From assembly GCA_018716285.1 (NCBI GenBank), contig DVKD01000028.1, forward strand, positions 1 to 64,000: a stretch of DNA of 64,000 nucleotides, written 5' to 3'. Of this stretch, positions 1 to 64,000 are shown piece by piece. This DNA comes from Candidatus Merdivicinus faecavium (lineage in GTDB: Bacteria > Bacillota > Clostridia > Oscillospirales > Ruminococcaceae). The notes beneath the pieces were generated by a model, which was given only the letters and a program-made list of their open reading frames with translations, had not been told where the DNA came from and did no database searches. The position numbers and the translations under genes are program-made. The stretch's first letter is position 1. Each line of letters opens with the position of its first letter.

Positions 1-200
1 GAATCCTCTCGGATTCCCTTTGAGAACATTGTATCATCTCCGGTTTTGCTGGCGCAAAACCCGGGCGGCTGCGCCCGCCCTGCAAATCCTCGCGGATTTG
101 CGGATATGGTATAATAACCTCAAAGGCTTCCTGGCGGAAGCGCGGGGAACTCCGTCCCCCTCGGAATCCTCTCGGATTCCCTTTGAGAACATTGTATCAT
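1..200. repeat. Palindrome-rich dispersed element, tandem partial copies
   Basis: A 37-nt segment (start GAATCCTCTCGGATTC) occurs at 1-37 and again, identical, at 164-200, a period of 163 nt. The unit is a chain of small hairpins: TTTTGC/GCAAAA, GGGCG/CGCCC, AAATCC/GGATTT, CTTCC/GGAAG, GGGGA/TCCCC and GAATCC/GGATTC, many with 4-5 nt loops. The second unit starts with ATGGTATAATAACCTCAAAG and is closed by CTTTGAG, so the hairpins sit inside an outer stem. A related copy lies inverted at 32026-32155. It has no credible protein-coding content; the 60-70 aa ORFs over it are shadows. The left part is cut by the window edge. Confidence 0.75.
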
Positions 201-308
201 GACAGGTTTGTTTTTGCAGAACCGCAGCGGATAAATCGGCCTGCAAAGCCCTCGCCGGGAGGACGCCCGGGCAACGACAAATAGAGATTTACCGAAAGGA
301 TGATTTTC

Positions 309-1718
309 ATGCTGGACAAAACCTTACTGGACCAATATTTCGCCGAACACCGGGAGGAATTCCTGCGGGATATCTGCCGCCTCGTCCGCATCCCGAGCGA
401 GCGCGGCGAGCCGCTCCCGGGGATGCCCTACGGCGAAGGCCCGGCCAAAGCCCTCGCCGAAGCGATGGAGATCGCGCGGGAGCTGGGCTTTTCGGTCAAA
501 AACTACGACAACTACGTTTGCGCGGCCGACTTAAACGGACTTCCCACCGAGCTGGACATCCTCGCCCACCTCGACGTGGTGCCGGTCAGCAACGGCTGGA
601 CGGTGACAAAGCCCTTTGAACCGGTCGTTTTGGACGGCAAAATCTACGGCCGCGGGACGGCTGACGACAAGGGCCCGGCCGTCGCCGCCCTCTACGCCGC
701 CAAGGCGGTGCGCGACCTCGGCGTGCCGCTTTCCAAAAATGTCCGCATCATCCTTGGCACCGACGAGGAGTGCGGCAGCTCGGACCTCGAGCACTACTAT
801 TCCATCGAGAAGGAAGCGCCCAAGAGCTTCTCCCCCGACGCGGATTTTCCCCTCATCAATCTCGAAAAAGGCGGCCTGCGCGGCGCCTTCTCGGCGGAAT
901 GGGAAGAGGACAAGGCGCTCCCCCGGCTCGTTTCGGCTGACGCGGGCATCAAGTTAAACGTCGTGCCCGACCGGGCCGAGGCCGTTGTGGAAGGGCTTTC
1001 CCGGCCCGCGCTGGAAGAGGCCTGCGCCGCCGCTTCGGCCAAAACGGGGGTGGAGTTTGCCCTCTCCGACGCCGGCGAGGGGCGCTGCCATATCCTGGCT
1101 AAGGGCCTGGGCGCCCACGCGGCCGGCCCGCAGGGGGGCAACAACGCCCTCACCGGGCTGCTCTGCCTGCTCTCCTCCCTGCCCTTTGCGGAAAGCGAAG
1201 GGATTGCCCGCCTGCGGGCAGTGGCCGAATGCTTCCCGCACGGCGACTGCCTGGGCAAGGCGCTGGGGGTCGCCATGTCCGACGAACTCTCGGGCGAAAC
1301 GACCATCAGCCTTGATATCTTCCACTATTCCCTGACCGGGCTGCGGGGCGAGTTTGACTGCCGCGCCTGCATCCTCGCAAACGACGAAAACCTCCGCGAC
1401 CCCATCCGGGAGAAGCTGGCTGCGGGCGGCGTCATCCTCGCGCCCTGCGCCGTCTTCGCGCCCCACCATGTGCCGGCGGACAGCCCCTTTATTCAGACGC
1501 TGCTCTCCTGCTACGAAGCCTACACCGGGGAGAAGGGCTACTGCGTCTCGATCGGCGGGGGCACCTACGTCCATCATCTGGAAAACGGCGTCGCCTTCGG
1601 CTGCGCCAAACCGGGGGTCAACAACCGGATGCACGGCGACGACGAATTTGCCGAGGTCGACCAGCTCCTCCTCTCCGCCAAGATTTTCGCGGCGGCGATC
1701 GCCGAGATCTGCGGCTGA
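309..1718 (+). CDS. M20 family dipeptidase (PepV-like)
   Basis: Zinc-dependent cytoplasmic dipeptidase of the M20 family, closest by motif to PepV/Sapep enzymes that cleave dipeptides taken up or released inside the cell. Expected metal and catalytic motifs are in order: LAHLDVVP (His), GRGTADDKGP (bridging Asp), GTDEECGSSD (catalytic Glu pair) and a late NRMHGDDEF. The product of 469 aa is the normal length. The ORF track begins at 300, but GAAAGGA at 294-300 sits 8 nt before the ATG at 309, which gives MLDKTLL. It is transcribed alone and followed by a hairpin at 1740. PepV versus another M20 subgroup is inferred from motifs only. Confidence 0.88.
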   Translation: MLDKTLLDQYFAEHREEFLRDICRLVRIPSERGEPLPGMPYGEGPAKALAEAMEIARELGFSVKNYDNYVCAADLNGLPTELDILAHLDVVPVSNGWTVTKPFEPVVLDGKIYGRGTADDKGPAVAALYAAKAVRDLGVPLSKNVRIILGTDEECGSSDLEHYYSIEKEAPKSFSPDADFPLINLEKGGLRGAFSAEWEEDKALPRLVSADAGIKLNVVPDRAEAVVEGLSRPALEEACAAASAKTGVEFALSDAGEGRCHILAKGLGAHAAGPQGGNNALTGLLCLLSSLPFAESEGIARLRAVAECFPHGDCLGKALGVAMSDELSGETTISLDIFHYSLTGLRGEFDCRACILANDENLRDPIREKLAAGGVILAPCAVFAPHHVPADSPFIQTLLSCYEAYTGEKGYCVSIGGGTYVHHLENGVAFGCAKPGVNNRMHGDDEFAEVDQLLLSAKIFAAAIAEICG

Positions 1719-1739
1719 CCCGCCCCATCCGTAAAAAAC

Positions 1740-1764
1740 GGCTCCCCGAATACTTCGGGGAGCC
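1740..1764. terminator. Hairpin terminator after the M20 gene
   Basis: Eleven-base-pair stem GGCTCCCCGAA / TTCGGGGAGCC with a 3-nt loop, preceded by an A-run (AAAAAA). The T-tract on the + strand is weak (ATTCTCC), so its strength is uncertain. Confidence 0.6.
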
Positions 1765-1800
1765 ATTCTCCACACTCATGCCTCGAAAGGAGTCATGCCG

Positions 1801-2142
1801 ATGAAATGCAAATACTGCGGGAAAAAGACCGCGGGCAGCGCCGCATACTGCTCCACCTACTGCCGGCAAAAAGGGGAGGCGCGGGAGCAGTTCGGGCGCA
1901 AGACCCGCCTGCCCTTTCTCATCTCCCTCGTTCTGGCCGTCGTCGCGGCGGCGGCCGGAGCCGTCCTCATCGCGGCGGGGCGGCACGACCAGGGCTTCCT
2001 CTTCCTGAGCGGCGGGCTCGCCCTTGCCGGGATCGGGATGCTCGCCTTCCCGCGCAGCGGAAAGGGCGCAAACGCCTTCTGCCATGTCGGGGGCGCGCTC
2101 TCTTTTGCGCTGGCTGTCGCGATCTTCCTGCTCTGGCGGTAA
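1801..2142 (+). CDS. Small zinc-ribbon membrane protein, function unknown
   Basis: A 113-aa protein with an N-terminal Cys cluster (CKYCGKK, then CSTYC about 12 residues on) that looks like a metal-binding ribbon, followed by three hydrophobic segments (about residues 40-62, 68-86 and 93-112). The layout suggests a small integral membrane protein with its zinc-ribbon in the cytoplasm. AAAGGAG at 1786-1792 favours the ATG at 1801 (8 nt) over the ATG at 1795 (2 nt). I recognise no family. It ends one base before the stop of the convergent gene that follows. Confidence 0.6.
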   Translation: MKCKYCGKKTAGSAAYCSTYCRQKGEAREQFGRKTRLPFLISLVLAVVAAAAGAVLIAAGRHDQGFLFLSGGLALAGIGMLAFPRSGKGANAFCHVGGALSFALAVAIFLLWR

Positions 2143-3030
2143 TCAGCCCTGGTCCTTATCCTCCTCGAACAGCTCCTGCAGAACCCGCGGGGAATATTCC
2201 CGGGTGCGCAGGCCGCTGAACTGGCGGACCAGGTTGCCGTTCATGATGTTGTGCGGCTCCGCCTTGAGAAAAATGGTGATGCACATCAGCTCGTCCTTGA
2301 TCTTGCGGCGGCGGATAAGGCATTCCCGGAGCTGCCGGTAGATGCGGTAGCCTTTGACCGCGTTGAGGGAGTTGAACTCGATATAGTGTTCCAGGTCGCA
2401 GAGTTCTGCGCTGACCTGGCGGAGCGCTTCCGCCAGGTCTTTTTTGCGCTGGACGAGCTGCTCGTACTCCTTCTTCATGGCGTCGGCCCGCTCCATCCAC
2501 TCGCTCACGAGGGCGTGCGGGTCCTCCTGCGCCTCTTTCTCCCTGGGCGGCTGTTCCCGCTTCGTTTTCGCGGGGACGACCCGGGCGGGCTGATCGGGTT
2601 TCGGCTCCTGCTTGGCGCGCGTTTTCCTGCGGGGAGGCTCCTGCGCGGGCGGGGCGGCTTCCGGGGCGGGCTCTGCGGGCGGGGAGTCGGGCGCCTTTTC
2701 GGCGGCGGGCTTGGCCGCCTCAGCTTCCGCCTTTTTGCGGCGCTGGCGAGGCTGCTTTTTGGGGGCGGGCGGCTCCTCAAATGCGGGGACCTCCTCCTGC
2801 GGGATGTTCTCCACAACCGGCTGTTCGCTGCCGGCAAGGGCGGCGAGGGGGTGGAGCCGCCAGTTTTCGCGCTCCTTCGGCTTAATCATATTCTGCAGGA
2901 TGTTGTTCGCCTTGGTCTCGCTCAATACGGTCGCGGCGGACGGGTCGGGGACGCAGATCCAGTGATTGCCGTCGTTGATGGACAAAAACTGGCCGTCCTG
3001 GTGGATGAGTACATATCGGTCTTGGGGCAT
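2143..3030 (-). CDS. Uncharacterised coiled-coil protein with low-complexity linker
   Basis: A 295-aa protein in three parts. Residues 1-65 are ordered-looking (MPQDRYVLIHQDGQFLSIND). Residues 70-185 are a Pro/Ala/Glu/Lys-rich, probably disordered linker. Residues 190-270 form a charged helical region typical of a coiled coil (MERADAMKKEYEQLVQRKKD). No signal peptide or membrane segment is visible. AAAGGAGG lies 6 nt before the ATG. The C-terminal part has several conserved-looking aromatic and Arg positions, but I recognise no family. The linker resembles those of bacterial scaffold or nucleoid-associated proteins, which is only an analogy. Confidence 0.6.
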   Translation of the reverse strand: MPQDRYVLIHQDGQFLSINDGNHWICVPDPSAATVLSETKANNILQNMIKPKERENWRLHPLAALAGSEQPVVENIPQEEVPAFEEPPAPKKQPRQRRKKAEAEAAKPAAEKAPDSPPAEPAPEAAPPAQEPPRRKTRAKQEPKPDQPARVVPAKTKREQPPREKEAQEDPHALVSEWMERADAMKKEYEQLVQRKKDLAEALRQVSAELCDLEHYIEFNSLNAVKGYRIYRQLRECLIRRRKIKDELMCITIFLKAEPHNIMNGNLVRQFSGLRTREYSPRVLQELFEEDKDQG

Positions 3031-3091
3031 AAATCTCCTCCTTTATCTGTGTTTTTTTCATGTTTTCCTGCCCGGCAGGAGCGCGCCGCTT

Positions 3092-3811
3092 TTACTCAGC
3101 GGGCGCGTAGGTGCCGTCCGGCGCAAAGCCGGGCGGGAGGGAACCCTCGGCCTCGACGAGGATATTCTCCCCGTCCTTCCGGAAGGTGATGGTCGCATCC
3201 TCGATGGTGGTAGATTCCGCCGTCCCGCTGCCGGTGGAGCGGGCGACCTGGTACTCGTAGCCGTTGCCGTTCGGGTCGACCAGAGTAAACTCAAAGGAAG
3301 AGGTGTCCTGCAGCTCGATGGAGAGGGTGACCCCGCTCTCGCTCACATAGCTGCCGGCCCAGTCGAGGACGGTCTCATCGCTTTCGCTCTGTCCCTGCTC
3401 CTCCTCTGCCCCGCCGGCCTGGCAGAACGGGTCGTCCTCCGGCGCATAGGCGGAGCCGTCAGGGTAGTAGGTGAAGATCTGGCCGTTTTCTTCATCGACC
3501 AGCACCGAGGTTTCGAAGGTGATCTGCTCATTCTCAATGAGGAAATGGAAGTAGGTCCGGCCGTTCCACTTCCGCGCGGCGTCGTTGAGTGTGAGGGTGT
3601 AGGTCCCCTCGAAATCGAGCGGCAGACGCTCGGTCACCAGGGCGCGGGCCTCTTCTTCGGTCAGGGATTCCGCCTCAAGGACAGGCTCGGACTCCGCGGA
3701 AACCTCCGAAACCTGGGAGGAGGCGGGCAGATCCTGCCCCTGGCAGCCGGTCAGGGCGCAGAGCGCACAGAGCGCAAGGATGCCGGCGGTCATTTTGGGA
3801 AACCTTTTCAT
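3092..3811 (-). CDS. Putative lipoprotein
   Basis: A 239-aa secreted protein. The N-terminus is a classic lipoprotein signal: MKRFPKM, a hydrophobic stretch, then the lipobox LTGC with Cys near residue 22. An acidic linker follows (SEVSAESEPVLEAESLTEE). The mature part is beta-rich, with repeated Thr/Glu-rich strands, and may carry two related small domains (around residues 50-125 and 145-235). It is expected on the outer face of the membrane. AAAGGAG lies 7 nt before the ATG and overlaps the stop of the GNAT gene upstream, so the two are very likely co-transcribed. The ligand is unknown. Confidence 0.7.
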   Translation of the reverse strand: MKRFPKMTAGILALCALCALTGCQGQDLPASSQVSEVSAESEPVLEAESLTEEEARALVTERLPLDFEGTYTLTLNDAARKWNGRTYFHFLIENEQITFETSVLVDEENGQIFTYYPDGSAYAPEDDPFCQAGGAEEEQGQSESDETVLDWAGSYVSESGVTLSIELQDTSSFEFTLVDPNGNGYEYQVARSTGSGTAESTTIEDATITFRKDGENILVEAEGSLPPGFAPDGTYAPAE

Positions 3812-3826
3812 AAGAACGCTCCTTTC

Positions 3827-4324
3827 TCAGCAAAGCGGCAGCTCCATAATATAATCATCCATGTAAAACCCGCCGCCGATGTCGGTCTTGACCGCGTCAA
3901 TCTCGCAGAAGCCGAGCGCTTTGTAGACGGCGATGGAGCCGCTGTTTTCCTTGTTGACAGTCAGATAAATGCTGCGCAGGCCGGCCGCCTCTGCCCTGAG
4001 CTTTTCGAGGGCGAGACGGGCAATCCCGCGGCCGCGCACCGCGCGCCGAAGATAGAGCTTGCTTAAAAACAGCCGGTCCTCTTCCCGGACAAACCCGCAG
4101 TAGCCGCAGGGGCAGCCGTCCTCGAAAACGAGCCAGTAGCGGTACCCGCCGTCCGCAAGCTGGGCCGCGACCGCGCGCTCGCTCTGATATTTTTCGAGCA
4201 TGTAGGCGATCTGCGCCTCGCCGAGCAGTTCGCCGTAATGCTCGCGCCAGATCTCCTCGCCGAGCCGCGCGACCTCGGCGATCTGGGCGGGGGAGGCGAC
4301 CTCCTGAAATTCGATTGCTGCCAT
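3827..4324 (-). CDS. GNAT family N-acetyltransferase
   Basis: A 165-aa acetyl-CoA-dependent N-acetyltransferase. The acetyl-CoA loop is seen in LYLRRAVRGRGIARLALEKL (R/Q-x-x-G-x-G/A pattern) and the fold continues with IYLTVNKENSGSIAVYKALGF, the usual motif B region. The substrate cannot be read from sequence. The ORF track starts at 4420, but AAAGGA lies 10 nt before the ATG at 4324 (MAAIEFQE); the ATG 9 nt upstream would be too close. It is the first gene of a pair with the lipoprotein, 15 nt apart. Confidence 0.85.
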   Translation of the reverse strand: MAAIEFQEVASPAQIAEVARLGEEIWREHYGELLGEAQIAYMLEKYQSERAVAAQLADGGYRYWLVFEDGCPCGYCGFVREEDRLFLSKLYLRRAVRGRGIARLALEKLRAEAAGLRSIYLTVNKENSGSIAVYKALGFCEIDAVKTDIGGGFYMDDYIMELPLC

Positions 4325-4538
4325 CTGAACCATTCCTTTCTGTCCGGGATTTCCTGTTTTCAGGATAGCACAGCCGCCTGCAATTTTCAAGAGGGATTTT
4401 GTTAACGCCGCTCCGCGCAAAGATCAGTTTTTATGCACAAATCGTCAATCGTGCTATGATTTTTCAAAAAGGACTGGGATTTTTGCACGGAATCCTGTAT
4501 AATGAAAGGGAAAAGTCCCCCAAAGGAGGTCCGTAAAT

Positions 4539-6209
4539 ATGATGATCCGCAACCTGCTCACCCTCTCCTCCCTCGAAAAGGTCTTCCCCGACCAGCGCCC
4601 GGAGGAGTACGCGGGCAAATTCTCCATGATGCGGGAAGACCAGCTCGCCTTCCAGCTCGCCTTCCGCCTGGAAGCGCCGCCGGAAGCTTCGTTCTGGCGG
4701 ATGGTGCGAGTCAAGATCGACTCTCCCCTCGCGCCCTGGCTCAAGGTTTTCTGTGTGCGCTGCGTCCCCGCGCGTTTCCTCACCGGAAACGCCTCCGACG
4801 GCAATTTCCTCCGCACCGAGCCCGGGCTTTACCCCGACCTGCTCCTCCCCGTCGGCGAGGAGGGCGCGCGCTTTACCCCCAACTGCTGGAACGCCTTCTG
4901 GTTCCAGGTCCGCACCGACGCTTCCACCCCCGCCGGCGTCCATCCGGTGAAGATCACCCTGATGGTCGATTCCTTCGGCGAAACCGAGGAGTATGAGCAG
5001 ACCGTCGAGGTCGAGGTGATCGGCGCATGCCTGCCCAAGCAGAAGCTCCTCCACACCGAGTGGTTCCACGCCGACTGCATCGCCGACTACTACAAGGTCC
5101 CCGCCTGGAGCGAGGAGCACTGGAAGGCGGTCGAGTCCCAGCTGCGCGCAGCCGTCCGCTGCGGCGTCAACATGATCCTGACCCCCGTCTTCACCCCCGC
5201 CCTCGACACGGCGGTCGGCTGGGAGCGGACCACCGTCCAGCTCGTCGACATCACGGTGGAAAAGGGCGCATACTCCTTCGGTTTTGAGAAGCTCGACCGC
5301 TGGGTGAAGCTCTGTCTCGGCTGCGGCATCGAGCGCTTCGAGATTGCCCACCTCTACAGCCAGTGGGGCGCCGAGCACTGCCCGAAGATCATGGCGACAG
5401 TGGACGGCGAATACCGCCGCATTTTCGGCTGGGAGAGCGACGCCGTCGGCCCGGAATACGCGGGCTTCCTGAGCGCCTTCCTCCCCGCCCTGACCGCCCA
5501 TCTGGAAGAGCTCGGGCTGCGGAAAGAGCAGGTCGTCTTCCATATCTCGGACGAACCGTCGGCCGACCACCTGCCCCAGTACAAAGCCTGCCGGGAGCAG
5601 GTTCAGGGGCTGCTCGAGGGCTACACCATCATGGACGCCCTGAGCGACTTCAGCTTCTACCAGCAGGGCGTCTGCCCGAACCCCGTGGTTGCCACCAACC
5701 ATGTCACCCCTTTCCTCGAGCACAAGGTGGAAAACCTCTGGGTCTACTACTGCGTCAGCCAGAATTACCAGGTGAGCAACCGGTTCATGGCCATGCCCTC
5801 GGCCCGCACCCGCATCATCGGCACCCAGTTTTACAAATACCGGATCGCCGGGTTCCTGCACTGGGGCTTCAACTTCTATAATTCCCAGTATTCCCTCAAG
5901 CACATCGACCCCTTCGCCGTCACCGACGCGGACGGCGCCTTCCCCGCCGGCGACCCCTTCCTCGTCTATCCCGGCGAGGACGGGGAAGCGTGGGATTCCC
6001 TCCGGCTCCAGGTCTTCTATGACGCCATCTGCGACCTGCGCGCCTTCGAGCTGCTCGAGTCGCTGGCCGGCCGGGAGTTCGTGATGGAGCTCTTAGAGGG
6101 CGGCCTGCAGCGGGAGGTCACCTTCTTTGACTACCCGCACGAGGCTTCCTACCTCCTCACCCTCCGCGCCAGGGTCAACGAGGAGATCAGAAAGCGCATC
6201 GGCGGCTGA
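4539..6209 (+). CDS. DUF4091 / GH123-like glycoside hydrolase
   Basis: A 556-aa protein without a signal peptide, so probably cytoplasmic. The N-terminal third is a beta-sandwich-like domain and the rest a TIM-barrel-like domain with conserved Trp, Asp and His (FEIAHLYSQWGAEH). The motif FHISDEPSADH carries the adjacent Asp-Glu pair that GH123 N-acetylgalactosaminidases use in substrate-assisted catalysis. LHWGFNFYNSQY near residue 440 fits the DUF4091 C-terminal region. AAAGGAGG lies 9 nt before the ATG, a very strong site. It stands alone with no transporter. Specificity for beta-GalNAc is an inference from the GH123 resemblance. Confidence 0.75.
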   Translation: MMIRNLLTLSSLEKVFPDQRPEEYAGKFSMMREDQLAFQLAFRLEAPPEASFWRMVRVKIDSPLAPWLKVFCVRCVPARFLTGNASDGNFLRTEPGLYPDLLLPVGEEGARFTPNCWNAFWFQVRTDASTPAGVHPVKITLMVDSFGETEEYEQTVEVEVIGACLPKQKLLHTEWFHADCIADYYKVPAWSEEHWKAVESQLRAAVRCGVNMILTPVFTPALDTAVGWERTTVQLVDITVEKGAYSFGFEKLDRWVKLCLGCGIERFEIAHLYSQWGAEHCPKIMATVDGEYRRIFGWESDAVGPEYAGFLSAFLPALTAHLEELGLRKEQVVFHISDEPSADHLPQYKACREQVQGLLEGYTIMDALSDFSFYQQGVCPNPVVATNHVTPFLEHKVENLWVYYCVSQNYQVSNRFMAMPSARTRIIGTQFYKYRIAGFLHWGFNFYNSQYSLKHIDPFAVTDADGAFPAGDPFLVYPGEDGEAWDSLRLQVFYDAICDLRAFELLESLAGREFVMELLEGGLQREVTFFDYPHEASYLLTLRARVNEEIRKRIGG

Positions 6210-6267
6210 TTTTTCCCGCCCTTCTATTCTCACCAAAAAAAATTCCGCCCGGGCCTGTAAATTTTGA

Positions 6268-6296
6268 TTGACAAGCCCGGGCGGATGTGCTATAAT
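6268..6296 (+). promoter_or_regulatory. Promoter of the rpmG-secE-nusG block
   Basis: Near-consensus sigma-A promoter: TTGACA at 6268-6273, 17-bp spacer, TATAAT at 6291-6296. The copies CCGCCCGGGC (6245-6254) and GCCCGGGCGG (6275-6284) flank the -35 box as an inverted repeat. The leader runs about 150 nt to rpmG and contains a GGCCTG-GAAA-CAGGCC hairpin. Confidence 0.9.
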
Positions 6297-6452
6297 GGTA
6301 TTACCTCTAAAAGGGTTTATTTTTTTGTGCAAAAATGGCCTGGAAACAGGCCGGCCTTTCCGAAACGGAACCACGCGCGGAGGAAAGAAACCAAGATGCG
6401 TTCTCTTTTTTGAGGGAGGCAAAACAGTCCGATTATACAGGAGGTGCCGAAC

Positions 6453-6602
6453 ATGCGGGTAAAAGTAACCTTAGCTTGCACAGAGTGCAAACAGCGCAAT
6501 TACAACACCATGAAGAACAAGAAAAACGATCCTGACAGGCTGGAAATGAGCAAATACTGCCGTTTCTGCAAGAAACACACCACCCATAAGGAAACGAAGT
6601 AA
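6453..6602 (+). CDS. rpmG: 50S ribosomal protein L33
   Basis: A 49-aa protein missed by the ORF track. It reads [20 protein letters not shown] and ends THKETK, the standard L33 pattern. Two CxxC pairs (CTEC and CRFC) show it is the zinc-binding (C+) form. It is a component of the large ribosomal subunit near the E-site. ACAGGAGG lies 7 nt before the ATG. It is the first gene of the rpmG-secE-nusG unit, a classic arrangement. Confidence 0.97.
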
Positions 6603-6622
6603 GGCAGAAAGGGGAACAGAGC

Positions 6623-6883
6623 ATGGCAGAGCAGAATGAAAAGAAAGCTCCTGAAAAAGCTCAGAAGGCAAAGCCCGCCAAGAAAAAGGACGGCTTTCTG
6701 CAAAAAGCTTCCCGTTTCTTCCGAGACCTGAAAAGCGAAATGAAGAAGGTCGTCTGGCCTTCGAAAAAGCAGGTCATCAACAACACCTGCGTCGCGTTTG
6801 TCATGATGGGTTCGGTCGGTGTCGTCATCTGGGTGCTCGACTGGGTGCTCACCGTGATCCGGGGCTTCGTTCTCGGCTTATAA
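6623..6883 (+). CDS. secE: Preprotein translocase subunit SecE
   Basis: An 86-aa small subunit of the SecYEG channel. A Lys/Ala-rich cytoplasmic N-terminus is followed by the conserved amphipathic segment FFRDLKSEMKKVVWPSKKQ and one membrane helix (VAFVMMGSVGVVIWVLDWVL). This single-helix form is usual in Gram-positive bacteria; E. coli SecE has three helices. It lies 20 nt after rpmG and 46 nt before nusG. GAAAGGGGA precedes the ATG. Confidence 0.97.
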   Translation: MAEQNEKKAPEKAQKAKPAKKKDGFLQKASRFFRDLKSEMKKVVWPSKKQVINNTCVAFVMMGSVGVVIWVLDWVLTVIRGFVLGL

Positions 6884-6929
6884 GCCGTTGTTCCATTTTC
6901 CTATCTTCTAAATCTTCGGAGGTTCGCTT

Positions 6930-7457
6930 ATGTCTGAAACGCCAAAATGGTATGTTGTTCACACGTATTCCGGGTATGAAAACAAGGTTGCACAAAATAT
7001 AGAAAAGTTCGTGGAGAACCAGGGTCTCGGCGACTTGATTTTTGAGGTAAGCATGCCCACGGAAACCGTTGTCGAATATAAAAATGACAAAAAGCGGGAA
7101 GTGGAACGGAAAATTTTCCCCGGTTACGTCCTTGTGAAAATGATCTTGACCGACGAATCGTGGTACGTCATCCGCAACATCCGCGGCGTGACCGGCTTTG
7201 TCGGCCCGGCCAGCAACAAGCCCATCCCCCTCACCGACGAGGAAGTGGAGAAGCTGCGCATCGAGGTCCGGACCGTCCAGCTCGATTACAAGCCGGGGGA
7301 CAGCGTAAAGATCATCCAGGGCCCTCTCGAAGGCTTTATCGGCCGGGTGGAGGAAGTCGACACGGACAAGAACATCGTCAAGGTCACCGTCTCGATGTTC
7401 GGACGGGATATCTTGGCGGAGCTTCAGCTTGGCCAGGCAGAACTGGTCAAGGACTGA
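6930..7457 (+). CDS. nusG: Transcription termination/antitermination factor NusG
   Basis: A 175-aa protein with the NGN domain (KWYVVHTYSGYENKVAQNI at the N-terminus, FPGYVLVKM in the middle) and a C-terminal KOW domain (GDSVKIIQGPLEGFIGRVEEV). It binds RNA polymerase and links it to Rho or the ribosome. TCGGAGG lies 8 nt before the ATG. The gene is followed by the rplKAJL genes, the normal bacterial order. Confidence 0.98.
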   Translation: MSETPKWYVVHTYSGYENKVAQNIEKFVENQGLGDLIFEVSMPTETVVEYKNDKKREVERKIFPGYVLVKMILTDESWYVIRNIRGVTGFVGPASNKPIPLTDEEVEKLRIEVRTVQLDYKPGDSVKIIQGPLEGFIGRVEEVDTDKNIVKVTVSMFGRDILAELQLGQAELVKD

Positions 7458-7589
7458 AATTCTTAGCAAAAATCGAAGCATCCGGCAGGATGCCTTTCAG
7501 ATTGGAATAAAGACGGTTCCAATTTGAATGTGGGAGGAAGGGGTCTTCCCTTTCCGCCATTCACCACGTTATTTTGGAGGTGCTTATTT
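7458..7589 (+). other. nusG-rplK intergenic leader with hairpins
   Basis: 132 nt hold three small stem-loops: GCATCC/GGATGC with a GGCA loop, ATTGGAA/TTCCAAT, and GGAAGGG/CTTCCC. None is followed by a T-tract, so they are not obvious terminators. They could be L11/L1 feedback sites or processing sites. No promoter was seen. Confidence 0.4.
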
Positions 7590-8015
7590 ATGGCTCAGAA
7601 AGTTACAGGCTATATCAAGCTGCAGATCCCGGCAGGCAAGGCGACGCCCGCCCCGCCCGTTGGCCCCGCTCTCGGCCAGCACGGCGTTAACATCATGTCC
7701 TTTACCAAGGAATTCAACGAGCGCACCAAAAACGACATCGGCATGATCATCCCGGTCGTTATCACCGTTTATGCCGACCGTACCTTCTCCTTCGTCACCA
7801 AGACCCCTCCCGCCGCTGTCCTCATCAAGAAGGCCGCCGGTCTGGAGACCGCTTCCGGCGAGCCCAATAAGAAGAAGGTCGGCAAGATCTCCAAGGAGCA
7901 GGTGCAGAAGATCGCAGAAACCAAGATGCGCGACCTGAACGCCGCCAGCATCGAATCCGCGATGAGCATGATCGCCGGCACCGCTCGCTCTATGGGCATC
8001 GAGGTTGTGGATTAA
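7590..8015 (+). CDS. rplK: 50S ribosomal protein L11
   Basis: A 141-aa protein, exactly the family length. The N-terminal domain begins [20 protein letters not shown] and contains the Pro-rich [17 protein letters not shown]; the C-terminal RNA-binding domain ends [11 protein letters not shown]11 forms the GTPase-associated centre with 23S rRNA and L10. The ORF track starts at 7524, but TTTGGAGG sits before the ATG at 7590, which matches all L11 proteins. Confidence 0.98.
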
Positions 8016-8075
8016 CCCCCGTCCGCGTGGGAGGATAATTCCGCTATGAACCACTAATTAGGGAGGATTATTGTC

Positions 8076-8768
8076 ATGAAACATGGTAAAAAATATACAG
8101 ACAGCCTCAAAGCCTACGACCGCAGCAACCTGTTTGAGGCGTCCGAGGCGCTCGCGACCGCTGTCAGCACCGCGAAAGCAAAATTTGACGAGACCGTAGA
8201 GGTCCACATCCGTCTGGGCGTTGACTCCCGCCATGCCGACCAGCAGGTCCGCGGCGCAGTCGTCCTGCCCAACGGCACCGGCAAGACCGTCCGCGTCCTG
8301 GTTATCTGCAAGGGCAACAATGTGGAGGCCGCTCAGGCCGCCGGCGCCGATTACGTCGGCGAGGAGTATGTCCAGAAGATCCAGACCGAGGGCTGGATGG
8401 ACTTTGACGTCGTCATCGCGACCCCCGATATGATGGGCGTTGTCGGCCGTCTCGGTAAGATCCTCGGCCCGCGCGGCCTCATGCCTTCCCCCAAGGCCGG
8501 CACCGTCACCCCTGACGTCGCCAAGGCTGTCACCGAAGCGAAGGCCGGTAAGATCGAGTACCGTCTCGACAAGACCAACATCATCCACTGCCCCATCGGC
8601 AAGGCTTCCTTCGGCGCTGAGAAGCTCCTCGAGAACTTCGACACCCTGATGAACGCTATCATCAAGGCGAAACCCGCCGCCTCCAAGGGCCAGTACGTCA
8701 AATCCTGCGTGGTTGCCACCACGATGGGTCCCGGCGTCCGCATCAACCCCACCCGCTACGGCGCCTAA
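8076..8768 (+). CDS. rplA: 50S ribosomal protein L1
   Basis: A 230-aa L1-stalk protein with the family signature: [36 protein letters not shown] and the closing [25 protein letters not shown] precedes the ATG by about 11 nt. It lies 60 nt after rplK. In many bacteria L1 represses translation of the rplKA mRNA; no clear L1 site was picked out here. Confidence 0.98.
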
Positions 8769-8794
8769 ATCCTCAAAAAAATGCGGCACAGGGC

Positions 8795-8823
8795 TTGACT
8801 TTGCGCGCGCCCTGTGCTATAAT
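8795..8823 (+). promoter_or_regulatory. Promoter of rplJ-rplL
   Basis: TTGACT at 8795-8800, 17-bp spacer, TATAAT at 8818-8823. It lies right after rplA, so rplJL is transcribed from its own promoter as well as by any read-through. Confidence 0.9.
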
Positions 8824-8829
8824 AGAAAA

Positions 8830-8945
8830 GCTGGAATCCAAAGACAGCAGGTCCCGTGCAAACGGGCTAACGGTTCGCCGCCTGCCGAGGAAGACCAAAA
8901 TACCGCAGTATTTTGCCCTTCTCTGTCTTGGAGAAGGGCTTTTCT
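8830..8945 (+). ncRNA. Ribosomal protein L10 leader with attenuator
   Basis: The transcript start region contains the paired blocks AAGACAGCAGG and CCTGCCGAGGAAGA, the conserved kink-turn-type core of the L10 leader, which binds L10(L12)4 to control rplJL. It is followed by a hairpin GCCCTTCTC/GAGAAGGGC and a T-run at 8915-8944, an attenuator-type terminator ahead of rplJ. The autoregulation is established for this leader class; its operation here is inferred. Confidence 0.88.
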
Positions 8946-8983
8946 CATAGGATTTCCGCGATTATCTGTTGGAGGTGAATCAT

Positions 8984-9487
8984 ATGGCAAGCGAAAAGGT
9001 ATTACTTGAAAAGCAGCAGGCTGTCGCCGAGCTGAAGGCAAAGCTCGAGAAGGCTGTCGCCGGCGTTATGGTCGACTATAAGGGCATTGACGTCGCAAAC
9101 GACACCCAGCTCCGCAAAGAGCTGCGCGAGGCCGGCATCGACTACTGCGTTTATAAGAACTCCATCATCCGCTTTGCTGTCGCCGGCACCCAGTACGCCG
9201 ACCTGGCAAAGCATCTCGACGGCACCACCGCTTTCGCTGTTTCTGAGGAGGATGCGACCGCCGCTGCGCGGATCATCGCGAAATATTCCAAGGCAGTGAA
9301 AAACGGCTTTGATGTCAAGGCTGGTTTTGTCGAGGGCAATCTGCTCGACGCCGCCGGCGTCAACGAGCTCGCTGAAATCCCCTCTCGCGAGGTGCTCATC
9401 GCCCGCGTGCTCGGCGGTTTCAACGGTGTTATCCGCAACTTCGCCGTTGTTCTGGACCAGATCCGCGAACAGAAGGAAGCTTGCTGA
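8984..9487 (+). CDS. rplJ: 50S ribosomal protein L10
   Basis: A 167-aa protein that anchors L7/L12 dimers to the ribosome through its C-terminal helix. Family features are AVAGVMVDYKGIDVANDTQL and YKNSIIRFAV in the N-terminal domain and VARVLGGFNGVIRNFAVVLDQI-type residues near the end. The track starts at a TTG at 8969, but GGAGGTG places the start at ATG 8984 (MASEKVLLEKQQAV). It is controlled by the upstream L10 leader. Confidence 0.97.
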   Translation: MASEKVLLEKQQAVAELKAKLEKAVAGVMVDYKGIDVANDTQLRKELREAGIDYCVYKNSIIRFAVAGTQYADLAKHLDGTTAFAVSEEDATAAARIIAKYSKAVKNGFDVKAGFVEGNLLDAAGVNELAEIPSREVLIARVLGGFNGVIRNFAVVLDQIREQKEAC

Positions 9488-9541
9488 CAGTGTTTATCTG
9501 CACTGTACATTTCAAAATAATTTTATTAGGAGGTACCCAAC

Positions 9542-9916
9542 ATGGCTTCTGAGAAAGTATTGGCTATGATTGAAGAAGTAAAAGCTCTGACCGTTCTGGA
9601 GCTTGCTGAGCTTGTCAAGGCTCTGGAAGAGGAATTCGGCGTTTCCGCTGCTGCTGCGACCGTTACCGTTGCCGCCGGCGCTGCTGCTCCCGCTGAGGAG
9701 GAGAAGACCGAGTTCGACGTCGTCCTGACCGAAATCGGCGATGCCAAGACCGCTGTTATCAAGGCTGTCAAGGAGATCACCGGCCTGGGCCTGAAGGAGT
9801 CCAAGGAGATCGTTGACAACGCTCCCAAAGCTGTCAAGACCGGCGTTTCCAAGGCTGATGCTGAGGAGATGCAGAAGAAGCTGGAAGCTGCTGGCGCGAA
9901 GGTCGAGCTCAAGTAA
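9542..9916 (+). CDS. rplL: 50S ribosomal protein L7/L12
   Basis: A 124-aa stalk protein. It has an N-terminal dimerisation helix ([20 protein letters not shown]), an Ala-rich hinge ([20 protein letters not shown]) and the C-terminal factor-binding domain ([40 protein letters not shown]). AGGAGG lies 9 nt before the ATG. A strong hairpin follows, and rpoB is not next, unlike the usual rplJL-rpoBC order. Confidence 0.98.
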
Positions 9917-9966
9917 GTTTCTTGCCAAAAATCCTGCAATCATGCATCCGCATGACTGCTCCGCAG

Positions 9967-10012
9967 GGTCCCCTGCGGAGGCCAAGCTGCCGCTTAGCCT
10001 CCGCAGGGGACC
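9967..10012 (+). terminator. Long terminator hairpin after rplL
   Basis: A perfect 16-bp stem, GGTCCCCTGCGGAGGC (9967-9982) with GCCTCCGCAGGGGACC (9997-10012), is capped by a second AAGC-TGCC-GCTT hairpin and followed by TGCTCTATTTT. The upstream CTCCGCAGGG (9959-9968) can pair instead with 9971-9980, so two foldings compete. Confidence 0.8.
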
Positions 10013-10073
10013 TGCTCTATTTTCACCTCTTGCGTATTTCAAATTTGATGGAAAAATTGAGGAGGATTTTTTT

Positions 10074-10568
10074 ATGAAAACAGAGCTTCTTTACCATTCG
10101 AAAGGTATGCCAACCTGGATCAAAATTCTGAGCGTCATTATGGTGCCGTTGGACCTGCTGCTCGCCATTTTCTTCTTTGCCCTGCATGAATTTACCAAAC
10201 AGGCCTATTCGTACCAAATCGGCGGCTTATACATCTCGACAGGAAATACAGGCGGCGCAGCGCTTCTCCTCGGATGGCTCTTCTGCATTTGCTTCGGGAT
10301 ATTCCTCACAGCTCTGATTTACCTTAGAAATTATCACATCTCCATTTACAGCGACCATATCGAAGGTTTCGGTAAAGTCGGGACCTTCAAGACTCAGCCA
10401 TTCCGCTATCAGATTGCCGAAATTCAAAGTGTATCCAAAGTCTCCATCAACCTGATGGTCACCCTCCAGAACAACACGACCTGCACCGTCGTCTGCCAGG
10501 ACGCGCAGAAAGCCTGCCAGATCCTGCAGCAGCTGCTCATCACCGCGCAAACTCCCGCTCAGCAATAG
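10074..10568 (+). CDS. Membrane protein with PH-like domain, function unknown
   Basis: A 164-aa protein with two membrane helices (about residues 14-40 and 58-84) and a C-terminal soluble domain of short beta-strands (ISIYSDHIEGFGKVG, YQIAEIQSVSKVSINLM). That pattern resembles bacterial PH-type (bPH) domains. GAGGAGG lies 9 nt before the ATG at 10074; the longer ORF in the track is a read-through from inside rplL. Its codons are less GC-rich than those of its neighbours. It occupies the place where rpoB is usually found. Confidence 0.65.
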   Translation: MKTELLYHSKGMPTWIKILSVIMVPLDLLLAIFFFALHEFTKQAYSYQIGGLYISTGNTGGAALLLGWLFCICFGIFLTALIYLRNYHISIYSDHIEGFGKVGTFKTQPFRYQIAEIQSVSKVSINLMVTLQNNTTCTVVCQDAQKACQILQQLLITAQTPAQQ

Positions 10569-10582
10569 CGTTCCATAAAAAT

Positions 10583-10608
10583 CCCCCCGGAGCCGAGGTT
10601 CCGGGGAG
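10583..10608. terminator. Hairpin between convergent genes
   Basis: CCCCGGA / TCCGGGG stem with an 8-nt loop, an A-run on one side and ATTT on the other. It can serve both the membrane protein gene and tadA. Confidence 0.6.
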
Positions 10609-10627
10609 ATTTGCGTATCCTACTGAA

Positions 10628-11089
10628 TTATACGCTGCGCAGCCTTTTGAAGAAGGAGGTCAGCAACGCGGCGGATTCCTCCGCCAGGACGCCGCCGGTC
10701 ACTTCGGGATGGTGGTTGAAGGGCTCGCGGAAAAGGTCGGTCACGCTGCCGCAGCAGCCGGCCTTGCGGTCCGGCGCGCCGTAGACCACCCGCTTCACGC
10801 GCGCGTTGATGATGGCGCCCGCGCACATGGGACAGGGCTCCAGCGTAACATAAAGGGTCGCCTTGTGCAGCCGCCAGCCGCCGAGCTTGCGGCAGGCTTC
10901 GTCGATCGCGAGGATCTCCGCATGGGCAATGGCGCGCTTGTCCAGCTCCCGCCGGTTGTAGGCGGCGGCGACGACCTCCCCCTCCCAGACCAGGACAGCC
11001 CCGATCGGGGTTTCCTGCTGGGCGGCGGCAAGCCGCGCCTGCGCAAGGGCGAGGCGCATATATTCCTCATCTTGCAAACGAGTTGCCAT
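10628..11089 (-). CDS. tadA: tRNA-specific adenosine deaminase
   Basis: A 153-aa zinc enzyme that converts A34 to inosine in tRNA-Arg(ACG). The deaminase signature is complete: AIAHAEILAIDEAC (His zinc ligand and catalytic Glu) and LEPCPMCAGAIINARV (two Cys ligands). NRRELDKRAIAHAE and the C-terminal FFKRLR helix are TadA-like. AGGAGG lies 5 nt before the ATG. It begins 9 nt after the stop of the CPBP protease gene, so the two form an operon. Confidence 0.94.
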   Translation of the reverse strand: MATRLQDEEYMRLALAQARLAAAQQETPIGAVLVWEGEVVAAAYNRRELDKRAIAHAEILAIDEACRKLGGWRLHKATLYVTLEPCPMCAGAIINARVKRVVYGAPDRKAGCCGSVTDLFREPFNHHPEVTGGVLAEESAALLTSFFKRLRSV

Positions 11090-11098
11090 AACATCCTC

Positions 11099-12160
11099 CT
11101 AACCGATGAATTGCAGATAACCGGCCGCCTGAATAACCCAGAGGAGAATAGCAAGGATGAGGAAGGCGTTGCCGAAAAAGCGGGCGAGCTTGCGGGATAT
11201 CCGGGTCGCAGTGTGGCCGCTGCTGAGGACAAAGGGATTGCCCTCCGTCCGGCAGAACAGGACAAAGCAGAGCAGCCCTGCCGCCAGCACCGCAAGCATC
11301 AGGAAATTCCCGAACAGGGAGGACATCTCCCCGGGGAAAAGGCGGGGCAGGCAGTCCAGTGCAAGTCCCAGCAGGATGCAGGAAAGCCGCGCGGCCACCG
11401 CCGTCCAGAGGGAGCCGCTGCGGATGACAAAGTAGGCCAGCACCATGCCGAGGGCAAAGGCACGCAGGTCCCGGAGATAGGTGTAGTGGATCAGGCCGAA
11501 CGCCACCGAGGAAGCAACGATCGCAAAGGAGTCTCCGAACTGCCGCATGGAACGGAGGATATACCCCCGGAACAGCAACTCCTCCAGCAGGGCAGGCAGC
11601 AGCATCCGGATCAGGTAGACAAAAACAGCCGCCGGGGAGGCGGGGATGCTCGTATCAGGCGACAGAGTCAGCACGCCCAGCTGCAGAAGCCCGTCCGAAA
11701 GAAGCTCCCCGCTGAGATAGAAAAGGATCCAGGACGCCATCGTGATGCCGACCCCGCAGCTCAGCACATGCGGAGAAGGGCGGCGGAAAAAGGAGGGACT
11801 GCGGCGGCGCTTCGGCCGCAGCAGGGCCGCAGCCAGCAGGAGCGGAAACAGCATCGAAGCGGCGTAGAGCAGCAGCGCCCGCAGCTGTATGTAAAGGGCC
11901 TGAAGCTCGGCCGCAGCGTAAGTATCATTTGCAAAATAGGCAAAGGGGGCGAGTAAAAAGCTCAGCAGCACCTGGACCGGATAACTGCACAGAGCCGGGA
12001 CTGCCAGAATGCAGATCAAAAGGATCCCCACAATGGCGGAATTCTTCCAGATGTCCCGGTTTTCCCGCTGCCAGGGATCTTCTGTAACAAAGCCGTATCC
12101 GTTTATATAAATGTGGTCGGCGGAAGGCGGCGCTTCTCCTCCGTTCTGCCAGTGATTCAT
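11099..12160 (-). CDS. CPBP family intramembrane glutamic endopeptidase
   Basis: A 353-aa multi-pass membrane protein of the CAAX-protease/bacteriocin-processing (ABI) family. The family motifs are visible: EELLFRGYILRSMR (the EExxxR motif) and FGLIHYTY (FxxxH). I count about eight membrane segments. A soluble N-terminus of about 50 residues precedes them. GGGAGG lies 7 nt before the ATG at 12160 (MNHWQNGG), so the longer track start at 12190 is unlikely. The substrate is unknown. It is followed directly by tadA. Confidence 0.85.
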   Translation of the reverse strand: MNHWQNGGEAPPSADHIYINGYGFVTEDPWQRENRDIWKNSAIVGILLICILAVPALCSYPVQVLLSFLLAPFAYFANDTYAAAELQALYIQLRALLLYAASMLFPLLLAAALLRPKRRRSPSFFRRPSPHVLSCGVGITMASWILFYLSGELLSDGLLQLGVLTLSPDTSIPASPAAVFVYLIRMLLPALLEELLFRGYILRSMRQFGDSFAIVASSVAFGLIHYTYLRDLRAFALGMVLAYFVIRSGSLWTAVAARLSCILLGLALDCLPRLFPGEMSSLFGNFLMLAVLAAGLLCFVLFCRTEGNPFVLSSGHTATRISRKLARFFGNAFLILAILLWVIQAAGYLQFIG

Positions 12161-12312
12161 AGTAAGACCTCCCGAATAACGGATTTCCATACGTGTATTT
12201 TCATTGTATCACGGCAGAAGGAAAAATTATAGAGAAGTTTTGTAAATATTCTGCGGCACTGTGCAGAACAGGAGGACATTCGCCACAGTCCGAATTGAGT
12301 GCGGATATACAG

Positions 12313-12888
12313 TTAATTGCGGAAGGTGATTTTCCCGCCTTCGATCGAGTCGATGATGGCGAGGGACTGGAGGTTGACCCCCTGCTCGCGGAGGATCCTG
12401 CCGCCGTCCTGGAACCCCTTTTCGATGACGATGCCGCAGCCTGCAAGGGCGGCGCCCGACTGACGCACGATCTCCATCAGCCCTTTCAAGGCCTGTCCGT
12501 GGGCCAGGAAGTCGTCGATAATGAGGATGCAGTCTTTCTCATCCAGAAATTTTTTGGAGACTTCCACCTCAAAACGGGTTCCGCGGGTATACGATTCAAC
12601 CGGGACCGAATAGAGTTCGCCGTCTAAATTCTTTGATTTTGTCTTTTTGGCAAAGACAACGTCGGCGTTGCCGAAATATTGGGCCGTGATGGCCGCGATC
12701 CCGATGCCGGAAGCCTCGATGGTGAGGATTTTGTTGATCTCCTTCTGGGGGAAGAGGCGGCGGAATTCCTTGCCGATCTCCTGCAAAAGCGAAATGTCCA
12801 TCCGATGGTTCAAAAAGCTGTCCACCTTGAGGATGCCGCCCTCTTTGACCTTCCCGTCCCGCAGAATCCGTTCTTTCAGCAGTTCCAT
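12313..12888 (-). CDS. xpt: Xanthine phosphoribosyltransferase
   Basis: A 191-aa purine salvage enzyme that makes XMP from xanthine and PRPP. The PRPP-binding motif reads CILIIDDFLAHGQALKG. The length and the start MELLKERILRDGKV match Xpt. The track starts upstream at 12975, but GGGGAG lies just before the ATG at 12888, with a promoter behind it. In Bacillus xpt is under a guanine riboswitch; the leader here is only about 30 nt and has no room for one. Confidence 0.94.
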   Translation of the reverse strand: MELLKERILRDGKVKEGGILKVDSFLNHRMDISLLQEIGKEFRRLFPQKEINKILTIEASGIGIAAITAQYFGNADVVFAKKTKSKNLDGELYSVPVESYTRGTRFEVEVSKKFLDEKDCILIIDDFLAHGQALKGLMEIVRQSGAALAGCGIVIEKGFQDGGRILREQGVNLQSLAIIDSIEGGKITFRN

Positions 12889-12922
12889 ATGCGAAGCTCC
12901 CCTCTTGATATGTTTTACTCTC

Positions 12923-12951
12923 ATTATACTATGTTTCCCGCTGTTTGGCAA
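12923..12951 (-). promoter_or_regulatory. Promoter of xpt
   Basis: On the minus strand: TTGCCA (12951-12946), 17-bp spacer, TATAAT (12928-12923). It gives a short leader without a riboswitch. Confidence 0.85.
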
Positions 12952-13050
12952 TCGCATCCGCGAAAAATGCCGCAAGGCAGCGCCTATTACCGTGGTCTTC
13001 AGATTATTTGCGGCAAGCTGTCAAAATTTTTGTATCCGCGGGAAAATCTA

Positions 13051-13078
13051 TTTACAAACCGCACAGAACTGATATAAT
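13051..13078 (+). promoter_or_regulatory. Promoter of the GH109-like gene
   Basis: TTTACA at 13051-13056, 16-bp spacer, TATAAT at 13073-13078, about 60 nt ahead of the start codon. Confidence 0.8.
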
Positions 13079-13136
13079 GAAAAGAGAAGAATTTATCGCC
13101 TTTGACACTCTATTTCTTCCGAAAGGATGGATTGAC

Positions 13137-14378
13137 ATGAAAGAAACCCTCAAAATCGGCGTAATCGGGCTTGGCGGGCGCGGATACGACCTGATGGCCT
13201 CGGTCATGCTGCCCCGCCCGGACATCCAGGTGCTCGCTGTCTGCGACCTCTACGAGGACCGCCGCGAAAAAGCCGCCGCCAAGGTCAAGGAGGAGCGCGG
13301 CATCGACCCGCTCTGCACCGCCAACTACCGCGAAGTCCTCGCGATGCCCGAGCTCGACGCGGTCATCGTCTCGACCTCGTGGGCGGACCACCTCCACATC
13401 GCCATCGCCGCCATGAAGGCGGGCAAGTACGTCGCGACCGAGGTCGGCGGCGCCTACTCCCTCGACGAGTGCTGGGAACTTGTCCGCACCCATGAGGAGA
13501 CCGGCGTGCCCTGCATGATGCTCGAAAACTGCTGCTACGGCCGCGAAGAGCTGATGGTCCTCAACATGGTCAAAAAGGGCCTGTTCGGCGAGGTCGTCCA
13601 CTGCCAGGGCGGCTACCGCCATGACCTCCGGGACGAAGTCTCCTTCGGCCGCGAGAACCGCCACTACCGGCTGGTCAACTACTTAAACCGCAACTGCGAA
13701 AACTACCCCACCCATGAGCTCGGCCCCATCGCCAAGATTTTGAACATCAACCGCGGCAACCGGATGCTCACCTTAAATTCCGTCGCCTCCAAGTCAGCCG
13801 GCCTGCACGAGTTCCTCATGCGGGAGAAGGGCCCCGGCTACGACCTGACGAGCTGCGAATTCACCCAGGGCGATGTTGTCACCACCATCATCAAATGCGC
13901 CCACGGCGAGACCATCGTCCTCACCCTCGACACCACCCTCCCCCGCCCCTACTCCCGCGGCTTCCACGTCCAGGGCACCAAGGGGATCTTCATGGAGGAC
14001 AACATGAGCCTCTTCCTCGACGGCGTCCACACCCCCTACCACTTCGACTGGAAAGGTCATTGGGGCAACGTCGAAGAGTACCGCGAGCAGTACGACCACC
14101 CGATCTGGAAGCAGTACCTCAAGGACGGCCTCAGCGGCGGCCACGGCGGCATCGACGGGCTGGTATTCAGCGCCTTCTTTGATGCGGTCAAGCGCGGCGT
14201 CCAGACCCCCATCGACGTCTACGACATGGCTTCCTGGATGAGCATCACCCCGCTCTCCGAGGCCTCCATCGCCGCAGGCGGCGCGCCGGTCGCCATCCCG
14301 GACTTCACCAACGGCCGCTGGATCAGCCGCGAGCCGGCCCCCGAAGGCCCCTACCGGCTGGATATGGTCTGCGACTAA
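13137..14378 (+). CDS. Gfo/Idh/MocA family protein, GH109-like
   Basis: A 413-aa NAD(P)-binding protein. The Rossmann motif is IGVIGLGGRGYDLM at the N-terminus, and the C-terminal oxidoreductase alpha/beta domain follows. GGRGYDL and ENYPTHELGPIAKILNINRG resemble GH109 enzymes, which use bound NAD to hydrolyse alpha-N-acetylgalactosamine by an oxidation-elimination route. The usual Lys of EKP in dehydrogenases is replaced (YVATEVGGAYS), as expected for a non-standard member. GAAAGGA lies 8 nt before the ATG at 13137; the upstream extension in the track is not used. A simple dehydrogenase is the alternative. Confidence 0.8.
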   Translation: MKETLKIGVIGLGGRGYDLMASVMLPRPDIQVLAVCDLYEDRREKAAAKVKEERGIDPLCTANYREVLAMPELDAVIVSTSWADHLHIAIAAMKAGKYVATEVGGAYSLDECWELVRTHEETGVPCMMLENCCYGREELMVLNMVKKGLFGEVVHCQGGYRHDLRDEVSFGRENRHYRLVNYLNRNCENYPTHELGPIAKILNINRGNRMLTLNSVASKSAGLHEFLMREKGPGYDLTSCEFTQGDVVTTIIKCAHGETIVLTLDTTLPRPYSRGFHVQGTKGIFMEDNMSLFLDGVHTPYHFDWKGHWGNVEEYREQYDHPIWKQYLKDGLSGGHGGIDGLVFSAFFDAVKRGVQTPIDVYDMASWMSITPLSEASIAAGGAPVAIPDFTNGRWISREPAPEGPYRLDMVCD

Positions 14379-14394
14379 ACAAACAATCTTCACA

Positions 14395-14430
14395 AAAAAG
14401 GGCGCGGGCAGATGCTGCCTGCGTCCTTTC
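14395..14430. terminator. Bidirectional hairpin terminator
   Basis: AAAAAAGGGCGCGGGCAG and CTGCCTGCGTCCTTT pair imperfectly around an ATG loop, with A-run and T-run ends. It lies between the convergent GH109-like and SGNH genes. Confidence 0.75.
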
Positions 14431-14438
14431 TATGTTTG

Positions 14439-15044
14439 TTATTCGGCGTTGATCGTCGCGGCGATCTTCCCGGCAACCAGCGCCGCCTGGGCCTCCCGCC
14501 CGGCGTCGAGGTAGTGGTAGCCGTCCCCCGACCGGTATTCGGGGTGCCCCAGCATGGGGGTGTAGAGGTCATTGAGGGGCAGCTGATACCGCTCTGCCAG
14601 CCCGCGCACGATCTCATTGCGGCGGACGACCACCTCATTGAGGGGGTCGAGGGTATCCTGCCGGCCTGGAACGGTGATGGGGGTGGAGAGGGCGAGGATC
14701 ACCCGCGGGCAGAGGGAGAGCAGGTACCGGAGGGCCCGCTCATAGCATTCCGCGTACCGCTCCGGCGGGAAGGTGAGCCCGTGCAGGCCGTGATTGAAGT
14801 GGATGCAGGCGTAGGGGTAGGCTTCGGCGTAGAGCGCCAGCTCCTTCTCAAAAAAGAGGTCCGCGGCGAACTTGGAGGTCGCGAACTGGTCGACGTAGAC
14901 CTGCCCCGCAAGCTTCTGCTGCACCCGCTCGCGGTAGCCGCAGAGGATGGAGTCGCCGATGGTCAGGACGCGGGGCAGATCGTCCCGCTCCGCCTGCTGC
15001 CACCAGGTCTGGGTCCATTCCAGTGTTTCCCGTTCGATCATCAT
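14439..15044 (-). CDS. SGNH/GDSL hydrolase
   Basis: A 201-aa esterase-type hydrolase with no signal peptide. Block I is TIGDSILCGYRERV (catalytic Ser), the oxyanion Asn block is HFNHGLHGL, and block V is GDGYHYLDAG (Asp and His). Such enzymes remove acyl groups from sugars or lipids. AAAGGAAAGG lies upstream of three close ATGs (15050, 15044, 15041); the spacing of 6 nt favours 15044. It converges on the GH109-like gene, so a role in sugar deacetylation is possible but not shown. Confidence 0.85.
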   Translation of the reverse strand: MMIERETLEWTQTWWQQAERDDLPRVLTIGDSILCGYRERVQQKLAGQVYVDQFATSKFAADLFFEKELALYAEAYPYACIHFNHGLHGLTFPPERYAECYERALRYLLSLCPRVILALSTPITVPGRQDTLDPLNEVVVRRNEIVRGLAERYQLPLNDLYTPMLGHPEYRSGDGYHYLDAGREAQAALVAGKIAATINAE

Positions 15045-15127
15045 GGTCATCCTTTCCTTTGCAAAAATCTGCAAAAATCCCGCGCCGTCCTCCGGCAGAG
15101 GCCAGCGCGGGATGCTTTTTGCCGCTC

Positions 15128-16645
15128 TTATTTCACGATGAGGCTTTCGCCGGTCATCTCAGCGGGCTTGTCCAGGCCCATGATCTCCAGCATGGTGGGA
15201 GAAAGGTCGGCGAGCCGCCCGCCGTCGCGGAGCTTGCAGGGGTATCCGGCGATGGCCAGCGGGACAGGGTTGGTGGTGTGGGCCGTGAAGGGCTCGCCAT
15301 CCTCGGCGATCATCTTCTCGGCGTTGCCGTGGTCGGCGGTGATGAGGGCGACGCCGCCCGCTTTCAGGATGGCGTCCACCGTCCGGCCGACGCAGGTGTC
15401 GACCGCCTCGACCGCCTTGATGGCGGCGGCCTCGATGCCGGTGTGGCCGACCATGTCGCAGTTGGCGTAGTTTAAGATGATCATGTCGTACTTGCCCGAC
15501 TCGATGGCCTCGACCACCGCGTCGGTGACCTCATAGGCGCTCATCTCGGGCTTCATATCAAAGGTCTCGACGTCGGGGGACTTGATGAGGATGCGGTCCT
15601 CGCCCGGGAAGGTCTTCTCCTCGCCGCCGTTGTAGAAGAAGGTGACGTGGGCGTACTTCTGGGTCTCGGCGATGCGCAGCTGGGTCAGGCCCTTGAGGCT
15701 GACATACTCGCCCATCGTCATGGTGAGGGATTCGGGCGGGTAGGCGACGGTGACGTTGGGCATGGTCGCGTCGTACTGGGTCATGCAGACATAGTGCAGC
15801 GGGAAGAAGCCCTTCTTCCGCTCAAAGCCCTTGAAATCCGGGTCGACAAAGCTGCGGGTGATCTGCCGGGCGCGGTCGGGGCGGAAGTTGAAGAAGATGA
15901 CCGAATCCCCTTCCCCGATCATGCCGTCCTTGTCGAGGACGGTGGGGACCATGAACTCGTCGGTGACCCCCTCCTCATAGGACTTTTTGATGGCGCCGAC
16001 CGGGCAGCAGCCCTCGACGCCTTCGCCGTAGACCATCGCGGCGTAGGCCTTCTCGACGCGGTCCCAGGCATTGTCGCGGTCCATCGCGTAGAAGCGGCCC
16101 ATCACAGTGGCGACCTTGCCCGCGCCGATGCGCTCCATCGCATCAACCAGTTCCTGCATGTAGTCCGCGCCGGAGGTGGGCGGGACGTCACGGCCATCGA
16201 GCAGGGCATGGACGTAGATCTTTTCCACGCCCATATCCTTGGCCATCTCGATGAGACCGATCAGGTGCTCGATGTGGCTGTGGACGCCGCCGTCGGACAG
16301 CAGGCCGATGAAGTGGAGGGCCTTGCCGTTTTTGACGCAGTTGTCCATTGCGCCGCAGATGGCGGGATTCTTGCGGATGACGCCGTCCTTGATATCCTTG
16401 GAGATCTTGACGAGCATCTGGTAGACGACCCGGCCGGCGCCGATGTTGGTGTGGCCGACCTCGGAGTTGCCCATCTGGCCGTCGGGAAGGCCGACGTCCA
16501 GGCCGCTTGCGCCGATCTGGGTGGTGGGGCATTCGGCAAAGATCTTGTCGAGGTTGGGGGTATTGGCTTCGGCGATGGCGTTGCCCTTCTTGTCAGGGTT
16601 GCAGCCAAAGCCGTCCATAATGATCAAAGCAACAGGTCTTTTCAT
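15128..16645 (-). CDS. gpmI: 2,3-bisphosphoglycerate-independent phosphoglycerate mutase
   Basis: A 505-aa Mn-dependent enzyme that interconverts 3- and 2-phosphoglycerate. The alkaline-phosphatase-like metal site begins LIIMDGFGCNP, the phosphorylated Ser lies in GQMGNSEVGHTNIGAGR, and the second metal site ends LITADHGNAEKM. The transferase domain contains HALLDGRDVPPTSG. AGAAAGG precedes the ATG. It is the third gene of the pgk-tpiA-gpmI operon, 29 nt after tpiA. Confidence 0.97.
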   Translation of the reverse strand: MKRPVALIIMDGFGCNPDKKGNAIAEANTPNLDKIFAECPTTQIGASGLDVGLPDGQMGNSEVGHTNIGAGRVVYQMLVKISKDIKDGVIRKNPAICGAMDNCVKNGKALHFIGLLSDGGVHSHIEHLIGLIEMAKDMGVEKIYVHALLDGRDVPPTSGADYMQELVDAMERIGAGKVATVMGRFYAMDRDNAWDRVEKAYAAMVYGEGVEGCCPVGAIKKSYEEGVTDEFMVPTVLDKDGMIGEGDSVIFFNFRPDRARQITRSFVDPDFKGFERKKGFFPLHYVCMTQYDATMPNVTVAYPPESLTMTMGEYVSLKGLTQLRIAETQKYAHVTFFYNGGEEKTFPGEDRILIKSPDVETFDMKPEMSAYEVTDAVVEAIESGKYDMIILNYANCDMVGHTGIEAAAIKAVEAVDTCVGRTVDAILKAGGVALITADHGNAEKMIAEDGEPFTAHTTNPVPLAIAGYPCKLRDGGRLADLSPTMLEIMGLDKPAEMTGESLIVK

Positions 16646-16674
16646 GAAAATTTCCTTTCTACTGAAAGCGGGGA

Positions 16675-17445
16675 TTAACCTTTGGTGGCAGCTTCCACGA
16701 TCGCGGCGAAGTCGGGGGCCTTGAGGGAAGCGCCGCCGATGAGGCCGCCGTCAACGTCGGGCTGGGCGACCAGCTCGGCCGCGTTCTTGGCGTTCATCGA
16801 GCCGCCGTACTGGATGGTGGTGGCGTCGGCCGCCTCCTTGCCGTAGAGCTTGGCGAGGGTGGCGCGGATGACGGCGCAGACCTCGTTGGCCTGCTCGGCA
16901 GTGGCGGTCTTGCCGGTGCCGATGGCCCAGACGGGCTCGTAGGCAATGATGACGTTTTTCAGTTCCTCGGCGGTGACGCCCTTGAGGGCGATCTTGGTCT
17001 GCATGGCGACCAGCTCGTCGGTGATGCCGTTTTCGCGGTCGGCGAGCATCTCGCCGACGCAGAGGATGACCTTCAGGCCGGCGGCCAGGGCGGCGCGGGT
17101 GCGCTTGTTGACCGTCTCGTCGGTCTCGCCGAAGTACTGGCGGCGCTCGGAGTGGCCGATGATGACGTACTCGACCCCCATCTCAGCGAGCATGTCGGCG
17201 GAAATTTCGCCGGTGAAGGCGCCGGACTTCTCAAAGTGGCAGTTTTCCGCGCCGACCTTCACGTTGGAGCCCTTGACGGCCTCGAGGACGGTCTCGAGGT
17301 TGGTGAAGGGGACGCAGGCGACGACCTCGCAGCCGGCGCCGGCGACGAGGGGCTTGATGGCCTCGACGAGCTCTTTGGCCTCGGGGCGGGTCTTATTCAT
17401 TTTCCAGTTGCCGGCGATGACGGCCTTGCGCAGCGCTTTGTTCAT
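16675..17445 (-). CDS. tpiA: Triosephosphate isomerase
   Basis: A 256-aa TIM-barrel enzyme. The catalytic residues are in place: Lys in AGNWKMNKT, His in VIIGHSERRQYF, and Glu in IIAYEPVWAIGTGKTA; the phosphate loop ends YGGSMNAKN. It starts MNKALRKAVIAGNWKMN. AGGAGG lies 8 nt before the ATG. It is the middle gene of the glycolytic operon, 79 nt after pgk. Confidence 0.98.
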   Translation of the reverse strand: MNKALRKAVIAGNWKMNKTRPEAKELVEAIKPLVAGAGCEVVACVPFTNLETVLEAVKGSNVKVGAENCHFEKSGAFTGEISADMLAEMGVEYVIIGHSERRQYFGETDETVNKRTRAALAAGLKVILCVGEMLADRENGITDELVAMQTKIALKGVTAEELKNVIIAYEPVWAIGTGKTATAEQANEVCAVIRATLAKLYGKEAADATTIQYGGSMNAKNAAELVAQPDVDGGLIGGASLKAPDFAAIVEAATKG

Positions 17446-17524
17446 GATAAATTCCTCCTGAAAGAAATGATTTTTGACAAGCCAAATACAGGGGTCCAGT
17501 CACCTGAACCCCTGTGCGGCGAAT

Positions 17525-18736
17525 TTATTTGTCGTTGATGCAGGTGATGCCGGGCAGGGCCTTGCCTTCGAGGTACTCGAGGGAAGCGCCGCCGCCGGTG
17601 GAGATGTGGGTCATCTTGTCGGCGTAGCCGAGCTGGATGACAGCCGCAGCGGAGTCGCCGCCGCCGATGACGGTGGTAGCGTCGGCCTCAGCCATCGCCT
17701 TGGCGACAGCCAGGGTGCCTGCGGCGAGGGTGGGGTTCTCAAAAACGCCCATCGGGCCGTTCCAGACGACAGTCTTTGCTTCCTTGACCGCAGCGGCAAA
17801 GAGCTCCTGGGTCTTCGGGCCGATGTCGAGGCCCATCTTGTCGGCAGGGATCGCGTCGGAATCGACGTAGGAAACGGCGATCTCGGCGTCGATGGGATCC
17901 GGGAAGGAATCGGCGATCGCAGTATCGACCGGCAGGAGGAGCTTGACGCCCTTCTCGGCGGCCTTATCCAGCATGTTCTTGCAGTATTCGAGCTTCTCGT
18001 CGTCGACTAAGCTCTTGCCGACTTCCTTGCCCTGGGCCTTGAGGAAGGTGTAGGCCATGCCGCCGCCGATGATGAGGGTGTCGACCTTGCCGAGGAGATT
18101 CTCGATGACGCTCAGCTTGTCGGAGACCTTCGCGCCGCCGAGGATGGCGACAAAGGGACGGACGGGGTTGTTGACCGCGTTGCCGAGGTACTGGATCTCC
18201 TTTTCCATCAGGTAGCCGACAGCAGTCTCCTTGATATAGTCAGTGACGCCGGCGGTGGAGCAGTGGGCGCGGTGGGCGGAGCCGAAGGCGTCGTTGACAT
18301 AAACGTCAGCCAGGCTCGCGAGCTCCTCGCTGAATTCGGGGAGGTTCTTGGTCTCCTCCTTGCGGAAGCGGGTATTCTGGAGCAGGACGACGTCGCCATC
18401 CTTCATGGCGGCGACAGCGGCTTTGGCGTTCTCGCCGACAACGTTGTCGTCATTGGCGAAGACAACTTCCTTGCCGAGCAGCTCGCCCAAACGGACCGCG
18501 ACAGGGGCCAGGCTGAATTTCTCCTCCGGGCCGTTCTTCGGCTTGCCGAGATGGCTGCACAGAATCAGGCGGCCGCCGTTCTCGATCAGCTTTTTGAGGG
18601 TGGGCAGAGCGGCGACAATACGGTTGTCGTTGGTGATCTTGCCATCCTTCATGGGGACGTTGAAGTCGCAGCGGACAAGAACTCTCTTGCCCTTGACGTT
18701 CAGGTCGTCCACAGTCTTTTTGTTGTACGTGGTCAT
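17525..18736 (-). CDS. pgk: Phosphoglycerate kinase
   Basis: A 403-aa enzyme making ATP from 1,3-bisphosphoglycerate. The N-terminal signature is [38 protein letters not shown] and the nucleotide region ending [11 protein letters not shown] complete the family pattern. AGGAAGG sits directly before the ATG at 18745 but 9 nt before the ATG at 18736 (MTTYNKKT), so the latter is chosen. It is the first gene of pgk-tpiA-gpmI; gap and eno are not in the window. Confidence 0.97.
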
Positions 18737-18790
18737 GTTGGTCATCCTTCCTGGTCAATATATTGTTAAAGATAAAACAAACCTGAGTTT

Positions 18791-18819
18791 ATTGTATCTC
18801 ATTTTCGCGGAATTTGCAA
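18791..18819 (-). promoter_or_regulatory. Promoter of the pgk-tpiA-gpmI operon
   Basis: On the minus strand: TTGCAA (18819-18814), 17-bp spacer, TACAAT (18796-18791). Confidence 0.8.
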
Positions 18820-18902
18820 GTCATTTCCTGCAAATTCCGGAAAAAATAACGCTGAAAGCAGGGCGCCTTTTGCCCAAACTATCGTAAATTCCGCCGAAAG
18901 CG

Positions 18903-19775
18903 TCACTTGCGCGGCTTTCCCTTGTAAACAACCCCGAGGATCCGGTGCCCGGCGTTGATGCTGATGGCGGCGCCGATCTTGACCCGGCCGGCGGGCGGCC
19001 CGAAAAGCTTCTCCGTCTCGGCAATCATGGCGTCGGACACCGACGGGTCGGAGCCTTCCAGGATAATATACGGCGTATGGGGGATCATCTCCGCCTGCAT
19101 TCTTTTGAGGAGGGCGGGAATGACCGCCTTTTCCCCGCGGACCTTGTTTATCGTGACCGACTCGCCGTTTTCGAAGGCGATGATCGGCTTAAAGCCCATC
19201 AGCTCCCCGACAAAGGCGGCGGCGCAGCTCACCCGGCCGCTCTTGCGGACGAATTCGAGGGAATAGGGGGCGAAAATCACCCGGCAGCAGTTGAACCAGT
19301 CCTCGAGATAGGCGAGAATCTCGGAGGGAGAGGCGCCTTTCCGGGCCTTGCGGGCCGCCTCGATGACCGGGAAGCCGTACCCCATCGAGTAGGTCTGGGA
19401 ATCAACGATGTAGATCTCCATCTCCCCCACAGCTTCGGGATGCTCCTCGAAAAACTGCTGCTTCGCGAGATGGGCGTTGGCGTTGGTGCTCGAGCCCTTG
19501 GCGTTGATCGAGACGTAGATGACGTCGGTAACGCCCTGGGAAAAGAGCTCGCTGTAAAGCTCGCCGAACTGGTGGGCGGTATATTGGGCGGTGCTGGGGG
19601 TCTTGGGGCTGGTGGTGAGAATCTGGTAAAACTCGTCCTGGGTAAAATCCTTCCGCTCGGTAAAGCTCTGGTCCCCCACGATGATCGCGAAGGGCAGGAT
19701 CCGGATGCCGTACTTCTCCTCCAACTCCTTCGGGATGTCGCAGGCGGAATCGGTGACAATCTGAATCTTTCTCAT
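18903..19775 (-). CDS. DegV family fatty-acid-binding protein
   Basis: A 290-aa protein of the DegV (FakB-like) family, which binds a single fatty acid for phosphorylation by a FakA kinase before entry into phospholipid synthesis. The signature TDSACDIPKELEEKYGI lies at the N-terminus; SPKTPSTAQYT and SINAKGSSTNANAHLAKQ fit the conserved binding pocket; the C-terminus has INAGHRILGVVYKG. AAGGA lies 7 nt before the ATG at 19775, so the track extension is dropped. FakA is not in this window. Confidence 0.92.
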   Translation of the reverse strand: MRKIQIVTDSACDIPKELEEKYGIRILPFAIIVGDQSFTERKDFTQDEFYQILTTSPKTPSTAQYTAHQFGELYSELFSQGVTDVIYVSINAKGSSTNANAHLAKQQFFEEHPEAVGEMEIYIVDSQTYSMGYGFPVIEAARKARKGASPSEILAYLEDWFNCCRVIFAPYSLEFVRKSGRVSCAAAFVGELMGFKPIIAFENGESVTINKVRGEKAVIPALLKRMQAEMIPHTPYIILEGSDPSVSDAMIAETEKLFGPPAGRVKIGAAISINAGHRILGVVYKGKPRK

Positions 19776-19799
19776 GGTGGTTTCCTTCCATCCTTCCAT

Positions 19800-20321
19800 C
19801 TATTCTGAAGGGCCCTCTTCGCCGGCATCCTCCCAGCAAAAGCGGGTGAGGCTGCCCTCCCGCTCCAGGTCCGGGTATCCCCACTGCCTGAGCGCCTCAT
19901 AGGCGGCGATGGCGACCGAGTTGGAGAGATTTAAGCTCCGCAGGGTCGGGCGCATCGGGATGCGGACGCAGGCGTCGGGGTGGTCGTGCAGCAGCTCCTC
20001 CGGCAATCCGGCGTCTTCCCGGCCGAAGACCAGGTATGCGCCGTCGGGGTACTGGGTGTCGGAGTGGGTTTTGCGGGCCTTGGTGGTAAAAAAATAAAAA
20101 GGGCCGCTGTTTTTTTCGGCAAAGTCCGCCCAGCAGTCGTAGTAGGTGATGTCGAGCAGGCGCCAGTAATCGAGCCCGGCCCGTTTGAGCTTTTTGTCGT
20201 CGACCGCAAAGCCCATCGGACGGACGATGTGCAGCCGCGCGCCGGTGACGGCGCAGGTGCGGGCGATGTTGCCGGTGTTCTGGGGGATCTGCGGTTCCAC
20301 CAAAACGAGATTGAGGGTCAA
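19800..20321 (-). CDS. trmL: tRNA (cytidine(34)-2'-O)-methyltransferase
   Basis: A 173-aa SPOUT-class methyltransferase for the wobble base of tRNA-Leu. Conserved segments are LVEPQIPQNTGNIARTC, YLVFGREDAGLPEELL and the knot-forming MRPTLRSLNLSNSVAIAAYE. The ORF track shows an N-terminal extension, but AAAAGGAGG lies 8 nt before a TTG at 20321, and translation from there (MTLNLVLVEPQIPQN) gives the exact family start. This is a clear TTG initiation. It lies 24 nt before degV on the same strand. Confidence 0.94.
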   Translation of the reverse strand: MTLNLVLVEPQIPQNTGNIARTCAVTGARLHIVRPMGFAVDDKKLKRAGLDYWRLLDITYYDCWADFAEKNSGPFYFFTTKARKTHSDTQYPDGAYLVFGREDAGLPEELLHDHPDACVRIPMRPTLRSLNLSNSVAIAAYEALRQWGYPDLEREGSLTRFCWEDAGEEGPSE

Positions 20322-20358
20322 GGGCGGTTCCTCCTTTTCTTTACCAGTCCTCATTTCT

Positions 20359-20387
20359 ATTATAGCAAAAGGGAGGGCGATGAACAA
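20359..20387 (-). promoter_or_regulatory. Promoter of trmL-degV
   Basis: On the minus strand: TTGTTC (20387-20382), 17-bp spacer, TATAAT (20364-20359), about 38 nt ahead of the TTG start. Confidence 0.75.
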
Positions 20388-20513
20388 GGGGATTTTGCGG
20401 CGAATTCACAATATTTTCACTTTTGCAGCCCCGCTCTTCTACTGCGGGCGTCTCACTGCGGCGGCATAAAGCGCCCCAAACAGGGCAGACTAGGAAGCGA
20501 GGAGGTGAAAAGA

Positions 20514-21236
20514 ATGGCGCTCATCGAAATGGAAAACATCTGCAAAACCTACCGTGCGGGCGAACACACCGTCGAGGCGCTGCGGGACGTCAGCCTTTCG
20601 GTGGAGGAGGGAGAGTTTGTCGCGGTCGTCGGCAGTTCCGGCTCGGGGAAATCGACCTTGATGAACCTGCTCGGCTGCCTCGACCTTCCCGATTCCGGCA
20701 GTTATTTCCTCGACGGAGTGGATATTCCCATCCAGGACGAGCCGGACCTCTGCCGGATCCGCAACCGCAAGATCGGCTTTATTTTCCAGCATTTCCACCT
20801 CATCCCCACCCTGACCGCCGCCGAGAACATCGAGCTGCCCCTCTCCTACCGCGGGATTCCCCGCGCCGAGCGCAAACGCCTCGCCGCCGAAGCGCTGGAC
20901 AAGATGGGGCTTTTATCCCGGGCTTCCCACCGCCCGGCGCAGCTTTCGGGCGGGCAGCAGCAGCGGGTCGCCATCGCAAGGGCCATCGCCGCGCGCCCTC
21001 CCCTGATCCTTGCGGACGAGCCCACCGGAAACCTCGACTCCGCCACCGGCCGGGAGGTGATGGACACCCTGCTCGCCCTAAACGGGGAAGGCCACACCAT
21101 CATCCTCATCACCCATGACCCCGGCGTCGCCGCGATGGCGGGGCGCATCGTCCGAATTCAGGACGGGCGGATGGAAAATCCGCCGGAATCCCGTCAAATC
21201 TACATCCCCGCACCTTCCTGCCTGTCCCGGCAATAG
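20514..21236 (+). CDS. ABC transporter ATP-binding protein (MacB/LolD type), orphan
   Basis: A 240-aa ATPase. Walker A is [13 protein letters not shown], the ABC signature is [16 protein letters not shown], and Walker B is [13 protein letters not shown], followed by the H-loop [22 protein letters not shown] and [21 protein letters not shown] place it in the MacB/LolD/FtsE-like group, which works with FtsX-type permeases. No permease is encoded on either side. AGGAGG lies 9 nt before the ATG; the ORF-track extension back to 19980 is a shadow. It may pair with a permease elsewhere. Confidence 0.92.
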
Positions 21237-21285
21237 GATAGACCAGGGGAACCCATCCCAAGCAGCCCCGAAAGGAGAGACCTCC

Positions 21286-21648
21286 ATGTCAGTCAAGCGA
21301 GGCGAAATCTACTACGCCGATTTGAGCCCGGTCGTCGGATCGGAGCAGGGCGGCGTCCGCCCTGTCCTCATTGTCCAAAACGACGTCGGAAACCGGTACA
21401 GCCCCACCGTGATTGCGGCGGCCATCACCAGCCAGCACGGCAAGGCCGACCTCCCCACCCACATCCCGCTCGACGCCAAGGCCTGCGGGCTTGCCAGGAA
21501 CTCCATCGTCCTCCTCGAGCAGGTGCGCACCCTTGACAAGCGCCGTCTCAAGGAAAAGATGGGCGAAATCCCCGCCGAAACGATGCAGTCGGTGGACTCC
21601 GCCCTCTCCATCAGCTTTGGGCTTGTCCCGCGAAAACGCCCTACTTAA
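21286..21648 (+). CDS. mazF: MazF/PemK family endoribonuclease toxin
   Basis: A 120-aa sequence-specific mRNA interferase. It begins VKRGEIYYADLSPVVGSEQG and continues RPVLIVQNDVGNRYSPTVIAAAIT, very close to the Bacillus NdoA/MazF pattern, with the catalytic Arg and Thr of the family in those segments. AAAGGAG lies before the ATG at 21286. The usual MazE antitoxin gene is absent: only 49 nt separate it from the ABC ATPase. In Bacillus mazEF sits next to alr; here alr is 35 kb away. The antitoxin may be encoded elsewhere. Confidence 0.93.
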   Translation: MSVKRGEIYYADLSPVVGSEQGGVRPVLIVQNDVGNRYSPTVIAAAITSQHGKADLPTHIPLDAKACGLARNSIVLLEQVRTLDKRRLKEKMGEIPAETMQSVDSALSISFGLVPRKRPT

Positions 21649-21652
21649 GCAC

Positions 21653-21680
21653 AAAAACCGCCCTATAGGGCGGTTTTTGC
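21653..21680 (+). terminator. Intrinsic terminator of mazF
   Basis: AAAAACCGCCC / GGGCGGTTTTT with a TATA loop; a textbook terminator, usable on both strands. Confidence 0.92.
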
Positions 21681-21775
21681 AGGAATGGAAGCGCTATCCC
21701 TTCGTTATGCGTTGTAATTCTCTGTTTCAGAGACAGCCCAGATTCCCCTCCGGCTTTCGGAAGCAAACGGAAGCA

Positions 21776-24178
21776 TTATTCTTCCGTGACAGTAAGAGTG
21801 GCGGTTGCGGTAGCGAGGACCGTATCGCTGCTGCTCACATCGACCAGATCGACCTGAACCGTGTAACTGCCGGCAGCATCCGAAACAATGTAAAAGTTTG
21901 TCGTCGCATCCGCCAAAACAAATCCGCCGCTGGGGCCCCACTGGCCGGCTTTCACAACATCATAGTAATTGCCGGAAGTATCCTGGGCAATCAGCTGAAG
22001 GTTATCAGCGTTGCCGCTTGTAACGGAAACCTTAAACAGAACCGCGCCATAATCCTTGCTGCCCTTCTTGAGAGAAGCGCTGACAGAGGTCAAGTCCCCC
22101 GGATTAAAGTCACTCACAAGCCCGGTCCCGTCCGTTGCAAAGAGACGTTCGGCCTTCGAAACCGTTGCTGTGCCGTCCATAATAATGGCCGGAGCAGTCT
22201 CTTCATCGCCGTCCCCATCAGGCTCTTCATAGCCGGGCTGGTTCTCCTCGTTCAGGAAGAAATAGGTCTGCTTATTGCCATTTCCCGTGTTATCGACGCG
22301 GGTCAGAGCCTCCGCCCCGTTGACCGTGCCGCCGAGGGCGCCCTCTGCGTTTACATCGATCCAGATAGTGGGGTTGGCAGCGGATTCGCTGCTGTTCTTC
22401 AAGGCAGCGCCGCTCACATTCAGCACGCCCTGCTCTGCCAGGCCGGAACCCTGGCTGACCTCGATGCCGCCGTACTCATTGCCGGAAACATCGATCGCGC
22501 CTTTCAGCGTGACTGCCGCGCCGTTGACCAGAAGCCCTGCGTCAGAGCTGTTTGCAGAGACGTTCTCCAGCGTGACGCCCTGAGAGTCATACACCTGGAT
22601 GGCGTAATGGCCCTGCCAGGAAGGAGCGCCCACTTCGCCTTCGGAATCGCCTGCTACAGTCAGATCCTTCAGGGAAACGCTGTCTGCCTGGACAACACGC
22701 AGGACATTGCCCTTTCCGGGCGCAGACAGGGTGTGCCGCTTGCCGTCGATGGCGACTTTCCGAGTGATCTCAACGGTATCGCTGAGTTCAATGTTGTCGC
22801 CGAAGATGATCTCCGTGTAAGCGGCGTTGCCCAGGGCAGCTTTCAGCTGTTCTTCCGTCGTGACCGTGATGGAAGTGTCGACCTTAGCGGTAGCCGTAAT
22901 CTCAACGCCGCGGTAGGTGAAGGAAAGGCTCGCCTCCTTGCCAGCCAACACGGCCTCAGCCAAATCAGCTGTAATGGCGGAAACCAGGGTCCTGCCCTCG
23001 GCGTCTACCCAGTTGCTGCCCGCAAGCCCCTTATCTTCATCCCAGGTATACACGGCTTCGCCGTACACGATCTGCGCGCCTTCGGATTCTTCGTCAGAGC
23101 GGTAGATCGCGCCCAGGAAACGGGCTAGGTCAGCGACGATCGGATTCGTGCCCGCACCGGAACCAGCCAGATCATCCGGCGTGTAGGTATAGGTAATCTC
23201 CGTGCCATCGATCGCCGCAGTACCGGCGGGGGTGTAGCCGTCCTCGTACTCGTATTTAACTGCAGCCTGCAGAACCGCTTCCACCTTCTCCTCAATCGTA
23301 GGCTCTTCCGGGGTAGTCGTAGAGCCGCCGCCAGAACCGCCGGAGCCGCCGCCGGAGGGGACTTTCTCAGGGGTAGTGGCGGAAATGGAGCCATTTTCCG
23401 AGGTCGTGTAGGCAACATCCGCCTGGGGTGCTCTGCCCACAGCCGTGCCATCGTCGTCAAAGACGTATGTCTGGCCGTCGATGCTGACCGTGCCGGTCTT
23501 CATCGAACCGTCGCCGCTGTCGCCGAAGTAGTAAGTCTCACCGTCGATCTGGACGACGCCGCTCTGCATTGCGCCGCTTCCATTCGCAAAGTAGGTCTTT
23601 CCGCCTGCCGTGAAGAAGCCGGTCTGCATCACGCCGGAGGGGTCCATGTAATACCAAGTATTGCCAATGTGCCGCCAATTGGCTGCCATCGCGCCCCAGG
23701 AATCGAGGTAGTACCAATTTCCGCTGCTCTGAAGCCAGCCGGTGGTCATGCCGCCCCAATTCTGGAGGTGGTACCAGGTGTCATTGACCATTTTCCAGCC
23801 GGTCGCCATATCGCCGGACTGATTCAGGTAGTACCAGGTCCCATTGACCTTCTGCCAGCCGGTCGCCATGTCGCCGGACTGATTCAGGTAATACCAGGTC
23901 CCGTTGAGCTGCTTCCAGCCGGTCGCCATGTCGCCGGACTGATTCAGGTAATACCAGGTCCCGTTGACCTTCTGCCAGCCGGTCTTCATATTGCCTCTGG
24001 TATCAAAGTAATACCATTTGCCGCCGATGCTTCTCCAGCCGGTCGCTTTTGTGCCATTTTCCGTCCAGCTCCAAATGCCGGACGCATCCTTCTGCCAGGC
24101 GGCAGCGGCCGTCATGGGGGCGGAAAGTGCGAATGCCGCCGCCAGAAGGCTTGCAAGGATCTTTTTACTCATTGCCAT
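21776..24178 (-). CDS. Secreted cell-wall-binding-repeat protein with beta-helix domain
   Basis: An 800-aa secreted protein. A signal peptide (MAMSKKILASLLAAAFALSA, cut after TAAAA) is followed by about ten 20-residue choline/glucan-binding type repeats (TGWKQLNGTWYYLNQSGDMA), roughly residues 28-250. A Ser/Gly-rich linker (GGGSGGSGGGS) leads to a region ending in a right-handed beta-helix-like stretch (about residues 480-640) and a C-terminal Ig-like domain. The repeats should hold it on wall polymers; no sortase motif is seen. AGGAGA lies 6 nt before the ATG at 24178. The function of the C-terminal half is unknown. Confidence 0.8.
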   Translation of the reverse strand: MAMSKKILASLLAAAFALSAPMTAAAAWQKDASGIWSWTENGTKATGWRSIGGKWYYFDTRGNMKTGWQKVNGTWYYLNQSGDMATGWKQLNGTWYYLNQSGDMATGWQKVNGTWYYLNQSGDMATGWKMVNDTWYHLQNWGGMTTGWLQSSGNWYYLDSWGAMAANWRHIGNTWYYMDPSGVMQTGFFTAGGKTYFANGSGAMQSGVVQIDGETYYFGDSGDGSMKTGTVSIDGQTYVFDDDGTAVGRAPQADVAYTTSENGSISATTPEKVPSGGGSGGSGGGSTTTPEEPTIEEKVEAVLQAAVKYEYEDGYTPAGTAAIDGTEITYTYTPDDLAGSGAGTNPIVADLARFLGAIYRSDEESEGAQIVYGEAVYTWDEDKGLAGSNWVDAEGRTLVSAITADLAEAVLAGKEASLSFTYRGVEITATAKVDTSITVTTEEQLKAALGNAAYTEIIFGDNIELSDTVEITRKVAIDGKRHTLSAPGKGNVLRVVQADSVSLKDLTVAGDSEGEVGAPSWQGHYAIQVYDSQGVTLENVSANSSDAGLLVNGAAVTLKGAIDVSGNEYGGIEVSQGSGLAEQGVLNVSGAALKNSSESAANPTIWIDVNAEGALGGTVNGAEALTRVDNTGNGNKQTYFFLNEENQPGYEEPDGDGDEETAPAIIMDGTATVSKAERLFATDGTGLVSDFNPGDLTSVSASLKKGSKDYGAVLFKVSVTSGNADNLQLIAQDTSGNYYDVVKAGQWGPSGGFVLADATTNFYIVSDAAGSYTVQVDLVDVSSSDTVLATATATLTVTEE
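23801..23980. repeat. Three near-identical 60-bp tandem repeats inside the surface protein gene
   Basis: Units begin GGTCGCCAT(A/G)TCGCCGGACT at 23801, 23861 and 23921, exactly 60 bp apart, and differ at only a few positions. They encode the identical LNQSGDMATGW repeats. Such DNA-level identity points to recent duplication or gene conversion. Confidence 0.9.
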
Positions 24179-24233
24179 GATCGTTCTCCTATACCATCCA
24201 TATTTGTGGCAGCCTGCCACAGGGTACGAGCTT

Positions 24234-24262
24234 AGTATAGCATACAGGAACCGGATTTGCAA
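24234..24262 (-). promoter_or_regulatory. Promoter of the surface protein gene
   Basis: On the minus strand: TTGCAA (24262-24257), 17-bp spacer, TATACT (24239-24234). The leader has a TGTGGCA/TGCCACA hairpin just before the ribosome binding site. Confidence 0.8.
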
Positions 24263-24434
24263 GGATATTCAATTACAAATATAAGACTTAATTACAAATA
24301 AATATTGTATATATATTACAATCAATGGATTTCTAATCCATATTTTTATAACTTAAATTTTGATAATCCGTGTTTTATGTGCAAAATAAGCCCGCTATAA
24401 ATTGCATATTTTTTGCATCAAATACAAATAAAGG
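24263..24434. other. AT-rich intergenic DNA
   Basis: About 170 nt of strongly AT-rich sequence in a GC-rich genome. It contains ATGGATT/AATCCAT and ATTGTA/TACAAT inverted repeats. No gene is seen. It may act as an upstream (UP-type) element for the surface protein promoter. Confidence 0.5.
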
Positions 24435-24467
24435 CAAAAAACAACCGTCCCGCAGATGGGACGGTTG
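24435..24467 (-). terminator. Terminator of the ferredoxin gene
   Basis: CAACCGTCCC / GGGACGGTTG stem with a T-run on the minus strand, directly after the ferredoxin stop codon. Confidence 0.9.
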
Positions 24468-24488
24468 CTTTTTGCCGGAACAAGCGTG

Positions 24489-24659
24489 TTATTCGGCCTG
24501 AGGAGCGCCGACAGGGCAGACGTTGGAGCAGTTGCCGCAGTCGATGCAGGTAGCCGCATCGATGACGTACTTGCCGTCGCCTTCGGAGATCGCGCTGACG
24601 GGGCACTCGCTTGCGCAGGCGCCGCAGCTGATGCACTCATCGCTGATTACATATGCCAT
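24489..24659 (-). CDS. 2[4Fe-4S] ferredoxin
   Basis: A 56-aa clostridial-type ferredoxin, too short for its frame to show in the ORF track. It carries two cluster motifs, CISCGACASECPVSAI and CIDCGNCSNVCPVGAP, each with the CxxCxxCxxxCP spacing. It is a low-potential electron carrier for anaerobic metabolism. AAGGAGG lies 10 nt before the ATG. It forms its own unit with a strong terminator. Confidence 0.97.
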   Translation of the reverse strand: MAYVISDECISCGACASECPVSAISEGDGKYVIDAATCIDCGNCSNVCPVGAPQAE

Positions 24660-24794
24660 AGGTTTTACACCTCCTTATCCTTCTTGCTTATTATTGTACC
24701 ATATTTTCGCTAAAAATCAAGGTCTGAGGCAAAATTTCCCCAGAGCGCAGTGGAAAGCCGGCCAAACTCCGGTTTGACGGTTTTCAGCCACGCG

Positions 24795-25661
24795 CTAATC
24801 CTCCAACTCTTCGAGCTCCTTTTTCTCCTGCCGCCCGCCTTTGGAGGAAGGTTCGCGGAGAATCTTGACGTCGCGGCGGTTGTAGTCGTTGGGCGCGGCG
24901 TCCGGCCGGCTGTCGAGCTGGACCTTGAGCGCGCCGGTGAGGAGGTTGCTGTCGACTACCACGCCGCGGCCGTCCGGGGTCTGGACGACAGCGCCGTTTT
25001 TGGGGGTGATCTTCAAAAGGGACTCGTAAGCATCCTGCTCGTATTTGAGGCAGCACATGAGCCGCCCGCAGGTGCCCGAGATCTTGGTCGGGTTGAGGGA
25101 GAGCCCCTGTTCCTTGGCCATCTTGATGGAGACGGGCTGGAAATCGCTCAAAAAGCTCGAGCAGCAGAAGGGCCGCCCGCAGATGCCGAGCCCCCCCAGC
25201 ATCTTCGCCTCGTCCCGGACGCCGATCTGGCGCAGCTCGATGCGGGTGCGGAAGACGCCGGCCAGGTCCTTGACAAGCTCGCGGAAATCGATGCGGCCGT
25301 CGGCGGTGAAATAAAAGAGGATCTTGTTGTTGTCAAAGGTATATTCAACGTCCACCAGGTTCATCTTGAGCTTGTGGCGGGCGATTTTTTCCTCGCAGAT
25401 GCGGAAGGCCTCCCGTTCGCGGCGGGCGTTCTCCTCGAGCTGGGCAAGGTCGCGCTCGGTGGCGACGCGGAGGATGGGCTTCAAAGGGGCGACGATGCGG
25501 TCATCCTCGACCATCCGGTTGGAGATTGCCACCGTGCCGCATTCCACCCCGCGGGCGGTTTCGACGATCACCTTCTGCCCGACCGTCAGTTTTTTCCCGT
25601 CGGGCGAAAAGTAATAGGTTTTTCCTGTATTTTGAAAGCGTACGCCAATAATCTCGGTCAT
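24795..25661 (-). CDS. ricT: PSP1/RicT family protein (YaaT)
   Basis: A 288-aa protein of the RicT/PSP1 family, part of the RicA-RicF-RicT complex that binds Fe-S clusters and controls RNase Y processing, biofilm and sporulation in Bacillus. The Cys-rich core is intact: LGICGRPFCCSSFL and SGTCGRLMCCLKYE. FSPDGKKLTVGQKVIVETARG starts the PSP1 region. GAAAGG lies 9 nt before the ATG at 25661. It follows holB with a short gap, the conserved Firmicutes order. The C-terminal 40 residues are charged and probably disordered. Confidence 0.93.
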   Translation of the reverse strand: MTEIIGVRFQNTGKTYYFSPDGKKLTVGQKVIVETARGVECGTVAISNRMVEDDRIVAPLKPILRVATERDLAQLEENARREREAFRICEEKIARHKLKMNLVDVEYTFDNNKILFYFTADGRIDFRELVKDLAGVFRTRIELRQIGVRDEAKMLGGLGICGRPFCCSSFLSDFQPVSIKMAKEQGLSLNPTKISGTCGRLMCCLKYEQDAYESLLKITPKNGAVVQTPDGRGVVVDSNLLTGALKVQLDSRPDAAPNDYNRRDVKILREPSSKGGRQEKKELEELED

Positions 25662-25736
25662 AATCTGATACCTTTCTATCATAAGGGGCAGCAGCCACAG
25701 GCGGCATCCCCGGGGATTTCATGCGGATAAAGGGGG

Positions 25737-26717
25737 TCAGCCCTGCGTCTCCATGACGGTTTTCAGCCTGGCCCCGAAAAGTGCGGCGGTCAAAGCGGCG
25801 TTCCCGTTGAAGAAAAGGGCGGTCCGCACCGCGTCGATCTCGTCGTGGAGGGCGGCGGCCTGGAGCGGCGAGATGCGGCGGGAAAGCTCCGCGGCTTCGG
25901 GGTCCTCGCGCTCGGCAAAGGGGCAGACCGCAACCCGCCCGAGGATGCCGTCAAAGTCGGAAAGCAGCCGGGAAAAGCCGCTCCGGTCGCCGTCAAAGGG
26001 GGCGAGCGCCTCGAGGATGTCGTATTCCCGGCGGCTGGTCAGCGCCCGCGCGAGGGAGAGCGCCTGCCCGTATCCCCGCTGGACGGCGGGATCCTCGAGG
26101 AAGGCGCGGCTCCTGCCGAGGTTTCCGTTCCCATAAAGAAGGGCCTGCCGCCGCTCCTCCGGGCCGGACGCGGGAAAATGCGCCGCGATCCATTCCTCCG
26201 CCTCGGCGGCCGGCACCGCGAAGAGCTCGATGCCGGTGCAGCGGGAAAGGATGGTTTCCGGGACCATCCGCTCGTTATTTGCGGTCAGGAGGAAGACGGC
26301 GTAGGACGGCGGCTCCTCGAGCACCTTTAAGAGGGCGTTGGCGGCGGGGGCGTTCATCGTCTCGCAGTTTTCGATGAGGACGACCCGCCGGTCCGCCTCG
26401 TTTGGGCGGATGTAAATCTCCTCGCGCAGGGCGCGGATCTGGTCGACGACGAGGAAAGCCTTATCCGCCGGCTTGCGCAGGACGGTATAGTCCGGGTGCG
26501 CGCCCTTTTCAAATTTTCTGCACGCAACACAGCGGCCGCAGGGTCTTTCCTCCCCGCCGCCGCACAACAGCGCCTGTGCAAATATCCCGGCCAGCGTCCG
26601 CTTGCCCGTTCCCTCGGAACCGTAGAAAAGGTAAGCGTGCCCGGTCCGCCGGCCGCCCGCCGCCGCCCGCAGGAGGCTGACGGCGGCGGGATTTCCGCGA
26701 AATGAATCAAAGCCCAT
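25737..26717 (-). CDS. holB: DNA polymerase III subunit delta'
   Basis: A 326-aa clamp-loader subunit. It has AAA+ features: LFYGSEGTGKRTLAG (P-loop), a four-Cys zinc module around CGRCVACRKF, VVLIENCETMNAPAANALLK (Walker B region) and LTANNERMVPETILSRC (sensor and SRC motif). The start codon overlaps the darA stop by one base (TAATG), so translation is probably coupled. It lies between darA and ricT as in Bacillus, but yaaR is missing. Confidence 0.93.
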   Translation of the reverse strand: MGFDSFRGNPAAVSLLRAAAGGRRTGHAYLFYGSEGTGKRTLAGIFAQALLCGGGEERPCGRCVACRKFEKGAHPDYTVLRKPADKAFLVVDQIRALREEIYIRPNEADRRVVLIENCETMNAPAANALLKVLEEPPSYAVFLLTANNERMVPETILSRCTGIELFAVPAAEAEEWIAAHFPASGPEERRQALLYGNGNLGRSRAFLEDPAVQRGYGQALSLARALTSRREYDILEALAPFDGDRSGFSRLLSDFDGILGRVAVCPFAEREDPEAAELSRRISPLQAAALHDEIDAVRTALFFNGNAALTAALFGARLKTVMETQG

Positions 26718-27040
26718 TAAAGCTTTTCAAAGCGCTGGACGTCGGTCACGATGATGGTCGCGCCGCCCACCGTCACTTCGACCGGGAAGGGGCTGTAGGA
26801 GCCGAGCCCGTATCCGGCAGAGGAAGAAACCATCTGCTTGCGCTTCTTGGAGTGGTCGGCAATGATGCTGATAACCCGGTCGACATTCTCATCCTCGGTA
26901 CAGATGAGGAAGGTCGTGTTGCCAGCCATCAGGAAACCACCGGTGGAGGCGAGCTTGGTGGCAAAGAAGCCGTTCTGGGTCAAGGCGCCGGAGACGGAAG
27001 AGCTGTCATCGCTGCTGACGATTGCGTAAATCAATTTCAT
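26717..27040 (-). CDS. darA: Cyclic-di-AMP receptor DarA/PstA-like protein
   Basis: A 107-aa PII-like protein (DUF970). MKLIYAIVSSDDSSSVSGAL opens the fold, TKLASTGGFLMAGNTTFLI is the c-di-AMP-binding loop region, and VEVTVGGATIIVTDVQRFEKL closes it. It forms trimers that bind the second messenger c-di-AMP; the downstream effect is unclear in the family. AAAAGGAGG precedes the ATG. It heads darA-holB-ricT, part of the Bacillus yaaO-tmk-darA-yaaR-holB-ricT neighbourhood. Confidence 0.94.
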   Translation of the reverse strand: MKLIYAIVSSDDSSSVSGALTQNGFFATKLASTGGFLMAGNTTFLICTEDENVDRVISIIADHSKKRKQMVSSSAGYGLGSYSPFPVEVTVGGATIIVTDVQRFEKL

Positions 27041-27068
27041 GTCGGGGACCTCCTTTTGAGCTATATTT

Positions 27069-28424
27069 CTATTTTACCACTTTTAAGAAAAAAATGCCAC
27101 TGTTTTTCAGAAGTTTTTTTTCGTTTTCCCCAATGATTTCTCCCGCGGCGACGATGGGGACGGCGGGCGGACAGGTGATCTTTGTCTCGGCGGCGATCCG
27201 GCCGGCCGCCGCGTCGATCCCGACCCGCTCCCAGGGGGAAAACGCGGCCTCGCGCAGGCTCATCGCCGCCCGCGGGCGGATGGAAAGGGCGGGGTACGGA
27301 ATCGGGGGCGCGGGGGAGAAGCCTGCGAAGGCCTTCTCCAGCCGTCGGCAGTCCGCGTCCGGCGTGCAGGGAGAGAACATCAAAACGATCTTCCCCCCGC
27401 CGCAGAACTCCGGCTCGATCCCGTTTTTCCGCAGCAGGGCGGCGATCTCCTCATGGGAAAATCCGCAGCGCCGGCAGTCGATGGCGATCTTCGCCGGGTC
27501 TGAACATCCCGGGTGGAGGAAGACGCCCTTTTCCCGGAGGGAGGCGGCTGCCCGGGCCGTCCTGGCCGCCATCCGGGCGAATTCCTCCCGCGCCGGCCCG
27601 GCGAGCCAGCGGTTGCACAGGTCGAGGGAGGCGAGGATGAGATAGGAGGGGCTGGTCGAGCCGAAGAGGGCCATATCGGCCTTGAGCTGCTCCTTCGGAA
27701 CTTTGCCCGCGCTGTGGAGGTATCCCCCGCCGGTCAGGACGGGGAGGGTCTTGTGGGCGCTGTCGCAGCAGAGGTCGGCCCCCAGCGTCATCGGGTGGCG
27801 GTCCTTTGGCAGGAATCGGAGATGCGCCCCGTGGGCGTTGTCGACGAGGAGCATCCCGCCGCGGGCGTGGACCTCCTCTGCAATGGCGGCGATGTCCGCG
27901 GCTGCGCCGTAATAGTCGGGGCTGGTGAGATAAACGCTGCGGATCTCCGGGTCGGCGTCCATCGCGGCCGCCACATCCGCCGCCGTCACTGTCCGGGCGA
28001 GGCCGCTCTCCCCGTCATAGGGCGGGCAGAGCCAGCAGGGCTGCCAGTCCAGGAGGATGCAGGCGTTTAAAAAGGCGAGGTGGCAGTTGCGCGCCGCGAG
28101 GATCTTCCCCCCGAAGCGGCGGGCCGCCCGCACCATCGCGAGGATGGAGAGGGTCGAGCCGCCCGCCGAATAGCAGGTGGACGCCGCCCCGAACAGTCCG
28201 GCGGCAATCTCCTCCGATTCCCCGATGATCCCCTCCGCCTCGTAGAGGGCGTCCGCCCCGCGGATCTCGGTGATGTCTAAGGGGAAGGGCAGCTCGTCAA
28301 AGCCCGGCACAGCGGGGGGGTTCCCCTTGTGGCCGGGCATATGGAGGCGGGAAGTCCCGCTTGCGCGGTATTCCCGCAGAAAGTCAAGGATGGGGGTAGC
28401 CGGAACGGCGGCGGGCAGCGTCAT
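27069..28424 (-). CDS. Orn/Lys/Arg decarboxylase family PLP enzyme (YaaO-like)
   Basis: A 451-aa fold-type I PLP enzyme. HMPGHKGNPPAVPGF is the family opening, YLTSPDYYGAAADI and LLVDNAHGAHLRF hold the cofactor-ring Asp, and CDSAHKTLPVLTGGGYLH contains the PLP-binding Lys. Substrates in the family are Arg, Lys or Orn; which applies here cannot be told. AGGAG lies 7 nt before the ATG at 28424, so the gene starts inside the end of the anSME gene (41-nt overlap). It precedes darA as yaaO does in Bacillus; tmk is missing in between. Confidence 0.88.
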   Translation of the reverse strand: MTLPAAVPATPILDFLREYRASGTSRLHMPGHKGNPPAVPGFDELPFPLDITEIRGADALYEAEGIIGESEEIAAGLFGAASTCYSAGGSTLSILAMVRAARRFGGKILAARNCHLAFLNACILLDWQPCWLCPPYDGESGLARTVTAADVAAAMDADPEIRSVYLTSPDYYGAAADIAAIAEEVHARGGMLLVDNAHGAHLRFLPKDRHPMTLGADLCCDSAHKTLPVLTGGGYLHSAGKVPKEQLKADMALFGSTSPSYLILASLDLCNRWLAGPAREEFARMAARTARAAASLREKGVFLHPGCSDPAKIAIDCRRCGFSHEEIAALLRKNGIEPEFCGGGKIVLMFSPCTPDADCRRLEKAFAGFSPAPPIPYPALSIRPRAAMSLREAAFSPWERVGIDAAAGRIAAETKITCPPAVPIVAAGEIIGENEKKLLKNSGIFFLKVVK

Positions 28425-29523
28425 AAGCAAGCTCCTGTAAGCGCGGCATCGCGTAGTCGAAAAACTCCTCGTAGGCCGGGCAGAAATAGTTGAGCGGCAG
28501 CGTATCCCCCCGCATGGGCTCCCGGTCACGGCGGCAGCCCCCGCGGCAGATGGCATAATGGCGGCAGCTGCGGCATTTCTCCGGGATGTCGAGGGGGGCG
28601 GCGAGAAACTTCTGCGCGGCGGGGCTTTTCATCATGTCCGGGATGGAGTCGGTGCGGATGTTGCCGAGCTTCCACTCGTCGAGGGCGTAGAAGTCGCAGG
28701 GGTAGACCGAGCCGTCCGCCTCGACGACGTTCTGGATGACGCAGCGCCCGCTTAAGCCGCAGCTCTCGGGCGGATAGCCCATCGCCATCCCGACGAGGTT
28801 CTCGAAATAGCGGATGTAGATAAAATTCCCCGCCTTGACGTCCCGGTACCAGAGGTCAAAGAGGGTCTTCAAAAACTTTGCGTAAGCCTCGGGGGTGAGG
28901 GAATAGGGGTTGCTCCCCCGCTCCTCCCCCAGCGGGTCGAGACAGGGGATAAATTGCAGCCAATTGAGCCCCGACCGGCGGAAAAACCCGTAGATGCGGT
29001 CGATATGCCGGGCGGACTGGCGGGTGACGACGGTCAGGATGTTGAACTCCACCTTTTTGGCGGTCAAAAGCTGGGCGGTGCGCAGGACGCGGTTGAAGGT
29101 CCCCTTCCCTGCGGGGTCGAGGCGGTTTAAGTCGTGAATTTCCTTGGTGCCATCGAGGGAAAGCCCGACGAGGAAGCGGTTTTCCGCCAAAAATGCGGCC
29201 CATTCCGCGTCGAGGACCATTCCATTGGTCTGGATGGCGTTGGAGATGCGCAGCCCCTTGCGGTTATACTGCTTTTGCAGCGCGACCACCTTGCGGAAAA
29301 AATCGAGCCCCGCCAGGGTCGGCTCCCCGCCCTGAAAACCGAAGGAGCAGCTCCCGTCGGCGGTGGCAAGGGCCTTCTCGATGAGGGCCTCCAGCGTCTC
29401 GTCGGACATGACGCCATAGGAAGAGACGCCGCGGTTTTCGGCGACGTCGTGGTAGAAACAGTACCGGCAGCGGATGTTGCAGTTGCCCGAGGCCGGTTTG
29501 ATGAGAAAATTGAGCGGCGGCAT
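28384..29523 (-). CDS. Anaerobic sulfatase-maturating radical SAM enzyme
   Basis: A 379-aa radical SAM/SPASM enzyme that converts an active-site Cys or Ser of sulfatases to formylglycine. The start LNFLIKPASGNCNIRCRYCF contains the CxxxCxxC [4Fe-4S] motif and is typical of anSME. GFQGGEPTLAG binds SAM. C-terminal SPASM cysteines are seen in CGLSGRCV, YPCDFY, CRSCRHYAICRGGC and NYFC. AAAGGGG lies 6 nt before the ATG. No sulfatase gene is in the window, so its client lies elsewhere. It overlaps the next gene by 41 nt. Confidence 0.9.
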   Translation of the reverse strand: MPPLNFLIKPASGNCNIRCRYCFYHDVAENRGVSSYGVMSDETLEALIEKALATADGSCSFGFQGGEPTLAGLDFFRKVVALQKQYNRKGLRISNAIQTNGMVLDAEWAAFLAENRFLVGLSLDGTKEIHDLNRLDPAGKGTFNRVLRTAQLLTAKKVEFNILTVVTRQSARHIDRIYGFFRRSGLNWLQFIPCLDPLGEERGSNPYSLTPEAYAKFLKTLFDLWYRDVKAGNFIYIRYFENLVGMAMGYPPESCGLSGRCVIQNVVEADGSVYPCDFYALDEWKLGNIRTDSIPDMMKSPAAQKFLAAPLDIPEKCRSCRHYAICRGGCRRDREPMRGDTLPLNYFCPAYEEFFDYAMPRLQELAYDAARRRSGYPHP

Positions 29524-29559
29524 AGCGTGCCCCTTTCCGGTGAATTTTTCAGCGCGCAG

Positions 29560-30507
29560 CTATTTGAACATCTTGAATTTGAGGAGGACCCCCATCGCGA
29601 CGAGCATCAGGATGAGCGACACCAGCGTCGGGAACCACCAGATCGGGTACTGCAGCCCGGAGACGTTCATGCCGTAGTAGCTGAACACAATGGTGGGGAT
29701 GGTCAGCAGGATGGTGGCGGACGCCTGGACCTTCATGACGGTGTTCAGGTTGTTGGAGATGATCGAGGCGTAGGCTTCCATCGTGCTGGCGAGGACGTTC
29801 GAGTAGATTTCCGACATCTCCATCGCCTGGTGGATCTCGATGAGGACGTCCTGCATCAGGTCCTCGTCCTCCTCGTAGAGGGTCAGAAGGTTGCCACGGG
29901 AGATCCGCTTGAGGGTCGCCTCGTTGGAACGCAGCGAGCTGGAGATGTAGACGAGCGACTTCTGCAGCCCCATGAGCTGGATGAGCGCCGCGTTTTTGGT
30001 TTCGCTGTGCATCTGGCTCTCCATGCTGCTGGAGATCTTCTCAATCTGCCGCAGGTGGACCAGGAAGCGCTGGGCGATCCGCAGCAGGATGGTGAGCAGG
30101 AAGCGGGTGTGCAGCCGGGTCTGGATGCCGCGGATAAGGCCGGAGGCAATGTTGTCGAGCACCGCGCTCTGCTTGCTCGAAATGGTCACGAAATAATCCG
30201 GCGTGATGATGATGCCGAGCGGGATGGTGGTAAAGACGACCGACTTGTCCTCTTCCTCATCCTCCTCGTCCTTGTCAACCTGGTACGGGACGTCGACGAC
30301 GACGAAGGTCTGGTCCTCCTCCTTCTCGGTACGGGAAATCTCTTCCTCGTCAAGGGAGGCGCTCAAGAAGTCGCTGTCGAGTTCCATCGCCGTGCGCATA
30401 TACTGGAGCTCCTCCGCAGTCGGATGGACGGCCATGACCCAGCAGCCGGGTTCCTCCCGCTTGATCTGCTCGATCTTTCCGTCGATGGTTTTAAAAAATT
30501 TCAGCAC
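29560..30507 (-). CDS. corA: CorA family magnesium transporter
   Basis: A 315-aa divalent-cation channel. A large cytoplasmic N-terminal domain and a long stalk helix lead to two C-terminal membrane helices. The pore signature is GMN in VFSYYGMNVSGLQYP. It starts at GTG (MLKFFKTIDG), with AAAGGGG 9 nt upstream. The gene begins 16 nt after the sugar transferase stop, so the pair is co-transcribed, perhaps by chance. Confidence 0.92.
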   Translation of the reverse strand: MLKFFKTIDGKIEQIKREEPGCWVMAVHPTAEELQYMRTAMELDSDFLSASLDEEEISRTEKEEDQTFVVVDVPYQVDKDEEDEEEDKSVVFTTIPLGIIITPDYFVTISSKQSAVLDNIASGLIRGIQTRLHTRFLLTILLRIAQRFLVHLRQIEKISSSMESQMHSETKNAALIQLMGLQKSLVYISSSLRSNEATLKRISRGNLLTLYEEDEDLMQDVLIEIHQAMEMSEIYSNVLASTMEAYASIISNNLNTVMKVQASATILLTIPTIVFSYYGMNVSGLQYPIWWFPTLVSLILMLVAMGVLLKFKMFK

Positions 30508-30523
30508 ATTGCCGGTCCCCTTT

Positions 30524-31933
30524 CTACTGCTGTTCCGCCTTTCTCTCTTCGAGGAGCTCCCTGTGTTTTTCGAGGTCGATGGGGAGCTCGCCGATGACGC
30601 CCTCGGTGCTGTCCGACTTGAAGAGGACCTTTGCGGTCTGGAGCATGATCTTCAAGTCGACCCAGATGCTGTACTGCTCGATGTAAATCAGGTCGAGGAT
30701 GAGCTTGTCCTTGGGGGTGGTGTTGTACTTGCCGAGGATCTGGGCGAGACCGGTCAGGCCGGCTTTCACCTTTAAGCGGTAGCGGAACTCGGGCAGGACC
30801 TCGACATATTTTTCGGTAATCTCAGCCTGCTCGGGGCGGGGGCCGACGACGCTCATCTCTCCTTTGAGGATGTTGATGAACTGCGGCAGCTCGTCGATGC
30901 GCAGCTTGCGCAGGACGTTCCCGACCTTCGTGATGCGGCTGTCCCCCTGGGAGGCGAGGCGCTTGTTGTTTTTGTCGGCGTCGACGATCATGGTGCGGAA
31001 TTTCAGGACGTTGAAGATTTTGCCGTCCTGGGTGACGCGGGGCTGCTTGAAGAAGACAGGGCCGCCGTCCTCCAGCTTGATGGCGAGCGCCTCGATGAGC
31101 ATGATCGGGCTGGAAATGACGATGGCGATGAGCGAGACGACAATGTCGCAGGCGCGCTTGATGAGCGCCTGCTCAAAGGTCAAGCCGGTCACGCGGGACT
31201 CGAGGACGGTGACGTCGTCGACCAGGACATGGTGGGAGTGCTTGATGATGATATCCGCGAGGTCGGGGGTAAAGTAGACGTTTTTGCGGTGTTTGTAGCA
31301 GTATTCGACCAGCCGGTCCTTGTCCTTCTCCGGAAGGGAGTAGAGGAAGACGGTCTGATGGTCGCGGATGATCTGCTTTAGGTTTTCATCCTTGATGGAG
31401 CAGAGGGTGCGGATGTTGTACTGCTTCTTGTAGCGGTTGATCTTGGAGACAAAACTGACCAGCCCCTCCTTTTCGCCGTAAACCACCACAACCGTTTCCG
31501 GCGGGTTGATGACAAAGTAGAGGTAGTTGCCGAAATAGGTCGCGAGATAGGTCGCGATAATCTGCAGCAGCACCACCCCGATGAAGGTAAAGATATCCTG
31601 GGTGAGCGGCGCCCGCTGGTCGTAGTTATAGAGCATGATGTAGATTTGGAAATAGGTGATGAGGTCGGTGATGCCGATGGCGAGCACGATCGAATAGATG
31701 ATCTCCTTGCTCTTTTTGCGGCCGATGGCGTAGCCGCCGTAAATCTTGATAAAGCAGATCCCCGCCACCACAAAGGTGGACATCGAGATGGCGGCCGTCC
31801 GCGACGCGCGCCAAAGTTCCCGCTCGGTCAGGCCGAACAGGCCGAAGAAAATGGCAAAAAGCAGGACAAAGAAAAGCCCTTTAAAGGCCAGCAGAAAGGT
31901 CCTTTGCAGCTTTTTCACGAAATTTTTCACCAT
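30524..31933 (-). CDS. Polyprenyl-phosphate sugar-1-phosphate transferase (EPS/capsule initiation)
   Basis: A 469-aa WbaP/CpsE-like enzyme that places the first sugar phosphate on undecaprenyl phosphate. It has four or five N-terminal membrane helices, a CoA-binding-like middle domain, then a fifth helix and the catalytic domain: KRACDIVVSLIAIVISSP, PVFFKQPRVTQDGKIFNVLKFRTM, LRKLRIDELPQFINILKGEM and VGPRPEQAE, which are the expected motifs. It should start exopolysaccharide or capsule repeat units. Only one other polysaccharide gene lies nearby, across the palindromic element at 32026-32155. Confidence 0.93.
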   Translation of the reverse strand: MVKNFVKKLQRTFLLAFKGLFFVLLFAIFFGLFGLTERELWRASRTAAISMSTFVVAGICFIKIYGGYAIGRKKSKEIIYSIVLAIGITDLITYFQIYIMLYNYDQRAPLTQDIFTFIGVVLLQIIATYLATYFGNYLYFVINPPETVVVVYGEKEGLVSFVSKINRYKKQYNIRTLCSIKDENLKQIIRDHQTVFLYSLPEKDKDRLVEYCYKHRKNVYFTPDLADIIIKHSHHVLVDDVTVLESRVTGLTFEQALIKRACDIVVSLIAIVISSPIMLIEALAIKLEDGGPVFFKQPRVTQDGKIFNVLKFRTMIVDADKNNKRLASQGDSRITKVGNVLRKLRIDELPQFINILKGEMSVVGPRPEQAEITEKYVEVLPEFRYRLKVKAGLTGLAQILGKYNTTPKDKLILDLIYIEQYSIWVDLKIMLQTAKVLFKSDSTEGVIGELPIDLEKHRELLEERKAEQQ

Positions 31934-32025
31934 ATTGTTCCGGTTCCCCTTCCGTTTTTGAGCTGTTTCTTGATTGGGCGCAACCGTGCGCTCTCAAAAG
32001 ACGCGCAGCTGCAAGGGTTATGATT

Positions 32026-32155
32026 CTGCGGACGCTAATCCGCCAGGATTTGAAGGCGGGCTTGCCCGCCGCAGTTTTGCGCCGGCAAAACCGGCCGCAG
32101 AACAATGTTCTCAAATGGCTTCCGTCAGGAGGCCATTTGAGGTTATTATACCACA
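32026..32155 (-). repeat. Palindrome-rich dispersed element, second copy
   Basis: Inverted copy of the element at 1-200. Read on the minus strand it has GTGGTATAATAACCTCAAA, then a 10-bp stem CTCAAATGGC/GCCATTTGAG (32110-32141), then TTGAGAACATTGTTCTGCGG, TTTTGC/GCAAAA and GGCGGG/CCCGCC hairpins. It fills the gap between the sugar transferase and the glycosyltransferase. The inner arms differ in sequence from copy one but keep the pairing. Confidence 0.75.
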
Positions 32156-32187
32156 TTTCGGCGGTTTTGCAAAGCCGTCTGCGGCCG

Positions 32188-33828
32188 CTAATTTCTGGGC
32201 GTTTCAGCGGGCGCTTCCGTCCCCTGCTGCTCGAGCTCCTCGAGCGGCCCCAGCTCCCCGGTCTGTTCGAGCTTCTCTATCTGCTCAATCAGCCCCGCAG
32301 CACCGACTGCTCCTGTCTCCGATGCCGGTTCCGAAACAGGCCGGGGCGGCTCTGCGGTGCGCGCAGGGGCGGGTTCCTCAGGCGGCTGCCTGCGCGCCTT
32401 GCCGGGCGTCTTCTCCTCGATGATGAGGCCGTCCGCCTCGAGGGATTCGCGGAAGCTGACCGGCATCTCGCGGATATTGGCCCGCGCCGCCGGCATCGAG
32501 AGCGGCTCCGGGGCGTCCTTGCCCTCCGGCTTGTGCTCCGCCTCGGCGCGCTCCCCGGCGATCTCGCCCTCGGTCTGGCCGGAAAGGCGGGCGAGCTGCT
32601 CGGCAAAGAGGCGGCAGTTTTTCTCCGCGTCAAAATTTTCCTTCCAGGACTGATAGGCGCGCTCCCCCTTCTGGGCGATCCGCTCCTTGCTGATGCGGCA
32701 GAAGCCGTCCAGCGCGAGTCCGAGCTGCTCAGCGGTCACATTGGCGGGGAGGAGCATGCCGTTGTCGTTGTCGACCACCGCCGAGACGCCGTCTACATTG
32801 GTCGCCGCGACGAAAATGTGGTTGGCCATCGCCTCCATCATGGCGGTGGGGACGCTTTCGGAGATGCTCACGCTCAAAAACATGTCGATGTAGGTTTCCC
32901 GGTAATAGCGGTAAATCTCGCGGCGGGTAAGCTTGCCGAGGAACCGGCAGCGGATCCCCTTTTTCTCCGCGAGGACGCTTTTGGCGTAGCTCACCAGCTC
33001 CTGCTGCTCCGAGCCGTCGCCGATATGCACCCACTCGATGCAGCCGCCCTGCACCCGGGCGAGCGCGTCGACCAGGAGCTTTAAGCGCTTGTCCTTTTCG
33101 GTCGGGGAGCATGTGACGACCCGCAGGAAGAATTCCGGCAGCGGGTCGAGCCGCTCCCGTTCCTGGCCGGGCACGCCCAGCCGGGCGACCCGGAAGCGGG
33201 AAACATCCTCTCCGGTCTGTACAAAATTATCCAGATACAACTGTCTGGAATGCTCACTCGTAAAATACACCGCGTCGACCCGGCGGTTGATGACCCCGTT
33301 TAAGGTCTCCCGCCGCGCGCCGGTGCGGGGGTTGAACATATTGGCGTTGTGGCAGCGCGCGACGACCCGGATGTCATCCGAAAAATCCTTGAGGCAGCAG
33401 AGGCCGTAGAGGTAGTCGTTGAAGTTCGCCGAGTAGATGAGCAGCGGCTCCTCCCGCTCAAACAGGTCCTGGCTGCGGATATAGTCGTAGAGGAGGCGGC
33501 TCTTGACAAGGGAGGCGAGGAGGCGCTTCTGGTAAACCGGCGTCAGCCGCCCTTCCTCCTTCGCGATGGCCGTTTCCTCCTTGTATCCGCGGCTGAAGCG
33601 GCAGGACAGGCGGGTCAAAAAGCGTTTCAAGCCGCTCACCTTTTCGGCGGGGCGGTAAAAGACGACGTCCTTGGGCAGGGACTGGGACATCAGCCGCTCG
33701 GTGTCGAGGCTGATGACGTGGACTTTATAGAGCTTCTTGAGCTCCTGGATCTCATTTTCCAGAAAGCTCTCCTGCGTGCCGCAGGGATAATGCTCCGTGA
33801 CGATCAGCAGATTCTGTTTCATGGACAA
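32188..33828 (-). CDS. Glycosyltransferase family 4 with disordered tail
   Basis: A 546-aa GT-B glycosyltransferase. The N-terminal half binds the acceptor (LLIVTEHYPCGTQESFLENE) and the C-terminal half has the sugar-nucleotide site, including CSPTEKDKRLKLLVDALARV, EWVHIGDGSEQQEL and SVSISESVPTAMMEAMANH with the EX7E-type pattern. After about residue 400 the protein is a 140-residue Glu/Pro/Ala-rich tail with no fold signature, unusual for the family. AGGAAGG precedes the ATG. It probably adds a sugar to a surface polysaccharide. Confidence 0.85.
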   Translation of the reverse strand: MSMKQNLLIVTEHYPCGTQESFLENEIQELKKLYKVHVISLDTERLMSQSLPKDVVFYRPAEKVSGLKRFLTRLSCRFSRGYKEETAIAKEEGRLTPVYQKRLLASLVKSRLLYDYIRSQDLFEREEPLLIYSANFNDYLYGLCCLKDFSDDIRVVARCHNANMFNPRTGARRETLNGVINRRVDAVYFTSEHSRQLYLDNFVQTGEDVSRFRVARLGVPGQERERLDPLPEFFLRVVTCSPTEKDKRLKLLVDALARVQGGCIEWVHIGDGSEQQELVSYAKSVLAEKKGIRCRFLGKLTRREIYRYYRETYIDMFLSVSISESVPTAMMEAMANHIFVAATNVDGVSAVVDNDNGMLLPANVTAEQLGLALDGFCRISKERIAQKGERAYQSWKENFDAEKNCRLFAEQLARLSGQTEGEIAGERAEAEHKPEGKDAPEPLSMPAARANIREMPVSFRESLEADGLIIEEKTPGKARRQPPEEPAPARTAEPPRPVSEPASETGAVGAAGLIEQIEKLEQTGELGPLEELEQQGTEAPAETPRN

Positions 33829-33956
33829 TTCCTTCCTATATCCAGTAATTCCGACGAAAATAGCAGGCAGAGCCTATTAAAAATATCATAGCACATTCCC
33901 GCCGGAAAGAAAAGCTTTTTTCTATGAAAAAAAGCGAAAGGGACCCGCCGCAGAAA

Positions 33957-36900
33957 TCACCCCTGCGGCAGGACAAACCTCCCCTCATCCTCCGCGGCGC
34001 ATCCTCTGCGGACGGCGGCGCGCAAGCCCGCCTCAGCCGCGCCGGCAATGACCGAGCCGGTGCGCTGGAAACCGAAGAGGCGGTAGACTTCCCGCACGAG
34101 GTCCTCCTTGGGCAGGCTGATCTGCCGCTCCAGGACATACCGGACCGCATTGGCGAACTCCTCCGGCGGGATATCCTCGGCGTCGCGGCGGAAATCATCC
34201 GCACCCGGCACGCCCGGCACCCGGAAATCCGCGTACTTGCGCGGCCCGCGGCGGCGGCTCCAGTAGAAGGTGCGGTCCTCCCAGCGGGTCTGGCTGCCGG
34301 GCAGCTTTTCGAGAAGGGGGGCGAAGCGGCGCTCCACCTTTGCGGTCATCCGGGTGATGCCCCAGGCGTTCATGACCCTGCGGCAGAGGAGCTCGCCGCT
34401 GACCGGCGCCTCGGCCTCGAGGACCTGCTTCATCTGGGCGAGGATCTCCCCGTCGTGCTCCGGCAGGCAGAATTCCTCCACCCCGGCCGGACGCTCGGGC
34501 AGCTTGCAGACGACGTAAGGGGCACGTTTCTCCTCGGGCTCCGGCTCCCGTTCGAACCGCGCCTGATCCAATTCGGGCGGGCGGCGCTCCTCGGGCGGCG
34601 GGAGGGGGGCTTGGCGCTCCTGGCGCAGAGCATTCTCAATTGCATCGCGGATGCGCCCAATCTCCCGGACCGGATCCTCCCGCCATTCCAGCACCCAGAC
34701 GTGGTGCAGCTTCCAGCCCAGGGAGCGCAGGACGCTCTCCTGGTTCATGTTACGGTCGCGGGCCGTCTTGCCGGCCTTGTAGGAATTGCCGTCGCAGAGG
34801 ATGCCGAGGAGGTATTCCCCGGGGCGGCGCGGGTCGACGACAGCCAAGTCGATGCGGAAGGCGGAACAGCCGACGTGGGTCCGCACCTCATACCCCAGCC
34901 GCCGCACATGGGAGGCGAGCAGCTCGGCAAAGGGGTCCCGCTGCACCGAAAGCTCCTGCGCCGGGGTGGCGAGGGCGGCGTAGCCCTTTTCGGCGAACTC
35001 GAGGAAGGCCTTGAGCCCGGCGACCCCCTCGGCCCGGGTGCGGGAAAGGTCGATCTGGCTTGCGCGGAGGGTCGAATAGACCTTCATCTCCCGCCGCGCG
35101 CGGGAAACGGCGACGTTTAAGCGCCGCCAGCCGCCCTCCCGGTTGAGGGGGCCGAAATTCAGGGCGACCCGCCCGTCCTCATCCGGCCCGTAGCCGATGG
35201 AGAAGAGGATGACGTCCCGCTCGTCGCCCTGGACGTTTTCGAGGTTCTTGACAAAGATCGGCTCCTCCGCGGCCGCGTTTTTCTCCTCGAGGCCGGGGTG
35301 CTCGGCAAACGCCTCGAGCAGCAGGTCTTCAATCAGGTTCTGCTGCACCGCGCTGAAGGTGACGACCCCGATGCTCTCCTTTGCGAGCCGGTCGTCCGAA
35401 AGGCGGCGGAGGATTTCCCCAACGACCGCCTCGGCTTCGGCGCGGTTTTGCTTGCTCCGGCCGCGGTCGTAGCTGCCGCCCACCGGCACGAGGCTCACCT
35501 TGCTTTCGAGGTCGCACGGGGAGGGGAAGGTGTAGAGGTTTCCGTAATACTGCCGGTTGCTGAAGGCGATGAGGCTCTCGTGCCGGCTGCGGTAGTGCCA
35601 GCGCAGGTGCTCCTCCGGCATTGAGAGGGCGAGGCAGTCGTCGAGGATGCTCTCGAGGTCCTCCTGCTCGAAGTCCTCCCCGCTCTGTGGCGCATTGGTG
35701 AAAAATGCGGTGGGCGGGAGCTGCTTCGGGTCGCCGACGACGATGACGTTCTCGCCGCGCGCGATGGCGCCCACCGCCTCGCAGGTGGGGAGCTGGCTCG
35801 CCTCGTCGAAGATGACCAGGTCAAAGGGCGGGTACTGCGGGTCGATATACTGGGCCACCGAGATGGGGCTCATCAGCATACAGGGGCAGAGCAGCCGCAG
35901 AAGGTTCGGGATGCTGTCGAAAAGGCGGCGGATCGAGAGGGCGCGCCCGCCGCTGCGGATGGCCTTCTGGAGGATGCCGGTCTCGGAGGAGGCGGCGATC
36001 CCGGCGGAGGGTGCGGGGATCCGGGCCGAAAGCCGGGCGATAAGCTCCCGGCGGGTCAGCTGCTCAAAATCGCTGCTCATCCGGCGGAATTTGCGCACCT
36101 TGGCCTCAAACATCTCGCCGTGGAAGCCGGAGAGGGCGGGCTCCGACTCGATCATCGCGTCGGCGCAGGCGGCATAAAGCCCCCGGTGATAGGAAGCCAT
36201 CAGCTGTTCCGGCTCGACTGCCCCGCTGCGGCAGGCAGCCGCGAGGACACGTAAGCCCTCCCCGACCGCCCGCTGTTCGGCGGCGATCCAGCTGCACCAG
36301 CCGCGCAGGAGGGAGAGGTTTTCTCCCCAGCGCCGCTGCCGTTCCCGCAGGAGGGCGAGCTGGCCGCCCTCCTCCTGCTGCGCGGTCCGAATCCGGCCGA
36401 GGCTCCAGATGCGCTCCGCTTCGCGCTTCATCTCCGCAAAGCTCTCGACGAGCGCGCCCAGCTCGGCGCCGGCGGCGTCGTCAGGGCCGGTCCGGTTGGA
36501 GAGGTAGCAGCGCGCCGCATTGGTAAGAAGCTCCCGCCGCGCTTCGGGGCTGTCCGCCAGCCCGGCGGCAGCTTCCTGCAGGCGGCAGCCCTTTTCAAAG
36601 CTCTGCTCGAGGGTGCGCCAGTCCGGCTCGCGCTCCTTCCAGAGCGGCCCGAACCGCGCCGCGAAAACCCGCTCCTTCCCCGCAATGATGCGGGTGCCCT
36701 GGTCGTACTCGGCCAGGAGGTTTAAGCCGCTCTCCACCTGCTCCTTCAAAAGCGACTTTGGATCCTTCGCAAGCGCCCGGAGCGACTTGAGGACCTTATT
36801 CTGGCCGAAGATGCGGGGCAGGATCCAGCTGTCCGACGCCTGTTCCCACTCCCTGCGGGCGGTCGGCTCGTTGAAGAGGAGGATCTCTTTCTGATAGGTG

Positions 36901-39686
36901 ATGAGCAGCGCCTCGCGGGCGGCGTCCCGGCGTCTCCCGCCGCCGCAGAGCTCGTCGAGCTCCTCCCGGAGGGGGGAAAGCTCCCCGCCGGTGACAAGGC
37001 AGGCCGGAAGACCGCTGTTTTCCCGCAGCTGCCGGGCGAAATCGACAATCCCCGCAAGGTAGCGCGCGCTGCCGTCGGCCGGAAGGCCGAGCTTTCCGCA
37101 GAAGGAGGCAAGCAGCGTCTCCGTCCGCTCGATCGACTCCCCGAAAGCGGCAAGGCGGCTGCCCAGCTCGCTGCGGACCGAGGAGCTGTAGGCGGAGAGC
37201 TGCCACTCCCGCAGCGGATGCCCGGCAGGGCCCCCGCAGGCGATGGCGGCGGCCTGCATTTCCTCGGCGATATCCTCCCAAACCTGGACGGTGCGGGCAG
37301 TCAGGCCCTCCACCTCCTCAGGCAGGAAGCAGATATCGGCGGGGGCGTCCAGGCTCGCCTCGTAGCGGGTGATCGCCTCCCAGGCGGAGAAGCCGCAGGG
37401 GCGCTGCCGGTGAAGGGCCGCGACATAGGCGTTGAGTTCCTGCCGCAGCGCGTAAAGCCGCTCGGCCTGCTCCTCGTAATTTTCGGCCGGGCGGATGTGG
37501 CCGATGGCGAGGGCCTGCTGGAGCTGGGAGAGGACGTCCCGCTTCTTGGCCTTATTGGAGTGCAGCTCGAGGGCAAAGGGGCCGAGGCCGATCTTTTCGA
37601 GCCGCTTCTGGACGACTGAAAGGGCGGCCATCTTCTCGGCGAGGAAGAGGACGCTCTTGCCGTGATAGAGGGCGTTGGCGATGATGTTGGTGATGGTCTG
37701 GGACTTGCCGGTGCCGGGCGGGCCGTGGAGGACAAAGCTCTTTCCCTGCCCGGCCGCGCAGATGGCGGCGAGCTGAGAGGCGTCGGCTGTGATGGGGACG
37801 GCCATATCGGCGGGACGGTACTCCTCGTCGAGCCGCTCCGGGGCGGGGAATTCGCCGTCCGGCGCCCACTCCATCCGGCCGGACATGAGGCTGCGGACGA
37901 TCTTATTGCGCTTTAAATCCTCAGCCCGGTTGCGGATATCGCTCCACATGATAAACTGGCTGAAGGAAAACAGGCCGAGGAAGGCGCGCTTTTCGATATC
38001 CCAGCGCGGCTGGCCGGCGGTTGCCCGGCGGACGGCGGAAAAAACCGCTTCCAGGTCGGCTCCCTGACGGTCATGCGGCAGCGAATCCAGGCCGGGAATG
38101 CTGATGCCGAAATCCTGCCGCAGCATCTCGAGGAGGGTGATGTTCATCTGGGGCTCGTCGTCCCGCATCCGCACCACATATCCGTACGGCGGGGTTTTGC
38201 GGACAATCTCGACGGGCAGCAGCACAAGCGGGGCATAGCGCGGCTTTTCGCTCAGCTCCGATTCGTACCATTTGAGAAGGCCGACGGCCAGGTAGAGGGT
38301 GTTCGAGCCGTTTTCCTCCAAACTCAGACGGGCCTGGCGGTACAAATAGGTCATGGCGGGGGCGACCTCCTGCTCGGGCAGGAAGGCATGCAGCAGCCCC
38401 GCTTCCAGGTCGGAGGCGGCGATCAGCGGGATTTCGGGCTGATCCTCGTCCAAGCGGAAGAGCCTGCGCTCCTCCCGGACGAGCTTCCATTCCTCCGGGC
38501 TTCCGGCGACCCGGAATTCGGTCCCGGCTGCAACTGCGTCCCCAAGGGAGGCGCAGTCGGGGGTGATGAGCTGTAAGGCGCTGCGGGTCACCCGGAAATT
38601 GATGAGCATGTTGCGCAGGCTCAGGTCGAGCAGCCGGCGCTCCCAGAGCTGCTGGCGGGAGAGGACGGGCTCCGGCGCGGGACGCGGCTGGGCAGCCCCC
38701 TGCCCCCCTTCCCCCAAAAGGGGCGCGATGCCGCCCTCGCGGGCGCGGCTGATGTCCAGCAGGAAGAGGAAGCTCCCGTCGAGCACCCGCCCGCAGACAA
38801 GCGCGCAGGCCTCTTCGAAGCTGTCCTCCTGGCCCCGGGCAGCCGCCGCGGCGTCAAACAGGAGGATTTCGGCAGTCCTATCCCCATTTGGCTCCCAGAC
38901 TGACGGCAGGTCGTCCTGAATGCTCTCGGCAAAGCGGCGCTCCTCGAGCCAGCAGCCTGCCGACACGGTCTCTTCCTCAAAAATCACCAGCGGGTGAAGG
39001 CCCGCGGCCTCCAGGCAGGCGCAGCTGAGGAGGGTGAACTCGAGAGTGCTCCCCTCGCCGCCTGCAAACAGCGCGGAAGCGGGGCGGGCCTGCGGAAAAT
39101 GCTCCCCGGCTTCGGCCAAGGCCAATTTCCGCGCCCGGATGGCCTCATAGATTGCCCTTGTCTGCAAAAGGACAGCCCCGCTGCTCTGGCTGCGGTAACC
39201 GGCAAAGTCCTCCGCGCCCCATCCGGCGAGAAGCTTTCTCCCATCCGCAAGCAGTTCCCCGACGCCCGGATCTCCGGGCAGGACGTAGGCGGCGGTCAGC
39301 TCCGGAAGGAGCTCCCGCCCCGGCCATTGGTGCGGGGAAAGGAGGGTGACCGGGCAGCTTTCGCGGAGCAGCTCCCCCTCTTCCCCGTCGGCGGACAGCA
39401 AGATCTTCCCCTCGGTCTGCTGCGGGAGGGCGGCGAGGAACTCCCCGGACAGGCGCAGCCCGGAAAGGTCGAGCTGCACCCGTTCCCCCGCCGGGAGGAA
39501 GGGCAGCTCGCAGCTCCATTCCGCGGCAAAGGCCGGCTCGAATTCCAGCTTGACCTGCAGCCCGCTCAGCGGCTCCTCCCCCGCGTTCAGGAGGATCAGC
39601 CGCTGGATCAGCGGGAGGCGGTTCTGCTCCATCGCGCAGTTCACGATGCTGCTCCACAAAATATCAGCTGTCAGCCGCCCGTCCAT
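33957..39686 (-). CDS. Giant DUF4011 / SF1 helicase / Vsr-like nuclease / DUF3320 protein (hhe-like)
   Basis: A 1909-aa protein. Residues 1-340 are a novel-looking region (beta-sandwich, then a possible transglutaminase-like fold). DUF4011 starts near 347 with WERRLLDLSLRNMLINF. SF1 helicase motifs follow: FVLHGPPGTGKSQT (about 657), FDEASQLPTCEAVG (about 1295) and RLNVAVSRARREM (about 1530). A Vsr-like nuclease lies near 1600-1690 (FRIDLAVVDPRRPGEYLLG, then LRSLGWKLHHVWVLEW). DUF3320 ends the protein. This order matches the single-gene anti-phage system named hhe (HEPN-helicase-Vsr), as I recall it. AGAAGGG lies 8 nt before ATG 39686; the GTG at 39695 is too close. Function is inferred. Confidence 0.85.
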   Translation of the reverse strand: MDGRLTADILWSSIVNCAMEQNRLPLIQRLILLNAGEEPLSGLQVKLEFEPAFAAEWSCELPFLPAGERVQLDLSGLRLSGEFLAALPQQTEGKILLSADGEEGELLRESCPVTLLSPHQWPGRELLPELTAAYVLPGDPGVGELLADGRKLLAGWGAEDFAGYRSQSSGAVLLQTRAIYEAIRARKLALAEAGEHFPQARPASALFAGGEGSTLEFTLLSCACLEAAGLHPLVIFEEETVSAGCWLEERRFAESIQDDLPSVWEPNGDRTAEILLFDAAAAARGQEDSFEEACALVCGRVLDGSFLFLLDISRAREGGIAPLLGEGGQGAAQPRPAPEPVLSRQQLWERRLLDLSLRNMLINFRVTRSALQLITPDCASLGDAVAAGTEFRVAGSPEEWKLVREERRLFRLDEDQPEIPLIAASDLEAGLLHAFLPEQEVAPAMTYLYRQARLSLEENGSNTLYLAVGLLKWYESELSEKPRYAPLVLLPVEIVRKTPPYGYVVRMRDDEPQMNITLLEMLRQDFGISIPGLDSLPHDRQGADLEAVFSAVRRATAGQPRWDIEKRAFLGLFSFSQFIMWSDIRNRAEDLKRNKIVRSLMSGRMEWAPDGEFPAPERLDEEYRPADMAVPITADASQLAAICAAGQGKSFVLHGPPGTGKSQTITNIIANALYHGKSVLFLAEKMAALSVVQKRLEKIGLGPFALELHSNKAKKRDVLSQLQQALAIGHIRPAENYEEQAERLYALRQELNAYVAALHRQRPCGFSAWEAITRYEASLDAPADICFLPEEVEGLTARTVQVWEDIAEEMQAAAIACGGPAGHPLREWQLSAYSSSVRSELGSRLAAFGESIERTETLLASFCGKLGLPADGSARYLAGIVDFARQLRENSGLPACLVTGGELSPLREELDELCGGGRRRDAAREALLITYQKEILLFNEPTARREWEQASDSWILPRIFGQNKVLKSLRALAKDPKSLLKEQVESGLNLLAEYDQGTRIIAGKERVFAARFGPLWKEREPDWRTLEQSFEKGCRLQEAAAGLADSPEARRELLTNAARCYLSNRTGPDDAAGAELGALVESFAEMKREAERIWSLGRIRTAQQEEGGQLALLRERQRRWGENLSLLRGWCSWIAAEQRAVGEGLRVLAAACRSGAVEPEQLMASYHRGLYAACADAMIESEPALSGFHGEMFEAKVRKFRRMSSDFEQLTRRELIARLSARIPAPSAGIAASSETGILQKAIRSGGRALSIRRLFDSIPNLLRLLCPCMLMSPISVAQYIDPQYPPFDLVIFDEASQLPTCEAVGAIARGENVIVVGDPKQLPPTAFFTNAPQSGEDFEQEDLESILDDCLALSMPEEHLRWHYRSRHESLIAFSNRQYYGNLYTFPSPCDLESKVSLVPVGGSYDRGRSKQNRAEAEAVVGEILRRLSDDRLAKESIGVVTFSAVQQNLIEDLLLEAFAEHPGLEEKNAAAEEPIFVKNLENVQGDERDVILFSIGYGPDEDGRVALNFGPLNREGGWRRLNVAVSRARREMKVYSTLRASQIDLSRTRAEGVAGLKAFLEFAEKGYAALATPAQELSVQRDPFAELLASHVRRLGYEVRTHVGCSAFRIDLAVVDPRRPGEYLLGILCDGNSYKAGKTARDRNMNQESVLRSLGWKLHHVWVLEWREDPVREIGRIRDAIENALRQERQAPLPPPEERRPPELDQARFEREPEPEEKRAPYVVCKLPERPAGVEEFCLPEHDGEILAQMKQVLEAEAPVSGELLCRRVMNAWGITRMTAKVERRFAPLLEKLPGSQTRWEDRTFYWSRRRGPRKYADFRVPGVPGADDFRRDAEDIPPEEFANAVRYVLERQISLPKEDLVREVYRLFGFQRTGSVIAGAAEAGLRAAVRRGCAAEDEGRFVLPQG

Positions 39687-39902
39687 ATCCGTCACCCTTC
39701 TCTCTGTTGTTTTTGATATCGTTTCCCCTTCATTTTATCCCAGAAGGCGGCCCTTCGTCAACCGGATTTCTTCGTGATTTCAGACAAACTTTCCCCGCCT
39801 TCCCCTGCGATCTTTGACCCTCCCGGACGTTTCGGCAAACCTGCCAAAAAGCGGCCTCAGCGGGCACTTTCAGGGCAGTTTTTCAGGATATTTCGCACAA
39901 AA

Positions 39903-39931
39903 AAACCGTCCATCGGGAAGATGGACGGTTT
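39903..39931 (-). terminator. Terminator of the M23 peptidase gene
   Basis: AAACCGTCCATC / GATGGACGGTTT with a 5-nt loop, followed by a T-run on the minus strand. Confidence 0.9.
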
Positions 39932-39951
39932 GTGAATTTTCTGTTTCCGGT

Positions 39952-41745
39952 TCAGTTCAGGTAGTTGAGGGGGTTCATGCGGGAACCGTTGATGCGGACC
40001 TCGAAGTGGCAGTGGTTGCCGAAGGAGTAGCCGGTGCTGCCCGCGCCCGCGATGACCTGACCCTGCGAGACGGTCTGGCCGACCGAAACATTGAGGGTCG
40101 AGTTGTGGGCGTAAAGGGTCTGGACGCCGTTGCCGTGGTCGATGATGACCGCCTTGCCGTAGGAGTCGTACCAGCCGGCGAGGACGACGGTGCCGCTGGC
40201 GGAGGCGACGATGCCGGTGCCGTAGGGGCAGGCAATGTCGATCGCCCTGTGGCCCGAGCTGTAGTAGCAGCTGATATAGCCGCCGCTGCTGACCGGCCAG
40301 ATAAAGGTGCCGCTGTAGCTGCCGGTGCCGGTGGAAGAGGAGAGGACCCGGCCGCTCGCATAGGTGACCTGCTGCTTGGTGCCCTCCACAACCTTTTTGG
40401 TGACGGGCTCCTGGATAACTTCGGTCTCCAGGACCTCGCGGTTGGTTTCATAACCGTCGATGTACTCGACAGAAGCCGTGACCTGGCAGAGGCCGTTCTG
40501 GCCCTCCTGCACGGTCTTGGTGTAGCCGACGTACTGGCTGCTGTCCTGGGTGGTCTCGGTCTCGTAGGCGACCTCCTCGGTGGTCACCTCGGTGCGGGTG
40601 ACGCGGACCGAAAGGAAGGGCTTCTCGGTGGAGATCAGGGCCTCCTGGCCGATAAAGCAGTTCTCCTCGATATCGGGGTTGAGCGCCTTGAACTCGGCGT
40701 AGGTGAGGCCGTTCTTGTTGGCAATCTGGATGGGGCTGTCGCCCTCTTCGATGGTGTAGGTGCGTTCCGCCGATTCGGTCGAGAGGAGGAGATCCTGCAT
40801 CTCCTCATTGGAAATCAGGCTGTCTTTGAGGTACAGGCCGTCTTTGAGCTCGATCGTTTTCACAAAGGAAACGACCTCGCCCTCAGCGCCGGTGCGGTAC
40901 TTGTCGAGGGTCGAATCCAGAATCTCCTCGATCAGAGTGGTGTCGGTGACGGCGCCGTAAAAATCGCCGTCGATATAGAGGCCCTGCGCCTCAAAAATAT
41001 CCTCATTGGACATCCGGATCAGGCTGTCGGTCATCTTGTCCGCATCCGAAATCAGCTCAGAGTTGACTGCGACAACGGAAAGTTCCGGATCGATTTCGAT
41101 ATTGGCGGCCGTGCCGTCGGTGTGGATGATCCGCTGGCGGAGCATTTCCTGGGCGGTGGTGAGCACCGACTCATCGGTAATGTAGCCGACATGTTCGCCC
41201 TGGCTTGTCACCTCAAGGGCGTAATCCACCCGCGTGGCGGCGCCGACGACGTTGACTAAAACCAGAACGCCGAAAACCGGCGCGGCATAGTTGAGGATGG
41301 TCGTAAAAAATCTGCTGTTGTTGCGCACGCCGCAATACACATAGGCTGCGGCGCTGCCCGCGCCTTCCTCCCGGAATCTCCGGAAGATCTGGCCCGGCGC
41401 ACGGTACATCTTGACAAAAGGCATCGCGGCGTTCCGGCAGAAGCGTCCGCCCTCTTTGCGCAGCAGGGAAGCGGCCTTGCGGGCATTCCCTCCGATCAAC
41501 GCGGCCGCCTTTCCGAATGCTTCCGCACAGGTTCTGCGGAAGCCGCGGCTGCTTTCCTCCGCAGCCCGGGCGGTATAGAGGCAGAGGCTCTTGGCCTGTC
41601 CGCCCGCCGCGTGAAACGCTTTATGAAGAAGCTGCCCGGCTTTTTGACGCAGGGCGCTTTGTTCAAGCTTGTCCTGTATGTAATTCCAGCTGGAATCGGT
41701 CTTTTCTTTCAAGTCAGAAATCCATTTTCCAACCTGCAAAGCCAT
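39952..41745 (-). CDS. LysM-G5-M23 peptidoglycan endopeptidase
   Basis: A 597-aa membrane-anchored wall hydrolase. Residues 1-145 are a basic cytoplasmic tail, and one membrane helix spans about 148-168 (ILNYAAPVFGVLVLVNVVGA). Outside come a long linker, a LysM domain (YTIEEGDSPIQIANKNGLTY), a G5 domain (about 390-470) and the M23 domain, with zinc motifs GHRAIDIA (HxxxD) and NHCHFEV (HxH). It should cut peptide cross-links of peptidoglycan. The long cytoplasmic tail is unusual. A WalR-type site lies at its promoter. Confidence 0.93.
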   Translation of the reverse strand: MALQVGKWISDLKEKTDSSWNYIQDKLEQSALRQKAGQLLHKAFHAAGGQAKSLCLYTARAAEESSRGFRRTCAEAFGKAAALIGGNARKAASLLRKEGGRFCRNAAMPFVKMYRAPGQIFRRFREEGAGSAAAYVYCGVRNNSRFFTTILNYAAPVFGVLVLVNVVGAATRVDYALEVTSQGEHVGYITDESVLTTAQEMLRQRIIHTDGTAANIEIDPELSVVAVNSELISDADKMTDSLIRMSNEDIFEAQGLYIDGDFYGAVTDTTLIEEILDSTLDKYRTGAEGEVVSFVKTIELKDGLYLKDSLISNEEMQDLLLSTESAERTYTIEEGDSPIQIANKNGLTYAEFKALNPDIEENCFIGQEALISTEKPFLSVRVTRTEVTTEEVAYETETTQDSSQYVGYTKTVQEGQNGLCQVTASVEYIDGYETNREVLETEVIQEPVTKKVVEGTKQQVTYASGRVLSSSTGTGSYSGTFIWPVSSGGYISCYYSSGHRAIDIACPYGTGIVASASGTVVLAGWYDSYGKAVIIDHGNGVQTLYAHNSTLNVSVGQTVSQGQVIAGAGSTGYSFGNHCHFEVRINGSRMNPLNYLN

Positions 41746-41763
41746 CGCTGCTCTCTCCTCTCA

Positions 41764-41780
41764 GTTACAATTCGGTTACA
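41764..41780 (-). promoter_or_regulatory. WalR-type direct repeat
   Basis: On the minus strand TGTAAC-N5-TGTAAC (TGTAACCGAATTGTAAC), a full match to the WalR (YycF) consensus TGTWAH-N5-TGTWAH. It lies just downstream of the -10 box, within the start-site region of the M23 gene, a position that fits repression better than activation. Confidence 0.75.
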
Positions 41781-41789
41781 ACAGTTCCT

Positions 41790-41817
41790 ATTATAACATA
41801 TTCTCGGGAAATTGCAA
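41790..41817 (-). promoter_or_regulatory. Promoter of the M23 peptidase gene
   Basis: On the minus strand: TTGCAA (41817-41812), 16-bp spacer, TATAAT (41795-41790). Confidence 0.85.
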
Positions 41818-41960
41818 CCTTTTTGTTACCGCTTTTTCATCAAGCAGCGGCTTTTCATGGATTTGCACAATAAAATTAAACTGGTATTGTTATTTTGACG
41901 TGTTATGGAAGCGAATTTCTCTCGAACGGCGACATTTTTTCATCATCGGCCTTCTATTTA

Positions 41961-43070
41961 TTACAAACTGGTTACATTCTCTTCGAATTCATCAAGCAGC
42001 GTACCGATAATGGCGTTGGAAACAAGGAAGCCTTCCGGCGTCAGACAGAAAAGCGGGCCCGCCCGCATCAGCCCCGCCCTGCGGAAGGAATCCGCCCGCT
42101 TTTGGAGCCGCGCGCAGGCAGCCTCCGGAAGGCCCAGCTTCCGCAAATCCACCCCGGCCGCCAGACGCAGCCCCAGCATCAGCCGTTCTGCGGGGCCGCC
42201 GCCCGGGCCGTCGTCCACGGTATTTGTCCCCCCGGAGATGAGGTAGGCGTCCAGCCCGCGGGGATGGTAAAACCGCCGCCCTTCCAGCAGGGAGTGCGCG
42301 GCCGGACCGAAGCCGATATAATCCTCCGCCTGCCAGTATTTGAGGTTGTGGCGGCATTCCTCGCCCGGCTTTGCAAAATTGGAGATCTCGTACTGGGCAA
42401 ACCCCATGCGGGCAAGCTCTCGGACCGTCTGCAGGTAGAGGTCCGCCGCCGCATCCTCGTCGGGGCAGAGGCGCTGCATGCCGTTCCGGGCGAAGGGGGT
42501 GCCCGGCTCGATCTTCAATAAATAAGCGGAAATATGCCCGACTCCCGCCGCGGCGAAGCTTTCGAGCGTCCTGTGCAGCGATTCCGGCCCCTGGTGCGGG
42601 ATGCCGAGCATCACGTCGAGGCTGATCCGCGCAAAGCCCGCCTCCCGCGCCTCCCGCACCGCCTCCCCGATCCGGGCGGCGGAATGGCGGCGGCCAAGGG
42701 CGGCAAGCTCTTTTTCGTTTGCGGACTGCGCCCCGAAGGAGATGCGGTTGGCCCCCGCCTTCCGCAGGGCGGAGAGCCAGCCGGGGGAAACGCTGTCGGG
42801 GTTCGCCTCGGCGGTGATCTCCCCCTCGAGGGCGAAGACCTCCCGGCAGGCCGCGATCATCTCCCCCAGCAGCTCCGCCTCCATCATCGACGGGGTGCCG
42901 CCTCCGAAATAGAGGCTGTCCGCCCGCAGCCCGCGGCCCGCATAGCTTCGGATCTCCCGCAGGACGGTATCGGCGTAGGCGCGACGCCCGCTGCGGTCGG
43001 TGACCGAGTAGAAGTCGCAGTAGCCGCACTTGGAGGCGCAGAACGGGATGTGGATGTAGAGCCCGGTCAT
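41961..43070 (-). CDS. hemW: Radical SAM heme chaperone HemW
   Basis: A 369-aa protein. LYIHIPFCASKCGYCDFYS holds the CxxxCxxC cluster motif with the Phe typical of HemW, YFGGGTPSMM binds SAM, ITAEANPDSVSPGWL and NRISFGAQSANEKELAALGR are family segments, and a HemW-type C-terminal domain follows (MLGLRLAAGVDL). HemW binds heme and delivers it to membrane proteins; older annotations call it coproporphyrinogen III oxidase. Its ATG overlaps the upstream gene stop by four bases (ATGA). It is not next to lepA here, unlike in many Firmicutes. Confidence 0.94.
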   Translation of the reverse strand: MTGLYIHIPFCASKCGYCDFYSVTDRSGRRAYADTVLREIRSYAGRGLRADSLYFGGGTPSMMEAELLGEMIAACREVFALEGEITAEANPDSVSPGWLSALRKAGANRISFGAQSANEKELAALGRRHSAARIGEAVREAREAGFARISLDVMLGIPHQGPESLHRTLESFAAAGVGHISAYLLKIEPGTPFARNGMQRLCPDEDAAADLYLQTVRELARMGFAQYEISNFAKPGEECRHNLKYWQAEDYIGFGPAAHSLLEGRRFYHPRGLDAYLISGGTNTVDDGPGGGPAERLMLGLRLAAGVDLRKLGLPEAACARLQKRADSFRRAGLMRAGPLFCLTPEGFLVSNAIIGTLLDEFEENVTSL

Positions 43071-43402
43071 CTGCCCCCCACCTTTCCCGCGCCATGCCGC
43101 GCCTGAAGCGATGCCGCCGCCCAGAAGCTTTCAGCCAGCCGCCACGCTGCGGCGGCAGCGGCAGCCCCGCTGAAAATCAGGCTGAACGCCTTCGTATTGC
43201 CGGCGCTCACCCCGCCCAGCGCGCAGCGCAGCAGGAAATACCCGATCCCGGCCAGTATAATGAATGCCGTGCGGCAGCTTTCCTCCACTGCGGCAAAGGC
43301 TTCCCAAACGCTTCCGAGCAGCAGTTCGGCCAGAAGAAGGCAGAGCACGGCCAGAAAGCCCTCCATCCCGTACCGCCAGCGCCTTTCCCGGATTCCATGC
43401 AT
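43067..43402 (-). CDS. Small membrane protein of unknown function
   Basis: A 111-aa protein with three hydrophobic segments (MEGFLAVLCLLLAELLLGSV, AFIILAGIGYFLLRCALGGV and SLIFSGAAAAAAAW) and basic ends. AAAAGGAGG lies 8 nt before the ATG at 43402 (MHGIRERR); the ATG at 43408 is only 2 nt away and less likely. Its stop overlaps the hemW start (ATGA), so the two are translationally coupled. I recognise no family. A role beside heme delivery is possible from the coupling alone. Confidence 0.6.
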   Translation of the reverse strand: MHGIRERRWRYGMEGFLAVLCLLLAELLLGSVWEAFAAVEESCRTAFIILAGIGYFLLRCALGGVSAGNTKAFSLIFSGAAAAAAAWRLAESFWAAASLQARHGAGKVGGR

Positions 43403-43639
43403 CCTCATCTCCTCCTTTTCCCTATCATTGTATCATATTTACAGCATTTTGCAACCAATATACAAATGCAATACACATACAGGATGTGCGGAAATGCGCG
43501 CAGCAGGATTTTTCGCCCAATTTCACAACAATTTTTTCCAGTTTTTCCGTCAATTCGATACGCAAGTTTTGTAAATAGAAGCGGCATTTAGAAAATATTG
43601 ATAATTTTGTAAAAAAACAAGAAAAAATATATGATTTTC
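43403..43639. other. AT-rich divergent intergenic region
   Basis: About 240 nt of AT-rich sequence between the divergent hemW operon and the GH25 gene. It contains the GH25 promoter at its right end and single TTTTGTAAA half-sites, but no complete WalR box. No gene is seen. Confidence 0.5.
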
Positions 43640-43668
43640 TTGCATTTTGACAAATTTCCCGTTATAAT
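43640..43668 (+). promoter_or_regulatory. Promoter of the GH25 gene
   Basis: TTGCAT at 43640-43645, 17-bp spacer, TATAAT at 43663-43668. Confidence 0.8.
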
Positions 43669-43694
43669 GACAAGTGGAGAAAGGTGGTTACTTT

Positions 43695-44759
43695 ATGGAA
43701 CAGCAAACACGCAGACCCCAAAAGCCGCGCCGTGGATTGACCGGCTTTTTTATGATTTTGAGCATCCTGCTCTGTCTGGTCCTGGCAGCCCTGCTGCTCA
43801 TCGGCTGGCTTTCCCAGCGCAGCCGCGCGGCCGAGACCCTCGCACAGACCCAGTCGCTCGAACAGCAGCTGGCCGACACCCAGGCGGAGCTTGCCGAGCT
43901 CCGGGAAACGACGATCCCCGTCGAGCTTTTCCAGGGCTATGCCCAGCAATTTGGGGTGAGCGCCGAGTTCGTCCAGCAGTTTTTCCCGGACAAGCTGGTA
44001 TATAAGGATGAAACCGGCATCGTCTATGCCGATATCGACGAATCGCTCCCGCAGAACAGCTACGACTGGCAGTACCTCTCCCGGGAAGGCGGGCGCTATT
44101 CCTACCTGCCGCCGGACGGGCCGGCCGCCCTTCTCGGCATCGACGTGTCCAGGCACCAGGGCGAGATCGACTGGCAGCGGGTCAAGGCGGACGGGATCTC
44201 CTTTGCCATGCTCCGGGCGGTCTACCGCGGCTACGGCGAGAGCGGCAACCTGCGGGTGGACGAAACTTTTGAAGAGAATCTCGAGGGCGCCCTTGCGGCG
44301 GGCCTCGACGCCGGGATCTATGTCTTCTCCCAGGCCGTAACGGAGGAGGAGGCGATTGAGGAAGCCGAGCTGGCCCTTTCGCTGATCGAAGGGCGCGACA
44401 TCGCTTATCCCGTTGTTTTTGATATGGAAGAGATCGCCGGAGACGCAGCGCGCACCGCCGGCCTCACCACAGAAGAGATCACCGACATCGCCATCGCCTT
44501 CTGCGATACGGTCGAGGCGGCGGGCTATGAATCGATGATCTACGGCAACCTCAAGTGGCTGGCCGCCAAGATGGATCTCTCCCGCCTGACCGGCTACGAC
44601 AAATGGCTCGCCCAGTATTACCGCACGCCGGCCTTCCCCTACGAGTTCCAGATGTGGCAGTACACCAGCACCGGACAGGTCGACGGGATTTCGGGGGATG
44701 TGGACCTCAATCTTTGTTTTGCAGAATATCCTAAAAATGACTTGGAACAAACGGAGTAA
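43695..44759 (+). CDS. Membrane-anchored GH25 lysozyme
   Basis: A 354-aa muramidase. A basic N-terminus (RRPQKPRRGLTG) and one membrane helix (about 22-45) are followed by a coiled-coil stretch (LEQQLADTQAELAELRE) and the GH25 domain from about 145. Catalytic acids are Asp in LGIDVSRHQGEIDW and the DxE pair in VVFDMEEIAG; WQYTSTGQVDGISGDVDLN closes the barrel. It cleaves MurNAc-GlcNAc bonds of peptidoglycan outside the cell. GAGAAAGGTGG precedes the ATG at 43695; the GTG at 43674 overlaps the ribosome binding site and is not used. Confidence 0.93.
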   Translation: MEQQTRRPQKPRRGLTGFFMILSILLCLVLAALLLIGWLSQRSRAAETLAQTQSLEQQLADTQAELAELRETTIPVELFQGYAQQFGVSAEFVQQFFPDKLVYKDETGIVYADIDESLPQNSYDWQYLSREGGRYSYLPPDGPAALLGIDVSRHQGEIDWQRVKADGISFAMLRAVYRGYGESGNLRVDETFEENLEGALAAGLDAGIYVFSQAVTEEEAIEEAELALSLIEGRDIAYPVVFDMEEIAGDAARTAGLTTEEITDIAIAFCDTVEAAGYESMIYGNLKWLAAKMDLSRLTGYDKWLAQYYRTPAFPYEFQMWQYTSTGQVDGISGDVDLNLCFAEYPKNDLEQTE

Positions 44760-44802
44760 TCGGTGTAATATATAGCAATTTTATGAAAAATGCAAAATGT
44801 TC

Positions 44803-44825
44803 ACAGGTAAGATATATTTACCTGT
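44803..44825. promoter_or_regulatory. Inverted-repeat operator ahead of the ROK gene
   Basis: ACAGGTAA (44803-44810) and TTACCTGT (44818-44825) form a perfect 8-bp dyad with a 7-nt AT spacer. A possible -10 (TATAGT, 44837-44842) lies just downstream, so binding here would block the promoter. Autoregulation is the likely use. Confidence 0.7.
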
Positions 44826-44900
44826 TGAAAATTTGGTATAGTATGAAAGGAACCGCGCTTTATAGCGCATTCAAAAAAAGAAGAAAGGCAGGGTAACCCA

Positions 44901-46061
44901 ATGATCTCAAACGGAATCAGTAAACTTGACCTAAAACGCCGCAACCGTATGCAGATTCTCCGTCTGCTGCGCCGCAACGGACCGACATCCAGAATCGACA
45001 TAGCACGGGAAATTGGTATTACCAAAGCGGCCGTCACCATCATTACCAACGAGATGATCCAGGACGGTATCTTGTACGAAAAGGGCGAACAGCGCACGCC
45101 CGAGGCCCGCGCCACCCGGGGCCGCAAAAAGATCCTCCTCGACATCTGCGCCACCTACAAGATGGACATGGGCATAGTGCTGGAGGGGCAAAACCTCTAC
45201 GCCGGCGTCTCCACCCTCTGGGGCGAGGTCGTCGAAAAGCAGACCGTCCCCGTCGCCATCGGCGCCTCGCGGGAGGAGATCGTCACCCAAATGGAGGATC
45301 TCTACCGCCAGCTCATCTACAAAAACGACCTGAAGCCGGAACAGATCACCGGGCTTGGGATCTGCATCAGCCCCCGCTTTTTCGACACCCTGCACATCAA
45401 GCGGGGCGTCCAGCCGGATTACAGCGATTTCGAAAAATATATCCAGAAGTTTGTCCATGTTCCCTTCCTCTTCGGCACCCTCTCCGAGGGGGCGGCCATC
45501 GCGGAGGTCGACTACTGGCAGCACAAGACCGTGCCCGCCGACGACATCATGCTCATCCGCTGCGCGGAAACCCTTGAGGGCGCGGTCATCATCGGGCAGG
45601 AGCTTTACCGCGGCGCGTCGGGCCGGGTGCTCCATATCCCGGAGCCGGACCGTTCTGCGGTGGAGAAAGCCCTTTGGGAAAAGGCGGGCGAGGTCTTTTC
45701 CGCCGAACGGACCCCCAACCTCTGGCGGCTGACCGACGGCAATATCGGACGGCTCCGCTACATCCTGCGGGAGGGACGAACCTTTGAATGCGACAAACCG
45801 ATTCAGAATCTGCTCGAGGAATTTGTCCGGGCGCGCGCCAGCAACATCCCGCTGGCCGCAGAACTCTACGATCCCGGCAAAATTCTCCTCTTCGCCGCCC
45901 ATCCGGGCGAAAAATGGATCGCCGAGACGATCCGCAAGCTGCTTGCCGAGCAGCTTCCCGGCTACACGGTCGAGCTCTGCCGCCTCGAGGAGCGCTGCCT
46001 TTTTCTGGCCGGCGCCGCCCTTGCCACCCGCGAGTTCTTCGGCAACCGCGGAGGGTATTGA
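44901..46061 (+). CDS. ROK-family-like transcriptional regulator, degenerate
   Basis: A 386-aa protein. The N-terminal winged helix (NRMQILRLLRRNGPTSRIDI, AREIGITKAAVTIITNEMI) is a clear ROK/NagC-type DNA-binding domain. The C-terminal domain has the ROK fold length, but the ATP-binding GGTK-type loop is gone (MDMGIVLEGQNLYAGV) and the zinc motif CxCGxxGCxE is absent (GASGRVLHIPEPDRSAV). LSEGAAIAEVDYW replaces the usual DNDANAAALGE. It therefore probably no longer binds sugars in the standard way. A dyad operator lies upstream. No sugar operon is adjacent. Confidence 0.82.
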   Translation: MISNGISKLDLKRRNRMQILRLLRRNGPTSRIDIAREIGITKAAVTIITNEMIQDGILYEKGEQRTPEARATRGRKKILLDICATYKMDMGIVLEGQNLYAGVSTLWGEVVEKQTVPVAIGASREEIVTQMEDLYRQLIYKNDLKPEQITGLGICISPRFFDTLHIKRGVQPDYSDFEKYIQKFVHVPFLFGTLSEGAAIAEVDYWQHKTVPADDIMLIRCAETLEGAVIIGQELYRGASGRVLHIPEPDRSAVEKALWEKAGEVFSAERTPNLWRLTDGNIGRLRYILREGRTFECDKPIQNLLEEFVRARASNIPLAAELYDPGKILLFAAHPGEKWIAETIRKLLAEQLPGYTVELCRLEERCLFLAGAALATREFFGNRGGY

Positions 46062-46085
46062 GCCGCCGGCACCCGCCGTATGTGC

Positions 46086-46130
46086 AAAACAACCCGGAAC
46101 GATGCAGGACACATCGTTCCGGGTTGTTTT
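46086..46130. terminator. Strong bidirectional terminator
   Basis: A perfect 19-bp stem AAAACAACCCGGAACGATG / CATCGTTCCGGGTTGTTTT with a 7-nt loop, between the convergent ROK and DUF6054-like genes. Confidence 0.95.
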
Positions 46131-46163
46131 AATTGACACGGGAAAAAGGCGCGCCCGCGGAGG

Positions 46164-46511
46164 TCAGCGCTCCACAAAGCCCAATCCCCGCAGGGAATCG
46201 GCGGCGCTTTCGACAAAATCCTCCTCTGCGCCCCAGGAGAATCCGAAAAGAGACCCGTTTCCGCCGCCGGTGCCGGCCAGAAATGCCCGGATGCGGCCCG
46301 CATGGCTTACCAGCTGCACCGTCAGGCTGGCACGGCTGCTGTTGCGCATATAATACTTCTCGTATATCCTCGTGATAATCGTCACATCATTTATTTTTGC
46401 TTCGTCGCGGGACACGAGCTCTACGCTCGCGCCGCTGCGGCTGACAGCCTCGTCCAGCTCAGCGGCAATGCCGCGCGGTTCCCCGCTGCCGTATAAAACA
46501 ACCTGCGCCAT
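46164..46511 (-). CDS. DUF6054-like protein
   Basis: A 115-aa soluble protein. The plan SGEPRGIAAELDEAVSRSGAS, then a beta-rich middle (INDVTIITRIYEKYYMRNSS, ASLTVQLVSHAGRIRAFLAG), and a C-terminal helix (FVESAADSLRGLGF) matches what I remember of DUF6054, a small family of clostridia with unknown role. GGAGGAG lies before the ATG at 46511. It is the last gene of the operon that starts with the metallophosphoesterase, 51 nt after lepA. Confidence 0.6.
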   Translation of the reverse strand: MAQVVLYGSGEPRGIAAELDEAVSRSGASVELVSRDEAKINDVTIITRIYEKYYMRNSSRASLTVQLVSHAGRIRAFLAGTGGGNGSLFGFSWGAEEDFVESAADSLRGLGFVER

Positions 46512-46562
46512 ATCTGTTCTCCTCCTCTCCATTCCCGGAAAAAGCTGCCGGGCTCTCCTCCA

Positions 46563-48374
<1,812 letters not shown>

Positions 48375-48402
48375 GTAAGACACCTTCCGTTTCTATTTCA
48401 AA

Positions 48403-48942
48403 TTACATGCTGCGCGCCGCCCGCTCGAAGGCGGCGGCGTCAACCTGATACTCGTCTTCTATGAGAAGATAGGGCGCGCCGTGGGCCCTGCACTCCGCGA
48501 GCTGCGCCCGGTTGTCCCGCAGGAGCATCTCCTGGGTGCACCAGCTGTCGTCCAGGCGGCGCTCGATATCGCTCGCGTGGGCCCTGATGTCGGCAAAATG
48601 CTCCCGGATGTAATCCTCGCTCAAAATCAGCCAGAGGGCGCGGATCTGCCCGCGCTGCTCCGGCGAAAAGTCCTCCGCGTAATGACAGGGGATGTAGCAG
48701 CCCTCCACAATGAGGTGCTGCCCGTTTTCCAGGGCGGTTTTGACCATCTCCCGGACAATGTTCCAGAGGTAGGGGGTGAGCTCCGCGTCGGGGCTCTCGG
48801 GGGAAAGGTCTGCCACCCCGCTGCGGATGAGGCCCATCTTCAGGTGGTCGATCAAGAGGTAGGGGATGCGGTGCGCTTCCAGCAGCTTCTGCGCCAAAAG
48901 GGTCTTGCCGCTGTGGGAGCTGCCGCCGATGAGGTAGATCAT
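48403..48942 (-). CDS. P-loop kinase-like protein
   Basis: A 179-aa P-loop NTPase. MIYLIGGSSHSGKTLLAQKL is a kinase-type Walker A; LIVEGCYIPCHYAEDF and LWLILSEDYIREHFADIRAH resemble the LID and substrate region of small-molecule kinases such as the 2-phosphoglycerate kinase group. The phosphate acceptor is unknown. GAAAGGA lies 10 nt before the ATG. It sits between the metallophosphoesterase (18 nt) and lepA genes in one operon. Confidence 0.75.
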   Translation of the reverse strand: MIYLIGGSSHSGKTLLAQKLLEAHRIPYLLIDHLKMGLIRSGVADLSPESPDAELTPYLWNIVREMVKTALENGQHLIVEGCYIPCHYAEDFSPEQRGQIRALWLILSEDYIREHFADIRAHASDIERRLDDSWCTQEMLLRDNRAQLAECRAHGAPYLLIEDEYQVDAAAFERAARSM

Positions 48943-48960
48943 GGGCTTGCCATCCTTTCG

Positions 48961-49428
48961 TCAGATTTCCACAAGGAAGGTCATGATCCCGCCCGGCGTC
49001 ACGTCGATCACACCGTAGGAGGCCTTGCCGTCCCGCGGGCAGGAGGGGCTGCCGGGGTTTAAGACGTAGATGCCCTCGTCGTAGTGGGTGTCGCCGCGGT
49101 GGGTGTGGCCGTAGAGGGCGATGCGGCAGCCGTTTTTGCGCGCCTGCGCGGCGATCTCCCCGACGCTGTGGAAGGTATAGCCGTGGCAGAGGAAGATCTT
49201 CACATCCTCCGCCATCGTCACATGGGTGATGGGCCAGCGGCTGGCAAAGTCGCAGTTGCCCCGCACCGCCTCGAAGGGGAGGTCGGGGTAGAGCGCGAGC
49301 AGGTCGTCGATCTCCCGCGCGCCGTCCCCCAGATGGAGGAAGAGGCCGGCCTCACCGCGGTGCTTGTCCACGATGCGGCGGAGGGTGCGGAAGTCGCGGT
49401 GGGTGTCTGAAATCACGATAACGCGCAT
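48961..49428 (-). CDS. YfcE/MJ0936 family metallophosphoesterase
   Basis: A 155-aa phosphodiesterase. The metal-binding motifs are in order: VIVISDTHRD, LHLGDGAREID, VRGNCDFA, LCHGY and YGHTHRGD. Such proteins hydrolyse phosphodiesters in vitro; the native substrate is unknown. The track shows a long N-terminal extension, but AGGAGA lies just before the ATG at 49428 (MRVIVISDTH), with a promoter behind it. It is the first of four genes on this strand. Confidence 0.9.
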   Translation of the reverse strand: MRVIVISDTHRDFRTLRRIVDKHRGEAGLFLHLGDGAREIDDLLALYPDLPFEAVRGNCDFASRWPITHVTMAEDVKIFLCHGYTFHSVGEIAAQARKNGCRIALYGHTHRGDTHYDEGIYVLNPGSPSCPRDGKASYGVIDVTPGGIMTFLVEI

Positions 49429-49467
49429 GGCAGTTCTCCTTTGCATAAAATGGCAGGCTGTATCATA

Positions 49468-49496
49468 AGTATAGGGTATCCCGGCTTTCCCGTCAA
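49468..49496 (-). promoter_or_regulatory. Promoter of the metallophosphoesterase-lepA operon
   Basis: On the minus strand: TTGACG (49496-49491), 17-bp spacer, TATACT (49473-49468). Confidence 0.85.
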
Positions 49497-49549
49497 TCCC
49501 TTTTTGGGAAATCCGGGCGCGGCATTCCGCAGAAAGGAAGGTAGTCTCG

Positions 49550-49804
49550 ATGGACCTCCAGAATCCCAACCTGGCCAAGGTGCTCGGCATAGTGGGCAAA
49601 AAGCTCGGCGCCGATCCAAACGTCCTGCAAAAAGACCTGCAGGCCGGGAAATACGACGCGGTTCTCCGGAAAATGAACCCCAATGACGCTGCAAAGCTCC
49701 AGCAGATCCTCAACAACCCCTCCCTGGCCCAGCAGCTCGTCAATACCCCGCAGGCCCAGCAGATGCTCAAAAACATCCTGAACCAGTCAAATCAGAAAAA
49801 ATAA
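49550..49804 (+). CDS. Uncharacterised small helical protein (cassette gene 1)
   Basis: An 84-aa, all-helical, Gln/Asn-rich protein (LAKVLGIVGKKLGADPNVLQ, LQQILNNPSLAQQLVNTPQA). No signal peptide or membrane segment is seen. AAGGAAGG lies 8 nt before the ATG. It is followed after 27 nt by the second gene of the cassette. The pattern of short helices separated by Pro/Asn resembles small conserved proteins of clostridia with no assigned function. A structural or sporulation role is only a guess. Confidence 0.65.
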   Translation: MDLQNPNLAKVLGIVGKKLGADPNVLQKDLQAGKYDAVLRKMNPNDAAKLQQILNNPSLAQQLVNTPQAQQMLKNILNQSNQKK

Positions 49805-49831
49805 GGCCGTCATGCCGGAAAGGAGCGGACG

Positions 49832-50245
49832 ATGGACGATCTCACCGCAAAGGTGCAGCAGATCCTCGGCAGCGAGGACGGCATGCGCCAGCTGCAGGAA
49901 ATGGCGAAAATGCTCGGCCTTTCAGGGGACGGCGGCGGATCAGGCGGCGGAGAATCCGGCGCCGCCGCTCCGGGCGGCCTGGACCTCGGGTCGCTCCTTT
50001 CCGGCCAGCAGGAGGACCCTCCGCCGATCTCCCCCGCCGACCTCATGCGGATCGGGGGCATGATGCAGAACATGAAGCAGGATACCCCCGGCACCACCCT
50101 GCTCAAAGCCCTCCGCCCCCTCCTGCGGGAGGAGCGGCAGAAAAAGGTCGACCAGGCTGTGCGGATGATGCGGCTCTTCTCCCTGCTGCCCATTTTGCAG
50201 GAAAGCGGGCTGCTCAAAGGCCTGCTCGGCGGGGACGGGAGCTGA
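49832..50245 (+). CDS. Uncharacterised protein with Gly-rich linker (cassette gene 2)
   Basis: A 137-aa protein. The N-terminal helix (DDLTAKVQQILGSEDGMRQL) resembles gene 1, and a Gly/Ser-rich linker (GDGGGSGGGESG) separates it from a basic helical block (LLKALRPLLREERQKKVDQA, then MMRLFSLLPILQ). The second block is a motif I associate with conserved unknown proteins of clostridia. AAAGGAG lies 6 nt before the ATG. It is co-transcribed with its neighbours. Confidence 0.65.
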   Translation: MDDLTAKVQQILGSEDGMRQLQEMAKMLGLSGDGGGSGGGESGAAAPGGLDLGSLLSGQQEDPPPISPADLMRIGGMMQNMKQDTPGTTLLKALRPLLREERQKKVDQAVRMMRLFSLLPILQESGLLKGLLGGDGS

Positions 50246-50281
50246 CGGACAAGCGCTTTTGGGAAAGGAAGGGACACACGG

Positions 50282-50695
50282 ATGGCAGTTTTGCAAAGCA
50301 GCGGGTACTCGGCTTCGGAATTCTCCTCCATGCAGCAGGACGCGATGCAGCGGGTGCGGGAGATGCAGCGCCGGGCCAGGGAACGGCTCGAAGCCTCCAA
50401 CCGGATGGCAACCGGCCTTCCCGCCGCGCAGCCCCCGCCCGCACCGGGCATGACGGCACGGAACACGCCCGCGCAGAGCGCGAGCGCCATGCACAACGTC
50501 TCCCCGGCCCGGACGCGCGCGCCCGCCCAGCATCCCGCGCCGCAGGCTTCGGGCGCATTCCCCTTTCAGGGCATCCTCGAAAAGCTCGGGATGGACGGGG
50601 AGACGGGGCTCATTCTCATCCTGCTTTTGCTGCTCATCAACGAGGGCGCGGACCGCACGGTCATCCTCGCCCTCGTCTATATCCTGGTCGCCTGA
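50282..50695 (+). CDS. Uncharacterised protein with hydrophobic C-terminus (cassette gene 3)
   Basis: A 137-aa protein. A charged helix (MQQDAMQRVREMQRRARERL) is followed by a Pro/Ala-rich linker and a hydrophobic C-terminus (TGLILILLLLLINEGADRTV, ILALVYILVA) that could be two short membrane helices around a polar turn. The protein may anchor the cassette products at a membrane. AAGGAAGGG precedes the ATG. It ends 5 nt before the convergent patatin gene. Confidence 0.65.
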   Translation: MAVLQSSGYSASEFSSMQQDAMQRVREMQRRARERLEASNRMATGLPAAQPPPAPGMTARNTPAQSASAMHNVSPARTRAPAQHPAPQASGAFPFQGILEKLGMDGETGLILILLLLLINEGADRTVILALVYILVA

Positions 50696-50700
50696 GCGCC

Positions 50701-51552
50701 TTACGGCCGGAAAAAGCCGGGCGCCGCGGCCTTGACCGCCGCCTTTGCGTCCGCGTAGCCGCTTTCGTAGAGGGCGCGGAGCTTGCCGAGGTCTTTTTCA
50801 AACCGGCTGATGCCGACCGGGCGGGCGGGGGCGATGACGACCGCTTTGCCCTCCCGCTCGAGCTGGAAGACGCGGCGGCGGGATTCGTTGTAGACCTCAT
50901 GCCGCCGGTCCAGGGTGGCGACCATCTCGGGATACTGGCCGTACAGCCGCTTGTAGACCGCCCGGAACTTCTCGGGCGATTTTTCGTAGCCCCGGTGCTG
51001 GGTCAGGACGACGACCAGCGGGCCGCAGCCGTCGCGCAGCGCCTTTTCAAAGGGGATGGGGTCGGAGGTCCCGCCGTCGAGGAATTTCCGCCCGCGGAAT
51101 TCGACGATCGGGGAAAAGACCGGGATGGCCGAAGAGGCGCGCAGCACGGTCGAGTCGCGGTTCATCGCCTCGATGCCGAAATAGGCGGGTTTTCCGGTCT
51201 GGACGTCGGTGACGCCGGCGACGAACTCGCAGGGGTTCTTTAAGAAGGTGTCGTAGTCAAAGGGGTCGAGCCGGTTGGGGATTTCGTCGAAGATGAAATC
51301 CATCCCGAACATCGAGCCGGTCCGCAGGAGGTTTTTGACCCCCACATAGCGGCCGTCCTCCAGGTAGGCGGTGTTGATTCGGAAGCTCCGCCCCCTCTGC
51401 TTCGAGAGATAGGAGGAGGCATGGCAGGCGCCGGCCGACACGCCGATGCAGTAGTCGAATTCGATCCCTTCATCCATAAAATAGTCGAGGACGCCCGCGG
51501 TGTAAAGCCCCCGCATGCCGCCGCCCTCCAGCACAAGTCCGCGTTTCATCAT
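50701..51552 (-). CDS. Patatin-like phospholipase
   Basis: A 283-aa serine lipid acyl hydrolase (YjjU/RssA-like group). The oxyanion loop is LVLEGGGMRGLYTAGVLDYF, the nucleophile elbow is GVSAGACHA (GxSxG), and the catalytic Asp lies in FLDGGTSDPIPFEKAL (DGG). No signal peptide is seen, so it acts in the cytoplasm or at the inner membrane face. GGAAAGGA lies 7 nt before the ATG. It stands alone, downstream of carB but separated by the carB terminator. Confidence 0.92.
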   Translation of the reverse strand: MMKRGLVLEGGGMRGLYTAGVLDYFMDEGIEFDYCIGVSAGACHASSYLSKQRGRSFRINTAYLEDGRYVGVKNLLRTGSMFGMDFIFDEIPNRLDPFDYDTFLKNPCEFVAGVTDVQTGKPAYFGIEAMNRDSTVLRASSAIPVFSPIVEFRGRKFLDGGTSDPIPFEKALRDGCGPLVVVLTQHRGYEKSPEKFRAVYKRLYGQYPEMVATLDRRHEVYNESRRRVFQLEREGKAVVIAPARPVGISRFEKDLGKLRALYESGYADAKAAVKAAAPGFFRP

Positions 51553-51651
51553 CAGTTCATCCTTTCCGGCAGTTTTTTGTGATTTCTCTTTCTATCATAC
51601 AACGAAACCGGCCGCTTTGCAACCGCGAAAAATGACGGGAATATGAAAAAT

Positions 51652-51680
51652 CAGGGATGGGCCGCCATAGCCCATCCCTG
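51652..51680 (-). terminator. Terminator of carB
   Basis: CAGGGATGGGC / GCCCATCCCTG stem with a 7-nt loop, followed by ATTTTT on the minus strand. Confidence 0.88.
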
Positions 51681-51692
51681 CCGCGTTTTTGA

Positions 51693-54905
<3,213 letters not shown>

Positions 54906-55034
54906 TGGCGCTCACCTTTCTTTACTCGAGACTGCAAGCCGGAATATCGGAAGTTCCGACGGCATACAGATAAACCATGACGGACAACTCCGTCACGGCT
55001 TCCTCTAAAACTTCTTCGAAAATTTGCTATTCTT
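54906..55034 (-). other. carB leader
   Basis: About 120 nt of transcribed leader. It has a TGACGGA/TCCGTCA hairpin with a 4-nt loop (54978-54995) and a TCGGAA/TTCCGA dyad, but no T-tract, so no clear attenuator or PyrR site is visible. Confidence 0.45.
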
Positions 55035-55063
55035 ATTTTACAACCGCGGCGGCCAAAATGCAA
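55035..55063 (-). promoter_or_regulatory. Promoter of carB
   Basis: On the minus strand: TTGCAT (55063-55058), 17-bp spacer, TAAAAT (55040-55035). Confidence 0.75.
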
Positions 55064-55164
55064 GGATATTTTTCGATTTTTTCCGACTTTTCATGCTCTG
55101 CACAAAAATCTGCCCCGCCGCAAAAAACTTACCGGGCTTTTCCATAAAAGCTGTTTTTCCGCCC

Positions 55165-55556
55165 TCCACACAAGATATTGTGGAAGGCGCCTCCGCACTG
55201 CCTTTCCACACTTTCCACCGAGCAAATGTGGAAAACTTCCCGCGAAAAGTCCGATTTTACCGCGAAATTTGCAATTTGTTCGCAATTTTGTGTGGAAAAG
55301 TCTTCCTTCCACCAGTGTGGAGTGTTGATAACTGTGTGGAAAATGTGGAATTCCTGTAATTTTTGCCTGATTTTTACATTTCGTAAAAGCCGCTTGATTC
55401 TGCAGGCCAGTTTTACGGGCTTTTTTCATTTTTGACGTGCTTTGACAATCCGCGCGGTTTTTCCACAGCCTTTCCCCCGCGCGCAAAAAAGCGCAGAAAA
55501 ACGCAAAAATGCGGCCGGCGCCTCCCCGGACCGCCGACCGCTAAATATTGTGGAAG
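55165..55556. other. Cluster of DnaA-box-like 9-mers in noncoding DNA
   Basis: The roughly 550-nt gap between the carB promoter and the SLOG gene has no gene. It carries TGTGGAAAA at 55227, 55291 and 55335, its complement TTTTCCACA at 55459, the 12-mer ATATTGTGGAAG at 55175 and 55545, and further TTCCAC/GTGGA partial sites. TTTTCCACA is one base from the DnaA box TTATCCACA. The stretch is more AT-rich than the flanks. It may be a replication origin, a DnaA-titration site or another regulator's array. Confidence 0.6.
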
Positions 55557-55611
55557 AAGAAAAACTTCTCCCCGCTTTCCCCCTACTTGAAAACTCCGGC
55601 AAAAAAGTGTA

Positions 55612-56136
55612 TCATGATAAAGACGCCGCCCCTCCGGCCAGGAGAACGAGGTCCAGCTCCCGGTTTTTCCCCTGGGCATAGCGGACAGTGTAGCCGGTGC
55701 CTCCGTCGCTGCCCTCCTGCCAGATCCCGATGACCCGGGCGGCATGGTCGACCATATACCGGTCCCGCGCAAGGAAGCAGCCCTTGTAGTAGCCGCCGCT
55801 CAGGACGACCTCCTCGCTGCAGAAGCGCCGCAGCCGCCGCAGCCGGGCCTTCCATTCCCGCGGCCACCCCTCCCCATGCCCCCGGAAGGGCATGACGGCG
55901 ACAAGCCGGAGCTCCGGGAAAACCTCCTGCAGGGAGAGAACCATCTCCCCCGCCCAGATATCCACCCCCTGCGCCATGCCGCAGAGGAAGGTGGTATAGC
56001 CCTCGTCCACAGCCCGCAGGATGCGCTGCTGGAGCTGATGGCGCGCCTCGTAGAGGGCCGCCGGATCGCGGCCGCAGGCCTCCCACAGCTTGTCCGGACG
56101 GTGGCCGGTGAAACAGACGGTCGTTTTCAGATCCAT
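55612..56136 (-). CDS. SLOG-family protein (DUF1273/YpsA-like)
   Basis: A 174-aa Rossmann-like protein. It opens KTTVCFTGHRPDKLW, followed by LCGMAQGVDIWAGEMVLSLQ and LVAVMPFRGHGEGWP; the GG motif region is VLSGGYYKGCFLARDRYMVD. This is the YpsA/DUF1273 group of the SLOG superfamily, whose members bind nucleotide-derived ligands. AAGGAGG lies before the ATG at 56136, so the track's first 13 residues are dropped. It faces away from alr, next to the DnaA-box-like cluster. Confidence 0.85.
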   Translation of the reverse strand: MDLKTTVCFTGHRPDKLWEACGRDPAALYEARHQLQQRILRAVDEGYTTFLCGMAQGVDIWAGEMVLSLQEVFPELRLVAVMPFRGHGEGWPREWKARLRRLRRFCSEEVVLSGGYYKGCFLARDRYMVDHAARVIGIWQEGSDGGTGYTVRYAQGKNRELDLVLLAGGAASLS

Positions 56137-56242
56137 ACGCGCCCTCCTTCTCGGATTCTGAGGCCAGTATATCACGGAAATGTGGCAGAATTATGAAATT
56201 TCTTCGAAGAAATAAACATTTGTTTGAAAGGACGTATTGCTG

Positions 56243-57427
56243 ATGGAATTTTTTAAGCGGACCTGGGCCGAAATCAACCTGGACGCGCTCGCCTATAACG
56301 CCCGGCAGATCCGGGAAACCCTGCCCGCCGGCTGCGAGATGCTGGCTGTCGTCAAAGCGGACGCCTACGGACACGGCGACCGCGCCGTCTCCCTCGAGCT
56401 GCAGCGGATGGGGGTGCGGTGGTTCGGCGTCTCCAACCTGGAGGAAGCGGCCGCCCTGCGGTCGGCCGGAATCACGGGCGAGATCCTCATCTTCGGCTTT
56501 ACGCCGCCGTCCTGCGCCGGCGTACTGGCCGCCCGCGGCATCACCCAGGCCGTCTTCGACCCCGATTACGCCAAAGAGCTCAACGCCGCCGCCGAAAAGG
56601 CCGGCGTCACCGTCCGCGGGCACCTCAAAATCGACACCGGCATGGGCCGGATCGGCTTTGCCTGCACTGACCCGGAGGCAGCCGCCGCGGCCTGCCGCCT
56701 GCCCGCCCTGAAGATCGAGGGGGTCTTCTCCCATTTCTCTTCCTCGGACGATCCCTCGGAAGCGGGCGTCGCCTACACCCTGGCCCAGCGGGAAAAATTC
56801 GACCATCTGGTCGCGGAGCTTGCCGCCCGCGGCATCTCCATCCCCTTCCGCCACCTGCAGAACTCGGCCGGCATCGTGAGCTACCCCGACGCCCATTACG
56901 AGGCGGTCCGGGCCGGCATCATCCTCTACGGCCACCCGCTCGACTTCCTCCCCGGCCGCTCCATCGCCCTCAAGCCGGTCATGAGCCTGCGCTCCACCGT
57001 CGCGATGGTCAAGGAGGTCCCGGCGGGGGCCTGCATCAGCTACTCCCGCACCTTCACCGCCCCGCGCGCCATGCGGGTCGCCACCATCCCGGTCGGCTAC
57101 GCGGACGGATACCTCCGCGCCTTCTCCAACCGGGCCGACGTCCTCATCCGCGGCAGGCGCGCGCCGGTCATCGGCAACGTCTGCATGGACCAGCTCATGG
57201 TCGACGTCTCCCACATCCCGGACGTCCGGGTTGACGATCTGGTCACCCTCGCCGGCCGGGACGGAGAGGAGGAGATCACCTTCGACGAGCTCGCCCGGCT
57301 CGCCGGCACCATCCACTACGAGCTGCTCTGCCTGGTCGGCAAGCGGGTGCCGCGGGTCTACCTGCGGGGCGGGAAGGTGGTCGAGGTCCGCGACCTGCAG
57401 AGCCTGTACGAGGAGGAGCGGGTATGA
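56243..57427 (+). CDS. alr: Alanine racemase
   Basis: A 394-aa PLP enzyme making D-Ala for peptidoglycan. MLAVVKADAYGHGDRAV contains the PLP Lys, HLKIDTGMGRIGF and VRAGIILYGHPLDF are barrel motifs, and SYSRTFTAPRAMRVATIPVG leads to the catalytic Tyr region in the C-terminal domain (NVCMDQLMVDVSH). GAAAGGA lies 9 nt before the ATG at 56243; the TTG at 56237 in the track is less likely. It overlaps the cupin gene by four bases. In Bacillus acpS-nnr-like genes and mazEF flank alr; here acpS-nnr lies 3 kb downstream. Confidence 0.97.
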   Translation: MEFFKRTWAEINLDALAYNARQIRETLPAGCEMLAVVKADAYGHGDRAVSLELQRMGVRWFGVSNLEEAAALRSAGITGEILIFGFTPPSCAGVLAARGITQAVFDPDYAKELNAAAEKAGVTVRGHLKIDTGMGRIGFACTDPEAAAAACRLPALKIEGVFSHFSSSDDPSEAGVAYTLAQREKFDHLVAELAARGISIPFRHLQNSAGIVSYPDAHYEAVRAGIILYGHPLDFLPGRSIALKPVMSLRSTVAMVKEVPAGACISYSRTFTAPRAMRVATIPVGYADGYLRAFSNRADVLIRGRRAPVIGNVCMDQLMVDVSHIPDVRVDDLVTLAGRDGEEEITFDELARLAGTIHYELLCLVGKRVPRVYLRGGKVVEVRDLQSLYEEERV

Positions 57428-57744
57428 ACCTTTACGCCCTGCCCCCCTCCTTCGGCCCGGAGGAGGAGCTTGCCGTCCTCTGGGAGCGGCCCGGCGCGCG
57501 GGTCGAGCGCATCGTCTCGAGCGGCCACAGTTCCCCGCCCGGCTTCTGGTACGACCAGGAGGAGGACGAGTGGCTCGCCGTCCTCGCGGGGACCGGCGAG
57601 GTGGAATTCGCGGACGGCCGGAAAGCCCGCCTCTCGGCCGGGGACACCCTCCTCATCCCGGCCCATGCGCGCCACCGGGTGAGCTTCACGAGTACAGAGC
57701 CGCCCTGCGTCTGGCTGTGTTTTTTCGTCCGGCCGGGCGCATAA
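57424..57744 (+). CDS. Cupin domain protein
   Basis: A 106-aa single-domain cupin. VSSGHSSPPGFWYDQEEDEW resembles the first metal motif (with some His/Glu ligands), and GDTLLIPAHARHRVSFTS matches the second cupin motif (P-x3-H). It begins inside the alr stop (ATGA), so translation is coupled. The substrate is unknown; small cupins often bind metals or act as isomerases or sensors. A shared terminator follows. Confidence 0.85.
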   Translation: MNLYALPPSFGPEEELAVLWERPGARVERIVSSGHSSPPGFWYDQEEDEWLAVLAGTGEVEFADGRKARLSAGDTLLIPAHARHRVSFTSTEPPCVWLCFFVRPGA

Positions 57745-57746
57745 AA

Positions 57747-57770
57747 AAATCCCCGCCGGGGCGGGGATTT
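57747..57770. terminator. Bidirectional terminator
   Basis: AAATCCCCGC / GCGGGGATTT with a 4-nt loop, A- and T-rich ends, between the alr-cupin operon and the small minus-strand genes. Confidence 0.9.
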
Positions 57771-57772
57771 TG

Positions 57773-58009
57773 TCATTTTAACATGGACGGGGTGTAGAAC
57801 CTGGGCGTCTGGTCGACCGCCGCATCCTCCGCCTGGCGCTGGATGTCGCAGAGGAACGCGCGCAGCGTGTCGGCCGAGGCGAGCCTCCGGTCCAGCATCC
57901 GGATGGCGTCGGTGACGCCGTTGAAAAGGAGGCAGTAGGCCTTTTCGTAATTGAGCTCCGTCCGGAGCTTCTTTTTTTGCTCTGCCAGTTCGAAATCACC
58001 TTTTTCCAT
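57773..58009 (-). CDS. Small helical protein, partner of an RHH-like ORF
   Basis: A 78-aa charged, helical protein (MEKGDFELAEQKKKLRTELN, YCLLFNGVTDAIRMLDRRLA). No known family was recognised. Its start lies 14 nt inside the end of the RHH-like gene upstream, so the two are translated together. The size and layout are like small plasmid or prophage regulator-partner pairs, but no toxin motif is seen. Confidence 0.6.
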   Translation of the reverse strand: MEKGDFELAEQKKKLRTELNYEKAYCLLFNGVTDAIRMLDRRLASADTLRAFLCDIQRQAEDAAVDQTPRFYTPSMLK

Positions 58010-58190
58010 TGTCTGTCCTCTCTTCTGTCTCTAAATTTGCCAGTGCGTATGTACAGCATTGCAGAACCAGCAGGTTGAACGATATGTCATTCTGCGCCGC
58101 GATTTGATTCAGCTGTTCGTACAATGCCGGGGTAAACCGAATCGTCCGGGGAACATTTGCGTTTCCCGCACCCTTTTGAATCCGAAACAT
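57996..58190 (-). CDS. Ribbon-helix-helix-like DNA-binding protein
   Basis: A 64-aa protein. PRTIRFTPALYEQLNQIAAQ is a good match to the strand and first helix of ribbon-helix-helix repressors, and ISFNLLVLQCCTYALANLE fits the second helix. AGAGGTG lies 6 nt before the ATG at 58190; the longer track ORF is not supported. It overlaps the next gene. It probably controls its own promoter or an accessory gene. Confidence 0.7.
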   Translation of the reverse strand: MFRIQKGAGNANVPRTIRFTPALYEQLNQIAAQNDISFNLLVLQCCTYALANLETEERTDNGKR

Positions 58191-58484
58191 ACCATTCACC
58201 TCTAGGTTTATGATACTGTATTTTTGCACTGAAAGATATAACCGCATCCGATTATATTTTCTGCACCAGATTTTGGTTTATCTGGGATAAATTGGCGCCC
58301 CTGCTGTCTTCGCCCGCCGATTACAAAAAACCGCCGCACAAAACCACACCCCGCCCTCTCCTGAGGACGGGGTGTTTTCAGGAGTGCCGCCCGGCCGGGG
58401 CCGGATTGCGCTCCCTCGCCGGGCGGGATGCAAACGCCTTTTGTTTCCCTCTCGGCAATGGTAGTATGGCCCCTTTCCGGCGGC
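58191..58484. other. Noncoding gap between RHH-like ORF and spoVG
   Basis: About 290 nt. It holds the terminator at 58346-58375 and GC-rich sequence to its right, with inverted GCCCGGC-type repeats around 58387-58430. No gene or clear promoter was identified; an upstream region for the RHH-like gene lies at the left end. Confidence 0.4.
58346..58375 (-). terminator. Likely spoVG terminator
   Basis: ACACCCCG / CGGGGTGT stem with inner CTC/GAG pairing, T-run ends; about 110 nt past the spoVG stop. Confidence 0.6.
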
Positions 58485-58820
58485 TTATACCTGCGCGCCC
58501 CAATATTTCTGCCCGTCCAGCGACGCCGACAGGGAGGGGTGCATCGTCTCCTCCGGCCCGTGGGCGGCCAGCTCCCGCTGGTAGGCGTTCAGGACCGACT
58601 GCTCGAACTGCCAGCGCGCCGCCGGCGAGATGGGGTGGACAATGTCCCGGAATACCCCGCTCAGCTCCTTGCGGCTGGGCATGGCGACGAAAAGCCGCTC
58701 CGGCCCCTCGATGACCTTGATGTCATGGATGGCCAGCTCATTGTCGATGGTGACGGACACGACCGCGCGGAGGCGGCCCTCCTGCAGGAGCCTTCTGATT
58801 TTGATGTCGGTGATGTTCAT
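58485..58820 (-). CDS. spoVG: SpoVG family regulator
   Basis: A 111-aa nucleic-acid-binding protein. NITDIKIRRLLQEGRLRAVV, IDNELAIHDIKVIEGPERLF and VAMPSRKELSGVFRDIVHPI follow SpoVG closely, including the DIKV-x-GP-x-GLF-type loop (here with RLF). It binds RNA or DNA and affects division, sporulation and virulence genes in Firmicutes. AGGAAAGGA lies before the ATG. The C-terminus is longer and Gln-rich than in short forms. Confidence 0.93.
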   Translation of the reverse strand: MNITDIKIRRLLQEGRLRAVVSVTIDNELAIHDIKVIEGPERLFVAMPSRKELSGVFRDIVHPISPAARWQFEQSVLNAYQRELAAHGPEETMHPSLSASLDGQKYWGAQV

Positions 58821-58979
58821 GATGATCGTTCCTTTCCTGATTGAAGCTTAACATGTGCGGGGCGGCGGTTGCGCTTCGCCTCTCCGCCCTGAGTCTGGGC
58901 CCGGTCGGAATTTTTATGCAGCTGCTCCGGGATTTTTTTCACCAAGCTGTGAATTTACTATGAAAAACGGCGTTTCTCC

Positions 58980-59008
58980 TTGAAATTTTCCGGCGGGTAT
59001 GCTATCCT
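58980..59008 (+). promoter_or_regulatory. Promoter of the DUF6106-like gene and acpS
   Basis: TTGAAA at 58980-58985, 17-bp spacer, TATCCT at 59003-59008. Confidence 0.7.
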
Positions 59009-59066
59009 ATTAAGAAAAGGGAGGCAGCGCTTTCTCCCAAAAATTACGCAGAGGAGTTATCAGAGA

Positions 59067-59612
59067 ATGGACGTATTTATCGAATACATGGTCAAAAAGA
59101 AACCCACCGGGACGGAATTCCTGCTCAAAATCGTGTATGTGCTGCTGGCTGCGGTGATTTTAGTCGGATCTTTCTTCCTTTCGCCGCTGCTGGGCGCGTT
59201 TTCGATGATCGCGACCCTCATCGGCTTCGGCGCGGTGTTCGGGGCGTACTACCTCATCACCTCGATGAGCGTCGAATATGAGTACATCCTGACAAACGGC
59301 GAAATGGACGTCGATAAGATCATCGCCCGCCGCCGCCGCAAACGGATGCTGACCGCCAACGCCCGCAAATTCGAGGAGTTCGGCTCCTACAACCACCAGG
59401 CCATGTCCCAGAAGGCCTTTGCCAACCGGGTCTATGCCTGCACGGCGCCGGAGGACCCCGGCAACTTCTACGCAGTCTTCAATCATGCGACCCTGGGGCA
59501 GACCCTGCTCGTCTTCACCCCCAACGACAAGGTGCTCGACGGGCTGCGCTCCTTTATCCCCAGAAAGGCCGGCGGCAATGCTGTATACGGGAATCGACCT
59601 GGTCAGGATTGA
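59067..59612 (+). CDS. Membrane protein, DUF6106-like
   Basis: A 181-aa protein with two membrane helices (about residues 18-38 and 42-65) and a soluble C-terminal domain (VEYEYILTNGEMDVDKIIAR, then MLTANARKFEEFGSY). This matches what I recall of DUF6106, a clostridial family often beside cell-envelope genes; the function is unknown. GAGGAG precedes the ATG at 59067. Its last 35 nt overlap the start of acpS. Confidence 0.65.
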   Translation: MDVFIEYMVKKKPTGTEFLLKIVYVLLAAVILVGSFFLSPLLGAFSMIATLIGFGAVFGAYYLITSMSVEYEYILTNGEMDVDKIIARRRRKRMLTANARKFEEFGSYNHQAMSQKAFANRVYACTAPEDPGNFYAVFNHATLGQTLLVFTPNDKVLDGLRSFIPRKAGGNAVYGNRPGQD

Positions 59613-60291
59613 CCGAATCGCAAAGAGTTTGCAAAACCCTCGTTTTTGGACGAGGGTTTTTTCGCCCCCGGAGCGGGATTTTCTCGAGCAGAAGAAGGAC
59701 CCCGCCCCCTCCGCGGCGGCCAATTTTGCGGCCAAGGAGGCCTTTGCCAAGGCGCTGGGGACCGGGGTGCGCGGCTTTTCCCTCGCGGAGGTGTCGGTGC
59801 TGCGGGACAAGGCGGGCGCGCCGGTTTTATCCCTTTCCGGGAAGGCGGCGGAGCTCGCGGAAAAGCGGGGGCTTATTTTTTCCCTTTCCCTCACCCACAC
59901 CGACGAATATGCGGCCGCCGTCGTGACGGCCTGGGACAAGGAGGTTTCCCATCATGATGATTTTGCAGGCGGCGTCCATGAAATGGGCGGAAACGGAGGC
60001 TGTGAAGGCCGGCACTACTTACGCCGTGCTGATGGAAAAAGCCGGGATTGCCGCGGCGCGGGAGATCTGCGCCGCAAAGCCCGCCCTCCGGAAGGAGGAG
60101 CTGATCCTCATCCTCTGCGGCAAGGGCAACAACGGCGGGGACGGCCTCGTCGCCGCGCGGGCGTTCGCCAGGCAGGGGCGGCGCGTCCGGGTCGTCTACC
60201 TGCTCGGGAACAGGCTCTCCCCCCTCGCCGCGGAAAACCGCTCCCTGCTCGCCGGGCTCCCGGTCCGGGAGGCTGCCGCGGAGGAGTTTGA
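59578..60291 (+). CDS. acpS: Holo-[acyl-carrier-protein] synthase with run-on C-terminus
   Basis: AcpS transfers 4'-phosphopantetheine from CoA to apo-ACP. The core is complete in the first 120 residues: MLYTGIDLVRIDRIAKSLQN (metal-binding Asp), ANFAAKEAFAKALGTGVRGF (catalytic Glu/Lys) and LSLTHTDEYAAAVVTAW. AGAAAGG lies 9 nt before the ATG at 59578. The expected stop near 59945 is missing: the frame runs on to 60291, giving 237 aa and overlapping nnr by 338 nt out of phase. The extra 115 residues are Arg/Gly-rich frame-shadow sequence. A lost stop codon or a sequence error is likely. Confidence 0.85.
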   Translation: MLYTGIDLVRIDRIAKSLQNPRFWTRVFSPPERDFLEQKKDPAPSAAANFAAKEAFAKALGTGVRGFSLAEVSVLRDKAGAPVLSLSGKAAELAEKRGLIFSLSLTHTDEYAAAVVTAWDKEVSHHDDFAGGVHEMGGNGGCEGRHYLRRADGKSRDCRGAGDLRRKARPPEGGADPHPLRQGQQRRGRPRRRAGVRQAGAARPGRLPAREQALPPRRGKPLPARRAPGPGGCRGGV

Positions 60292-61510
60292 CGAATTTGA
60301 GCGGGAGGCGCTCTGCCAAAGCGCGGGGGTCATCGTCGACGCCTGCTTCGGCACCGGCTTTTCGGGGGAACTGCGCGGCCAGCCCGCTCTCTGGATGGCG
60401 GCCGCCAACCGTTCCCGGGCCTTCCGCGCCGCTTTGGACCTCCCCAGCGGGATGGACTGCGGAAACGGCTTTTGCAGCGCGGACACCTTCCGGGCGGACC
60501 TGACCATCACCTTCGCCGCGGCCAAGCCCGCCCATTTTCTCAAGCGCTCGGCCCCCTTCTGCGGGGAAGTGCGGGCCGCGGACATCGGCATCGGGGCGGA
60601 AATCCTCGCGGCCGCGCCGGGAGGGGTTTCCCTCCTCGGCCGGGAGCTGGCCGCGCGCTGCATCCCGCCGCGGACGGAGGATTCCAACAAGGGTAGCTAC
60701 GGGCGGATGCTCGCGGTCGGCGGCTGCGCCAAGATGACCGGGGCCATCCTCATGGCGGCGATGGCGGCGATGCGCTGCGGGGTGGGCCGGGTGACGGCCG
60801 CCATCCCGGAAAAGGCCGTCCCCCTCTTCGGCAGCCGCCTGCCCGAAGCGGTGTACCTCCCCCTCCCCCTCGCGGAGGACGGGGCCTTCCCCGCCGGGGC
60901 GGCCGGCGCCCTGCTTGAGGAGGCTGCCGCGTCGCGCGGCGTCCTGCTCGGCTGCGGGATGTCGGTGAGCGATGGGACGATGGCGGTCACAAGGGCGCTC
61001 CTGCGCAGCGGCGCGCCCCTCGTCCTCGACGCCGACGGCTTAAACTGCCTGGCGCGGGAGCCGGAGATGCTGGACGCCGCCCGCGGGCCGGTCATCCTCA
61101 CCCCGCACATGGCGGAATTTTCCCGCCTCTGCGGCAAAACCGTGGAGGAAATCAAGGCGGACCGCTTCTCTGCCGCGGCGGAATACGCGCGGTCCCACGG
61201 CGCGGTGCTCGTCCTCAAGGATTCGAACACCGTCGTCGCCGCGCCGGACGGGCGGCTCTGGATGAACAAAAACGGCAATTCCGGCATGGCGAAAGCGGGC
61301 AGCGGCGACGTGCTGGCCGGGATGACCGCCTCCCTCCTCGCCCAGTGCGGCGACCCGGTGCAGGCGGCCCTCGCGGCGGTCTACCTCCACGCGGCGGCAG
61401 GGGATGCGGCGGCGGCAGCGCTCACCCCCTACTGCATGACGGCGACCGACATCATCGCCCATCTGCCGGATGCGTTTAGGGCGGCTGCCGGTTCTCCTGC
61501 GATTTCTTAA
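59954..61510 (+). CDS. nnr: Bifunctional NAD(P)H-hydrate epimerase/dehydratase
   Basis: A 518-aa repair enzyme for damaged NAD(P)H. The N-terminal epimerase domain has LILCGKGNNGGDGLVAARAF and DACFGTGFSGELRGQ; the C-terminal ADP-dependent dehydratase domain has NKGSYGRMLAVGGCAKMTGA and GNSGMAKAGSGDVLAGMTAS. AAGGAGG lies 10 nt before the ATG. The acpS-nnr pairing is common in Firmicutes. The start lies inside the extended acpS frame. Confidence 0.95.
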   Translation: MMILQAASMKWAETEAVKAGTTYAVLMEKAGIAAAREICAAKPALRKEELILILCGKGNNGGDGLVAARAFARQGRRVRVVYLLGNRLSPLAAENRSLLAGLPVREAAAEEFDEFEREALCQSAGVIVDACFGTGFSGELRGQPALWMAAANRSRAFRAALDLPSGMDCGNGFCSADTFRADLTITFAAAKPAHFLKRSAPFCGEVRAADIGIGAEILAAAPGGVSLLGRELAARCIPPRTEDSNKGSYGRMLAVGGCAKMTGAILMAAMAAMRCGVGRVTAAIPEKAVPLFGSRLPEAVYLPLPLAEDGAFPAGAAGALLEEAAASRGVLLGCGMSVSDGTMAVTRALLRSGAPLVLDADGLNCLAREPEMLDAARGPVILTPHMAEFSRLCGKTVEEIKADRFSAAAEYARSHGAVLVLKDSNTVVAAPDGRLWMNKNGNSGMAKAGSGDVLAGMTASLLAQCGDPVQAALAAVYLHAAAGDAAAAALTPYCMTATDIIAHLPDAFRAAAGSPAIS

Positions 61511-61519
61511 GGCGAAATG

Positions 61520-61765
61520 CTACTCGTCGTGCCGGGATCCGGCCGACAAACCGTGGCGTTCGAATAACGTTACGATTTTTTCAATCCGAATAAAACATTC
61601 CGGGTCATCCAGGGAATCATCCTGGATGACCTTTTGAATTTCCAGCAGCAATTGATAACAGGTTTGTTCGGTCAATGTTTCCAAATCCACATCCAAATCC
61701 GGAAAGGAAAGATGCACCCGGTTTTTTGCGCAAATGTCGGCAAATAATTCCTCATATAACGCCAT
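61520..61765 (-). CDS. Small acidic protein divergent from an XRE regulator
   Basis: An 81-aa acidic helical protein (ALYEELFADICAKNRVHLSF, DLETLTEQTCYQLLLEIQKV). No family was recognised. GAGGTG lies 6 nt before the ATG at 61765; earlier ATG/GTG codons lie within or at that site. It is divergent from the XRE gene across a 90-bp region with two operator-like dyads, so its expression is probably controlled by that regulator. Confidence 0.65.
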   Translation of the reverse strand: MALYEELFADICAKNRVHLSFPDLDVDLETLTEQTCYQLLLEIQKVIQDDSLDDPECFIRIEKIVTLFERHGLSAGSRHDE

Positions 61766-61789
61766 TTTCATCACCTCACCATTATTTTA

Positions 61790-61802
61790 CCGGATATTCC
61801 GG
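61790..61802. promoter_or_regulatory. Operator dyad 1 (CCGGA-TAT-TCCGG)
   Basis: A perfect 5-bp dyad, CCGGATATTCCGG, between the small acidic gene and the XRE gene, close to the start of the minus-strand gene. Confidence 0.65.
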
Positions 61803-61811
61803 CAAAAATCA

Positions 61812-61830
61812 ATACCGGCATATCCGGTAT
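61812..61830. promoter_or_regulatory. Operator dyad 2 (ATACCGG-N5-CCGGTAT)
   Basis: A perfect 7-bp dyad with the same CCGG half-site spacing (9 bp) as dyad 1, centred 25 bp away. A third ACCGGT lies at 61842-61847 by the XRE start. Confidence 0.7.
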
Positions 61831-61854
61831 GCCATAATAAAACCGGTGATGCTT

Positions 61855-62088
61855 ATGTATGAAAGAATCCGGAATCTGCGTCAGGACAAAGATTTTACAC
61901 AAACACAAATGGCCGAATGGCTGTCGGTTGGGCAATCGACCTATTCCGATTACGAGCTTGGCAAGCTCAACATCCCCCTGCCCACCCTCGTGCGGATCGC
62001 GCAGATATTGGGCACCAGCACCGACTATCTGCTGAACTTGAGCGACGACCCAACCCCGCCCTCCAAGAAGGCTGGCCGCGGCGTGTGA
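61855..62088 (+). CDS. XRE-family transcriptional regulator
   Basis: A 77-aa Cro/C1-type helix-turn-helix protein. MYERIRNLRQDKDFTQTQMA begins the first helices, EWLSVGQSTYSDYELGKLNI is the turn and recognition helix, and ILGTSTDYLLNL closes the domain. No ligand-binding domain is present. The ATG at 61855 follows ACCGGTGATG; the ribosome binding site (GGTGATG) is weak, so the start is less certain. It most likely represses its own and the divergent gene through the dyads. Confidence 0.88.
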   Translation: MYERIRNLRQDKDFTQTQMAEWLSVGQSTYSDYELGKLNIPLPTLVRIAQILGTSTDYLLNLSDDPTPPSKKAGRGV

Positions 62089-62167
62089 ATCCCCGCATAT
62101 TCCCTGAAACTCCCGCATATACTAAAAACCAAACGGCGCGGCGCGCCAAACACTGGGAGGAATGCAA

Positions 62168-62707
62168 ATGAGACGAAAGACTGCCGCCCTCCTTGCGGCA
62201 CTGCTGGCGGCGTCCTGCCTGTTTGCAGGCTGCGCCGGGCAGGAGCGCCCCGTCTCCGCCCCGGACGCGGAAACGGTCTCCGAGGCCGTTCAGAAGCCCT
62301 TTGACGCGGTGGCGCAGATCAAGATGGGCGGCATCGAGGCGACGGCCGACCTAAACAAAAGCGAGGACGGCGTCTTCTCCTTCGCCTTTACCGCGCCCAA
62401 GACCCTCGCGGGCATGACCATCACGATGGACAAGGAAAACATCGGCCTCTCCTACCTGGGCTTGAGCATCGAAGCGGACAGCGAGGCCGTCTTAAACAGC
62501 GCCGTCACCAAAGCCATCGTCGCCGCGGTCAACAAAGCCGCCGAGCCAAACGGCATTACCATTGGGGTGGAGGGGACGGCCGTCACGGTGCGGGGCGAGA
62601 CCGAGTCGGGGGAATTTCTCATCACCCTCGACCAGCGCAACCAGTCCCTTTTGAGCCTCTCCATCCCGAATCTGGACCTCGAGTGCCACTTCGGGGGAGG
62701 CTCCTGA
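62168..62707 (+). CDS. Putative lipoprotein
   Basis: A 179-aa secreted protein. The signal is MRRKTAALLAALLAASCLFA with the lipobox LFAGC. The mature protein is beta-rich and charged (AQIKMGGIEATADLNKSEDG, ending LSIPNLDLECHFGG). A LolA/DUF-like fold that binds a hydrophobic ligand is possible but not shown. GGGAGG lies 7 nt before the ATG at 62168; the ATG at 62162 is too close. It precedes the AI-2E family transporter gene by 40 nt. Confidence 0.75.
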   Translation: MRRKTAALLAALLAASCLFAGCAGQERPVSAPDAETVSEAVQKPFDAVAQIKMGGIEATADLNKSEDGVFSFAFTAPKTLAGMTITMDKENIGLSYLGLSIEADSEAVLNSAVTKAIVAAVNKAAEPNGITIGVEGTAVTVRGETESGEFLITLDQRNQSLLSLSIPNLDLECHFGGGS

Positions 62708-62747
62708 CCGACATCCTGTGAAAATCTGACCGGATGGAGGTGCGGCA

Positions 62748-63908
62748 ATGGGAAACGGAAAAATCCCCCGGCGCTGGTGGCTGCTTGCGGCCGCCGGGGC
62801 CGCCGCCCTCTGCCTGATCCAGCACCCCGCATTGCTCTGGCGGGGGCTCTGCCTTGTCGGGGAGGCGCTGCTCCCCTTTGGGCTGGGCTTGTGCTTTGCC
62901 TTTATCCTCAACGTGCCGCTCGGCTTTATTGAAGAGCGGCTTTTTGCGGGCAAAAAGGTGCGGCGCGGGTGGACGCTCGCCCTCACCTGCCTGCTGGCGG
63001 CCGGACTGCTGGGGGTGCTGCTCTTCCTCATCCTGCCCCAGCTGCAGAAGAGCGCGGCGTTGCTTGTGGAGCGGCTCCCGGGCTATCTTGCGGAGCTCCA
63101 GCGCTGGGCGGAGGGGGCCGCGGCGCGGCTGGGCCCGCAGGCGGAGGAATTTGTGGCCAAGGCGGAGGAGGCCGTCCGCGAGTGGGGCGAGGGCTTCGCG
63201 GCCTCCGGCCCGGAGATGGTCCGCTCGACCGTCGACGCGGCGGCGGTTTTTTTTAACGGGGCGGTCAACCTGCTGGCGGGGCTGGTCTTTTCGATTTACC
63301 TTTTGGCCCGCAAGGAGGCGCTCTGCCTTTCGAGCAAGCGCGTCCTCTTTGCCGTGCTGCCCCAAAAGGCGGCGGTGCGGCTGGCCGAGGTGGGGCGGCT
63401 CACTGCCCGCACCTTCCGGAAATTTGTCTCGGGGCAGCTGACCGAGGCGATGCTGCTGGGGGCGATGTGCTTTGTGGGGATGGCCCTTTTCCGGATGCCC
63501 TACGCGCCGCTCATCTCGGCCATCGTGGGGGTGACGGCCCTCATCCCCATCTTCGGGGCGATCTTCGGCGGGGCGGCGGGGGCGCTCATCCTTTTGATGG
63601 AGCGGCCGGTGCTGGCGCTCTGGTTTCTCATCTTTCTCATCGTTTTGCAGCAGTTTGAGAACAACTTCCTCTACCCCAAGGTGGTGGGGGAATCCATCGG
63701 CCTGCCGGGGCTGTGGGTGCTGCTGGCCGTCACGGCGGGCGGCAGCGCCTTCGGCGTCGCGGGGATGCTCCTCGGCATCCCGGCCGCGTCGGTCGCCTAC
63801 ACCCTCTTCCGGGAGTGGGTCGCCCGCAGGCTCCGGGAGCGCCACCTCACCCGCCGGGAGATCGAGGCTGCCGGGGAGCGCGACTGGAGCGAAGATCCGG
63901 AAAAATAG
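62748..63908 (+). CDS. AI-2E family transporter
   Basis: A 386-aa multi-pass membrane protein with about eight helices, matching the AI-2E transporter (PerM/YdbI/YtvI) family. The N-terminal helix pair (LLPFGLGLCFAFILNVPLGF), the soluble loop in the middle (residues 105-155) and the C-terminal signature ISAIVGVTALIPIFGAIFGG, LQQFENNFLYPKVVGESIGL fit well. Members export various small molecules or ions; the substrate here is unknown. GGAGGTG lies before the ATG. A hairpin terminator follows. Confidence 0.9.
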   Translation: MGNGKIPRRWWLLAAAGAAALCLIQHPALLWRGLCLVGEALLPFGLGLCFAFILNVPLGFIEERLFAGKKVRRGWTLALTCLLAAGLLGVLLFLILPQLQKSAALLVERLPGYLAELQRWAEGAAARLGPQAEEFVAKAEEAVREWGEGFAASGPEMVRSTVDAAAVFFNGAVNLLAGLVFSIYLLARKEALCLSSKRVLFAVLPQKAAVRLAEVGRLTARTFRKFVSGQLTEAMLLGAMCFVGMALFRMPYAPLISAIVGVTALIPIFGAIFGGAAGALILLMERPVLALWFLIFLIVLQQFENNFLYPKVVGESIGLPGLWVLLAVTAGGSAFGVAGMLLGIPAASVAYTLFREWVARRLRERHLTRREIEAAGERDWSEDPEK

Positions 63909-63911
63909 GGA

Positions 63912-63949
63912 AACGCGGGGCAGCTCATCTGCCTGTCCCGCGTTTTTTT
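63912..63949 (+). terminator. Terminator of the AI-2E family transporter gene
   Basis: AACGCGGG / CCCGCGTT stem with inner GCAG/CTGC pairing, followed by a T-run (TTTTTTT). Confidence 0.88.
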
Positions 63950-64000
63950 GCGCCTGAATCGGCCGCCAGGCAGAAAAGGGTGAGCAGTAAAGTGAAGTTG

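Follow-up and report, generated by a model that had tools for sequence, protein, structure and literature searches.

The window analysed here is a stretch of 64,000 nucleotides from Candidatus Merdivicinus faecavium, and one gene in it encodes a very long protein in which a helicase and a nuclease-like domain are preceded by more than 300 residues of initially obscure origin. Two questions arise from this locus: to which system, defensive or otherwise, does the protein belong, and what does its N-terminal region do? The original prediction described a single-gene helicase-nuclease defence candidate with a beta-sandwich and a transglutaminase (TG)-like stretch at the N-terminus, and filed it as the anti-phage system Hhe. 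The description stood up to the analyses below; the filing did not.

Gene structure and domain layout

The open frame spans positions 33957-39695 on the minus strand, with an in-frame GTG at 39695. We take the ATG at 39686 to be the better start: a Shine-Dalgarno-like AGAAGG sits 9 nt ahead of this codon but directly abuts the GTG (0 nt), and the window protein and its orthologue in a same-genus genome (G006) share the aligned start Met. On this basis the coordinates and the length of 1909 aa given originally were exactly right, and the ORF is a real gene, as previously observed. The terminator-like hairpin on the M23 side and the promoter-like element ahead of proA (Table 1) suggest that proA is its own transcription unit and is probably transcribed alone; similar elements were seen by eye upstream of proA in G001, G002 and G006, the other genomes of the genus that carry it. 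Just upstream of the promoter-like element, the carriers have a conserved stretch, AAAGTTTGTCTGAAATCACGAAGAAAT (window 39732-39790; also L038, L039 and L042), which is shorter in G002 and is a possible operator.

Pfam hits, numbered on the 1912-aa frame that begins at the GTG (Table 1 is numbered on the 1909-aa protein), placed DUF4011 at 354-525, helicase pieces (AAA_11/AAA_12/AAA_30) at 638-699, 1290-1330 and 1408-1539, REase_MTES_1575 at 1589-1686 and DUF3320, a winged-helix region according to PMC3710099, at 1741-1788. The chain originally read from the letters, DUF4011, SF1 helicase, Vsr-like nuclease and DUF3320, is thus present in one protein, and both the DUF4011 and the Vsr-like profiles were matched (E-values in Table 1). 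The SF1 helicase motifs, namely Walker A, DEAS and the motif VI arginine, are intact. Residues 1-340 had no significant Pfam family match, and a PDB sequence profile search with the N-terminus gave no match.

Table 1. Coordinates of the proA-like gene, its domains, its surroundings and its degenerate relatives (window positions unless a locus is named)
Feature	Position	Strand	Remarks
Glycosyltransferase gene, downstream flank	32188..33828	-	conserved in 7/7 genus genomes
proA-like gene, 1909 aa	33957..39686	-	ATG start; alternative in-frame GTG 39695 less likely
Ig-like beta-sandwich, residues 1-118	39333..39686	-	AlphaFold model; Foldseek: Ig-like beta domains of transglutaminases, ApaG, lamin
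TG-like domain, residues 119-325, triad lost	38712..39332	-	T214, T240, D278 replace C, H, E
DUF4011, residues 351-522	38121..38636	-	Pfam 3e-44
SF1 helicase first part, residues 634-770	37377..37787	-	Pfam; Walker A GPPGTGKSQT, K661
Insert between helicase halves, residues 771-1250	35937..37376	-	no Pfam family
SF1 helicase second part, residues 1255-1545	35052..35924	-	DEAS (D1294), SRARR (R1529)
MTES_1575 Vsr-like nuclease fold, residues 1586-1683	34638..34931	-	Pfam 5e-27; D1613, D1632, R1643 kept
DUF3320, residues 1738-1785	34332..34475	-	Pfam 2e-15
Promoter-like TTGACG-18-TAAAAT, upstream of proA	39732..39761	-	by eye, no scan
Terminator-like hairpin + T-run, after M23 gene	39899..39928	-	by eye
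M23 peptidase gene, upstream flank	39952..41745	-	conserved in 7/7 genus genomes
Degenerate ProA-like loci, f17	L125:3018-8057, L129:4821-7778, L117-L124		

Assignment to the ProA family

The protein covered the NCBIfam model 'anti-phage protein ProA' (NF058533) end to end (positions 1-1903 of 1903, from residue 19 of the window protein) and scored 1947 bits against an equivalog cut-off of 1500. The NCBIfam model of Hhe (NF042953) gave 777 bits against an equivalog cut-off of 2000, and in PADLOC the candidate family PDC-S37 (1226 bits) ranked ahead of Hhe (577 bits). Going by these model matches, the window protein is a full-length member of the ProA family and not Hhe. A true Hhe system, as first read, would explain the PADLOC and NCBIfam scores over the helicase-nuclease half, and the order of DUF4011, SF1 helicase and Vsr-type nuclease is common to both. 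Nevertheless, we rejected Hhe membership because the score falls short of the model cut-off. In addition, the best match is confined to 1085-1696, the N-terminus and the insert differ from those of Hhe, ProA is matched over its whole length above its own cut-off, and the protein has no HEPN-type Rx4-6H outside the helicase and nuclease segments. The original Hhe label was thus a near miss, and we consider an Hhe system scarcely credible here.

The N-terminal region, originally regarded as unexplained, is not foreign to the protein. The Ig-like and TG-like module stands ahead of DUF4011, as in the domain order of ProA (NF058533; PADLOC PDC-S37), and residues 1-325 align with other ProA proteins. 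Since both the ProA model and homologues on plasmids include these residues, the N-terminus is an ordinary module of the family. Homologues were present on 470 plasmid records, of which 51 span 80% or more of the query; alignments with those from Bacteroides, Paraburkholderia, Rhizobium, Raoultella and others begin at about residue 3-24, and some homologues lie beside restriction, toxin-antitoxin or ThiF/JAB genes. Viral contigs searched with the N-terminal alignment and a gut-phage homologue yielded no relatives; three contigs were matched by a Raoultella-type query, the only one to give matches. A scan of genome contigs found only one related MAG.

Giant proteins combining TG, SF1 helicase, Vsr and wHTH domains and also carrying an N-terminal HEPN RNase domain, of the MTES_1575 type, were described by Anantharaman et al. 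2013 (PMC3710099), who proposed that their TG domain cleaves proteins. The window protein likewise joins TG, helicase, Vsr and DUF3320/wHTH domains in one chain. In contrast to those giants, it has no Pfam HEPN match and its Rx4-6H motifs are found only inside the helicase and nuclease segments; moreover, its copy could not fill the proposed peptidase role, as its TG residues are lost (see below). Within the literature library searched, no paper defining ProA or PDC-S37, or connecting either with 'Prometheus', came up, nor any account of ProA experiments. We do not claim that ProA is Prometheus.

The N-terminal module and its lost triad

Residues 1-334 were modelled with AlphaFold (four-row alignment, mean pLDDT 73), which gave a beta-sandwich of ~118 residues followed by an alpha/beta domain, in keeping with the N-terminus as originally read, and TG-like motifs were found in relatives with an intact domain. 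Because Foldseek matched this model mainly through the beta-sandwich, to Ig-like domains, the TG domain of an intact relative (L084) was modelled instead (pLDDT 71.5, pTM 0.76). Its matches were mainly to TG-like folds in the PDB, namely yeast and mouse PNGase, Rad4/XPC, menin, transglutaminase 2 (TG2) and TgpA. The E-values were weak (0.016 at best), and the putative TG fold is called from the consistency of these matches together with the motifs.

The TG motifs of the ProA family are GTCLD, GHAF and VETT. The Cys-His-Glu triad that they carry was intact in 29 sampled homologues from Firmicutes, Bacteroidota, Proteobacteria and a gut-phage contig, one of them from the same genus (G001). In the window protein all three positions are replaced (Table 1); the corresponding residues are A, T and D in G006 and A, E and D in G002. 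The QDD motif and the overall fold are kept. As aligned, the catalytic triad is lost in the window lineage, comprising the window's own genome (G000), G006 and G002, and it is this lineage-specific loss in an otherwise retained ProA protein that appears to be new. Because the ProA family model does not state Cys-His-Glu, membership was judged without regard to the triad.

When the window sequence was compared with G006, the TG-like domain had the highest dN (0.28), with omega about 0.24, and the helicase parts were the most constrained (omega about 0.07-0.08); dS was near saturation in several pairs and the omega values are rough. The ratio of dN in the TG domain to that in the helicase was 4.3-5.3 for pairs within the window clade or between this clade and G001, about 3 for the window clade versus the more distant G156, and 1.05-2.8 between pairs of intact homologues. 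Relative to the helicase, the TG domain of the window lineage has therefore evolved ~2–3 times faster than in intact relatives. The raised ratio, taken with an omega of about 0.24, suggests that loss of the triad was followed by relaxed or altered constraint, and that the domain, still open, is under purifying selection and not freely decaying. It could be argued that the domain is still an active enzyme relying on other residues, as the QDD motif and the overall fold would allow, but the three triad positions are all changed, and differently so in each of the three genomes, and the evolutionary rate is relaxed. Residual catalysis is thus very improbable in our judgement, and we regard the domain of this lineage as most likely non-catalytic.

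Two further N-terminal architectures were noted. A 742-aa protein (L086:2051-4279), whose N-terminal stretch is hydrophobic and by eye resembles a signal sequence, carries beta domains and the TG-like motifs GTCVDL...RHAYP...VPVETT outside any ProA; the TG-like module is reused elsewhere. A 2084-aa frame in G038 (L005) has an extra helical N-terminal extension of ~150 aa with no Pfam hit, which is reminiscent of HsdR/HEPN-like domains.

The nuclease domain

The Vsr-like domain keeps D1613, D1632 and R1643, and has L1630 and K1637 at the Glu and His positions, respectively, of the motif found in proteobacterial homologues (ID...ECDGATYH...ARDR). Cutting by this domain is uncertain because both residues are missing. 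In the group formed by Firmicutes and Bacteroidota, the window included, ID, mostly CDG, and ARDR are kept, the Glu is replaced and the His is usually replaced. As other members of this group also have the replacement, the change of the nuclease Glu predates the window lineage.

Distribution and history of the locus

The M23 and glycosyltransferase flanks were found in all seven genomes of the genus, and proA in four. It lies between the two flanking genes in G000, G002 and G006, although in G006 it is broken across two contigs with one flank on each; in G001 it adjoins the M23 gene and the other side is cut by the contig end. ProA was absent from the remaining three genomes, which are 96-98% complete. 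In G003 the two flanking genes are 201 bp apart, leaving a clean empty site, and in G004 and G005 a HAD-phosphatase-like gene occupies the site in place of proA; G002 has both genes. This HAD-phosphatase-like gene is on the opposite strand of the interval (L036, L037 and L038). The interval seems to be a small variable spot.

A midpoint-rooted tree of five flanking proteins gave (G001,((G003,(G006,G000)),(G002,(G005,G004)))), and the ProA tree gave (G001,(G002,(G006,window))); for the latter tree only, the aligned columns of the two pieces of the contig-split proA genes of G001 and G006 were pooled. As the gene tree agrees with the flank/species tree, the locus history suggests that proA was inherited vertically and lost at least twice in the genus, and that the triad disappeared after G001 had split off. 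ProA is dispensable in the genus, as it is absent from three of seven genomes, one with a clean empty site.

The original prediction also named a conserved housekeeping role in all related genomes as something that would speak against defence. What we found is a sparse distribution, which argues against such a role: ProA is missing from those three genomes, and just 6 of 300 genomes of the phylum, the window's own included, score above the cut-off. The same data bear on whether the protein is a SMUBP2/Upf1-type helicase that maintains host DNA or RNA. The gene is chromosomal, confined to one locus, inherited vertically and without a defence island around it, and its closest solved relatives are SMUBP-2 and Sen1-type helicases, all of which would fit a maintenance helicase. 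However, a gene that near-complete sister genomes lack, that is rare in the phylum and common on plasmids elsewhere, and whose product is fused to a nuclease and DUF3320, makes for a poor candidate, and we regard a maintenance role as distinctly improbable.

The gene might otherwise be a defence gene decaying towards loss, in which TG activity went first, the nuclease was altered and the whole gene has already gone from sister species. The lost triad, the fast-evolving TG domain and the repeated whole-gene losses fit such a course. On the other hand, the frame is intact, the helicase is under strong purifying selection, the omega of the TG domain is well short of free decay, the promoter-like element is present in all four carriers, and the replacement of the nuclease Glu, shared with other Firmicutes and Bacteroidota members, is older than the lineage. 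Ongoing decay is unlikely on this evidence, if worth keeping in mind.

Degenerate relatives beside Shango operons

A search with the N-terminal module detected a second, much more divergent group in families f17 and f20, which belong to the same taxonomic order. These proteins are ~1390-1725 aa long, have lost the TG triad and much of the Vsr residue set, and lack DUF3320; Walker A and DEAx are degenerate in most of them. The proteins of G538 and G586 diverge too far for their residues to be aligned firmly and are counted only as 'triad lost'. Among the f17 genomes (>=90% complete, <=5% contamination), 10 of 11 had a degenerate ProA-like match.

In five genomes representing four genera (G052, G390, G459, G432 and G473), the degenerate gene is directly downstream of a Shango-type operon made up of a TerB_N/TerB_C-type gene, a BrxC/D-type ATPase and a helicase. 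PADLOC scored the genes of G052 as Shango SngA, SngB and SngC, and the operons of the other four were assigned by their similarity to G052. The degenerate gene of G507 and G405 has no adjacent Shango. Shango was described as three genes or briefly listed in PMC10250203 and PMC10952713, and the association with a degenerate ProA was not found in these two papers. The ProA-like gene is possibly a fourth Shango gene. We tentatively raise the possibility that in defence proteins of the ProA kind the peptidase-like domain at the N-terminus has more than once become a sensor or scaffold without catalysis: in the window genus, and separately in another family of the order, in which TG, helicase and nuclease are all degenerate and the gene lies beside Shango.

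Proposed function and implications

We think it probable that the window gene encodes a chromosomal, single-gene member of the ProA anti-phage family, and that its TG-like domain is a non-catalytic structural or sensing part. Phage restriction is suggested by the 'anti-phage' label of the NCBIfam model; DNA as the substrate and the role of each domain are our inference. The C-terminal winged-helix region (DUF3320) and DUF4011 would engage invading nucleic acid, on which the SF1 helicase would translocate using ATP, and the Vsr-fold domain would either cut or grip it. In most ProA proteins, whose triad is conserved as far as sampled, the N-terminal TG-like domain is predicted to act as a cysteine peptidase or transglutaminase. 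In the window lineage, it most likely serves instead as a structural or sensing part in the manner of the eukaryotic Rad4/XPC and menin, which have a TG-like fold without catalysis and are among the nearest folds to the L084 domain; the resemblance to the ProA domain is one of fold only, not of homologous function.

As originally noted, the gene stands alone, with glycosyltransferase and M23 genes as neighbours, and PADLOC found no clear defence gene among 10 other window ORFs tested (one weak match, to a radical-SAM gene, was disregarded). Being passed on vertically at a fixed locus, away from any visible defence island, would be unusual for a mobile defence gene, and this counts against the defensive reading that we favour.

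The analysis corrects the filing of the candidate, from Hhe to ProA, and accounts for its puzzling N-terminus. With intact and dead TG-like copies at the same locus, one genus offers a natural experiment on whether ProA needs TG catalysis for defence. The degenerate relative linked to Shango is a more surprising lead than the window gene itself.
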